DNA from: a bacterium
GTDB lineage: Bacteria; Patescibacteriota; Patescibacteriia; SG8-24
Reading direction: 5' to 3'
DNA length: 43,411 nt
NCBI GenBank assembly: GCA_023246195.1
Contig: JAHFIW010000007.1
Span: forward strand, 1 to 43,411
Part shown: positions 1 to 43,411 of the stretch, in pieces
How positions within the stretch are numbered: position 1 is the stretch's first letter
Layout of the letters: every line of letters begins with the position of its first letter
The notes under the pieces: model-generated
Databases searched by the model: none
What the model was told of the DNA's origin: nothing
What the model saw: only the letters and a program-made list of their open reading frames with translations
Translations under genes and position numbers: made by a program

Positions 1-1
1 C

Positions 2-580
2 GGTTCGGACGGCGCACTTTGTTATTGGCTGTGCCGACAGGCGTACCCGGACAAGACCGTCGCCATTCATGCCGGGAGCGGATTGCAGTCGCGGGAGTGG
101 TTTGAACGCATCGGTCCGGTCGAATACGTGGATACGCCGGGCGAGCATGCCGAGCGCGAAGAGATGCGCTGGGCACGGTTTCTCTCCCGAAGCCTTGCGC
201 GCTCATCCTGGCTTGTTGGCAGCCGCAATCGCACCGAGGACCTGCTCGGTACCTACAGCCTCTCGAGCCGGTTGGCGACTTTTTTGCCGATCGTCGGATC
301 TTGGAAATCATCCGTCCTCGAGATGTGCGCCGAAGTCGGCGTTCCGCAAGAGATCATCGCCTCGAGCCTTCGCGCCGATCCCGATTGCGGCCGGCCGGCC
401 GAATTGGCCGCCATTCCGTACGGCCTGATCGAGGTGTTCCTCAAAGTTCGGGCGGAGGGGATGGCCGAGAAAGAATTGTCGGCTCTGACCACTGCGCAGA
501 TTACGTATCTCGACGCGATCTATCGGCGAAACAGTTTCAAAAAGTCGCTTCCGACACGGGGGGCGTCAGGGTTGGGTTGA
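2..580 (+). CDS. nadE: NAD+ synthase, 5'-truncated by window edge
   Basis: Frame 2 opens with GSDGALCYWL (PP-loop ATP pyrophosphatase SGGxDS-like), then GSRNRTEDLLGTYSLSSRLATFLPIVGSWKSSVLEMCAEVGVPQEII, typical of NadE; stop TGA 578-580. Confidence 0.8.
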   Translation, partial: GSDGALCYWLCRQAYPDKTVAIHAGSGLQSREWFERIGPVEYVDTPGEHAEREEMRWARFLSRSLARSSWLVGSRNRTEDLLGTYSLSSRLATFLPIVGSWKSSVLEMCAEVGVPQEIIASSLRADPDCGRPAELAAIPYGLIEVFLKVRAEGMAEKELSALTTAQITYLDAIYRRNSFKKSLPTRGASGLG

Positions 581-1210
581 GGCCGGCGTGACTTCGAGGG
601 AGTTCAGGAGCTGGTCGAACACCGCGGAATCATCGGGGCGGGAATTGAGGACGGAGAGAAAAACCTTTCCGTCAGGATGCATGACGAATGCCCAAGTGAA
701 ATGCGCCGTCGCGTCGATGCCACGGACGTTTTTTGCCAGGATGATGCCAAGACCGCGAGGGTTCGTCATTTCCGTGACCGTGGCATCGTCGAGGAATCCG
801 CCGTTGCGAAGTGCCGTCAACACCGACGACGTGTTTCGGTCATTTTTCACCGGTTCAAAAAGCAGGGTTCCTCGGCTTGCCTTGATGATGGACCCCTTGG
901 CGTATTCGTCGATGACCGAGTACCAGCCGCTCGGCAGGACTTGGACGCTTCCGTCCTGCGGGAAGAGGCGATTGGGCAGGAAGCAGTTTCCCGCTGGGGC
1001 GGATACCTTGAATCCGTAGTCGGAAGAGGAAAAAACGTTGTTGCCAAAATGGCAGTATGTGATCATTTGGACCTGTCGCGCCGACATGATGTACGGATAA
1101 GTGATGGTGCCAGTAACGGACGCATATGTTACCATTGCGATAATCGTACCTAACAAAAGCAATACTCTGGGTTTTTTCAGCTGTTTTCGGGTCCAGTCAA
1201 GTGGCAACAT
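566..1210 (-). CDS. Hypothetical membrane-anchored protein
   Basis: ORF from ATG at 1210 (MLPLDWTRKQLKKPRVLLLLGTIIAMVTYASV...), one N-terminal TM segment then a soluble domain; convergent with nadE. Confidence 0.6.
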   Translation of the reverse strand: MLPLDWTRKQLKKPRVLLLLGTIIAMVTYASVTGTITYPYIMSARQVQMITYCHFGNNVFSSSDYGFKVSAPAGNCFLPNRLFPQDGSVQVLPSGWYSVIDEYAKGSIIKASRGTLLFEPVKNDRNTSSVLTALRNGGFLDDATVTEMTNPRGLGIILAKNVRGIDATAHFTWAFVMHPDGKVFLSVLNSRPDDSAVFDQLLNSLEVTPASTQP

Positions 1211-1240
1211 ACGTTGGAGTATTGTGAAAGTATAGTCAAA

Positions 1241-2077
1241 ATGGGCACATTGCGCAAAATTTCCCTCTTCGTCGTCGTTCTCGGCATCTTTTTGGTCGCT
1301 ATTGGGGGGATTGTCTTTTTTGCGCGCCAACCAAAGCCTGCGGGGCAGCATCTGACGAATCTTCCTTCGGGGATTCTGGATAATCCCACGACCGCCACCC
1401 AAATAACTGATGCGCAAAATGGCGGTGTCGGTGCGGCTGCTTCTTCGCCTTCCGTTGCCGGATCGGGCGGTACGTCATCGCAGGTATCGGCACACGATAC
1501 GAGCTCCAGCTGTTGGATTATCATCCTTGGCAAAGTCTACGACGTCACCAATTTCCTAAGCTCTCATCCCGGCGGCATCTCGGCGATCACGCCGTATTGC
1601 GGCAAGGATGCCACTTCCGCCTTTCAGACCCACGGATATGCCGGCGGTGCGAATCATTCCGCATACGCCTACTCCCTGCTGCCGTCTTATTACATCGGAG
1701 ACCTTTCTTCTTCGGCAACCGCGTCCATTTCCACTACATCGATACCAAAGCCGCCTCCCGCACCGGTCGTGGCCAAGTTCTCGGATGCGCAGGTCATCGC
1801 GCATCATACGAGGTCCAGCTGCTGGATCGTCATCTTTGGCAGGGTGTACGACGTGACCAGTTTTCTTACCGTTCATCCCGGCGGGGCTTCTATCATCATC
1901 AGCTATTGCGGCACGGATGCCACGGTCGCTTTCCAGACTCACGGAGAGGCGGGAGAAGGGAACCATTCCGCATACGCCTATTCGCTTCTGCCATCCTACT
2001 ACATCGGTGACTTGAGCACGTCGACCGGTGGCGGCACCTTGCATAAGGGCTTGCTTCCCGGAGCGGGTGACGATTAA
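1241..2077 (+). CDS. Membrane-anchored protein with two cytochrome b5-like heme-binding domains
   Basis: N-terminal TM (MGTLRKISLFVVVLGIFLVAIGG) and two copies of SCWI..GKVYDVT.FL..HPGG...YCG.DAT.AFQTHG....NHSAYAYSLLPSYYIGDL. Confidence 0.85.
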   Translation: MGTLRKISLFVVVLGIFLVAIGGIVFFARQPKPAGQHLTNLPSGILDNPTTATQITDAQNGGVGAAASSPSVAGSGGTSSQVSAHDTSSSCWIIILGKVYDVTNFLSSHPGGISAITPYCGKDATSAFQTHGYAGGANHSAYAYSLLPSYYIGDLSSSATASISTTSIPKPPPAPVVAKFSDAQVIAHHTRSSCWIVIFGRVYDVTSFLTVHPGGASIIISYCGTDATVAFQTHGEAGEGNHSAYAYSLLPSYYIGDLSTSTGGGTLHKGLLPGAGDD

Positions 2078-2178
2078 CGGCAAGTGCCGTCATTCCCGCG
2101 TTGCGGGACAAGATGTGCGTTGTCCGTGAGCGCGATTTCATGTTAGCATGAAGCGTAATCGCACTATGTTTCGGCAGT

Positions 2179-3603
2179 ATGCCTGCAGCACCTTCGGTAA
2201 CGGACGGCTCGGAGTTGGGCGCGCGTGCCAAGCTCAAGGACATCGTCGGCGACCTCATGATCCGCAAGGTTCCCGCCTACGGAAACAGTTTTTTTTATTC
2301 GCTCGGCTTTCTTTCGATGACCAGCCTGCTGATGCTCGTCGGTACGGGCATCATCATGGTCGTGGTCGGTCCCAACTGGTGGCTCACGAGCCGTTCGGGG
2401 CTGTTCGTTCGCGGCGTTCATCTCTGGTCGACGCAGGCCTTCGTGATCTTCATGCTTCTTCACCTTCTCGTGGTCTTTCTGACCTCGGGATTCAAGGCAC
2501 CTCGCCGCTTCACGTGGGTGCTTGGGTCGCTGATGTTTTTCTTTGCGTTGATGGAGGCGGAATTTGGCTACGGCCTTCGTAACGATTTCTCCTCGCAATG
2601 GCGGGTGCTGCAGGCCTCCGACCTGTATAACGGCAGCGGCTTGGGCGTGCTGGTCAACAATTTGAACTACGCGCAGATATACGGCATTCACATCGTCGTC
2701 ATTCCGCTGCTCATTTTGGCGCTGCTGTTCGGTCACTATCTGCTCGTGCGCGTACGGGGGATCGCGAAGCCGTATCGCGTCGACGTGCCGTATCGCGTCG
2801 TTCCTGCCGACCACCGTAAACTTTTCATGCGTGGAGGAGCGCTGATCGCCGTGATCCTCTTTTTGGCCGCCGTCTTCAAGGCGCCGTTGATCCTGCCGGA
2901 TTCCATCCGAAGCGTCTCGAAGGACGCCCCCGGCCTCATCGCCAAAACCGTGCTCGACGAGTGGGGCGAGTCGTCAGATACGGCGAACTACAGCGACAAC
3001 ATCAACCCGTATGCTTTCGATACCAAGTCCGTCTATGTCGCCGTGCCGTACGGACAGTATCTGGCCGTACACGGCGGTCCGGACATGTTCGCCGCGTTTA
3101 ACGCGTTGGATGACGCCTCTCAAAAGCGTGATCTTGACTCCGCAGCGGCGTATTTCGGTCAGGATTTTTCCGTCGATGCCGCCGCGGACGATTCGAATCC
3201 GGCGATCGCCGTCACGGGAGGGCTTGTGAAGATGGCGCAGTCCGGTCTCTATGAGGCCGCGTTGCAGGGCGAGGAGACCTCCGTGGCCGACCGCACGTAC
3301 GCCACGCGTTTTCTGGCGGATACCGGCGTGCTCGAAGACAAGGCCAAGGAAAAGCAGATGACGACGGCGCAGTACGGCATGGTGCGCGACGAGGAAAAAT
3401 TTATTCCCGGTGCGTGGTGGCTGACTCCGCTTGGCCTGTTGGACAACACCCTGTTGGTCAACGACGATAACCAGGATCGTGACGGTGCCGAGATTCTCGG
3501 CGTGCTCCTCTTGCTGTTCGTGGCATTCCCGTTCATTCCGGTCCTCAACCGTTTGCCGGAAAAACTCAGGTTGGCCAAGTTTTTCTGGCGTGACAAGTCT
3601 TAA
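2179..3603 (+). CDS. Cytochrome b/b6-type membrane protein with an unusual C-terminal extracytoplasmic region
   Basis: Helices with H-x13-H (HLWSTQAFVIFMLLH) and H-x14-H (HIVVIPLLILALLFGH), the bis-heme ligand pattern of the cytochrome b N-terminal domain; C-terminal TM LGVLLLLFVAFPFIPVLNRLPEKL. Confidence 0.85.
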   Translation: MPAAPSVTDGSELGARAKLKDIVGDLMIRKVPAYGNSFFYSLGFLSMTSLLMLVGTGIIMVVVGPNWWLTSRSGLFVRGVHLWSTQAFVIFMLLHLLVVFLTSGFKAPRRFTWVLGSLMFFFALMEAEFGYGLRNDFSSQWRVLQASDLYNGSGLGVLVNNLNYAQIYGIHIVVIPLLILALLFGHYLLVRVRGIAKPYRVDVPYRVVPADHRKLFMRGGALIAVILFLAAVFKAPLILPDSIRSVSKDAPGLIAKTVLDEWGESSDTANYSDNINPYAFDTKSVYVAVPYGQYLAVHGGPDMFAAFNALDDASQKRDLDSAAAYFGQDFSVDAAADDSNPAIAVTGGLVKMAQSGLYEAALQGEETSVADRTYATRFLADTGVLEDKAKEKQMTTAQYGMVRDEEKFIPGAWWLTPLGLLDNTLLVNDDNQDRDGAEILGVLLLLFVAFPFIPVLNRLPEKLRLAKFFWRDKS

Positions 3604-3641
3604 TTGCTCCGGGAATTTTTTCATCGTTAACAGCAACGCCT

Positions 3642-5072
3642 ATGAAGGGCCCATTTAAAAAAATCGGCATCATGTCGGCCGTCCTCGTCTTGCTTTCCGT
3701 CGGCGGTTTCACCTGGTATCGCCTGCAGCGTCCCGAGACGGAGCCGACGGGAGAGACGGAAAGCGCGGCGGAGAACAAGAACGAGCAGCCTTTTGAGGTT
3801 GCGGTGAAGGATCCCGTTCCGGTCACGGACGCGGAAGCGAAGGCTACGCCGATGGTGGCCACTGCCCTCGGCGGATACGACGTGCTGATCGCCGACAAGG
3901 GAAATAACCGCATCATCGAAGTGACGCCGGACAAGCATATCGTCTGGGAGTATGACTTCGATTTGCCGCGTCCCGGTCTGGGTGCCGATGACGCGTTTTT
4001 CGCTGATGGCGGCAAGACCATCGTTGCCGGCATGGAGGATTGGAACATGATCATGCTGATCGACTACGCCACCAAGAACGTCATCTGGGAATATGGCACG
4101 CCAGGAATGCCCGGCTCGAAGGACGGCCAGCTCAACACTCCGGATGACCCCTACAAGTTACCGAACGGGAACATCACCGTCGCTGACATCAAGAATTGCC
4201 GGGTTATCGAGATTTCTCCGGACAAGAAGATCGTGCGCCAGTACGGCACTCCTGGAAAATGCTCCAATCGCCCTGGCTTTTTGAATAAGCCGAACGGCGA
4301 CACTCCGCTGCCCAACGGTCACACGCTGGTCAGCAACATCGTCGGGCACTCGTTGCTGGAGCTCGATGAGAATTGGAAGCCCGTTTTTTCGATGTCGCTG
4401 CCGTTGCAGTATCCTTCTGATCCCCAGATGACCAAGGCCGGCAACATCCTGATTGCCGGGTACACCAACCCCGGCAAGATCATGGAGGTGTCCAAGGACG
4501 GCAAGATCGTCTGGCAACAGGCCGAAACCAGCGGCCCTTTGCGGATGAAGTTCCCTTCGCTGGCGATCGAGCTGCCGAACGGGAACATCCTGGCGAATGA
4601 TGATGACAACGACAGGGTCATCGTCATCGACAAGGCCACGCACGCGATCCTCTGGCAGTATGGCGTGGTGGGCAAGCCGGGTCGCAGCCCCGGACAGGTG
4701 AACGACCCCGATGGCGTCGACATCATCATGCACGGTGATGCGACGGTCTCTTCGGGCCCGGCAGCCGTGCCGACCGCGAAGGCGGGGCGTGTCGGTGACG
4801 TTTCACGGCATCCGCTGCAGTTCGTGGGCAAGTCGGTGACGGTCAACGGCTATTCGCTCAAGAGCGAGGGTGATTACGTCATCATCTCCGATGAGGCCAC
4901 GGGCATTCCGGGATATTATGACATGCCGGTGTTCGGTACGGGCATCTCCGTGGTCATGCCGAAAAAGCTCTACGCGTTTACCGGAATGTTCGTCGGTGAC
5001 ACGCAAAAGACCGGCAAGCGCAGCCCGTACCACCTGGAGCTTTCGCAGCCGCCGACGGAGGTGGCGCCGTAA
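3642..5072 (+). CDS. Membrane-anchored NHL/PQQ-like (arylsulfotransferase-like) beta-propeller protein with C-terminal OB-fold-like region
   Basis: N-terminal TM; repeated blades such as VLIADKGNNRIIEV...IVWEYD, NITVADIKNCRVIEISPDKKIVRQYGTPG, NILANDDDNDRVIVIDKATHAILWQYG. Confidence 0.7.
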   Translation: MKGPFKKIGIMSAVLVLLSVGGFTWYRLQRPETEPTGETESAAENKNEQPFEVAVKDPVPVTDAEAKATPMVATALGGYDVLIADKGNNRIIEVTPDKHIVWEYDFDLPRPGLGADDAFFADGGKTIVAGMEDWNMIMLIDYATKNVIWEYGTPGMPGSKDGQLNTPDDPYKLPNGNITVADIKNCRVIEISPDKKIVRQYGTPGKCSNRPGFLNKPNGDTPLPNGHTLVSNIVGHSLLELDENWKPVFSMSLPLQYPSDPQMTKAGNILIAGYTNPGKIMEVSKDGKIVWQQAETSGPLRMKFPSLAIELPNGNILANDDDNDRVIVIDKATHAILWQYGVVGKPGRSPGQVNDPDGVDIIMHGDATVSSGPAAVPTAKAGRVGDVSRHPLQFVGKSVTVNGYSLKSEGDYVIISDEATGIPGYYDMPVFGTGISVVMPKKLYAFTGMFVGDTQKTGKRSPYHLELSQPPTEVAP

Positions 5073-5100
5073 TGCAATCATCTCCCGATTTTTTGTGCGC

Positions 5101-6258
5101 ATGAATAAGAAGATGCTGCTCGTCATCGGCTGTTGGTGCCTCGTGGCGTCCTTTTTCGCGGCACCCGTCTTGGCGAGTGCCGTTTCGGTTCCGCAGAAAA
5201 AAATCCGCATATTGATCGTTCCCGGCCACGAGCCTGACTCCGGCGGCACCTCGTTCCGCGGTCTCAAGGAACGCGACCTGAACGTCATCCTCGGGCAGGA
5301 CCTTCGCAAGTACCTGCAGGCCGACGGACGCTATGACGTGCTGATGACCCGTGATGCTAAGGGCTGGAATCCGATTTTCGCGAAATATCTCAAGGACGGC
5401 CGCGACGACATCATCGCGTGGCGGAACGCGGCGATGCGTAACATGGCGGGCCTGATCGTTTCGGGCGCGGCGCCAAAGCCTATTTCTCAGGTGGATCACA
5501 ACGTGGCCGACCCGGACGTTTCGGTAGAACTGTACGGCATCAACAAATGGGCCGACGAGAACGGCGTCGATGTCACCGTGCACGTCCATTTCAACGAGCA
5601 TCGCGATTATCCCAGCAGGGTTCCCGGTCAGTATTCCGGCTTTACCATTTACGTTCCGGCCCCGCAGTACGCGAACGGCTCAGCTACGCGAGCCATTGCG
5701 GAAAAGGTCTTCGGGCGTCTCTCGAAGTATGACCCCGTTAGCGACCTTGCCGGCGAATCGGACGGGGTCGTCGACGAGCCGAACCTGATTGCCGTCGGTG
5801 AGGACAATACCGCCAATGCTCCAAGCATGCTCATAGAATACGGCTATATGTACGAAAAACGTTTCACTGATCCGGTAATCCGGAGCCTGGCTCTCAACGA
5901 TCTTGCCTACCAGACGTACGTGGGGCTGCGCGATGCCTTTGGCCAGGAAGACAAGCTTGACCCGTTCGGCACGTCGGTGTTGCCTCACTCGTGGCGCGTC
6001 GCGATGGCGCGCGGGGCGGGACATGCTGTCGACGTCTTCGCTTTGCAGACGGCGCTCATTTCGAGCGGCGAATATCCTCCGGCGCGCATGGGCAAGAACG
6101 ATTGTCCTCGCAGCGGCGTGTTCGGCAATTGCACCGTCGCGGCGCTCGACGCCTTCCAGCGCAGGTACGGGATCAAGGGCGAGGCCGGTTATGCCGGAAA
6201 GAAGACCGTTGCCAAGCTCAATGGCCTGTTCTCCTCTCAATTGCTGAGCAAGCGCTGA
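5101..6258 (+). CDS. Secreted N-acetylmuramoyl-L-alanine amidase-like hydrolase with C-terminal peptidoglycan-binding domain
   Basis: Signal peptide MNKKMLLVIGCWCLVASFFAAPVLA; ILIVPGHEPDSGGTSFRGLKERDLNVIL...VTVHVHFNEH (amidase_3-like); C-terminal ALQTALISSGEYP...GVFGNCTVAALDAFQRRYGI (PG_binding_1-like). Confidence 0.75.
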   Translation: MNKKMLLVIGCWCLVASFFAAPVLASAVSVPQKKIRILIVPGHEPDSGGTSFRGLKERDLNVILGQDLRKYLQADGRYDVLMTRDAKGWNPIFAKYLKDGRDDIIAWRNAAMRNMAGLIVSGAAPKPISQVDHNVADPDVSVELYGINKWADENGVDVTVHVHFNEHRDYPSRVPGQYSGFTIYVPAPQYANGSATRAIAEKVFGRLSKYDPVSDLAGESDGVVDEPNLIAVGEDNTANAPSMLIEYGYMYEKRFTDPVIRSLALNDLAYQTYVGLRDAFGQEDKLDPFGTSVLPHSWRVAMARGAGHAVDVFALQTALISSGEYPPARMGKNDCPRSGVFGNCTVAALDAFQRRYGIKGEAGYAGKKTVAKLNGLFSSQLLSKR

Positions 6259-6309
6259 GGCCGTGAAAGATAAGCGCATCGAGCGTTGTAAAAGGTATAT
6301 ACTCCCGGA

Positions 6310-6888
6310 ATGACTGCTATGCCCCAATCTACCGATGAGGAAGTCGCGGCATGCGTGCAGCGGGGCGATTCCGACGCTTTTGGCACGCTTATCGAGCGTT
6401 ACGATGAAAAAATGGGCCGATATGCCCATCGTTTCATGGCGGACGACGAGGACGTGAAGGATATCGTCCAGGAACTGTTCATCAAGGCGTACGTCAACAT
6501 CCGCAGCTTCGACACGAGCCGCAAGTTTTCGTCGTGGCTGTATCGGATTGCCCATAACGAGTTCGTCAACGCCCTCAAAAAGAAGAAGCGTGAAATGGTC
6601 TCGTTCGTCGATTTCGACGAGCTGTATCCCGGACCGGTGTCTGACCGCACCGCGGACAGCCAGGCGCAGCATGCCGAATTGCGGCAGATGCTGGAAACGC
6701 ACCTGCAGGAAATCAGCCTCCGCTATCGCGAACCGCTGATCCTCAGTTACTTCGACGAGCTCAACTACAACGAAATCGCCGACGTCCTCCGCATTCCCGT
6801 ATCGACTGTCGGAGTGCGCCTGAAGCGCGGACGCGAGGCGCTCCGGAAGGTCATGAGCGATGGTCCGGTCAAAAAGAAAAATCTATGA
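6310..6888 (+). CDS. RNA polymerase sigma-70 family (ECF-type) sigma factor
   Basis: Region 2 DAFGTLIERYDEKMGRYAHRFM.DDEDVKDIVQELFIKAYVNIRSFD and region 4 YREPLILSYFDELNYNEIADVLRIPVSTVGVRLKRGREALRK. Confidence 0.9.
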   Translation: MTAMPQSTDEEVAACVQRGDSDAFGTLIERYDEKMGRYAHRFMADDEDVKDIVQELFIKAYVNIRSFDTSRKFSSWLYRIAHNEFVNALKKKKREMVSFVDFDELYPGPVSDRTADSQAQHAELRQMLETHLQEISLRYREPLILSYFDELNYNEIADVLRIPVSTVGVRLKRGREALRKVMSDGPVKKKNL

Positions 6889-7619
6889 ATGACGAGCGAG
6901 CACAATTAAGGACTGACGGTGAAGCGACGGGGGAGGCGAAGTCACGCATCCTCGGCGTCATTCACGATCGCGGCGTCGCCATGCGCCCGCGCTGGCACTT
7001 CGTGTTGCGCGGCGTGCTGGCCGCGTTGGGCTGCGCCATCATGTTCGCCACGCTCCTGTACCTGGCGAGCTTCGCGGTATTCGTGCTTCGTTACACGGGA
7101 GCGTGGTTCGTGCCCGCGTTCGGCGTGCGCGGATGGCTCGTCTTGCTGCTGTCACTGCCGTGGTTCCTCGGCATCATGATCGTGCTGTTCATCGTGGTCC
7201 TTGAGATTTTGGTGCGTCGATACTCGTTTGCCTACCGTCGGCCGCTGCTGCTGTCATCGGCGGCCCTTTCGGCGCTTGTCATCTTCGGCGGCGTCGTCGT
7301 GGGCATGACGTCCTTTCACGGCAGGGTATCGCGCTTCGCCTCAGAGAACGCCCTTCCCGGTTTCGAGAACATGTATCACGAGCTGGAAAGCTGGCATCGC
7401 GACGACGTGCATCGCGGGGTCATCAAAAAAATGACCGAGAAAGGCTTTATTTTTCGCGAATATGACGGAGACGTTCTCAACGTCGTCATCGTGCCGAAAA
7501 CGAATGCCATCGATACCGATCTCGCTCCGGACGACATCGTCGTGGTGTTCGGCCGCGAAGGCAGGGGCATTATCGAGGCGGACGGCGTCCGACGCCTTTC
7601 GCCGTCCGACGTGGAATGA
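6885..7619 (+). CDS. Multi-pass membrane protein, candidate sigma-factor regulator
   Basis: ATGA overlap with the sigma factor gene; about four hydrophobic segments followed by a soluble C-terminal domain. Confidence 0.6.
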   Translation: MNDERAQLRTDGEATGEAKSRILGVIHDRGVAMRPRWHFVLRGVLAALGCAIMFATLLYLASFAVFVLRYTGAWFVPAFGVRGWLVLLLSLPWFLGIMIVLFIVVLEILVRRYSFAYRRPLLLSSAALSALVIFGGVVVGMTSFHGRVSRFASENALPGFENMYHELESWHRDDVHRGVIKKMTEKGFIFREYDGDVLNVVIVPKTNAIDTDLAPDDIVVVFGREGRGIIEADGVRRLSPSDVE

Positions 7620-7684
7620 AAGATGGGGGCAGCGGCCGTTGTAGTAAGAAGGTGCCGGCCACTGCGCCACTTTCAGTTTATCGT

Positions 7685-8263
7685 ATGCGAAAATTTTACC
7701 TGACACTTTTCCTTGCATTGACGTTCGGTGCGTACGTCTGGTACGCGAATGCGCAATCCGCTAAGGACGGGGCCGCAGTGGCCATGATCGCTCCGGATTC
7801 CCGCGTGTTGCCCGCGCCGCAGCCTTCCTCGCCGGCGCAGGTTGACCCGCCGCAGCCGTCCGTGCCGGCCGCGAACGTGCCGACCGGACAACCCGCTCCG
7901 GTGGCAGCACCAAAGCCGATCGTGAAGCCCAAACCCGCACCGGCGCCAAAGCCGGTTGCGCCTCCAAAGCCCCGCGGCATGTATGCCGACGGTACCTATC
8001 GCGGCACTCCCGGAGACGCGTATTACGGCTACGTGCAAGTCGCCGCAGTCATCAGCGGCGGCCGGCTTGCCGACGTGCAAATCCTTGATCATCCCAGTGA
8101 TCGGAACCGCTCGGTCTACATCAACAGCATCGCCATGCCGGCGTTGGTCTCCGAGGCTCTTCGGGCGCAAAACGCCCAGATAGATTTCGTTTCCGGCGCG
8201 ACCGATTCGAGCATGGCCTTCCGCGATTCGCTGTCCTCGGCGTTGGCACTGGCACGCAATTAG
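7685..8263 (+). CDS. Secreted FMN-binding (FMN_bind) domain protein
   Basis: Signal/anchor MRKFYLTLFLALTFGAYVWYANAQS, Pro/Ala/Lys-rich linker, then GYVQVAAVISGGRLADVQILDHPSD...DFVSGATDSSMAFRDSLSSALA with SGAT flavinylation-type motif. Confidence 0.85.
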   Translation: MRKFYLTLFLALTFGAYVWYANAQSAKDGAAVAMIAPDSRVLPAPQPSSPAQVDPPQPSVPAANVPTGQPAPVAAPKPIVKPKPAPAPKPVAPPKPRGMYADGTYRGTPGDAYYGYVQVAAVISGGRLADVQILDHPSDRNRSVYINSIAMPALVSEALRAQNAQIDFVSGATDSSMAFRDSLSSALALARN

Positions 8264-8264
8264 T

Positions 8265-9026
8265 ATGCGCGAATCAAGAATGATGATGGGCATGCCCATC
8301 ACGATAGACGTCGCCGACCCGGGCGCTGATGTTTCCGCTCTCGAGCGGGTCTTCGAGCACTTTCGCCAGGTTGACGAGCGTTTCAGCACTTACAAGACTA
8401 CCAGCGAGATCTCGAAACTGAACGACGGACGCATCAGCTTGGACGAATGCAGTCCCGAAATGCGCGACGTGCTTGCGCGCTGTGAAGAGACCAGGCAATT
8501 GACCGGCGGGGCCTTTGACATCGTTGACCGCAACGGCCGTCTTGAGCCGGCTGGCTTGGTTAAGGGCATGGCGATTCGTGATGCGGCCGCGCTCCTTTCG
8601 TCGATGGGGTACGAAAACTATTACGTCGACGCGGGCGGCGACATTCAGGCGCACGGGCGTAACGCGCAAGGTCGGCCGTGGACCGTCGGCATCCGCAATC
8701 CGTTCGGCGGCACCGGCATGGTGAAGGTCTTGCAAATCGAAAACGCCGGCATTGCCACGTCCGGAACGTATCTCCGCGGCCAGCACATCTACGACCCGCG
8801 CAAAAAAGGGGAGCCGATCATGGATATCGTCAGCCTTACGGTCATCGGTCCCGACATCTACGAGGCAGACCGTTTTGCTACCGCCGCGTTCGCCATGGGT
8901 CGTGAGGGCATCTCTTTCATCGGACGAGTTGCGGGACTCGAGGGGTATCTCGTCGATGCGGCCGGAATTGCCACCATGACCGACGGTTTTCAGCGGTTTG
9001 TCATTGATTCGTCTTCCCATGCTTGA
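8265..9026 (+). CDS. apbE: FAD:protein FMN transferase (ApbE family)
   Basis: VDERFSTYKTTSEISKLN, LTGGAFDIV, GLVKGMAIRDAA, YVDAGGDIQAHG, WTVGIRNP, IATSGTYLRGQHIYDPRKKGEP; no signal peptide at the only upstream-limited start. Confidence 0.88.
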   Translation: MRESRMMMGMPITIDVADPGADVSALERVFEHFRQVDERFSTYKTTSEISKLNDGRISLDECSPEMRDVLARCEETRQLTGGAFDIVDRNGRLEPAGLVKGMAIRDAAALLSSMGYENYYVDAGGDIQAHGRNAQGRPWTVGIRNPFGGTGMVKVLQIENAGIATSGTYLRGQHIYDPRKKGEPIMDIVSLTVIGPDIYEADRFATAAFAMGREGISFIGRVAGLEGYLVDAAGIATMTDGFQRFVIDSSSHA

Positions 9027-10539
9027 ACTCATCGACCGACTCCTCAACAGAACGACGATGTATCGGCTGGTGCTGTACGTCTGTGTCGCCGAGCTCGCGC
9101 TTGGTGCGGTACTTGGAGGACTCGGCATTTTGCCGTTCAGTCCGGTTGCGCTGATCCTTTCGACTGCGGTCATTACGGCGACCTGCATCCTTTCCAACGT
9201 CGTGTTCGCCCGTATCATGAAGGCTCCGGTGAACCGCGAATCAGCCATCATTACCGCGCTCATACTGGCGCTGATCATTTCGCCGATCGTGCCGTTTCAG
9301 CTGCCGGGACTCGGCTTTCTCGTTTGGGCCTCGCTGTTGGCCATGGCTTCAAAATACGTCATTGCCGCTGATCGCGACCACGTCTTCAATCCCGCGGCTT
9401 TTGCCGTGGTCATCACGGCCGTTGCCGTCGGCCAGTCGGCGAGCTGGTGGGTGGGCAGCATGTCGATGTTGCCTGCCGTGGCCATCGGCGGCGCCATGAT
9501 CGTACGGAAGATCCGCAGGGAAGACCTCGTCTGGTCCTTCTTTGCCGCCGCGTTGGTCACCGGTGCCGTGACAGCCTCGTCGGGCAGCGCGCTCCTTTCG
9601 ATGGAGCGCGCGGTCCTGCATACGCCGCTGATTTTTTTCGCGACGCTGATGCTGACCGAGCCGCTGACGACCCCGCCGACGCGCTCCCTGCGCATTGCCT
9701 ATGGGGCGTTCGTCGGGTTCCTTTCCGCGCCGGCTATCCACGTCGGCGCAGTCTACTCGACGCCGGAACTCGCGCTTGTCGTCGGCAACCTTTTTTCCTA
9801 CGCGGTGAGTCCTACCGGAAAACACCTGCTGACGCTCACGTCGAGGGTCCAACTTTCCAGGGATTCGTTCGAATTCGTCTTTTCCTCGCCTCGGCCCGTG
9901 CCGTTCCGCGCGGGGCAGTACATGGAATGGACGTTGCCGCATCGCAGTCCGGATGATCGCGGCGTACGGCGCTACTTCACGATGTCCTCATCGCCAGAAG
10001 ACCGGATGGTCAAGGTCGGCATCAAGTTCTGCCTGGAACCGAGCAGCTTCAAAAAGCAGATGGGCGACATGGTTCGCGGCGACGTCATCATGGCCGGCGA
10101 GATTGCCGGAGACTTTGTCCTTCCTCGCAATCGGCGCAAGAAGCTGGCCTTCGTCGCGGGCGGCATCGGCGTCACGCCGTTCCGAAGCATGGTGCAATCC
10201 CTCATTGACAGGGGCGAATCACGAGACGTGGTCCTGCTGTATGCCAACAAGACCGTCGAGGATATCGCTTATCGCGACGTGTTCGACGAGGCCAGGACCG
10301 TCATCGGCATGAAGACGTCGTATGCGCTGTCCGAAGTCGCGCAAGCGCCGCCGAATTGGAACGGCCCGCTCGGCATGCTTGATGCCAGGACCATCGCAGA
10401 GGAGATTCCCGATTACGCCGATCGATTATTCTACATTTCCGGACCTCATGGCATGGTCACCGCCTTCGAATCGTCCCTTGCGGCCATGGGCGTAAGTCAC
10501 AAGAACATCAAGACTGATTATTTTCCCGGCTTCGTCTGA
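9019..10539 (+). CDS. NqrB/RnfD-like membrane domain fused to ferredoxin-NADP reductase-type FAD/NAD(P)-binding domain
   Basis: N-terminal polytopic region with HVFNPAAFAVVI and FFATLMLTEPLTTPPT (RnfD/NqrB-like); C-terminal RRYFTMSSSP (FAD RxYS/T), VAGGIGVTPFRSMVQ, LFYISGPHGMV, KTDYFPGF. Confidence 0.85.
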   Translation: MLELIDRLLNRTTMYRLVLYVCVAELALGAVLGGLGILPFSPVALILSTAVITATCILSNVVFARIMKAPVNRESAIITALILALIISPIVPFQLPGLGFLVWASLLAMASKYVIAADRDHVFNPAAFAVVITAVAVGQSASWWVGSMSMLPAVAIGGAMIVRKIRREDLVWSFFAAALVTGAVTASSGSALLSMERAVLHTPLIFFATLMLTEPLTTPPTRSLRIAYGAFVGFLSAPAIHVGAVYSTPELALVVGNLFSYAVSPTGKHLLTLTSRVQLSRDSFEFVFSSPRPVPFRAGQYMEWTLPHRSPDDRGVRRYFTMSSSPEDRMVKVGIKFCLEPSSFKKQMGDMVRGDVIMAGEIAGDFVLPRNRRKKLAFVAGGIGVTPFRSMVQSLIDRGESRDVVLLYANKTVEDIAYRDVFDEARTVIGMKTSYALSEVAQAPPNWNGPLGMLDARTIAEEIPDYADRLFYISGPHGMVTAFESSLAAMGVSHKNIKTDYFPGFV

Positions 10540-10623
10540 GCGGGCCGTAAGAAATAGTCCGATCGTCCGTCGTATTACGGTGGAGAGAATATTAATCGTC
10601 TTATAAAGCGTTTGCATACCCAT

Positions 10624-11415
10624 ATGCGCAACAACAAGTCCCTTGCAGCCAGCGCCATTTCGGCCGCCCTGCTTCTTACTCTTGCCATGCCGGTCATGGC
10701 CGCTACGACCTCGACCGGTGCCGGCGCTCCGTCATCCAGCGCGCTGACTTCTCAGCAGAAGTGCGATGCCAAGACGGCCGATGCCGCCCTGAAACTCGCC
10801 AAGAACCGCGCCGACGCCGACGCCAGGCTCGCCAAGAACCGCGCCGACGCCGACGCCAGGCTTCAGAAGAGCCAGGCTGAGCAGTTTGCCAGGCTCTCAG
10901 CCAAGCAGGCTGAGCAGGACGCCAAGATCCAACTGATCCGTCAGAAGCGCGATCTTAAGGGGTATTCGTCCGCCGACTTGAAGGCTGCCGTTGCCTCTTA
11001 TCAGGCCGCAATCGACGCGGCCACCAAGACCCGCCGCGATGCGGTCACTGCTGCCACCAAGTCTTTTGATGACGCCAGGACTGCGGCGCTCGCGACTCGC
11101 CAGGCCGCAATCGACGCGGCCACCAAGACCCGCCGCGATGCCGTGGACGCCGCCTTCGCCACTTGGCAGGCACGTTGTTCCGGAACGTCCGCCGACCTCA
11201 AGGCCGCCGACAAGTCCTTTAAGGATGCCGTCGCCGCCGCCCAGAAGGCCGGTAAGGACGCCATGAACGCTGCCATGACTGCGTACAAAACGACGATGGC
11301 TGGCGACAAGACCGTGCGTAAGTCCGCGGTCGATGCCGCCGGGGCCGCCTACTCCGCCGCAGTGAAGTCCGCGAAGGACGCGCTTGTCGCCGCTCGCAAG
11401 GCATCCAAGGCGTAA
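10624..11415 (+). CDS. Secreted Ala/Lys/Asp-rich repetitive, probably helical protein
   Basis: Signal peptide MRNNKSLAASAISAALLLTLAMPVMAA; repeats (A)KNRADADARL and QAAIDAATKTRRDAV. Confidence 0.7.
   Translation: MRNNKSLAASAISAALLLTLAMPVMAATTSTGAGAPSSSALTSQQKCDAKTADAALKLAKNRADADARLAKNRADADARLQKSQAEQFARLSAKQAEQDAKIQLIRQKRDLKGYSSADLKAAVASYQAAIDAATKTRRDAVTAATKSFDDARTAALATRQAAIDAATKTRRDAVDAAFATWQARCSGTSADLKAADKSFKDAVAAAQKAGKDAMNAAMTAYKTTMAGDKTVRKSAVDAAGAAYSAAVKSAKDALVAARKASKA
10798..10862 (+). repeat. Tandem ~33-bp duplication within the Ala/Lys-rich gene
   Basis: gccaagaaccgcgccgacgccgacgccaggct occurs twice in tandem. Confidence 0.85.
11002..11142 (+). repeat. Direct repeat, 41 bp, 99 bp apart (11002-11042 and 11101-11141)
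   Basis: caggccgcaatcgacgcggccaccaagacccgccgcgatgc present twice, identical; period is 33 codons. Confidence 0.85.
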
Positions 11416-11447
11416 TCCTCAGTTGCTGAGATTATCCGACATAAAAG

Positions 11448-11473
11448 TCCGCCGCTTCTGTGGCGGATTTTTA
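11448..11473 (+). terminator. Rho-independent terminator
   Basis: TCCGCC-gcttctgt-GGCGGA followed by TTTTTA. Confidence 0.75.
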
Positions 11474-11555
11474 TTGTGCCGTCTCGCAACCCGTCCGCTC
11501 TTCGTTAAAATGCGGGCGTGCGCTATACTTAAGCTGACGTTTATCCGTCAATCGC

Positions 11556-12089
11556 ATGATCGCTCCAAAGATACCGTCCGATGAAGAGCAGCGGTTGGCG
11601 GCCCTTGATAAGCTCGGCCTGCTGTATACGGATTTTGAAAATCGCTTTGATCGCATTACGAGCTTGGCTTCTCGCATCTTCGGCGTACCGATGGCATTCA
11701 TCTCGTTCGTCGCCGAGGATAAGCAGTGGTTCAAGTCCTGCTTCGGCATGGGCACGACGCGTGAAACGGGACGCGGGGTGTCCTTTTGCGGTCATGCGAT
11801 CCTTGAAGAGAAGACCATGATCGTGGAAGACGCCCGGAAGGACGAGCGGTTTATCGACAATCCGCTCGTGGTCAATCCTCCGCACATCGTGTTTTATGCG
11901 GGTCGTCCGCTGCACTTCGACGGTCAGCGCGTCGGGACGCTTTGCATCGCCGACACGAAGCCGAGGACGTTGTCGATGGAAGAAGTCGCCAACCTCAACG
12001 ATTTGGCAATTTGGGTGGAGCGCGAGATGGGCAATTTTGACAGGGATCTCAAGAACATCGGCAGCAAAATCGAGCAGAAGAAAAAGTAG
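11556..12089 (+). CDS. GAF domain protein
   Basis: FDRITSLASRIFGVPMAFISFVAEDKQWFKSCFG...VSFCGHAILEEKTMIVEDARKDERFIDNPLV...FYAGRPLHFDGQRVGTLCIAD. Confidence 0.8.
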   Translation: MIAPKIPSDEEQRLAALDKLGLLYTDFENRFDRITSLASRIFGVPMAFISFVAEDKQWFKSCFGMGTTRETGRGVSFCGHAILEEKTMIVEDARKDERFIDNPLVVNPPHIVFYAGRPLHFDGQRVGTLCIADTKPRTLSMEEVANLNDLAIWVEREMGNFDRDLKNIGSKIEQKKK

Positions 12090-12141
12090 CGTAATCGGAG
12101 GCGGCATTGCCACAAGACGATAATCTGCTAGTATCTTCCCC

Positions 12142-12621
12142 ATGCACTTCCTGACCATTGTCGGCGCCAAATACCTGATATACGTACTGCTCCTGATCGC
12201 GGGGATTTTCTTCCTGCAGATGGACAGGCCGGTCAAGTACCAAATGGCGCGTTTTGCGCTCTTTAGCCTGCCCGTGACCTTCGCGGTCGCGAAGCTGGGT
12301 TCGTACTTTTTCTACGACCCGCGTCCTTTCGTTTCCGGCCATTTCATCCCGCTGATTGCGCATGCGGCTGATAACGGCTTTCCGTCGGATCACGCGCTGT
12401 TGGCTTTCGCCGTGGCCGCGCTGGTGTTTCACATCGAGAAGAAGTTCGGCACGGTGCTGTACGTCCTCGCTTTGGCAATCGGCGTATCTCGCGTCGCTGC
12501 CGGCGTGCATTCTTTCATCGATATTTTCGGAAGCTTCGTCATCTGCGTCGTCGTCGCTGTCGCCGTTTCCTTGGGCGAAAAGGCTCTCGTGAAAATGCCG
12601 CGAGATGAGACGAGCCGCTGA
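12142..12621 (+). CDS. PAP2-family phosphatase (undecaprenyl-diphosphatase-like)
   Basis: Small polytopic protein with GFPSDHALLAFAVAAL and GVSRVAAGVHSFIDIFGS. Confidence 0.75.
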   Translation: MHFLTIVGAKYLIYVLLLIAGIFFLQMDRPVKYQMARFALFSLPVTFAVAKLGSYFFYDPRPFVSGHFIPLIAHAADNGFPSDHALLAFAVAALVFHIEKKFGTVLYVLALAIGVSRVAAGVHSFIDIFGSFVICVVVAVAVSLGEKALVKMPRDETSR

Positions 12622-12672
12622 TTCTCACGTACGTCAAAAGGTGGTATGCTGGAAACAGCTTATACGTCCTTG

Positions 12673-13119
12673 ATGCCTATGCGAATCAAACAGGGGATTG
12701 TCACTGTCGGCGCGGCGTTTTCGGCAATGCTGATGCTTTTGCCGTCCACGTTCGCGATGGCGCAGGTTCCCGTGCCGTCAGCGCCAACGGTCTCCGTGGC
12801 CGACTTGACCGCCGTTGGTTTTACCGGCGTTATCGTTCAGGCCTCGCAAAGCGGCGGGTATCAGCCGCCAAACGTATACTTCCGCGTCAAGGAAACGCTC
12901 ACGCCGCCTCGTGCGGAATGGGGCGGCACGGCTGACCTGGTCGCCGTATCGATCTTCCCGATGACCTACGCGCCGGCGTTCTCCATGCCGCAGATGCAAG
13001 TCAGCGATTTTGCGGGACGTACCAATGCCTGCATGACGCGTCCCGGTTACTACGTCTGCGTGACCGGTCCGCAGAAGGACAAGGTCATCGCGCTGGCCAA
13101 CCTGCTCGTGACAAAATGA
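12673..13119 (+). CDS. Hypothetical secreted protein
   Basis: Signal peptide MPMRIKQGIVTVGAAFSAMLMLLPSTFAMAQ; start could also be 12679. Confidence 0.55.
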   Translation: MPMRIKQGIVTVGAAFSAMLMLLPSTFAMAQVPVPSAPTVSVADLTAVGFTGVIVQASQSGGYQPPNVYFRVKETLTPPRAEWGGTADLVAVSIFPMTYAPAFSMPQMQVSDFAGRTNACMTRPGYYVCVTGPQKDKVIALANLLVTK

Positions 13120-13126
13120 GCGTACG

Positions 13127-13152
13127 ATGGACTGAACGGCGGTCCATTTTTT
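13127..13152 (+). terminator. Rho-independent terminator
   Basis: ATGGAC...GTCCAT hairpin followed by a T run. Confidence 0.65.
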
Positions 13153-13203
13153 ATTCGTAAGAAGTTCTCTCGGCGTGGGGGGGGTGAAGGGCCTACCGTG
13201 TTG

Positions 13204-13335
13204 ATGAGGGAATACGAGGTGCAGTCGGCAGCGCATATCGTTAAAAAGAACCTGGACATCCATTTTGATTTTGTCTGTGCGGAAACGGGTTCGGTTGCGG
13301 GTTGTCCGCCGGAAGAAAAAAAGGACATCGCATGA
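13204..13335 (+). CDS. Possible 43-aa small protein
   Basis: ATG AGG GAA TAC GAG ... GCA TGA encodes MREYEVQSAAHIVKKNLDIHFDFVCAETGSVAGCPPEEKKDIA, between two terminators; the frame is open further upstream with GTG/TTG alternatives. Confidence 0.35.
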   Translation: MREYEVQSAAHIVKKNLDIHFDFVCAETGSVAGCPPEEKKDIA

Positions 13336-13356
13336 CTTTAGGGCAAGGAAGTAAAA

Positions 13357-13388
13357 GAAAAACGCTCCGGAAAAACCGGGGCGTTTGC
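13357..13388 (-). terminator. Terminator of the gmk-like gene
   Basis: AACGCTCCGG-aaaaa-CCGGGGCGTT; minus-strand reading is followed by a T run. Confidence 0.65.
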
Positions 13389-13408
13389 GCGTGCCCGCGA
13401 AGACCGCC

Positions 13409-13945
13409 TTAGGCGTAGCGACGGACGATCGCTTCTGCGCCGTTGACGGCGCGTACGAGACCGTGCGGATCGGAGAAGTCGTTTTCGATGACCGCGTCGG
13501 GTGTCGGGCCGTTGCGTTCGCGCTCTTCGTCGGCGATGCGGCGCGCTTCCGTGCGTCCGTCGTGGCCGCCGATCGGCCTCACCCTGATCGTCACGACCTC
13601 GTAGCCCGCCTCGCGGAAGGTGGCGATGCTGTTCTCGAGCAATGCGCAGATGCCGATCTTTCCGGCGGCGAAGATGGTGTCGATGTCGGCACGGTCGTTG
13701 TCGTACCAGTTTTCGGCGTAGAATGCCTTGCCGTTCTGGAGCAGCCGCTTATCGGCCAGCAGGTCCATGAATTCCATCGTCGACACGAAGGTGTAGAGGG
13801 CGTGCTCCTTAGGCGAACGCGGCGGTCGCGTGGTGACCGTTTTCACGAAGCTGAGCCGATGCCCGTACTTTTCGAGCAGCGCTTCGATGATGGAGGTTTT
13901 GCCGCAGCCGCTGGGGCCAATGAAGGCGAAAATGAGCTTGCGCAT
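13409..13945 (-). CDS. Guanylate kinase-like P-loop kinase
   Basis: MRKLIFAFIGPSGCGKTSIIEALLEKYG, VKTVTTRPPRSPKEHALYTFVSTMEF; AAAGGAG Shine-Dalgarno upstream of the ATG on the minus strand. Confidence 0.75.
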   Translation of the reverse strand: MRKLIFAFIGPSGCGKTSIIEALLEKYGHRLSFVKTVTTRPPRSPKEHALYTFVSTMEFMDLLADKRLLQNGKAFYAENWYDNDRADIDTIFAAGKIGICALLENSIATFREAGYEVVTIRVRPIGGHDGRTEARRIADEERERNGPTPDAVIENDFSDPHGLVRAVNGAEAIVRRYA

Positions 13946-13987
13946 TGAAAAGTGCTCCTTTGAATGCGGCATGGATGTCGCGTGTCT

Positions 13988-14016
13988 AGGGTACTGGGGT
14001 GATGACGTACGGTCAA
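13988..14016 (-). promoter_or_regulatory. Candidate sigma70-type promoter of the gmk-like gene
   Basis: Minus strand TTGACC-N17-TACCCT. Confidence 0.5.
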
Positions 14017-14037
14017 CGGGGATGCGGTCGTACCCCC

Positions 14038-14066
14038 TTGCCAAACTCGTCATTTTCCGTTATAGT
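14038..14066 (+). promoter_or_regulatory. Candidate sigma70-type promoter of rlmN
   Basis: TTGCCA-N17-TATAGT, 10 nt upstream of the rlmN ATG. Confidence 0.65.
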
Positions 14067-14076
14067 GGCACGTCAT

Positions 14077-15102
14077 ATGGATGTCGCAAAACTCCAATCT
14101 GCGCTCGAGGGAATGGGGGAGAAGCCCTACCGCCTCACCCAGGCCAAAGATGCCGTGTTCCGGCAGCTCGTTTCGCATTGGAACGAGGCTACGGCCCTGC
14201 CGCCGGCATTGCGCGAAAAGCTGAATGCCACAATACCAATCTCCGAATTTGAGGTGGTCCGTGAGTCCGAATCCGAACGTGGCGACACCTGCAAGGCCGC
14301 CCTCAAACTCACCGACGGCAACCTCATCGAGACCGTGCTGATGCGTCATTCCAACGGCCGCAACACCGTCTGCGTTTCATCGCAGGCCGGTTGTCCGATG
14401 GCCTGCACGTTTTGCGCCACCGGCACCATGGGCCTCAAGCGCAACCTGACTACCAGCGAGATCGTCGCGCAGGTCCTGCATTTCAGCCGTCAGCTGGCGG
14501 CAAAGGGGGAGCGCGTCACCAATATGGTGATGATGGGCATGGGTGAGCCGATGCACAACTACGACAACGTCATGGCCGCCATCCGCATCTTGAACGATCA
14601 GAAGGGGCTGGCGCTCGGCGCGCGTCACATGTCCATCTCCACGTGCGGCATCGTCGCCGGGATACATCGAATGGCCGATGAGCCTCTTCAGGTGAATCTC
14701 GCCGTATCGCTTCATGCGCCAAACGACGAACTGCGCACCAGACTGATGCCGGTCAATCGCGCCTATCCGCTCGCCAAGCTGATGCCGGCCATCGATGCCT
14801 ACATTGCCAAGACCGGACGCAAGGTCATGTTCGAATATCTTTTGATCGACGGACTCAACGACACGCCCGCAGTCATCACCGAACTGGCCGTGCTGCTCAA
14901 AAAGCCGCTCTATCATTTGAACCTCATCAAGTATCACACCACAGGAGCTTTCGTATCGACCGGGCGCGATCGCCGCACCGAGATTCTCGATTACATGAAG
15001 AAGGCTTTCGTGTCCGTCACTCATCGCATCACGTTCGGGGAGGACATCGATGCGGCCTGCGGGCAGCTGGCGAACAAGCATTCAAAAACGGAGGTCGTCT
15101 AG
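14077..15102 (+). CDS. rlmN: 23S rRNA (adenine2503-C2)-methyltransferase
   Basis: Radical SAM CPMACTFCATGTMGLKRNLTTSEIV, NMVMMGMGEPMHNYDNVMAAI, STCGIVAGI, FEYLLIDGLNDT. Confidence 0.95.
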   Translation: MDVAKLQSALEGMGEKPYRLTQAKDAVFRQLVSHWNEATALPPALREKLNATIPISEFEVVRESESERGDTCKAALKLTDGNLIETVLMRHSNGRNTVCVSSQAGCPMACTFCATGTMGLKRNLTTSEIVAQVLHFSRQLAAKGERVTNMVMMGMGEPMHNYDNVMAAIRILNDQKGLALGARHMSISTCGIVAGIHRMADEPLQVNLAVSLHAPNDELRTRLMPVNRAYPLAKLMPAIDAYIAKTGRKVMFEYLLIDGLNDTPAVITELAVLLKKPLYHLNLIKYHTTGAFVSTGRDRRTEILDYMKKAFVSVTHRITFGEDIDAACGQLANKHSKTEVV

Positions 15103-15110
15103 CAAGGGAA

Positions 15111-15140
15111 AAGCGGCTCGCCTCGTGCGGGCCGCTTTTT
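15111..15140 (+). terminator. Rho-independent terminator after rlmN
   Basis: AAGCGGC...GCCGCTT followed by T run. Confidence 0.7.
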
Positions 15141-15266
15141 AATCGTTTCTCACCATATTTAGCGATGTTTCGGGTCGCCATTGCAAAAACAAGCATAGTC
15201 CATTAGCATAAGTGCCATCTGTGAATAGATGTGCGCAGTTTTCTTTTTTGTCCACGATACAGTTGT

Positions 15267-17408
15267 ATGGCCAAATCCATTGTCGGAAAAGTCGGCTCGT
15301 TCATCGGTTCGATCTTCGTTCCTCAGACACCTCGCGGAAAGGTCCGCCAGGCCACGTTTTTCGTACTCGTGCTGCTCGTGCTCGCGGGCAACTTGAGCAG
15401 CCCGGCATATTGGAATTCGGGTGCCGACTGGATTAACGGTCAGCTCTCCGGCGCCAAGGTGTCCGGCAAGATTCGCGTTCCGCACTTCTGGAACGTGCCT
15501 TATCGTCTCGGTCTCGACCTTCAGGGTGGCACGCATTTGGTGTACGTCGCCGACATGAAGGACGTCGCAGAAGCCGATCGCACTGAGGCCATGGCCGGCG
15601 TGCGTGACGTCATCGAGCGCCGCGTCAACGCCTTTGGCGTGTCCGAGCCTATCGTGCAGGTCAACAAGTCTGGTGCGGCCTGGCGCCTCATCGTCGACTT
15701 GGCCGGCGTGAAGGACATCACTCAGGCCATCAAGCTCATCGGCGAGACGCCGATTCTGGAGTTCAAGGAGACTGGCAACAACGCGCCGGTCCGCGACCTC
15801 ACTGCCGACGAGAAGAAGGACATGGATGCCAACAACGCCAAGATGCTCGCTGACGCCAAAGCTGCCTTGAGCGATGCCCAAAAGGCGGGCGCTGATTTTG
15901 CCGCTCTTGCTGACGCAAAAGCCGGTGAAGGTCCGCTTAAGGGTAAGGGCGGTGACATCGGCTGGGTCAAGGGCGACGGTCCGTACAAGCCGATTGTCGA
16001 TGCTGTTTCCAAGTTGAAGGCGGGTACCGTTTATTGGGAACCCGTCAAGGCCGACAACGGCTACAACGTGGTCAAGCTCGAAGAAAAGTCAGGCCTGCAG
16101 GTGCAAGCCAGCCACATCCTCATCTGCTATAAGGGTGCGGCCAGCTGCACCAATGAACGTACCAAGGAAGAGGCTCTGACGTTGGTCAACAGCCTCAAGA
16201 AGACCATTACCAAGGCCAGTTTCGCTGACGTTGCCAAGAAAAACTCCGACGATGCCAGCAATGCCTCTACGGGAGGTGACCTCGGCTTCTTCAGCCGCTC
16301 CACCATGGTCAAGCCGTTCTCCGATGCCGCCTACGGCCTGAAGGACGGCGAAATTTCCGACGTGGTCGAGACGCAATTCGGCTACCACCTCATCCTCAAG
16401 GTCGCTGAAAAGCAGACTGCCGAGTATGAGTACCATCTGCGCGATATCATCTTCCCCCTCAAATCGGCTTCTGATTATCTGCCGCAGCCCGATCAGTGGA
16501 AGAACACCCAGCTTTCCGGAAAAAACCTCAAGAAGGCTTCGTTGCAGTTCAATTCCACCACCAACGAGCCGCAGGTCTCGCTGGAGTTCAACGATGAAGG
16601 CAAGAAGCTGTTCGGCGAGATTACCACTCGCAACGTCGGCAAGCCCGTCGGCATCTTCCTCGACGGCAAGCCCATCAGCACGCCGAACGTGAACGAGGCC
16701 ATCACCGGCGGCAGCGCCGTCATCTCCGGCAACTTCACCATCGCCGAGGCCAAGGATCTCGTGCGCCGCATGAATGCCGGCGCGCTTCCCGTGCCGATCA
16801 CTCTCGAGAGCCAGCAGTCCGTCGGCGCCTCGCTCGGTAAGGATTCGCTGGACAAGTCGCTTCATGCCGGTCTCATCGGCTTCCTGATCGTGGCGCTGTT
16901 CATGCTGATGTACTACCGCCTGCCCGGCCTCATCGCCATCTTCGCGCTCTGTCTCTACGCCGCGATGAACCTTTCCCTCTACAAGCTTGTCCCCGTTACC
17001 CTGTCGCTTTCGGGTATCGCCGGTTTCATCTTGTCGGTAGGCATGGCCGTGGACGCCAACGTGCTCATCTTTGAGCGCATGAAGGAAGAGCTCAAGCGCG
17101 GCCGCACGTTGGGTTCTGCCATCGATGAGGGATTCAAGCGCGCCTGGAATTCCATCCGCGACTCCAATTTCACCACGCTTATCTCCTGCGTCATCCTGTT
17201 CTACACCAGCTCGAGCCTCATTAAGGGTTTCGCGCTCAACCTCGCGCTTGGCGTGCTCGTCTCGATGTTCTCGGCCATTACCGTCAGCCGCACGCTGCTT
17301 CGCCTCGTTTCCGGCTGGGGCATCTTCAAGAACACCTGGCTCTACATGCCGGGCCTTCACGGCAAGCCCAAAGTGCTCGGGGTAAATGAAGCCAAGGGTT
17401 CAAAATAG
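15267..17408 (+). CDS. secD: Protein translocase subunit SecD with inserted PPIC (parvulin) sequence
   Basis: PYRLGLDLQGGTHLVY...IERRVNAFGVSEPIVQ; insertion with VQASHILICYKG...GGDLGFFSRSTMVKPFSDAAYGLKDGEISDVVETQFGYHLILK; then canonical C-terminal half FNDEGKKLFGEITTRNVGKPVGIFLDG...ILSVGMAVDANVLIFERMKEELKRG. Confidence 0.93.
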   Translation: MAKSIVGKVGSFIGSIFVPQTPRGKVRQATFFVLVLLVLAGNLSSPAYWNSGADWINGQLSGAKVSGKIRVPHFWNVPYRLGLDLQGGTHLVYVADMKDVAEADRTEAMAGVRDVIERRVNAFGVSEPIVQVNKSGAAWRLIVDLAGVKDITQAIKLIGETPILEFKETGNNAPVRDLTADEKKDMDANNAKMLADAKAALSDAQKAGADFAALADAKAGEGPLKGKGGDIGWVKGDGPYKPIVDAVSKLKAGTVYWEPVKADNGYNVVKLEEKSGLQVQASHILICYKGAASCTNERTKEEALTLVNSLKKTITKASFADVAKKNSDDASNASTGGDLGFFSRSTMVKPFSDAAYGLKDGEISDVVETQFGYHLILKVAEKQTAEYEYHLRDIIFPLKSASDYLPQPDQWKNTQLSGKNLKKASLQFNSTTNEPQVSLEFNDEGKKLFGEITTRNVGKPVGIFLDGKPISTPNVNEAITGGSAVISGNFTIAEAKDLVRRMNAGALPVPITLESQQSVGASLGKDSLDKSLHAGLIGFLIVALFMLMYYRLPGLIAIFALCLYAAMNLSLYKLVPVTLSLSGIAGFILSVGMAVDANVLIFERMKEELKRGRTLGSAIDEGFKRAWNSIRDSNFTTLISCVILFYTSSSLIKGFALNLALGVLVSMFSAITVSRTLLRLVSGWGIFKNTWLYMPGLHGKPKVLGVNEAKGSK

Positions 17409-17429
17409 CCTGACAATCCTGATATCCCT

Positions 17430-18320
17430 ATGAAGCTTCCCATCATCAAGAACCGCAACATCTGGTTCACGTTCTCTGGCGCGCTCATCATCGCGAGCTT
17501 CGCCGTGCTGTATTTCATCCCGCTCAAGTTCGGCATCGACTTCACGGGCGGTTCGCTCATGGAACTTGAGTTCAAGACTCGCCCCACGCCGGTGCAGGTG
17601 AGTGACGTCATCCAGTCCATGTCGCTGGGCAACTCGGTCGCCCAGACCGAGGGTGACACGCAGATGCTCGTTCGTCTGGAGACGCTCGACGAAACCGCGC
17701 ATCAGAAGGTGCTGACTGCGTTCAAGGAAAAGTTCGGCGACGTGACCGAGCACAGCTTCCAGTCCGTCGGCCCGACCGTCGGAGGCGAGCTCCGCCAGAA
17801 TGCCATTTGGTCGATTCTCCTCGTGCTTCTCGGCATCGCCTCGTACGTGGCATATGCCTTCCGAAAGGTGTCACGCCCGGTGGCGTCCTGGAAGTACGGC
17901 CTCGTCACGTTGATTGTCGGCGTCCTGCACGACATGCTGCTGCCGTTGGCCGCTTTCGCGCTCTTGGGCCACTTTGCCCATGCGGAAGTCGACTCGGCCT
18001 TCGTGGCTGCCATCCTGACCGTGCTCGGCTTCTCGGTGCACGACACCATCGTGGTGTTCGACCGCATTCGCGAGAACCTGCTCAAGAGCGGCGGGAACTT
18101 CGAGGAAATCGTCGAGCGCAGCGTCAATGAGACCATCTCGCGCTCCATCAACACCTCTCTCACGGCCACGCTCCCGCTCATCTCCATCTACTTCCTCGGC
18201 GGCGCGTCGTTGCACGCCTTCGCCTTCACGCTCATCATCGGCCTCATTGCCGGTACGTATTCGTCTATCTTCCTGGCTTCCCCGATGCTGGTGGCCATGC
18301 AGAAGAAGTCGTTGCGCTAA
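17430..18320 (+). CDS. secF: Protein translocase subunit SecF
   Basis: KFGIDFTGGSLMELEF; SVGPTVGGELRQNAIWSILL; VLGFSVHDTIVVFDRIRENL; SVNETISRSINTSLT. Confidence 0.95.
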   Translation: MKLPIIKNRNIWFTFSGALIIASFAVLYFIPLKFGIDFTGGSLMELEFKTRPTPVQVSDVIQSMSLGNSVAQTEGDTQMLVRLETLDETAHQKVLTAFKEKFGDVTEHSFQSVGPTVGGELRQNAIWSILLVLLGIASYVAYAFRKVSRPVASWKYGLVTLIVGVLHDMLLPLAAFALLGHFAHAEVDSAFVAAILTVLGFSVHDTIVVFDRIRENLLKSGGNFEEIVERSVNETISRSINTSLTATLPLISIYFLGGASLHAFAFTLIIGLIAGTYSSIFLASPMLVAMQKKSLR

Positions 18321-18436
18321 ATCGGCGTCACGCAAGAACGTCCGGCCTCTGCGCCGGGCGCTTTTGTTTTCCTGCGTTCCTGCTAGGATGCTGGCGTTGT
18401 TCCTTTTCATCCCGTCCGTCCAAGGAGATCCATACG

Positions 18437-19063
18437 GTGTCCCAAAAAGACTCTTCTGATGATGAGTATCTGCCCGCGTTCGTAGGGCGTTTGCGCGTGG
18501 ATGACCGCGTCGTGCTGGCGTTCCTGTTGCCCGTCGGCATCATCGCCTTTGCCGCTGCCATTTCCGCGTGTGCCATATCGGCTGACGATCCCGTCGACAG
18601 GGGATTGCTGTCCAGCGCCATCCTGCTCGCGAGCGCTCTCGTGGCATCTGTCGTCCTGATGTTTCTGCCGCGCGACCCTGCTTCGATGCGCCGAGCCGTC
18701 GCCGTCGGCGGTTCCTTGGTGATGAACGCCGCGTTGGTGTCGGCACTCTCCCTCGCGGAGTCCCTTTCCGTCGCCTTCCTGCGCAGCGCCGTCTTCGATC
18801 CGATCGCCGGAGACACGGAGATGCTGTCGGCCGTGTTCGTCGCGGTCTCCGTCATGGTGATCGTCTTGGGAATCATTACTGCCGTGGCAAAAAGGACCTA
18901 CGCGCTTCCCGGACTCTATGCTCCGCTGATGTTGTGCCTTGCTGCAGCGCCGGCGCTGCTTCTTTATCAGGCAAGTGTCGCGGCATGCGTCGGCGTCGTG
19001 GCGCTCACATCCGTCGCAAGCGCGTTGCTGATACGCGAGCGCTCTCGAAATCCTCAACCGTGA
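18437..19063 (+). CDS. Hypothetical polytopic membrane protein
   Basis: GTG start preceded by AAGGAG; about six hydrophobic segments. Confidence 0.6.
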   Translation: MSQKDSSDDEYLPAFVGRLRVDDRVVLAFLLPVGIIAFAAAISACAISADDPVDRGLLSSAILLASALVASVVLMFLPRDPASMRRAVAVGGSLVMNAALVSALSLAESLSVAFLRSAVFDPIAGDTEMLSAVFVAVSVMVIVLGIITAVAKRTYALPGLYAPLMLCLAAAPALLLYQASVAACVGVVALTSVASALLIRERSRNPQP

Positions 19064-19196
19064 CAGGGAGACCGACTTCAATCCGTGACTCCGAAAGAGC
19101 GCGGATTTTTTAGTCCTCGACCTTTTGCCTTATTTCTGCTACGCTAACGGAGTAAAGCCTGTGTACACGGACCTGATTTTTTCGCTTTGTTAAGGC

Positions 19197-20600
19197 ATGC
19201 CAAGTCTCTCCATCAACTTCGACTACTTCATTCAGCTGGGAAACATGTCGTTTCCCATGATGCTGGTAAGGCTTTTTTTGGATGGCGGATGGATCATCGT
19301 ACTCTTCGTATTGCTCCAGGGATTTTGGCTGTTGTGGGTGCAATCTCGCCAGGAAAAGTACGGCGCGAGCCTCGATTTCACCGTGCTGGCCGTTGATATT
19401 CCCAGGAACAACGAGCAGACGCCGAAGGCCGCCGAACAGCTCTTCACGCACATGTCCGGTGCGCATTCCGGTACGGACAATATTGAAAAATACTGGCACG
19501 GTAAGTTCACCCCGTCGTTCAGTTTCGAAATCATCTCCATCGACGGTTACGTGCAGTACCTGATTCATACTCCCAAGAAGTTTCGCGATTTGGTGGAGTC
19601 GTCCATCTACTCGCAGTACCCCGAAGCCGAGATCGCCGAGGTGCAGGACTATGCAGACAAGGTTCCCAAGCAGTACCCCGACGCCGAGTGGGACTGTTTC
19701 GGCACCGAATTCGTCCTCAAGAAGAACGAGGCCTATCCCATCCGCACCTTCACCGACTTCGAGGACAAGGCCGCCGAAGAAATGACCTTCAAGGATCCGA
19801 TGTCCGCGATTCTCGAGGTGATGGGCAGTCTCAAATTCGGCGAACAGCTCTGGTTTCAGATACGAGTCACGCCGACCGACGATTCGTGGCAGAAGAAGGG
19901 GCAGGACGTCGTCGATAAGATTCTCGGCAAGAAGAAAATCGTCCACAAGTCAGCCGTCGACCATGCGCTCGAGGTGCCATTGCATCTGCTCGGTGAAATC
20001 AAGAATCAGGTCATGGGAGGCGAGCATGCCGACGCGAAGAAGTCAGACAAGGCCGAGACGCCAAAGATGACGCAATTGTCGCCGGGAGAGCGCAAGGTGC
20101 TCGAGAAGATCGAGGAAAAGCTCGCCAAGATCGGCTTCATGTGCAAGCTGCGCCTGGTCTACGTGGGCAAGCGCAACGTCTTCAACAAGGGTCGTATCTC
20201 GCAGTTCAAGGGCGCCCTGAGCCAGTTCACGTCCATCAACATGAACTCGTTCAAGGGGTATGGTCCGGTCACGCCGAAGGGGGATTATCCCTGGCAGCGC
20301 CTGAGCGAAAATGCGCTGAAGACTGCCATTCTCCGCAACTATCGCAATCGCAGCAGCAAGGGCGCCTCGTCATTCGCTCTCAACATCGAGGAGCTGGCAA
20401 CCCTTTATCATTTCCCGATGCTTACCGTGAAGGCTCCTCTGGTGAAGAAGACCGAGGCCAAACGTGCCGAGCCGCCGTCGGCGCTGCCGACCGAGGGCCG
20501 CTTCTCTTCCGTGGAGATCAAGGCCCCGCCTAAGCACGAGAAGAAGTCTCGTGGTGACGAGGATGGCGACGGGCTGCCCGACAACCTTCCATTCGGCTAA
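19197..20600 (+). CDS. Membrane protein paired with a VirD4/DUF87-like ATPase
   Basis: One N-terminal TM and a large soluble domain; immediately upstream of the ATPase gene with a 12-nt gap. Confidence 0.65.
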   Translation: MPSLSINFDYFIQLGNMSFPMMLVRLFLDGGWIIVLFVLLQGFWLLWVQSRQEKYGASLDFTVLAVDIPRNNEQTPKAAEQLFTHMSGAHSGTDNIEKYWHGKFTPSFSFEIISIDGYVQYLIHTPKKFRDLVESSIYSQYPEAEIAEVQDYADKVPKQYPDAEWDCFGTEFVLKKNEAYPIRTFTDFEDKAAEEMTFKDPMSAILEVMGSLKFGEQLWFQIRVTPTDDSWQKKGQDVVDKILGKKKIVHKSAVDHALEVPLHLLGEIKNQVMGGEHADAKKSDKAETPKMTQLSPGERKVLEKIEEKLAKIGFMCKLRLVYVGKRNVFNKGRISQFKGALSQFTSINMNSFKGYGPVTPKGDYPWQRLSENALKTAILRNYRNRSSKGASSFALNIEELATLYHFPMLTVKAPLVKKTEAKRAEPPSALPTEGRFSSVEIKAPPKHEKKSRGDEDGDGLPDNLPFG

Positions 20601-20612
20601 CAGCACACGACC

Positions 20613-22898
20613 ATGCGTGCATCCGTTCCTCCTCCATACGAACATGATCACGAGAATGAGGTCGTCCTTTTCGGACAGACCAATTTTCGCAATCAAGGTC
20701 GGAAATTCGGCATCAAGACCGATGACCGCCGCCGCCATGTCTACGTGATCGGAAAGACGGGCATGGGCAAGACGACCCTTTTGGAGAACATGGTGCTCGG
20801 TGACATTTATGCCGGGCACGGTCTCGCGTACATCGATCCCCACGGCGATTCGGCAAAGAAGTTCCTTGATTTCATCCCGCCGCATCGCATTAACGACGTG
20901 GTGTACTTCAATCCGACGGACATGGAGTTTCCGGTCGGTTTTAACATCCTTGAGACCGTCGATGAGAGCCAGAAGCATCTCGTGGCTTCCGGACTGATGG
21001 GCGTCTTCAAGAAGATTTGGCCGGACGTGTGGTCGTCGCGCATGGAGTACATCCTGCTCAACACCATCATGGCGCTTTTGGATTTCCCCGGCTCCACGCT
21101 GTTGGGCATCAACCGCCTGCTTTCCGACGAGGAATATCGCGGTCGCGTGGTTTCGCTCATCCAGGATCCGGTAGTGAAGACGTTCTGGGTGAAGGAGTTC
21201 GCCTCGTTCAGCGAAAAGTACCGTACCGAGGCGGTTGCGCCGCTGCAGAACAAGGTCGGTCAATTCCTTTCGGCGACCATCATCCGCAATATCGTCGCCC
21301 AGGTGAAATCGACCATCAACATCCGCGAAATCATGGACACGCGGAAGATCTTCATCGTCAATCTTTCCAAGGGGAGCGTCGGTGAGGAGAACTCGCGGTT
21401 GCTCGGCGCGATGATCATCACCCGTCTCCAGCTCGCCGCGATGGAGCGCGTGGACATGCCCGAGGAGGATCGTCAGGATTTCTATCTTTACGTCGACGAG
21501 TTCCAGAACTTTGCCACGCAGTCGTTCGCCAACATCCTCTCGGAAGCGCGCAAATACAGGCTGGCGCTTATCGTCGCGCACCAGTACATCGAGCAACTCG
21601 AAGAGGAAGTGCGTGCGGCGGTCTTCGGCAACGTCGGCACGATCATCGCGTTCCGCGTGGGCGCGGCCGACGCGTCCTTCATGGAGAACGAGTTCATGCC
21701 GCGCTTCACTCCGGAAGACCTCGTCAATCTCAAGAAATTCGAGATCTACCTCAAGCTGATGATCGACGGCGCCTCTTCAGAGCCGTTTTCTGCCAACACG
21801 CTCGCCCCCATTGCCGAGAACACCGGCTCGATGGAAAAGGTCATTAGGGTTTCGCGCGAGCGTTATTCCACTCCGCGCAAGGTCATCGAGGACAGGGTCA
21901 TCAAATGGAGCGGCTTCGGTACGGTCGACACGGGCCAGACGCTCATGACCGAAGATGAGGAGTCTGCTGCCATCGAGGCAAAGATCGAGGAGCTTGCCAA
22001 GACTTCGCCGGATGTCGGAGAAATGGCTCAGCCTGCCGGCGGCGGTTTCGGCGGCGGAGCAAAAAAGAAAAAGAAGGCGGAGTTTCAGGTTCCGTGCTCC
22101 GTTTGTCAAAAGATTTCCGAATTGACGTTTGAGCCGGATTGGTCCAAGCCGTGGTTTTGCAAGGAACATCTGGAAATGAAGCAGAAGGGCTTGCTTCCCA
22201 GGACTTCCGCGCCAGCATCGATCAAGGTCGTGCCCGCGCCCGCACCTGTCGTGAGAGCGATTCAGAAATCTCCCGCCATCGTGCCGCCGAAGCCGCAACA
22301 GTCGCAGCCCAAGGCACCGCCCCCAAAGGTCAATTCCGCTCAGCAGGCAAAAATGGCGCCTCCCGGCACTGCGGACGTGAAACCCGTTTCTCTCGGAACG
22401 TTACCTTCGCGCCAAGACGCGACGCCGAAGAGAGCCGAAAGCGTCCCGTTCAATCGTTCCGCGCAGAAGTCGCTGCCCAAGCCGCAGCTCGCGGCCACGG
22501 CCGAACAGCTTACGGGTATTCCCGCGAGCAGCCACAAGCCGCGCATTGTCATCGGCGGCGCCGAAGACGATGTCGCAGGCGAAATTTTGAAGACTGCCGA
22601 AAAGCCGATTGCCAGGCGCGAGGTCGAGACGGCACAGGGCGCGCAATCCGCCCCGGTCGTCCAAAAGGAATCAGCCGGCAGTGAACCGGTCCGCCAGGCC
22701 GAACCGTTCGGCGTTTCGCCTGCCATCGAAAACGTCATGGACGAAAGACCGGTCGCCGAAAAGCCTGCGGCGGCACCGATGCCGAAACTTCCGGAACAAA
22801 AACCGCCAACTCCGCCGGAGCAACCTCCCGCGCAGCCGCCTGCGCCGACCGATGCTCCTGCCGGCAGCTGGCAGCCGGGCCAAGTCATCAAGTTCTAA
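20613..22898 (+). CDS. VirD4/TraD/DUF87-like P-loop ATPase (type IV secretion coupling protein-like) with Pro-rich C-terminus
   Basis: Walker A HVYVIGKTGMGKTTLLENMV; Walker B-like FYLYVDEFQNFATQSFANILSEARKYRLALIVAHQYIEQL; C-terminal CSVCQKISELTFEPDWSKPWFCKEH. Confidence 0.85.
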   Translation: MRASVPPPYEHDHENEVVLFGQTNFRNQGRKFGIKTDDRRRHVYVIGKTGMGKTTLLENMVLGDIYAGHGLAYIDPHGDSAKKFLDFIPPHRINDVVYFNPTDMEFPVGFNILETVDESQKHLVASGLMGVFKKIWPDVWSSRMEYILLNTIMALLDFPGSTLLGINRLLSDEEYRGRVVSLIQDPVVKTFWVKEFASFSEKYRTEAVAPLQNKVGQFLSATIIRNIVAQVKSTINIREIMDTRKIFIVNLSKGSVGEENSRLLGAMIITRLQLAAMERVDMPEEDRQDFYLYVDEFQNFATQSFANILSEARKYRLALIVAHQYIEQLEEEVRAAVFGNVGTIIAFRVGAADASFMENEFMPRFTPEDLVNLKKFEIYLKLMIDGASSEPFSANTLAPIAENTGSMEKVIRVSRERYSTPRKVIEDRVIKWSGFGTVDTGQTLMTEDEESAAIEAKIEELAKTSPDVGEMAQPAGGGFGGGAKKKKKAEFQVPCSVCQKISELTFEPDWSKPWFCKEHLEMKQKGLLPRTSAPASIKVVPAPAPVVRAIQKSPAIVPPKPQQSQPKAPPPKVNSAQQAKMAPPGTADVKPVSLGTLPSRQDATPKRAESVPFNRSAQKSLPKPQLAATAEQLTGIPASSHKPRIVIGGAEDDVAGEILKTAEKPIARREVETAQGAQSAPVVQKESAGSEPVRQAEPFGVSPAIENVMDERPVAEKPAAAPMPKLPEQKPPTPPEQPPAQPPAPTDAPAGSWQPGQVIKF

Positions 22899-22922
22899 GG
22901 CGAGTTCAACGCGCGTCGCGCG

Positions 22923-23930
22923 ATGCGCCAAACTCCGATGCGACTTCATTTTCATCTCGACCCCACCTTCCGTTTTCATCTCCGTTGCGCGTTGCTCATC
23001 GCGATGACCGCCGCGTTCGTGACGCTTTTCGGCGTACTCTTCCTCAGTGCCGAGCGCATGAATCAGTTGGCAGTGAGTCAGGGGGGCGCCGAGGCCGAGG
23101 CGCACCGCCTCCAACTTCTGCTCAACCGTCAGGTGGGGGAGATTCGTGCCGAACGCGCCGGTGACGTGGCGCAGATCGAAGAGCAGCTCCGGACCATCGA
23201 CGAGCGGCAGATGGCAGGCGATCAGCGTGCCAAGACGGCCGTCTCCAAGTCGCCGTTCCCGATCGAGAGCGTCCTTGGTTCGATAGTCGAGATTGTCTGC
23301 ATCGACAACGTCAACCCTGACATTTACTATACCGGCTCCGGCACCGTCATCGATCCGTCCGGCCTCATCGTCACGAATCATCATGTGCTGGTCAGCGATG
23401 ACAAGTCGCTCATCCGCTATTGCGGCGTCGGTTTCACCAACGACCTGCATGTCGCGCCGAAGATCGCCTACATCGGCAGCGTGGTGGCCATGCGCGAGAG
23501 CGTCGACCTCGCGCTTCTGAAAATCACCGAGCAAATCGACGGTGATCCGCTGCCCAAGACGTTTGCGGCACTCGACTTGGCTGGAGCCAAGGATGCGTCC
23601 TTGGCGCTCAATATCGGCGATCCGGTCTTCATCGGCGGCTATCCCGGCCTGGGCGCGGAAACCTTCACCTTCACTTCCGGCGTGGTGAGCGGCCGCGTGG
23701 GCAACGAGCTCATCAAGACTTCGGCACTGATCGACAGCGGCGCGTCAGGGGGCGCGGTCTTCAACGCCGATGGCGCCTACGTGGGCATTCCGACTGCCGC
23801 TGCCAGAGGCGAAATTGGCGGCAGCCTCGGTTATCTCATCGGCGCCAACGTGGTCAATGATTTCATGGCGGAATATCGTCTGGGCAAGAACTTGGTACCG
23901 CCGCCGCCGGCGGTAAAAAAGAAGCGCTGA
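22923..23930 (+). CDS. Trypsin-like (S1/HtrA-like) serine protease, membrane-anchored
   Basis: GSGTVIDPSGLIVTNHHVL, ESVDLALLKI, ALIDSGASGGAVFNADGAYVGI carry His, Asp, Ser triad contexts; N-terminal TM. Confidence 0.8.
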   Translation: MRQTPMRLHFHLDPTFRFHLRCALLIAMTAAFVTLFGVLFLSAERMNQLAVSQGGAEAEAHRLQLLLNRQVGEIRAERAGDVAQIEEQLRTIDERQMAGDQRAKTAVSKSPFPIESVLGSIVEIVCIDNVNPDIYYTGSGTVIDPSGLIVTNHHVLVSDDKSLIRYCGVGFTNDLHVAPKIAYIGSVVAMRESVDLALLKITEQIDGDPLPKTFAALDLAGAKDASLALNIGDPVFIGGYPGLGAETFTFTSGVVSGRVGNELIKTSALIDSGASGGAVFNADGAYVGIPTAAARGEIGGSLGYLIGANVVNDFMAEYRLGKNLVPPPPAVKKKR

Positions 23931-23936
23931 GGTACT

Positions 23937-24611
23937 ATGGAACGAATCACTTTTTTGACCGATGACGGAGTGACCGTCGTCGGCGATTATCAGGAGGGGA
24001 ACGGGCAGGGGGCGCATGCGGGAAAGGCCGCGCTTTTTTTGCACATGATGCCTGCCGCCAGGGAAAGTTGGCGGCCGCTTGCGGACCGGTTGGCCGGTGA
24101 CGGCTTTGCCACGTTGGCAATCGATCTCCGGGGCCATGGCGAAAGCACCGTTGGTCCGCACGGCACGGTTCTCGATCGCAACGCCTTCAGTGACAAGCAG
24201 CATCAGGAAAAATCGCGTGACGTCGATGCGGCCGTTCGCTGGCTGATGGAAAAGGGGTTTGTACTCACCAAAATTGCGCTTGTCGGCGCGAGCATCGGCG
24301 CCAACCTGGCCATCGCCTATGCGGGCGGTCATGAGGGCATTCCGGCAGTGGTGGCGCTGTCGCCTGGGCTCGACTATCACGGAGTGCTCACCGAGCCGTC
24401 GGCAGCGGCAATGCCGCGAACGCAGAAGCTGCTCCTTGCCGCCAGCGCGGAGGACGCGTATTCCCTTTCGTCCGTCTTTCGTCTTGCCCAGATAAAAGAG
24501 GATGCAGAGGTCCAAGCGCAAGTGGACGGCGGCCACGGCACCAAGTTGCTGGAACAAGTCCCCGGTTTTTTTGACTACGTCCTGTACTGGATAGAGAATA
24601 ACGTGCGTTGA
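23937..24611 (+). CDS. Alpha/beta hydrolase family protein
   Basis: FLHMMPAARESWRPLADRLAGDGFATLAIDLRGHGES; LVGASIGANLAI nucleophile elbow (GASIG). Confidence 0.8.
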   Translation: MERITFLTDDGVTVVGDYQEGNGQGAHAGKAALFLHMMPAARESWRPLADRLAGDGFATLAIDLRGHGESTVGPHGTVLDRNAFSDKQHQEKSRDVDAAVRWLMEKGFVLTKIALVGASIGANLAIAYAGGHEGIPAVVALSPGLDYHGVLTEPSAAAMPRTQKLLLAASAEDAYSLSSVFRLAQIKEDAEVQAQVDGGHGTKLLEQVPGFFDYVLYWIENNVR

Positions 24612-24622
24612 ATCCCGTTCCC

Positions 24623-25678
24623 ATGTCTTCATTCGTCAAAGTCAGTACCGGAGGATCGCATCGTGACATGGGCGTGGACTTTGGCCGCGCGGCCAAAGAC
24701 ATCTTGCTGGCGTTCATCGAGGACAGCTGCAAGGCGTATCCGCGGAGCGCCAAGATGACCATCGAGGATGCCAAGCGCCATGCTGCCAAGTATTTTTTGC
24801 CGACGGTTCGTCGTCGCTATCCGAAATATTTGGAAGAAGTCCGCGGCATCGCCGAGGGCGCCGGGCTGCATCTCGATGATATTTTTTTTCTGACTGCCGA
24901 CGAGGAGATCATGGCGCTCCGCAGGGCGCCAGAAAAATGCTCGAGCGCCGCGATTCGCGTCGGCCAACGGACGTATCTCGGTCACAACGAGGACTATCCC
25001 AAACGCTATCTGAGCCGCCTCATCGTCGTCGAGGCGCATCCAAATGACGCGCCGGCGTTTTTGGCGCTCACCTATCCCTACGTCCTGGCAGGACCGGTCT
25101 GCGGCCTGAATGCGGCTGGCATGGCCTTTGCCGCAAACTCCCTCAACTTTCCTCCGCGACAAAAAGGCATGCCGACCAACTTCGTGCTGCGCGACGTCTA
25201 TCGCTCACGCCGCCTGGCTGATGTCCGTCGCGCCATGCATGTTCCCCGCCCGTTGATGGGGAATGCCCTCATGGCAGTTTCTGACATCGAGCGCGCAGCC
25301 TCCGTCATCGAGGCCTCCCTGGACGATGTCGCCGTAGTCACGATGGGCGCAAACGGGTTGCTTGCGCACGCCAACCACGTCGTTTCCGGAACGCTCGATC
25401 GGACGGGGGAGAAGCCGACCAGGAATTCGCGCAGTCGCGGGGCAGCCCTCGAACTCCTGTTGGCCGCTTCGAAACAGCGCACGGCCGACGGCCTCAAAAA
25501 GGCACTTTCATCCGTAAAATACGGTCTTCGGAAAATCGCCGCGCGAAAAAGCGACAGCTGCACCTTGGCCACTGCCATCCTCGACCCGAATCGGGGAATG
25601 ATGTACGTTGCAAAGAGGGGGTCGGGCGGTCATGGATTCATGGCTTATCGACTGGGCCATCGGAAGTATATTCGCTAA
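24623..25678 (+). CDS. C45-family (acyl-CoA:6-APA acyltransferase-like) Ntn hydrolase
   Basis: EKCSSAAIRVGQRTYLGHNEDYPKRY, YPYVLAGPVCGLNAAGMAFAANSL, HANHVV; typical AAT/C45 architecture. TTG 24608 is an alternative start. Confidence 0.75.
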   Translation: MSSFVKVSTGGSHRDMGVDFGRAAKDILLAFIEDSCKAYPRSAKMTIEDAKRHAAKYFLPTVRRRYPKYLEEVRGIAEGAGLHLDDIFFLTADEEIMALRRAPEKCSSAAIRVGQRTYLGHNEDYPKRYLSRLIVVEAHPNDAPAFLALTYPYVLAGPVCGLNAAGMAFAANSLNFPPRQKGMPTNFVLRDVYRSRRLADVRRAMHVPRPLMGNALMAVSDIERAASVIEASLDDVAVVTMGANGLLAHANHVVSGTLDRTGEKPTRNSRSRGAALELLLAASKQRTADGLKKALSSVKYGLRKIAARKSDSCTLATAILDPNRGMMYVAKRGSGGHGFMAYRLGHRKYIR

Positions 25679-25682
25679 GCAT

Positions 25683-27011
25683 ATGTTCGAAATCCGAGAT
25701 CCAATTCATCGGACCGTTTCCTTCTCGGAACGCGAGAAGCGCGTCATCGACCATCCTTTCGTGCAGCGCCTTCGCTACGTGCGACAGCTCGGTTTGACGT
25801 ACTTGGTGTATCCCGGCGCCACCCATGATCGCTTTTCCCACGCGCTCGGCGCCATGCACGTGGCCGGCCGCATGTGGGCGCGCATGTGCGAGACCAGCGG
25901 TGACATCCTGCGCGCGCATTTCGGCGAAGATGACCTCTCGTATTTCCGACAAGTGCTGCGCTTTGCCGGCCTGATGCACGACCTTGGCCATCCGCCCTTC
26001 TCGCACGTCTCCGAGCGCTTCATGCCCAAGTTCAATGACCTCGCCTTGCCGCGAGACTGGTTCAACGAGCCAGAACAGGAACGTCAGGCTACTCATGAGG
26101 ACTACAGCATTTTGCTGATTGCCGCTCTTGCGGACGATGCATCCGCGCCGCTTTCGCGAGACGAGGCTCAGGACGTTGCCGCGCTGGTGCATCATGGCGT
26201 GATGCCTTCGCTGTCGTGGCGCAAGCGGTTTGGCGAGAACGAAGGCAGTCGCGGCATTCATCGCCTTTTGCGCTCGCTCATTTCTGGCGAGCTCGACTGC
26301 GATCGCATGGACTATTTGCTGCGCGATGCCTACTACACCGGCGTGGCCTACGGCACGCACGACATCGATCACCTCGTCAGTAACCTTGGCGTGGTCGAAA
26401 TGTCCGACAAGGGACTCGTACGCACCATCGACTCCACCGCCGTACGCGCCTTCGAGGACTTTCTCCTTGCGCGCTATCACATGTTTCTCCAGGTCTATCT
26501 CCACAAGACCACCATCGCCTTCGATTACTTTCTTGAGCGCGCCATCGAAGGAGGGGAATTGCCGCTTACCGTTCCCGGCGATGCCGAGGGCTACTCGCAC
26601 CTTCGTGACAGCACCATGGTCGAGCGTCTGTTCGCGGCCGCCGAGAATCCAGCCAACGTCTGGTCGCGCCGACTGGTAAATCGCGTGCCGCCGAAATTGA
26701 TCCTCACTTCCGCCAATGCCAAGCCCGAAGAAAAGGAACTGATGACCAAGGTCATCGCGGCGTTCAAGGAATCCGGAGTGTGGTGCTTCGAAGTCACTTC
26801 ACACCAGTACCTCTCCAAAGCAACGCCGCTCGCGTCGAACAGTGCCATGCAGGTGCGTCGCAAGATTTTCGGAAAGCATCACTACGAGCCGGTTGAGCGC
26901 TACTCTTCGCTGCTCAACAAGTACAATGAAGCCATCGACATGACGCATCTGTACGTGCTCCGCGAGGACTTCGCCAGGGCCAAAGAGGTCGTTGTCAAGT
27001 TCGACGCCTGA
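25683..27011 (+). CDS. HD-domain phosphohydrolase (COG1078-like)
   Basis: IRDPIHRTVSFSEREKRVIDHPFVQRLRYVRQLGLTYLVYPGATHDRFSHALGAMH; GLMHDLGHPPFSH; LDCDRMDYLLRDAYYTGVAYG. Confidence 0.9.
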   Translation: MFEIRDPIHRTVSFSEREKRVIDHPFVQRLRYVRQLGLTYLVYPGATHDRFSHALGAMHVAGRMWARMCETSGDILRAHFGEDDLSYFRQVLRFAGLMHDLGHPPFSHVSERFMPKFNDLALPRDWFNEPEQERQATHEDYSILLIAALADDASAPLSRDEAQDVAALVHHGVMPSLSWRKRFGENEGSRGIHRLLRSLISGELDCDRMDYLLRDAYYTGVAYGTHDIDHLVSNLGVVEMSDKGLVRTIDSTAVRAFEDFLLARYHMFLQVYLHKTTIAFDYFLERAIEGGELPLTVPGDAEGYSHLRDSTMVERLFAAAENPANVWSRRLVNRVPPKLILTSANAKPEEKELMTKVIAAFKESGVWCFEVTSHQYLSKATPLASNSAMQVRRKIFGKHHYEPVERYSSLLNKYNEAIDMTHLYVLREDFARAKEVVVKFDA

Positions 27012-27017
27012 ATCGTG

Positions 27018-27043
27018 AAAAGCCCAGATAAACTGGGCTTTTT
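27018..27043 (+). terminator. Rho-independent terminator
   Basis: AAAGCCCAG-ataaa-CTGGGCTTT plus T run. Confidence 0.8.
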
Positions 27044-27067
27044 GCATATAAAATTGACGAGCGGCTT

Positions 27068-27076
27068 TGTGGATAA
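27068..27076 (+). promoter_or_regulatory. DnaA-box-like 9-mer TGTGGATAA (TTATCCACA on minus strand)
   Basis: Exact match to the consensus DnaA box, upstream of the P-loop kinase gene. Confidence 0.5.
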
Positions 27077-27149
27077 CAGTATCTTTCCGGTCATGTATGA
27101 TGGTCGCGTCCTCACAAGTCTTCCGCAGCGCGGAAGAAAGGAGAAAAGG

Positions 27150-27899
27150 ATGGACACCACGTTCCTTGAATCGCGCGCGGCCGAAGTGCTGTCGCGTTTT
27201 GATCCCGAGAAGCTGCGCAAGTCGTTGCTGTCTCGTCCGTTCATGATCGAGACCTTCGGCACGCCAAAGTCCGGAAAGAGCACCATGAGGGAGATGCTCA
27301 AGCACTTCTTCAAACGCAACGGCCTGTCCGTTTCCACGCCCATCGAGGGCGCCGAGGTTGTCGAATGGATCAAACGTCACGAGCCGGAGTACAACTTCCA
27401 GACGGGAGAGTACGCGCTGTCGCTCGCTCGCGAACGCGCGCTCGGTCCCGGTCATCGTGACTTCCATGTCGTCATCTTCGACCGTGCCATCTACGACTGC
27501 GTGGCACGGATGGAGTACTACGTGGCCAACGGCAAGATCAGCGAGGAACATCGCAGGGCGGTGGAAGGATACTTCCTGCTGCCGCACAACAGGGAGATGT
27601 TCGATCTCCACGTCTGTCTGGTGGCCAAACCGGAAGTCGCCATTCATCGCGAGCTCGCCCGAGCGCTCACCAAGAAGCCCGGCGAGACCATGAATGCAGA
27701 CACCCTGAGCAAGCTGCTCAAGGCCCATGAGTCGATGTGGAAGCGGCTCGGTTGTGACAATGACCCGTCGATGGTCTGGCACGACTCCTCCACGGAGAAC
27801 GAGCAGGAGACCGCCCTTTCCATCCTCGACTCGGCACTTGCGGCCTTCATGCGGCGGCTGGACGCCGAGGAGTCACGGAAGCTCATCACCGCGCCTTAA
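27150..27899 (+). CDS. P-loop kinase/NTPase
   Basis: FMIETFGTPKSGKSTMREMLKHFFKRNG Walker A, VVIFDRAIYDC; AAAGGAG upstream of the ATG. Confidence 0.7.
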   Translation: MDTTFLESRAAEVLSRFDPEKLRKSLLSRPFMIETFGTPKSGKSTMREMLKHFFKRNGLSVSTPIEGAEVVEWIKRHEPEYNFQTGEYALSLARERALGPGHRDFHVVIFDRAIYDCVARMEYYVANGKISEEHRRAVEGYFLLPHNREMFDLHVCLVAKPEVAIHRELARALTKKPGETMNADTLSKLLKAHESMWKRLGCDNDPSMVWHDSSTENEQETALSILDSALAAFMRRLDAEESRKLITAP

Positions 27900-27917
27900 G
27901 AAGGGGCGGTTTTTTTT
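27888..27917 (+). terminator. Rho-independent terminator
   Basis: ACCGCGCCTT/AAGGGGCGGT hairpin with T run, overlapping the gene end. Confidence 0.7.
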
Positions 27918-27959
27918 GCGCAACCAGCCCCGTACCCCTTCCATTTGGCAGTTTGAGGT

Positions 27960-27968
27960 TGTGGATAA
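27960..27968 (+). promoter_or_regulatory. DnaA-box-like 9-mer TGTGGATAA
   Basis: Exact consensus; upstream of GTGACA-N17-TATGCT (27988-28016). Confidence 0.5.
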
Positions 27969-28042
27969 GTTGCGCAGTCACTCGTGCGTGACAGCCTCCA
28001 GCCCTGTGGGTATGCTCAATCTATACGTTGTCGTACTGCCGT

Positions 28043-28618
28043 ATGTGGAATCCGCGTCGGATTGGCATCGACCTTGATGGCGTCATCATCGACCACCGCG
28101 AGCATAAGCGCATGCTGGCGGAAGAGTATGGTTTTGCCCTGGAACCGTGGCAGACCAATTCCAATATCATGCGCCAGCATGTCCCCGGTGAAGTGTTCGA
28201 CACCATGCAAACCGACTTGTACGGGTCGCTCACGCGCAAGGCGCCGGCAGTGGCGGGGGCGTTGCAGCTGCTCCCGTCGCTCAAGGCCGAGGTCTACATC
28301 GTCTCCTCGCGTCGCGCCGGCAGCATTCGTCACGCGCAGGACTGGCTCCTCAGTCATCGCGTCTACGACTCCGTTCCCGCCGAACGCATCTTTTTCTGCG
28401 GCACCGACGGCGAGAAGCGCGGCTACTGCGACCGTCTGGGCATCGACCTGTTCCTCGACGACAAGATCAGCGTGCTCGAGGGACTTGGCGCAAAGACCAA
28501 GCGCGTGCTTTTCGACGAGGACGGCATCGCCAGACATCTCAATGCGGAAGAACGGTTTACCGTCGCCAAGACCTGGGATGAGTTCGTAGTCCTGGCGAAC
28601 GGAAAAGTGCACGCGTGA
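28043..28618 (+). CDS. HAD-like phosphatase/nucleotidase family protein
   Basis: RIGIDLDGVIIDH (DxDG), VYIVSSRRAGS, LFLDDKISVLEGL. Confidence 0.65.
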   Translation: MWNPRRIGIDLDGVIIDHREHKRMLAEEYGFALEPWQTNSNIMRQHVPGEVFDTMQTDLYGSLTRKAPAVAGALQLLPSLKAEVYIVSSRRAGSIRHAQDWLLSHRVYDSVPAERIFFCGTDGEKRGYCDRLGIDLFLDDKISVLEGLGAKTKRVLFDEDGIARHLNAEERFTVAKTWDEFVVLANGKVHA

Positions 28619-28643
28619 ACATCTTGCCTCGTCCTGACGCCGC

Positions 28644-28668
28644 ATCTCCTCCTGATGAGGAGATTTTT
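28644..28668 (+). terminator. Rho-independent terminator
   Basis: ATCTCCTC-ctgat-GAGGAGAT-TTTT. Confidence 0.75.
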
Positions 28669-28745
28669 CGTTTCGCGAAAAAGCTCAGCTGGCCGGCACT
28701 CGCGCCCCTTGTCGCGCCCGTCCTGCTATGATAGATTCGTTCGTT

Positions 28746-29834
28746 ATGGGAGCACTCAAGCGCAAAATCATGGTTGCCATGTCCGGCGGCGTAGACTCGA
28801 GCGTCGTCGCCGCGCTTTTGTTAGCCGAGGGCCACGAGGTTACCGGCGCCTTCATGAAGAACTGGTCCGACGAGGCCGACCCCTGCACGGGAGAGTGCGC
28901 ATGGAAGAAGGATCGCCAGGATGCCTTGCGCGTGGCCACCACGCTCGGCATTCCTTTTGAGACTTTCGATTTTGAGGCGGAGTATCGCCGCGACGTGGTC
29001 GAGTACATGGTTCGCGAATACGCCGCCGGGCGCACGCCGAATCCCGACGTGATGTGCAACAGCAAGGTGAAGTTCAAGCTGTTCTTGAGGAAGGCCTTGG
29101 ACAGCGGGGCGGACATGATTGCCACGGGACATTACGCGCGCGTTGCCGAACAGTCCGGCCGATTCGCGCTGCTCGCCGGCATCGACACGAATAAGGACCA
29201 ATCCTACTTCCTGAACCAGCTCACCCAGGAGCAACTTTCCAAAACGCTGTTTCCCATCGGCCATCTCCCCAAACCGGAAGTGCGCCGCCTGGCTGCCGAG
29301 TTCGATTTGCCCACGGCCGCCAAAAAAGACAGTCAGGGCATCTGCTTCATAGGTAAGGTCGATTTGCGCGAGTTCCTCGGAGAAAAAATTTCCGGCATCC
29401 CCGGCGACGTCGTCACGATCGACGGAAAAGTCGTCGGCAGACATGCGGGCATTGCGCCGTACACCATCTGTCAGCGACATGGCCTGGGCATCGGCGGGGG
29501 AGCGCCGTACTTCGTGGTCGACAAGGACCTCAGTCGCAACGTCGTCATCGTCTCGCGGGCCGAGGCGGACCTGTTCGCTTCCGCGCTCGTCGCCGAAGAA
29601 CCGCACTGGATCGCCGGCGAGCCGCCGACGTTCCCGCTCCGTTGCCGAGCGCGAATTCGCTATCGCCAGCCCCTTCAGGACTGCACCGTCACCGCAACCG
29701 ACGGCCAACTGCGCGTCGACTTCGCCCACTCCCAACGCGCCATCTCCCCCGGCCAGTTTGCGGTATTCTACGACGGCGATATCTGCCTTGGCGGCGCGGT
29801 CATCGTCCGGCGCGCGGAAGCCGCTGCACGTTGA
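28746..29834 (+). CDS. mnmA: tRNA-specific 2-thiouridylase
   Basis: IMVAMSGGVDSSVVAALL, AGRTPNPDVMCNSKVKF, ATGHYAR, DQSYFLNQL, KKDSQGICFIGKVDLREFL. Confidence 0.95.
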   Translation: MGALKRKIMVAMSGGVDSSVVAALLLAEGHEVTGAFMKNWSDEADPCTGECAWKKDRQDALRVATTLGIPFETFDFEAEYRRDVVEYMVREYAAGRTPNPDVMCNSKVKFKLFLRKALDSGADMIATGHYARVAEQSGRFALLAGIDTNKDQSYFLNQLTQEQLSKTLFPIGHLPKPEVRRLAAEFDLPTAAKKDSQGICFIGKVDLREFLGEKISGIPGDVVTIDGKVVGRHAGIAPYTICQRHGLGIGGGAPYFVVDKDLSRNVVIVSRAEADLFASALVAEEPHWIAGEPPTFPLRCRARIRYRQPLQDCTVTATDGQLRVDFAHSQRAISPGQFAVFYDGDICLGGAVIVRRAEAAAR

Positions 29835-29878
29835 CCATCTGAGACGGCTGGGCTAAGGTCTGGCCAGGGAGATGCAGC

Positions 29879-30190
29879 ATGAATCTTGCAAACCAGTTCG
29901 TCGGTCTCTTTCTGTGGCTGCGAACGCCGTTCTTCGTCGTCTCTTTGATCGCCGGTATTTGGGCGGGCATGCGCCTCAATTCCGGCCGCCTCGATAAAAG
30001 TACGCGCGCGCTCGCCTGGATCGCGCTCGTCACCAGCGTGCTGGTCGCCGTCGGCTACCTGGGAGAAGTCGTTCTGTTCCTCAAGATCGGCGCCGGCGGC
30101 AACTCGTTCATGAGCCTCTTCTTCGCCGTCCTTTGGGGGTACTTCTCCCTTCGGTCGTACAAGATTCTCAAGATGCTCGGGGCCGCCTAG
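29879..30190 (+). CDS. Small hypothetical membrane protein
   Basis: 103 aa with three hydrophobic segments. Confidence 0.5.
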   Translation: MNLANQFVGLFLWLRTPFFVVSLIAGIWAGMRLNSGRLDKSTRALAWIALVTSVLVAVGYLGEVVLFLKIGAGGNSFMSLFFAVLWGYFSLRSYKILKMLGAA

Positions 30191-30196
30191 CACTTC

Positions 30197-30222
30197 GCCG
30201 CTTCATCATGAGGCGGTTTTTT
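30197..30222 (+). terminator. Rho-independent terminator
   Basis: GCCGCTTCATCATGAGGCGG followed by TTTTTT. Confidence 0.7.
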
Positions 30223-30294
30223 CTTTAGCGCGGATCATCTTGCGAGGAACTGTCTTTCTCGCTATTGTTTTCCCGTACGATTCACGACAATCCT

Positions 30295-30945
30295 ATGAAT
30301 GATTTGAAGCTGAAAATTTCCACTGTCGTCGCCGCGGTCGCACTACCCGTCGGTCTTATCCTCCTTGGGGCCGGCTGCTTCCAGGCCGTCAAGCAGACTG
30401 GCAGCGCCGTCGGCCGATCGCAGGATGCTTCCGTCGAGGCGCGACAAAAAACCAACGAGCTCGCAGCGGCGGAACAGGCCAAGCAGAACGAACGCGACGA
30501 GATGGCCAGTGACGACGTGACCATAGCCTTCATCCTCAGCGGAACCGTCAAGCCGCCAGCTGATGCCGTCATCCTTCCCGACGTTTTCGGCTGCAGCGAC
30601 AGGGTCGCGCTGGTCAAGGAACACAAGGCCGCCGCTACCGACAGCATCGTGCACGACTCGCTGCTGACGTTGTTCTCGCTCCATGACAGCGGCACGCATT
30701 CACCGCTCTACAACGCGCTCGGCAGCGACTCGTTGCAGATAGACAAGATCCAAAGCACTGACGGCGTCACCACCGAAGTCTGGCTTAAGGGCACCGTCAC
30801 GCCCGGCGGAGCTTGCGACGGTCCGCGCATAAAGGCGCAGATCGAGGGCACCGTCGCGCGCTTCCGTCCGCTCTATAAGATTTTCCTGAACGGCAGCGAG
30901 GCTGCCTACCGCTGCCTTGGTGACATGACCGGCAAGTGCATATAG
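30295..30945 (+). CDS. Hypothetical secreted/lipoprotein-like protein
   Basis: MNDLKLKISTVVAAVALPVGLILLGAGCFQAV, lipobox-like LGAGC. Confidence 0.55.
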   Translation: MNDLKLKISTVVAAVALPVGLILLGAGCFQAVKQTGSAVGRSQDASVEARQKTNELAAAEQAKQNERDEMASDDVTIAFILSGTVKPPADAVILPDVFGCSDRVALVKEHKAAATDSIVHDSLLTLFSLHDSGTHSPLYNALGSDSLQIDKIQSTDGVTTEVWLKGTVTPGGACDGPRIKAQIEGTVARFRPLYKIFLNGSEAAYRCLGDMTGKCI

Positions 30946-30947
30946 AT

Positions 30948-32804
30948 ATGACTGGAGACGAGATCCGAAAAAAATTCCTGACCTTCTTCGAGAAGCGCGG
31001 GCACAAGATCATCCCCTCGGCATCTTTGATTCCGGAAAATGATCCGACCGTGCTGTTCACGACTGCCGGCATGCACCCGCTGGTGCCGTACCTGATGGGC
31101 GAGCCGCATCCGGAAGGCGCGCGCCTTACTGACGCGCAAAAATGCGTGCGCACGGGTGACATCGACGAGGTCGGCGATAATCGTCATCTCACCTTTTTCG
31201 AGATGCTCGGCAATTGGTCGTTGGGCGATTATTTCAAGAAGGAAGCGATCGAGTGGAGCTACGACCTGCTGACTTCTTCGGAAGGCTACGGACTTGATCC
31301 AGGGCGCCTGTACGTTTCGGTATTCGAAGGCGATGCCGAAATGGGGCTTGGCTTGGATACGGAATCCATCGGTCATTGGCAGACGCAGTTCAGGAAGGCC
31401 GATATCGATGCCAAGGTCGGCGAGAAGATTTTTGCCTATCCCAAAGCCAAAAACTGGTGGGGCCCCGCCGGTCAGACCGGCCCGTGCGGACCCGATACCG
31501 AGATGTTTTATGACACGCTGAATCTGGCCGATCCCAAGGCACATGCGGCGGGCTGGATCGGGGGAGAGGCTTGTCATCCCAACTGCGACTGCGGTCGCTA
31601 TGTGGAAGTCTGGAATGACGTCTTCATGCAGTTCAATAAGACTGCAGAAGGCGGATTCGAGCCGTTGGTCAAGAAGAATGTCGACACTGGCATGGGCCTT
31701 GAGCGCATGACAATGATGCTGCAAAAGGCGCCGACGGTTTTTGAGACGGACCTTTTCCAGCCGATCATCGCAGTAATCGAGGGACAGTCCGGCCGGACAT
31801 ATGAGAAAAACGAAAAGGCTGCGCGCATGATGCGCATCGTTGCGGACCACATCAAGACTGCCACCTTCATCATCGGTGATCCTCGAGGCGTCGGACCTTC
31901 CAACACTGATCAAGGATACATTGTCCGCCGCCTCATTCGCCGCGCAGTGCGTTTCGGCCGATTAATCGGAATCACGCAAGATTCATTCGTGGGCGCCATC
32001 GCCGACAAGGTCATCGAGATGTACGGTCAGCACTACGGTGAACTCGTCACCAACCGCCAGCGCATCATGGATGACCTCAGGAACGAGGAAGAAAAGTTCT
32101 CTGCCACTTTGCAACGCGGCCTGCAGGAAGCCAACAAGCTCAAGGACCAGTACGCGGCGCACGTGGAGATTCCCGGCACGGTCGCGTTTTACCTGTATGA
32201 GTCGTTCGGCTTTCCGATGGAACTGACCGAAGAGGTGCTCGGCAAAAAGGTCAGCTCGCGCGAGTGGGAAGAGGAATACAAGAAGCATCAGGAAAAATCC
32301 CGCGCCGGCGCCGAGCAGAAGTTTGCCGGAGGACTCGCTGACAATTCGGAAATTGTCGTGCGCATGCACACGGCCACGCACTTGCTGCACAAGGCGCTGC
32401 GCATCGTCCTTGGCAATCACGTGGAGCAGAAGGGTTCCAACATTACCAGCGAACGTCTGCGCTTCGATTTTTCGCACGGTGCCAAGATGACTCCCGAGCA
32501 GATCGCGCAGGTGGAGGACATCGTGAACCAGCAGATTGCCAAGGACCTGCCCGTGCATTTCGACATGCTCACCGTCGACGAGGCCAAGGCGGCCGGTGCT
32601 ATCGGCCTGTTCGAAGACAAGTACGCAGCCCTCGGCAACAAGGTCAAGGTCTATGCGGTCGGAGACGAAGAGCGCGGCTACTTCTCCAAGGAAATCTGCG
32701 GCGGTCCGCACGTGGAGCACACTGCTACGGTCGGTACATTCAAGATACTCAAGGAAGAAGCGTCGTCGGCCGGCATTCGTCGCATTAAAGCGGTAGTGCT
32801 GTAG
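30948..32804 (+). CDS. alaS: Alanine--tRNA ligase, short form
   Basis: KFLTFFEKRGHKIIPSASLIPENDPTVLFTTAGMHPLVPYLMG; HTATHLLHKALR and CGGPHVEHT editing-domain motifs; ends right after the editing domain. Confidence 0.95.
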   Translation: MTGDEIRKKFLTFFEKRGHKIIPSASLIPENDPTVLFTTAGMHPLVPYLMGEPHPEGARLTDAQKCVRTGDIDEVGDNRHLTFFEMLGNWSLGDYFKKEAIEWSYDLLTSSEGYGLDPGRLYVSVFEGDAEMGLGLDTESIGHWQTQFRKADIDAKVGEKIFAYPKAKNWWGPAGQTGPCGPDTEMFYDTLNLADPKAHAAGWIGGEACHPNCDCGRYVEVWNDVFMQFNKTAEGGFEPLVKKNVDTGMGLERMTMMLQKAPTVFETDLFQPIIAVIEGQSGRTYEKNEKAARMMRIVADHIKTATFIIGDPRGVGPSNTDQGYIVRRLIRRAVRFGRLIGITQDSFVGAIADKVIEMYGQHYGELVTNRQRIMDDLRNEEEKFSATLQRGLQEANKLKDQYAAHVEIPGTVAFYLYESFGFPMELTEEVLGKKVSSREWEEEYKKHQEKSRAGAEQKFAGGLADNSEIVVRMHTATHLLHKALRIVLGNHVEQKGSNITSERLRFDFSHGAKMTPEQIAQVEDIVNQQIAKDLPVHFDMLTVDEAKAAGAIGLFEDKYAALGNKVKVYAVGDEERGYFSKEICGGPHVEHTATVGTFKILKEEASSAGIRRIKAVVL

Positions 32805-32845
32805 GGCGGGGGAAACTACCTCCGCAGCAAGGCACCTTAAAGTCC

Positions 32846-32873
32846 TTGACAGATAAACGGAGAATGCTACAAT
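32846..32873 (+). promoter_or_regulatory. Strong sigma70-type promoter (P1) upstream of infA
   Basis: TTGACA-N16-TACAAT with TG extended -10. Confidence 0.75.
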
Positions 32874-32918
32874 GGCAACGCTTTGTGGAAAAGTCCCGCA
32901 GAGTCGTAGGCCACAGGC

Positions 32919-32947
32919 TTGCGATTTTTTATCGTCCACGGTACACT
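32919..32947 (+). promoter_or_regulatory. Second sigma70-type promoter (P2) upstream of infA
   Basis: TTGCGA-N17-TACACT, 10 nt before the infA ATG. Confidence 0.6.
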
Positions 32948-32957
32948 CTAAGGCGTT

Positions 32958-33206
32958 ATGGCTGGAAAAACATCTCTCAACAACGCACAATCGGTGTCCA
33001 AGGGGTTCATCGAAATGAATGGTGTCGTTGAAGAATGTCTTCCTGCCGCGACGTTCAGGATCCGTTTAGAAGGTGGCCAGACCATTCTGGGCCATCTCTC
33101 CGGAAAGATGCGAATGAACCGCATTCGTCTTCTCCCCGGCGACGAGGTCAAACTGGAGATGACGCCGTACGATTTGACTAAGGGTAGAATCGTCTACCGT
33201 TTCTGA
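32958..33206 (+). CDS. infA: Translation initiation factor IF-1
   Basis: [65 protein letters not shown]. Confidence 0.95.
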
Positions 33207-33361
33207 AGCGCAACGTACTTGCGCGGGTATGGAACGCGAGCCTCGCTCGCATCCTACTTACGCCTTAGAAGGCGCCACTCTTTATTATATCGGCACGCCG
33301 CTTTGAAGGAAAAATCCTGACGAATTTTTCCAAGAGGGCGGGGCCGCAAATCAGGAACCAC

Positions 33362-33475
33362 ATGAAAGTCCGCGCCTCAGTCAAGAAAATCTGCATGAAC
33401 TGCAAAGTCATCCGCCGCTACGGTCGCCTTCGGGTCATCTGCAAGACCGCGAAGCACAAGCAGCGCCAAGGTTGA
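33362..33475 (+). CDS. rpmJ: 50S ribosomal protein L36 (absent from the ORF track)
   Basis: Manual translation: [37 protein letters not shown]. Confidence 0.95.
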
Positions 33476-33513
33476 TCGCGCCAGTCCACTCCATCATTCA
33501 AACACACCACATT

Positions 33514-33897
33514 ATGGCCCGTATCGCAGGTATCACTCTCCCGAACAAGCGCATCGAGATCGCCCTCCAGTATATCTTCGGCATCGGCACCAGCCGCGCT
33601 CAGGAGATTCTGGCCAAGTGTGGCATCGATAAGAATACCCGTTCTGCCGACCTCTCCGCTCCGGAAGAAAAGCTTCTCCGCGACGAGATCGAGAAGAACT
33701 ACAAGGTCGAAGGCGAGCTTCGCCGCGACCAGCAGGCCAGCATCAAGCGCCTGAAGGAAATCGGCAGCTATCGCGGTTCTCGCCACGCCAAGGGCCTCCC
33801 GGTCCGCGGTCAGCGCACCAAGACCAACTCCCGCACCGTTCGCGGCAACACTCGCCGCACGATGGGCTCTGGTCGCACGAAGGTCGAAAAGAAGTAA
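33514..33897 (+). CDS. rpsM: 30S ribosomal protein S13
   Basis: [25 protein letters not shown]...[28 protein letters not shown]. Confidence 0.97.
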
Positions 33898-33900
33898 TCA

Positions 33901-34389
33901 ATGATGTCTCTCACCGAGCGTATGGCTGATGAAATGAAACCGACAACCGAGGCGGCAGTTTCGACTGAAGCCTCGACCGAGAAGGGCGCCGCTGACGCCA
34001 AGTCTTCGACTCGCCCGCGCGGCAAGAAGAAGGCCGTGAAGCAGGTCAGCATCGGCCGCGCTTACGTGCAGGCCACCTACAACAACACCATCGTCACGCT
34101 CACCGACAACAACGGCAACGTGCTCGGTTGGTCCAGCGCCGGTGTCGTCGGCTTTAAGGGGCCTAAGAAGTCCACCCCTTACGCAGCTGGACTGATCGTC
34201 AAGGACGTCTGCGACAAGGTCAAGGAGTCCGGCCTCAAGGAAATCAGCGTGTTCGTATGCGGCGTCGGTTCGGGTCGCGAAGGCGCCGTCCGCGCTTTCC
34301 ACGCCAACGGCCTCAACGTTTCCTCCATCAAAGATATCACCCCTATTCCGCACAACGGCTGCCGTGCGCCTAAGCCGCGCCGCGTCTAG
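33901..34389 (+). CDS. rpsK: 30S ribosomal protein S11 with N-terminal extension
   Basis: GRAYVQATYNNTIVTLTDNNGNVLGWSSAG...FHANGLNVSSIKDITPIPHNGCRAPKPRRV. Confidence 0.97.
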   Translation: MMSLTERMADEMKPTTEAAVSTEASTEKGAADAKSSTRPRGKKKAVKQVSIGRAYVQATYNNTIVTLTDNNGNVLGWSSAGVVGFKGPKKSTPYAAGLIVKDVCDKVKESGLKEISVFVCGVGSGREGAVRAFHANGLNVSSIKDITPIPHNGCRAPKPRRV

Positions 34390-34400
34390 CATTTCCACCT

Positions 34401-35030
34401 ATGGGACGAAGACTTGAAGCAAAATGCAAGCAGTGCCGCCGCGAGGGTGAGAAGCTCTACCTCAAGGGCGACAGGTGCTTTACACCGAAGTGCGCCATCG
34501 CGCGCCGCCCTTTTAAGCCGGGCATGCACGGTCCTACCTCGCGCACCCGCCCCACTCCGTACGGCATCCAGCTTCGTGAGAAGCAGAAGGCCAAGAATAC
34601 CTACGGCCTGATGGAACGCCAATTCAGCAATTACTTCGCCAAGGCAACGCGCCAGGTGGGTAACACCGGAGAGTTCCTCGTGCAGATGCTGGAGATGCGC
34701 CTCGACAACGTGGTCTACCGCCTCGGATTCGCAAAGTCGCGCGCCCTGGCACGTCAGGTCGCCGGGCACGGTCATATCCGCGTCAACGGCAAGAAGGTCA
34801 CCGTTCCTTCGTACCAGGTCAAGGTCGGTGACGTCATCACCCTTTCCGGTCGCATTTCCAAGAGCAAGTTGTTTGCGGATGAAACTGCCCGTCTCGAAAA
34901 GTATCAGACTCCCAGCTGGCTCCACTTGGATGCGGCATCCAAGACGGGAAAGATACTCACCAAGCCGCAGGGTGCGGAGCTCAAAATGAGCTTCGATCCC
35001 AAGCTCATCGTCGAATTCTACTCGCGCTAA
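34401..35030 (+). CDS. rpsD: 30S ribosomal protein S4
   Basis: MGRRLEAKCKQCRREGEKLYLKGDRC...YGLMERQFSNYF...RLDNVVYRLGFAKSRALARQ. Confidence 0.97.
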   Translation: MGRRLEAKCKQCRREGEKLYLKGDRCFTPKCAIARRPFKPGMHGPTSRTRPTPYGIQLREKQKAKNTYGLMERQFSNYFAKATRQVGNTGEFLVQMLEMRLDNVVYRLGFAKSRALARQVAGHGHIRVNGKKVTVPSYQVKVGDVITLSGRISKSKLFADETARLEKYQTPSWLHLDAASKTGKILTKPQGAELKMSFDPKLIVEFYSR

Positions 35031-35065
35031 AACGAGAAGAACTCATTCAATAAGGAGGAACACCT

Positions 35066-35902
35066 ATGGAAGAGATCTTACTTCCGTCAAAAATCGAGTT
35101 TATTCCCGGTGAAGATGCACGCAAGGCCACTCTCGTGGTGGAACCCTGTTGGCACGGATACGGGACGACGCTCGGTAACGCCATTCGTCGCGTGATGCTC
35201 TCGTCCCTTCCGGGTGCGGCTGTCACTGCGGTCAAAATCAAGGGTGCTTCGCATGAGTTCTCCGCCATTCCGGGCGTGCAGGAAGACATGCTCGAGCTCA
35301 TCTTGAACCTCAAGACGTTGCGCTTCCGCCTCTTTTCCGATGAACCGGTCCGTCTGACGCTCAGGGCCAAGGGAGAGAAGATCGTCACCGCTGCCGACAT
35401 CGAGCCCAACGCGGATGTCGAGGTGGTCAATCCTGACCTCCACATCGCCACGTTGACCGATAAGAAGGCGGAATTCGAGATGGAAATCTTCGTCGGTCGT
35501 GGCCGCGGCTACGTCACCGTGGAAGAGCGCTCCAAGGAGAAGCCGGAGCTCGGCATGATCGCCATCGACGCCGTCTACTCGCCAATTCGCGAAGTCGGTT
35601 ACAAGGTGGAAAACGTCCGTGTCGGCCAGATCACCAACTTCGACAGGCTCCTCATGAACATCGAGACTGACGGCACGATCACTCCTCGCGAGGCGGTCGA
35701 CCAGTCGGTCAAGATCATTCTCGACCACTTCAACCTCATTGCCAGCATGGGCCTGGAAGCAGCGGCGCTCGCCGAAGCTCCGGACGCAGAAATGGCTTCC
35801 GAAGAGGCTCCGGACGCAACGGAAGAAGTCGCTGTCGAGGAAGGTTCATCCGATGAAAAGCCCAAGAAGGCCAAGAAGGCTCCCAAAAAAGCTAAGAAGT
35901 AA
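35066..35902 (+). CDS. rpoA: DNA-directed RNA polymerase subunit alpha, lacking the C-terminal domain
   Basis: EPCWHGYGTTLGNAIRRVMLSSLPGAAVTAVKIKGASHEFSAIPGVQED; ends in acidic then Lys-rich tail; AGGAGG Shine-Dalgarno. Confidence 0.95.
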   Translation: MEEILLPSKIEFIPGEDARKATLVVEPCWHGYGTTLGNAIRRVMLSSLPGAAVTAVKIKGASHEFSAIPGVQEDMLELILNLKTLRFRLFSDEPVRLTLRAKGEKIVTAADIEPNADVEVVNPDLHIATLTDKKAEFEMEIFVGRGRGYVTVEERSKEKPELGMIAIDAVYSPIREVGYKVENVRVGQITNFDRLLMNIETDGTITPREAVDQSVKIILDHFNLIASMGLEAAALAEAPDAEMASEEAPDATEEVAVEEGSSDEKPKKAKKAPKKAKK

Positions 35903-35951
35903 TCACTCCGCTGATAAGGACGTACGGGTTCCAGCAAGTTGATCTAATACT

Positions 35952-36302
35952 ATGCGCCACCGAAATTCAGGAAAAATCCTCGACCGGAAGAAGGGTCCGC
36001 GCGAAGCCTTGCTTAGGAACCTCGCGACGAGCATCGTCCTGTTCGAAAAGGTAAAGACCACCCGCGCCAAGGCCAAGGCCGTTCGTCCGCTCGTTGAGCG
36101 AATGATCACCACCGGCAAACGCGGTGGACTCGTCAGCCGCCGCAAGCTCTCGTCGTTTTTCTACAGCGAGAACGCGGCCAAGAAAGTTTTGGAAGAGCTC
36201 GGACCCCGCTATAAGGATCGCGCCGGCGGGTACACGCGCATAACTAACCTCGTTCGCCGTGAAGGCGATGGCGCCGAGATGGTCCAGATTGAACTTGTCT
36301 GA
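35952..36302 (+). CDS. rplQ: 50S ribosomal protein L17
   Basis: MRHRNSGKILDRKKGPREALLRNLATSIVLFEKVKTTRAKAKAVRPLVERMIT. Confidence 0.96.
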   Translation: MRHRNSGKILDRKKGPREALLRNLATSIVLFEKVKTTRAKAKAVRPLVERMITTGKRGGLVSRRKLSSFFYSENAAKKVLEELGPRYKDRAGGYTRITNLVRREGDGAEMVQIELV

Positions 36303-36303
36303 T

Positions 36304-36672
36304 ATGCCACGCAAGCCCATCAACCGCAACACCACGACCATCGACGCTACGGGGGAGAGCGTCGGACGCCTCGCCACGAAGATCGCCATGATGCTTCAGG
36401 GCAAGAACCGCGTCGACTACGTGCAGTACCAGGACCGTGGCGACCTCGTGGAGGTCCGCAACGCCGCCAAGGTGAAGATCACCGGCAAGAAGCTCGAAGG
36501 CAAGCATTTCTACGCCTACTCCGGGTACCCGGGCGGCATGCGCAAGACGCAGCTTAAGGACGTCATGGAAAAGAATCCGGCTAAGGCTCTCGAGAGCGCC
36601 GTTTATTCCATGCTTCCCAAGAACCGCCAGCGCAAGGACCGCATGAAGAGACTCACGATCAAGAACGACTAA
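36304..36672 (+). CDS. rplM: 50S ribosomal protein L13
   Basis: IDATGESVGRLATKIAMMLQGKNRVDY...YSGYPGGMRKTQLKDVMEKNPAKALESAVYSMLPKNR. Confidence 0.95.
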   Translation: MPRKPINRNTTTIDATGESVGRLATKIAMMLQGKNRVDYVQYQDRGDLVEVRNAAKVKITGKKLEGKHFYAYSGYPGGMRKTQLKDVMEKNPAKALESAVYSMLPKNRQRKDRMKRLTIKND

Positions 36673-36674
36673 CT

Positions 36675-37292
36675 ATGACGACTGCAAAGAAATCCACGGA
36701 AGAGGCCGAGAAGAAGCCCAGGGCCCACAAGGCCGCTGGTGCAAAGGCCCCGGCCAAGCACGCCGCCCACAAGAAGGCGGAAGTTGCCAAGGAACCCGTC
36801 ATCGTCGCGGCCGCCGCGGCTGAGTCGCCCAGCGAGGAGTCTGCCATCATGGGTACCGTTCCCGTCAGCACCGAGGTCCTTCCTCCTTCGAGGAAGCTCC
36901 CTACTGGCGAGTACATCTACGCCCTCGGCCGCCGCAAGACCTCTGTCGCCCAAGCCCGCCTTTTTCCCAACATGGACGGCGAAATCAAGGTCAACGGCAA
37001 GGACTACAAGCAATACTTCACGGTGTATGACCTCCAGGAGGCCGTTACCGCCCCGCTCAAAGCCGTTGGCGGCATGACTGCCAACGTCGATCTCAAAGTC
37101 TCCGGCGGAGGCATGCGAGGCCAAGCCGAAGCAGCCCGCCTCGGCATCGCCCGCGCCCTGATCGAACTCAACCCCGCTTATCGCAAGACGTTGAAGAAAC
37201 TCGGTTACCTCATGCGCGACCCGCGCGAGAAGGAACGCAAAAAGTACGGCCTCAAGAAGGCTCGCAAGGCTTCGCAGTGGGCGAAGCGCTAG
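36675..37292 (+). CDS. rpsI: 30S ribosomal protein S9 with long basic N-terminal extension
   Basis: YALGRRKTSVAQARLFPNMDGEIKVNGKDYKQYF...GGGMRGQAEAARLGIARALIELNP...KKYGLKKARKASQWAKR. Confidence 0.95.
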   Translation: MTTAKKSTEEAEKKPRAHKAAGAKAPAKHAAHKKAEVAKEPVIVAAAAAESPSEESAIMGTVPVSTEVLPPSRKLPTGEYIYALGRRKTSVAQARLFPNMDGEIKVNGKDYKQYFTVYDLQEAVTAPLKAVGGMTANVDLKVSGGGMRGQAEAARLGIARALIELNPAYRKTLKKLGYLMRDPREKERKKYGLKKARKASQWAKR

Positions 37293-37304
37293 CGTGACGA
37301 CGAA

Positions 37305-37329
37305 ACACCGCCTCCGGGCGGTGTTTTTT
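37305..37329 (+). terminator. Rho-independent terminator of the ribosomal protein operon
   Basis: ACACCGCC-tccg-GGCGGTGT-TTTTT. Confidence 0.9.
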
Positions 37330-37362
37330 GATTATGCCTGCCGGGAGTGAGTGTCATCGTCC

Positions 37363-37371
37363 TGTGGATAA
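37363..37371 (+). promoter_or_regulatory. DnaA-box-like 9-mer TGTGGATAA
   Basis: Exact consensus; six nt upstream of a TTGACG -35-like hexamer. Confidence 0.5.
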
Positions 37372-37438
37372 TTTTCCTTGACGCCATTTTGAGTCGCGGG
37401 CAAGGTGCGCGCCGCACTCATTCTTTTTGATTCTTCGT

Positions 37439-38095
37439 ATGGAACAACGTCCTCGTGTGGAGGTGCGCAGCAGGTGCTCTTTGGCGGCTGCGGTGGCGGC
37501 GACGGTCGCGGCTTTGGCTGGCGCGGGTATCGTGTCGTGGCTGCACAAAACGGAACCGAGAACCGGTGAGCAGAAGGCTGTCGGCCCCACGGTCATCGCC
37601 AGGAGCATGGCGGCGTTCGTGGAGCATTACTGCCCTTTGGCACAGAACGGCAACGCGGTAAGTCCGGCGAGCGGCTGGGTGCGGTACCGGGACGCGAAGA
37701 ATTGTTTTACTTTCGATTATCCCAAGGGATGGAGGACTGAAGAGAACCAGGCTGCCGTCTACTTCTGGGCGGATACGTCGAAGAGCGACGGCAAAACGGA
37801 ATCATTCTGGAATGCCGACGTCGTCATCGAAAGGCCGCACGGAACGTTGGCGGATGAGCGTGCGGAGTACGAATCGTTTGCAAAGGACGTCGGCGTTAAG
37901 AGCGGGGGAAGCGTTCTGGGCGGCCCGTGGAAACCGACGGTGAACGGTGACGGGTCGCCGTCGGCGGCTGTCACCCAGGTGCGGAAAGCGTTTACCGGTC
38001 GTGGCGAGTTTGTCATCGTGCTGCTGAACAAGACTGGCAACGCTACGCGCGCGGCCCTGCTCGAAAAAATCGCGGACACGTTTAAGGCGCAGTGA
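37439..38095 (+). CDS. Hypothetical membrane-anchored protein (PsbP-like fold possible)
   Basis: N-terminal TM; WVRYRDAKNCFTFDYPKGWRTEE motif. Confidence 0.55.
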   Translation: MEQRPRVEVRSRCSLAAAVAATVAALAGAGIVSWLHKTEPRTGEQKAVGPTVIARSMAAFVEHYCPLAQNGNAVSPASGWVRYRDAKNCFTFDYPKGWRTEENQAAVYFWADTSKSDGKTESFWNADVVIERPHGTLADERAEYESFAKDVGVKSGGSVLGGPWKPTVNGDGSPSAAVTQVRKAFTGRGEFVIVLLNKTGNATRAALLEKIADTFKAQ

Positions 38096-38115
38096 TCTTC
38101 ACTGCGCCCTTTTAT
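38086..38115 (+). terminator. Rho-independent terminator overlapping the stop codon
   Basis: GGCGCAGTGA-tct-TCACTGCGCC then CTTTTATTT. Confidence 0.75.
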
Positions 38116-38199
38116 TTGCCGGCTGACATGGTGTCGGGCGGCAAACTGAAGACGGTTCTTTACAACTGAAACCGCCAATTCCGGCGGAGGAGCACGGTC

Positions 38200-40176
38200 A
38201 TGCGTACGTTCATCCGTTTCCTTCTTTTTCTGCTCGTCGCCTTCGCGGCATCGTGCAGCAGCGACCCGCAAGTTTCTCACGACGACAGCGGTCAATCATC
38301 CACGTCGCTCGGCACCGCGGCCGACCATTCCATGACGTTGATGCTGCCGTTCCCGGCAGGCGAGGAGCGCGTGCTCACTCGCGCTTACCAGACTCCGCCG
38401 ACGCACCTGCGTCACGGTCAGGGGGAGTGGGACGACGGCTATGCGCTCGACTTTGCCGGTGCCGGTTGCGGCGCCAGCTGGGGAACGCCGGTGTTGGCCG
38501 CTGCTGCCGGCGTGGTGGCGGACTATCCGCTGCCGGGCAGCTCTGCCGTGCGGTCACGCCTCGACGCGTCCTACGGGCCAAACCAGGTCTTCATCGACCA
38601 CGGCAACGGCTGCTACAGCCATTACGGACACATGGCCTCGCGTACGGTCAGCGTTGGCCAGCGCGTGCAGCAGGGTGAGCAGATCGGCATGGTCGGCAAT
38701 CTGGGCAACGTGGAGTCGTCCTGTCACCGGGATCCGAAGACCGACGGCGCGCATGTGCACTTCAAGCTGTTCTGCGGCGACAGTGCCATCGTGCCGGAGC
38801 CCATCTCGGGTTACAGCGGCCTCGGCAGCGCGACCGGCGCTCGGCTCTCGCATCACGCGCTGCATCACGCCGTCGGCACTTTGGTGAAGGGCGCTTCCAC
38901 TCCGGAAATCTATCTGGCGTGCGCGCCGGACAAGCTCTGCCACATCCGCGACGAGACGGTCTATCGCTCGTATCGGTTTTGGCAGGACCAGTCGCGAGAA
39001 TGGGAGACGGTCGTGACGGTCAGCGATGACGAGCTGGCTTGCCATGACCGCGGCTTGGACATCGACAAGCCGGTACAGCTCGCGGCGACCACGTGTCTGG
39101 ACGGCGCGTCGTGGCCGACATTCGTCACCTTCGACGACGGCAGTACGCGCTGGCGACGGCGAGTGCCGTTCGCGGCCAGTGCGCCGGAGTATGCCATCTT
39201 GCTGCGTTCGTGGGGCTTTCGCGTCACCGACGTGCTGGTGAACGGGCGTACCTGTGCCATTTCCAAGAACGCTGACGCCTTGCCTCTGCGCGACGGTTCG
39301 GTCATCGAGCAGTCGTCGGACAGTGACTTCTACGTCATCTCCGACGACGGTACGGCTTATCGGCTGTATCGTAACCTGATGCCGGTACTGTACGGACGCG
39401 GCTGGCCGCAGGTCATCCAGGTACCGGACGGCTCCGTGCCTTCGCTGGTGCGCAAGATGGATGCGAGTCATCGCGAGTTCACGGTGACTGACGCCACGAC
39501 GTGCCCGAACGGCAGTCGCGTCATTTCTGCTACGGGGGCGACCGGTGCCAACGGTGGCGGTTCTTCGACCGAGCCGCCGACGGTTTCGCCGGTGAGTTGC
39601 CCTGCTGTCTGCACGGTCGGTGCGCACAGTTGCGTGGACGCGCAGTCGCCAGCGGTTTGCGTTGCGGATGCCGATGGCTGCACTCGTTGGAGCGCGGGTT
39701 CGTGCAACGACGGGTTTGCCTGCAATGCGGCAAGCGGACAGTGCGAAGCGGCACCGGTCGCGACGAACCCGCCCGTAACGCCACCGGTGCAGCAGCCCGA
39801 CGGAGGCATCGTGACCGTGCCGACATTGGCGTGCACGGCCACGGCAACATCGCTGCGAGTCTCTATGAGGGGCGTCTCCTCGCGTAGTCTCGTAGGTGCC
39901 GCCGGTATCACCGATACAGAGCTCTCTTTTATCGCCGCCGGCGGTAACGGGGGACTGTCCTGGTCGTCGACCTCGTCAGCGCAGCCCCGCGTGACGTATG
40001 CAGGTGGCGCATCCGAGCTGGTTCTCGATCTGCCTCTCGGCGTCACGCGCTTCAACCTTTGGGTCTGGGTTGCCTCGCGTAACCAGGCCTACTGGTTCGA
40101 CCTCACCCAATGGTCGACGTCCGGCGCCTGCCATGTTGCCGATGACGGCTACGGCGGCAAGGTCCTGCTCCGCTGA
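38200..40176 (+). CDS. Lipoprotein with M23 (LytM-type) peptidase domain and Cys-rich C-terminal domain
   Basis: Lipobox FAASC; HGQGEWDDGYALDFAG...VFIDHGNGCYSHYGHMAS...VGQRVQQGEQIGMVGNLG...HVHFKL; Cys-rich CPAVCTVGAHSCVDAQSPAVCVADADGCTRWSAGSCNDGFACNAASGQCEA. Confidence 0.85.
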   Translation: MRTFIRFLLFLLVAFAASCSSDPQVSHDDSGQSSTSLGTAADHSMTLMLPFPAGEERVLTRAYQTPPTHLRHGQGEWDDGYALDFAGAGCGASWGTPVLAAAAGVVADYPLPGSSAVRSRLDASYGPNQVFIDHGNGCYSHYGHMASRTVSVGQRVQQGEQIGMVGNLGNVESSCHRDPKTDGAHVHFKLFCGDSAIVPEPISGYSGLGSATGARLSHHALHHAVGTLVKGASTPEIYLACAPDKLCHIRDETVYRSYRFWQDQSREWETVVTVSDDELACHDRGLDIDKPVQLAATTCLDGASWPTFVTFDDGSTRWRRRVPFAASAPEYAILLRSWGFRVTDVLVNGRTCAISKNADALPLRDGSVIEQSSDSDFYVISDDGTAYRLYRNLMPVLYGRGWPQVIQVPDGSVPSLVRKMDASHREFTVTDATTCPNGSRVISATGATGANGGGSSTEPPTVSPVSCPAVCTVGAHSCVDAQSPAVCVADADGCTRWSAGSCNDGFACNAASGQCEAAPVATNPPVTPPVQQPDGGIVTVPTLACTATATSLRVSMRGVSSRSLVGAAGITDTELSFIAAGGNGGLSWSSTSSAQPRVTYAGGASELVLDLPLGVTRFNLWVWVASRNQAYWFDLTQWSTSGACHVADDGYGGKVLLR

Positions 40177-40271
40177 ATCTTCCTTTCGTTCCTTCTCGGG
40201 TCTCCTTTATGAGGCCCGTCTTTCCTTTGGAAAAATCATATTTTTGAGGTATGTGCGGCCCCGAATAAGCC

Positions 40272-40300
40272 TTGACTGGGCTACTCATTTTTGCTAAGGT
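40272..40300 (+). promoter_or_regulatory. Candidate promoter for the 40337 gene
   Basis: TTGACT-N17-TAAGGT with TG extended -10. Confidence 0.5.
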
Positions 40301-40336
40301 CATGTCGCTCATTTTGCGGCGAAAGGACCACGGACA

Positions 40337-40837
40337 ATGAAAGATCGAAAGGCAATCACGTTACGAGGACTCGACCTCGTGAAAGAGATTCGGGACTTCT
40401 CGAGGTCGCAGGTCGACCTCTGGAAGCGCATTCCTTGGCTCGCCCTGGAGGTCAACGGACGTACCGGCTACGATGGCTGGCTCAATTCCGCTTCTATTAG
40501 CGGCATATGGTTGGTGCACGCCCTCCTTCCCGGTGACAGCGGTCGGGTCAACGCTTTGGTGGACCTTCTCACCGGCGACCTGATCGATACCGCGGCGTTT
40601 CTTCAGGGCGGCAAGTTCGTTCCTCTCAAGGATGACGCGGTACTGCAGTTTTGCTTTGCCATGGACCGGCTCGATGCCTCGGCTATCGTGCACAAGCTTG
40701 CCGCGGATGCCGACAAGCCGCATCTGGCGCATGTCAACGTCGAAAGGCAGCTGGCGTTGCGCGAGAATATCCGCAGGCGCTACAATCTGAAGCCGATGTA
40801 CGACGCCAGCGCCGTTCGTGACCTCGGTTATCGGTAA
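40337..40837 (+). CDS. Hypothetical protein
   Basis: 166-aa ORF with GAAAGGA upstream and a terminator downstream. Confidence 0.55.
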   Translation: MKDRKAITLRGLDLVKEIRDFSRSQVDLWKRIPWLALEVNGRTGYDGWLNSASISGIWLVHALLPGDSGRVNALVDLLTGDLIDTAAFLQGGKFVPLKDDAVLQFCFAMDRLDASAIVHKLAADADKPHLAHVNVERQLALRENIRRRYNLKPMYDASAVRDLGYR

Positions 40838-40852
40838 TCTTCAAAGCTTCGC

Positions 40853-40876
40853 CCCGACTTTCGTCGGGTTTTTTTT
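40853..40876 (+). terminator. Rho-independent terminator
   Basis: CCCGAC-tttc-GTCGGG-TTTTTTTT. Confidence 0.85.
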
Positions 40877-40944
40877 GCCAACAACATCCCACATCCTAAG
40901 GTCTGACCCAAATTTTTTAGCCTAAAAAAGGTGCATAACCGACA

Positions 40945-40973
40945 TTGCCGAAAGGCGTTAATCAGCGTAAAAT
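40945..40973 (+). promoter_or_regulatory. Candidate promoter of the flippase gene
   Basis: TTGCCG-N17-TAAAAT, 9 nt upstream of the ATG at 40983. Confidence 0.6.
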
Positions 40974-40982
40974 CGCCTCATT

Positions 40983-42452
40983 ATGGCTCAAGGAAAGGTG
41001 GCCAAAAATACGGCCTATCTGGTCGCGGCGTTCGTGGGTCAGAAGATCCTTTCGTTCGTCTATTTTACGTTAGCCGTACGTGCCGTGGGCGTGGAGGGCG
41101 CCGGCAAGTACGTTATCGCCACCTCGTTCACCACGATCTTCTCTATCTTCGTCGATCTCGGCCTTTCCAACGTCCTGGTTCGCGAGGTGGCCAAGTTTCC
41201 GGAGAAGGCAGGGACGTTCCTTTCCAACGTGCTTGGCATCAAGGCCGTTTTGGCGGTCATCACCGTCATTGCCGTGGAGATCGGTGCCTGGCTGTTCGAC
41301 TATCCTCCGGAATTGCGCACGATGATCGCCGTCGCGTCGGCGGTAATGGTGCTCGACTCGATCCATCTGGTATTTTACGCCGTGATGCGCGGATTCCAGA
41401 ATCTCAAATACGAAGCCGTCGGCGTGGTGACCGGTCAATTGGTGACCATCGTCGCCGGCGGCATCTTCTTGTTCGGTTTGCACTTGCCGTTGGTGTCTTT
41501 GATCGTCGCGTTGCTCTGCGGAAGCGTCTGGAACGTGGTGTGGTCGTCGTCGATGCTGCTGCGCAAGTTTCCCATGTCGATCACCCTCAAATTGGAACCG
41601 GTGATGGTCAAATTTTTGCGTGACGTGACCGTACCTTTCGCGTTGGCTGGCATTTTTTCCCGCGTCTACTCCTACGCTGACTCGGTGATGCTCTCAAAGC
41701 TCGGTACTACCGCCGACGTGGGCCTGTACGGCGTGGCCAACAAGCTTTCCTTCGCCTTCCAATTTTTGCCAATGTCATTTGCGGCTGCGGTGTATCCGGC
41801 CATGAGCGAATACTACGTCAGTGACCGCAAAAAGCTTGGCGTCATCTTCGACCAGTCAATGCGGTATCTCATGTACATGGTCGTGCCGCTGTCATTCGGC
41901 ATCGCCGTGTTGGCCAAGCCGCTCATCCTGACGGTGTACGGCAAGCAGTTTGCCGGGGCTACGGTGCCGCTGGAAATCTTGGTGTTTTCGCTCATCTTCG
42001 CTTTCCTGTACTGGCCGTCAGGCTCGTTGCTCAACGCCAGTGACCGTCAAAAAAAGAACACCGCCATTTTGGGCGCGACCATGGTCTCCAACCTGGCGCT
42101 AAACGCCGTGATGATCCCGCTGTTCGGATCCGTCGGTGCCGCGATTTCCGCGCTGACAGCCAACGTGCTGCTGTTCACGCTGGCCCTGCGCTCCGTGCGG
42201 GAAGTCACGCCGTTTGAACGCAGGCCGTTGGTCGTCTCCGCCCTGCAGTGCTTCTTCGCGGCATCGTTCATGGGATTGACCTTGGCCATGCTCCGCCCCT
42301 ACGTGCATTTTACGGCATTGATGCCGCTTGGCGTGATCGAGTACCTGGCAGTGCTGATTGGCGTCGGCGGCATCACCTGGCACGAGGTCAGGGATGTCAT
42401 GGCCGTGTTCATGAGGCGTGGCAAGAAGTTTTCTGATATCGTTTCTCCATGA
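40983..42452 (+). CDS. Polysaccharide flippase (Wzx/MOP superfamily)
   Basis: Polytopic; VAAFVGQKILSFVYFTLAVRAVGVEGAGKYVIATSFTTIFSIFVDLGLSNVLVREVAK; LLNASDRQKKNTAILGATMVSNLALNAVMIPLFGSVGAAISALTAN. Confidence 0.88.
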   Translation: MAQGKVAKNTAYLVAAFVGQKILSFVYFTLAVRAVGVEGAGKYVIATSFTTIFSIFVDLGLSNVLVREVAKFPEKAGTFLSNVLGIKAVLAVITVIAVEIGAWLFDYPPELRTMIAVASAVMVLDSIHLVFYAVMRGFQNLKYEAVGVVTGQLVTIVAGGIFLFGLHLPLVSLIVALLCGSVWNVVWSSSMLLRKFPMSITLKLEPVMVKFLRDVTVPFALAGIFSRVYSYADSVMLSKLGTTADVGLYGVANKLSFAFQFLPMSFAAAVYPAMSEYYVSDRKKLGVIFDQSMRYLMYMVVPLSFGIAVLAKPLILTVYGKQFAGATVPLEILVFSLIFAFLYWPSGSLLNASDRQKKNTAILGATMVSNLALNAVMIPLFGSVGAAISALTANVLLFTLALRSVREVTPFERRPLVVSALQCFFAASFMGLTLAMLRPYVHFTALMPLGVIEYLAVLIGVGGITWHEVRDVMAVFMRRGKKFSDIVSP

Positions 42453-43411
42453 AGTCAATCATCCTTGCCACGTTAGAATATCCCGTGCAAAAGGGCGGCA
42501 TTGCCACGTATTTGGCGAATCTGGTCGCCTGTTTTCCGAAGGGGAGCGTGCACGTGCTGGCGCCCGAGAATCCGCAGTCGCATGACACCGACATGCGTTC
42601 TGACGCGTCGATCTTTCGTCGCAACCTTCTTTCTCGCTGGCTTCGTCCGCGTTGGTTGGCCGCGCTGTATTGGACCGACTGGCTGGCAAAAAAAGAGCGC
42701 GCGGACATGCTGATCGTCAGCCACGTGTTGCCGATGGGCTTGGTGGCCCGCATCCTCAAGCGTCGACGCGGCTTGCCTTACGCGGTCATCGTGCACGGCA
42801 TGGACGTGGCGCTGGCATTGGAAGCCGGCGGCTGGAAGCGCGCTCGCGCAAGGGCCGTGCTCGAAGACGCGGAAGTGGTCGTCGCCAACAGCGTGCATAC
42901 CGCGCAGTTGGCCGAAGCGTTGGGCGCGAGGAAGGAAAAGATCGCATTGGTGCGTCCGTCGCCAGGATTCGCGCTCGACACCGTTTTGCCGCCGGATCGC
43001 ATCGAGGCGGTGCGCAAGTTCTACGCCATGCCTACGATCGGATATACGCTGCTGTCCGTGGGACGGCTGGTGGAACGCAAAGGCTTCGCCGAAGTCATCG
43101 AGGCCGTCGCCCTGCTCAAAAAAGACGGGCGTAAGGTCAACCTGGTCATCGTCGGCGACGGTCCGGACAGGCGTAGGCTCGAAGCGCTGGTCAACAGTCA
43201 CCAGGTCGCGGATCTGGTGACCTTTTTGGGGGAAGTTTCCGACGAAGATCTGCCTGGCCTCTATGCTGCGGCCAGCGTCTTCGTGATGGCGCCGAAGAGC
43301 ATCGGGGCGGACGTGGAAGGTTTTGGTATCGTCTATTTGGAAGCAAACCTGATGGGTAAGCCGGTCATCGGGTCGCGCGTAGGCGGAGTGGCCGATGCGG
43401 TGGTGGACGGC
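42449..43411 (+). CDS. Glycosyltransferase family 4, 3'-truncated (absent from the ORF track)
   Basis: ATGA overlap with flippase; manual translation MKSIILATLEYPVQKGGIATYLANLV...AVIVHGMDVAL...LLSVGRLVERKGFAEVIEAVALLKKDG...LVIVGDGPDRRRLEAL...FGIVYLEANLMGKPVIGSRVGGVADAVVDG. Confidence 0.92.
   Translation, partial: MKSIILATLEYPVQKGGIATYLANLVACFPKGSVHVLAPENPQSHDTDMRSDASIFRRNLLSRWLRPRWLAALYWTDWLAKKERADMLIVSHVLPMGLVARILKRRRGLPYAVIVHGMDVALALEAGGWKRARARAVLEDAEVVVANSVHTAQLAEALGARKEKIALVRPSPGFALDTVLPPDRIEAVRKFYAMPTIGYTLLSVGRLVERKGFAEVIEAVALLKKDGRKVNLVIVGDGPDRRRLEALVNSHQVADLVTFLGEVSDEDLPGLYAAASVFVMAPKSIGADVEGFGIVYLEANLMGKPVIGSRVGGVADAVVDG

Follow-up and report, generated by a model that had tools for sequence, protein, structure and literature searches.

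An NQR/RNF-like flavinylation gene cluster with cytochrome b, tandem cytochrome b5 and propeller genes in a Patescibacteria genome

Could a short run of genes in a Patescibacteria genome encode a route for electrons from NAD(P)H to the outside of the cell? Beam et al. (2020, PMC7507113) describe members of this phylum as ancestrally without electron transport chains. The window analysed was the whole 43,411-nucleotide stretch of contig JAHFIW010000007.1 (assembly GCA_023246195.1), from a genome of 1,168,061 bases which is 98% complete. The domains, cofactor motifs and gene order of the cluster at 1241-10539 were determined, as were its conservation and co-occurrence in relatives. Nine co-directional genes were found on the + strand with intergenic gaps of -8 to 101 bp, which agrees with the same-strand, closely spaced run proposed in the initial annotation:

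1241..2077, +, tandem cytochrome b5 protein with one N-terminal TM segment; Pfam Cyt-b5 6.7e-45 over two stretches, a cysteine pair per domain
2179..3603, +, bis-haem cytochrome b6-type membrane protein of a CPR family; PF13631 3.9e-16, an insert precedes the C-terminal TM segment
3642..5072, +, beta-propeller with an extra C-terminal domain and a hydrophobic segment at the N-terminus; NHL/PQQ-like matches
5101..6258, +, N-acetylmuramoyl-L-alanine amidase with peptidoglycan-binding domain; Pfam Amidase_3 2.4e-16, PG_binding_1 1.2e-7
6310..6888, +, sigma factor of the ECF type, which putatively regulates the module; TIGR02937 2.3e-32
6885..7619, +, tm6 membrane protein of 244 aa, putative anti-sigma factor or sensor; four predicted TM segments, no Pfam match
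7685..8263, +, FMN_bind protein, probable ApbE substrate; Pfam FMN_bind 6.8e-5, just over the cut-off, motif SGATDSS
8265..9026, +, ApbE FMN transferase without signal peptide; Pfam ApbE 7e-43
9019..10539, +, fusion of an NqrB/RnfD-like membrane domain and an FAD/NAD(P)H reductase, 506 aa; NQR2_RnfD_RnfE 2e-10 and NAD_binding_1 5.8e-15

Two gene calls were corrected: the most likely starts are ATG 9019 for the fusion and 7685 for the FMN_bind gene. The widest gap (101 bp) separates the cytochrome b5 gene from the cytochrome b gene, while the sigma factor and tm6 genes overlap by 4 bp. Terminator-like matches within the cluster were at the level of shuffled sequence, so that a single transcription unit for all nine genes is possible, if unproven. 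All of the domains named at the outset were supported by profile HMMs, the propeller weakly. Pfam searches revealed no quinol oxidase, Rieske protein or cytochrome c among the nine genes, as had been claimed, and no CXXCH motif was present in the cluster proteins scanned, a set without the sigma factor. An Ala- and Lys-rich repeat protein with a signal-like N-terminus and no Pfam match is encoded 72 bp downstream of the fusion, at 10612-11415.

The flavin core consists of the last three genes, those for FMN_bind and ApbE lying directly upstream of the fusion. The latter joins an N-terminal PF03116 (NqrB/RnfD) domain and a C-terminal PF00175 (NAD-binding) domain in a single protein; its AlphaFold model had a pLDDT of 84.7, and Foldseek matched the reductase half to NqrF and cytochrome b5 reductase folds. 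Full-length or split fusions were identified in 60 of the 384 phylum genomes sampled, this set being hand-picked from the match table with both kinds of match counted, and close relatives of the window protein occur in Magasanikbacteria, Doudnabacteria, Saccharibacteria and similar groups. Of 76 non-redundant fusion loci, 50 had an FMN_bind gene no more than three genes away and on the same strand; for ApbE the number was 45, and 40 loci had both. Genes for cytochrome b, cytochrome b5 and the propeller were absent beside the fusion at nearly all of these loci.

The chemistry of ApbE is established for related proteins. An SGAT or SGAS flavinylation motif was found in 38 of the 58 FMN_bind proteins scored, while no conserved SGAT-type motif was detected in an alignment of 16 fusions, all from CPR and none of them separate NqrB or RnfD sequences. 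A hydrophobic N-terminus was recorded for 55 of the 58 FMN_bind proteins and was lacking in 51 of the 53 ApbE proteins at the loci scored. In the window, the FMN_bind N-terminus is hydrophobic yet under the TM threshold used, and the TM scan revealed no hydrophobic N-terminus in ApbE. Judged by sequence, the ApbE of fusion loci appears to be cytosolic, a puzzle given the N-termini of the FMN_bind proteins. Characterised secreted ApbE proteins are lipoproteins; one ApbE without a signal is known and its substrate is cytosolic. The initial annotation was silent on the signal-less ApbE, as it was on the propeller linkage and the recurring pair of ECF sigma factor and membrane protein described below.

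The proposal that a host of CPR type encodes ApbE and a flavin module linked to NAD(P)H was supported. Novelty of this core was not, the core being the already-known NQR/RNF-like flavinylation system of CPR. Meheust et al. (2021, PMC8238504), who report that system mainly from Actinobacteria and CPR, define it by a fusion of PF03116 and PF00175 together with FMN_bind and ApbE; the parts consulted of this paper and of Huang et al. (2024, PMC10979944) describe the same cluster of fusion, FMN_bind and ApbE as in the window, and do not mention the cytochrome b, tandem cytochrome b5 and propeller which the window adds. Starr et al. (2018, PMC6031116) also noted, in the Saccharibacterium T. rhizospherense, a protein joining NqrB-like and NqrF-like domains, for which they proposed a place in an electron transport chain; they further describe an FeS domain in that protein and a bo3 oxidase in the genome, neither of which was found here. 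Compared with the Na+-NQR and RNF complexes, the nine genes do not include a full NqrA-F or RnfA-G set, containing only NqrB/RnfD-, NqrF- and FMN_bind-type parts.

The best PDB match of the cytochrome b protein was cytochrome b6 (7.4e-18). The haem ligands H81, H95, H171 and H186 are all present, and the four histidines were invariant across 15 aligned homologues; in these bis-His haem helices the protein resembles cytochrome b6 and the cytochrome b of bc complexes. It differs from them in lacking PEWY, in its extra insert and in having Ser at the position aligned with Cys35 of b6. PEWY was absent from the 15 homologues, in which PG[A/P]WWL or a similar sequence was observed at the likely equivalent site, placed by eye. 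In further contrast to the b6 and bc systems, no Rieske or cytochrome c/f gene was noticed among the neighbours of the CPR cytochrome b genes, nor was a Rieske or cytochrome c gene present among the nine. A single-sequence AlphaFold model of this protein was of low confidence (pLDDT 48.2) and was dropped.

Members of the PF13631 cytochrome b family were found in 16 of the 384 phylum genomes, with a patchy distribution and, in some, as split genes. At five loci (L111, L118, L121, L122 and L123) the split form comprises a b6-type part, a C-terminal part and a protein of ~120-140 aa in a row. Among 116 relatives the host genome gave the sole match and the other 115 none, so the nine-gene arrangement may be recent. 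The cytochrome b and fusion genes lie apart in most genomes; in G403 cytochrome b lies ~5 kb from a fusion and FMN_bind, and in G459 within ~5 kb of ApbE and FMN_bind.

Five gene pairs were tested for co-occurrence among the 384 phylum genomes, with the host genome left out and genomes treated as independent; four of the cytochrome-b genomes belong to one family (f142). With relatedness thus ignored, cytochrome b occurred together with the fusion in 11 of 15 genomes against 2.3 expected (p=4e-7), the propeller with cytochrome b in six of eight carriers against 0.3 expected (p=3e-8), and the propeller with the fusion in five of eight (p=0.003). On the same footing, relatedness ignored, the association of cytochrome b and fusion persisted in genomes free of COX1 (6/10, p=3e-4). 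A Fisher test with f142 collapsed to one genome was set aside, because the genome retained carried the fusion. The first of these results supports the earlier suggestion that cytochrome b is a partner of the flavin module. As to the co-conservation that the suggested gene-neighbourhood check was to test, it was found for FMN_bind, ApbE and the fusion, and as co-occurrence for cytochrome b, but cytochrome b5 was not constant.

The tandem cytochrome b5 protein has its TM segment at residues 9-27, four Cys, and HPGG plus a second haem histidine in both domains. A Cyt-b5 domain was found in just two of the 16 cytochrome-b genomes, so cytochrome b5 is regarded as an occasional addition; it was rejected as a conserved partner of cytochrome b. 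The propeller gave a Pfam PQQ_2 match under the cut-off (4.8e-6) and NHL-repeat matches in the PDB (5.9e-10), and in G131 a homologue with 52.6% identity is encoded in one run with FMN_bind, ApbE and the fusion. No amidase homologue was seen beside the fusions of relatives, and the amidase is possibly unrelated to the module.

Pairs of an ECF sigma factor and a tm6 homologue adjoin the fusion operons of L065, L169, L182 and L205 in raw neighbour counts, and a tm6 homologue also lies beside the fusion operon of L180; the L065 homologue gave a weak DUF5666 match. Response-regulator/kinase-like pairs, recognised by sequence inspection, adjoin other fusion operons, again as raw counts. The cluster is probably ECF-regulated.

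Based on these results, we consider it an even call that the cluster is a Patescibacteria form of the NQR/RNF-like flavinylation system, extended by a haem branch into an outward NAD(P)H chain; the direction of the electrons, the placement of the haem proteins, the acceptor and the regulation are what we infer. The reductase half of the fusion would pass electrons from cytosolic NAD(P)H to FAD, and the NqrB/RnfD-like half would carry them across the membrane to FMN covalently attached by ApbE to the FMN_bind protein. From there they may reach the haem carriers, cytochrome b and the tandem cytochrome b5, and finally an acceptor outside the cell, for instance an oxidised metal or a different oxidant, by which reducing equivalents would be disposed of. 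The sigma factor and its membrane partner would probably switch the cluster on upon an outside signal. Of the chain initially drawn from NAD(P)H through the reductase fusion to haem and FMN_bind proteins, the flavin module and the cytochrome b association are retained, and cytochrome b5 as the regular end point is not. What looks new is the association of cytochrome b and the propeller with this system, as judged from co-occurrence and linkage. A broader proposal, that a Rieske-free, CPR-specific cytochrome b family, NQR/RNF-like modules and a dedicated secreted propeller form a quinol-independent flavin-haem conduit, a minimal electron-export chain in some oxidase-free Patescibacteria, is offered tentatively and is in our judgement fairly unlikely. 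If this family of cytochromes b is really paired with NAD(P)H oxidation by flavins in often oxidase-free genomes, the pairing would be a candidate means by which Patescibacteria dispose of reductant or conserve energy, one that is concrete and testable and that names the proteins to study.

The neighbours of some relatives' fusions suggest a role with metals. In Pfam searches, Nramp was found directly downstream of the fusion locus in L070 and L071, ZnuA near L038, VIT1 near L039, and cupredoxin domains among the neighbours of some fusions; near L197, L210 and L219, proteins resembling CsoR and P-ATPases were recognised by sequence inspection alone. Meheust et al. 2021 (PMC8238504) likewise list six clusters with VIT1. 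The core could then be an extracytosolic ferric or cupric reductase serving metal uptake or detoxification, with cytochrome b, cytochrome b5 and propeller as separate neighbours. We regard this as unlikely, since metal genes adjoin a minority of the loci by raw counts, none of the nine genes encodes a metal transporter, and cytochrome b and the propeller are associated with the module.

The lack of cytochrome b, cytochrome b5 or propeller genes beside the core in most relatives, the missing linkage of the amidase and cytochrome b5, and the 101-bp gap after the cytochrome b5 gene would also fit two or three unrelated operons brought together by chance. Against this stand the tight same-strand spacing and the linkage of propeller and cytochrome b in other genomes, and we think it quite improbable.

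COX1 was found with the fusion in 16 of 29 genomes against 4.5 expected (p=2e-7), and five of 15 cytochrome-b genomes carried COX1 (p=0.003), relatedness being ignored in both counts. Quinone and haem scavenging has, moreover, been proposed for a Saccharibacterium. One may imagine the fusion and cytochrome b working with scavenged quinone and, where present, a haem-copper oxidase, in a respiratory chain to O2 that is modular or a remnant. Ten of the 15 other cytochrome-b genomes have no COX1, however, PEWY is missing, and neither Rieske nor cytochrome c genes were noticed among the neighbours; we think this reading, too, quite improbable. For the host itself such a chain was rejected: in family searches, on which all genome-wide statements on the host rest, the 98%-complete genome gave no match to COX1 (PF00115) or CydA (PF01654). 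The same searches found F-type ATP synthase a subunits and no ferrochelatase, so haem would have to be acquired.

Inward flow, with the haem proteins taking up outside electrons and the fusion working backwards to produce NAD(P)H, is compatible with a direction not fixed by sequence alone, but it is highly improbable, as reduction of NAD(P)+ would have to be driven by an ion gradient or by a donor of low potential, and Meheust et al. 2021 (PMC8238504) propose unidirectional outward flow for NQR/RNF-like systems.

Literature searches, from which subscription journals were mostly absent, returned no work joining CPR, FMN-binding and cytochrome b5, and nothing related on Patescibacteria and cytochrome b5. 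Within the class, six loci from six families (L075-L080, in G016, G063, G013, G012, G084 and G044) encode a cytochrome b5 protein adjoining an FNR-type membrane protein; in L075, the sole one profiled, the neighbour is Ferric_reduct plus FNR. Like the window, these Ferric_reduct/FNR and Cyt-b5 loci place an NAD(P)H-type transmembrane reductase beside a cytochrome b5 protein, whereas the transmembrane domain is a different one and the cytochrome b5 proteins are shorter. In five class genomes the cytochrome b5 protein adjoins a small membrane protein, and the one profiled gave a weak PepSY_TM/DUF4405 match. Two further FMN_bind proteins were recorded: one in L060 (8777-9262) has SRAT, not SGAT, at the flavinylation site, and another in the host genome (L004, 8247-9565, G000:C9) forms, with ApbE, a second pair of another subtype cut by the contig end.
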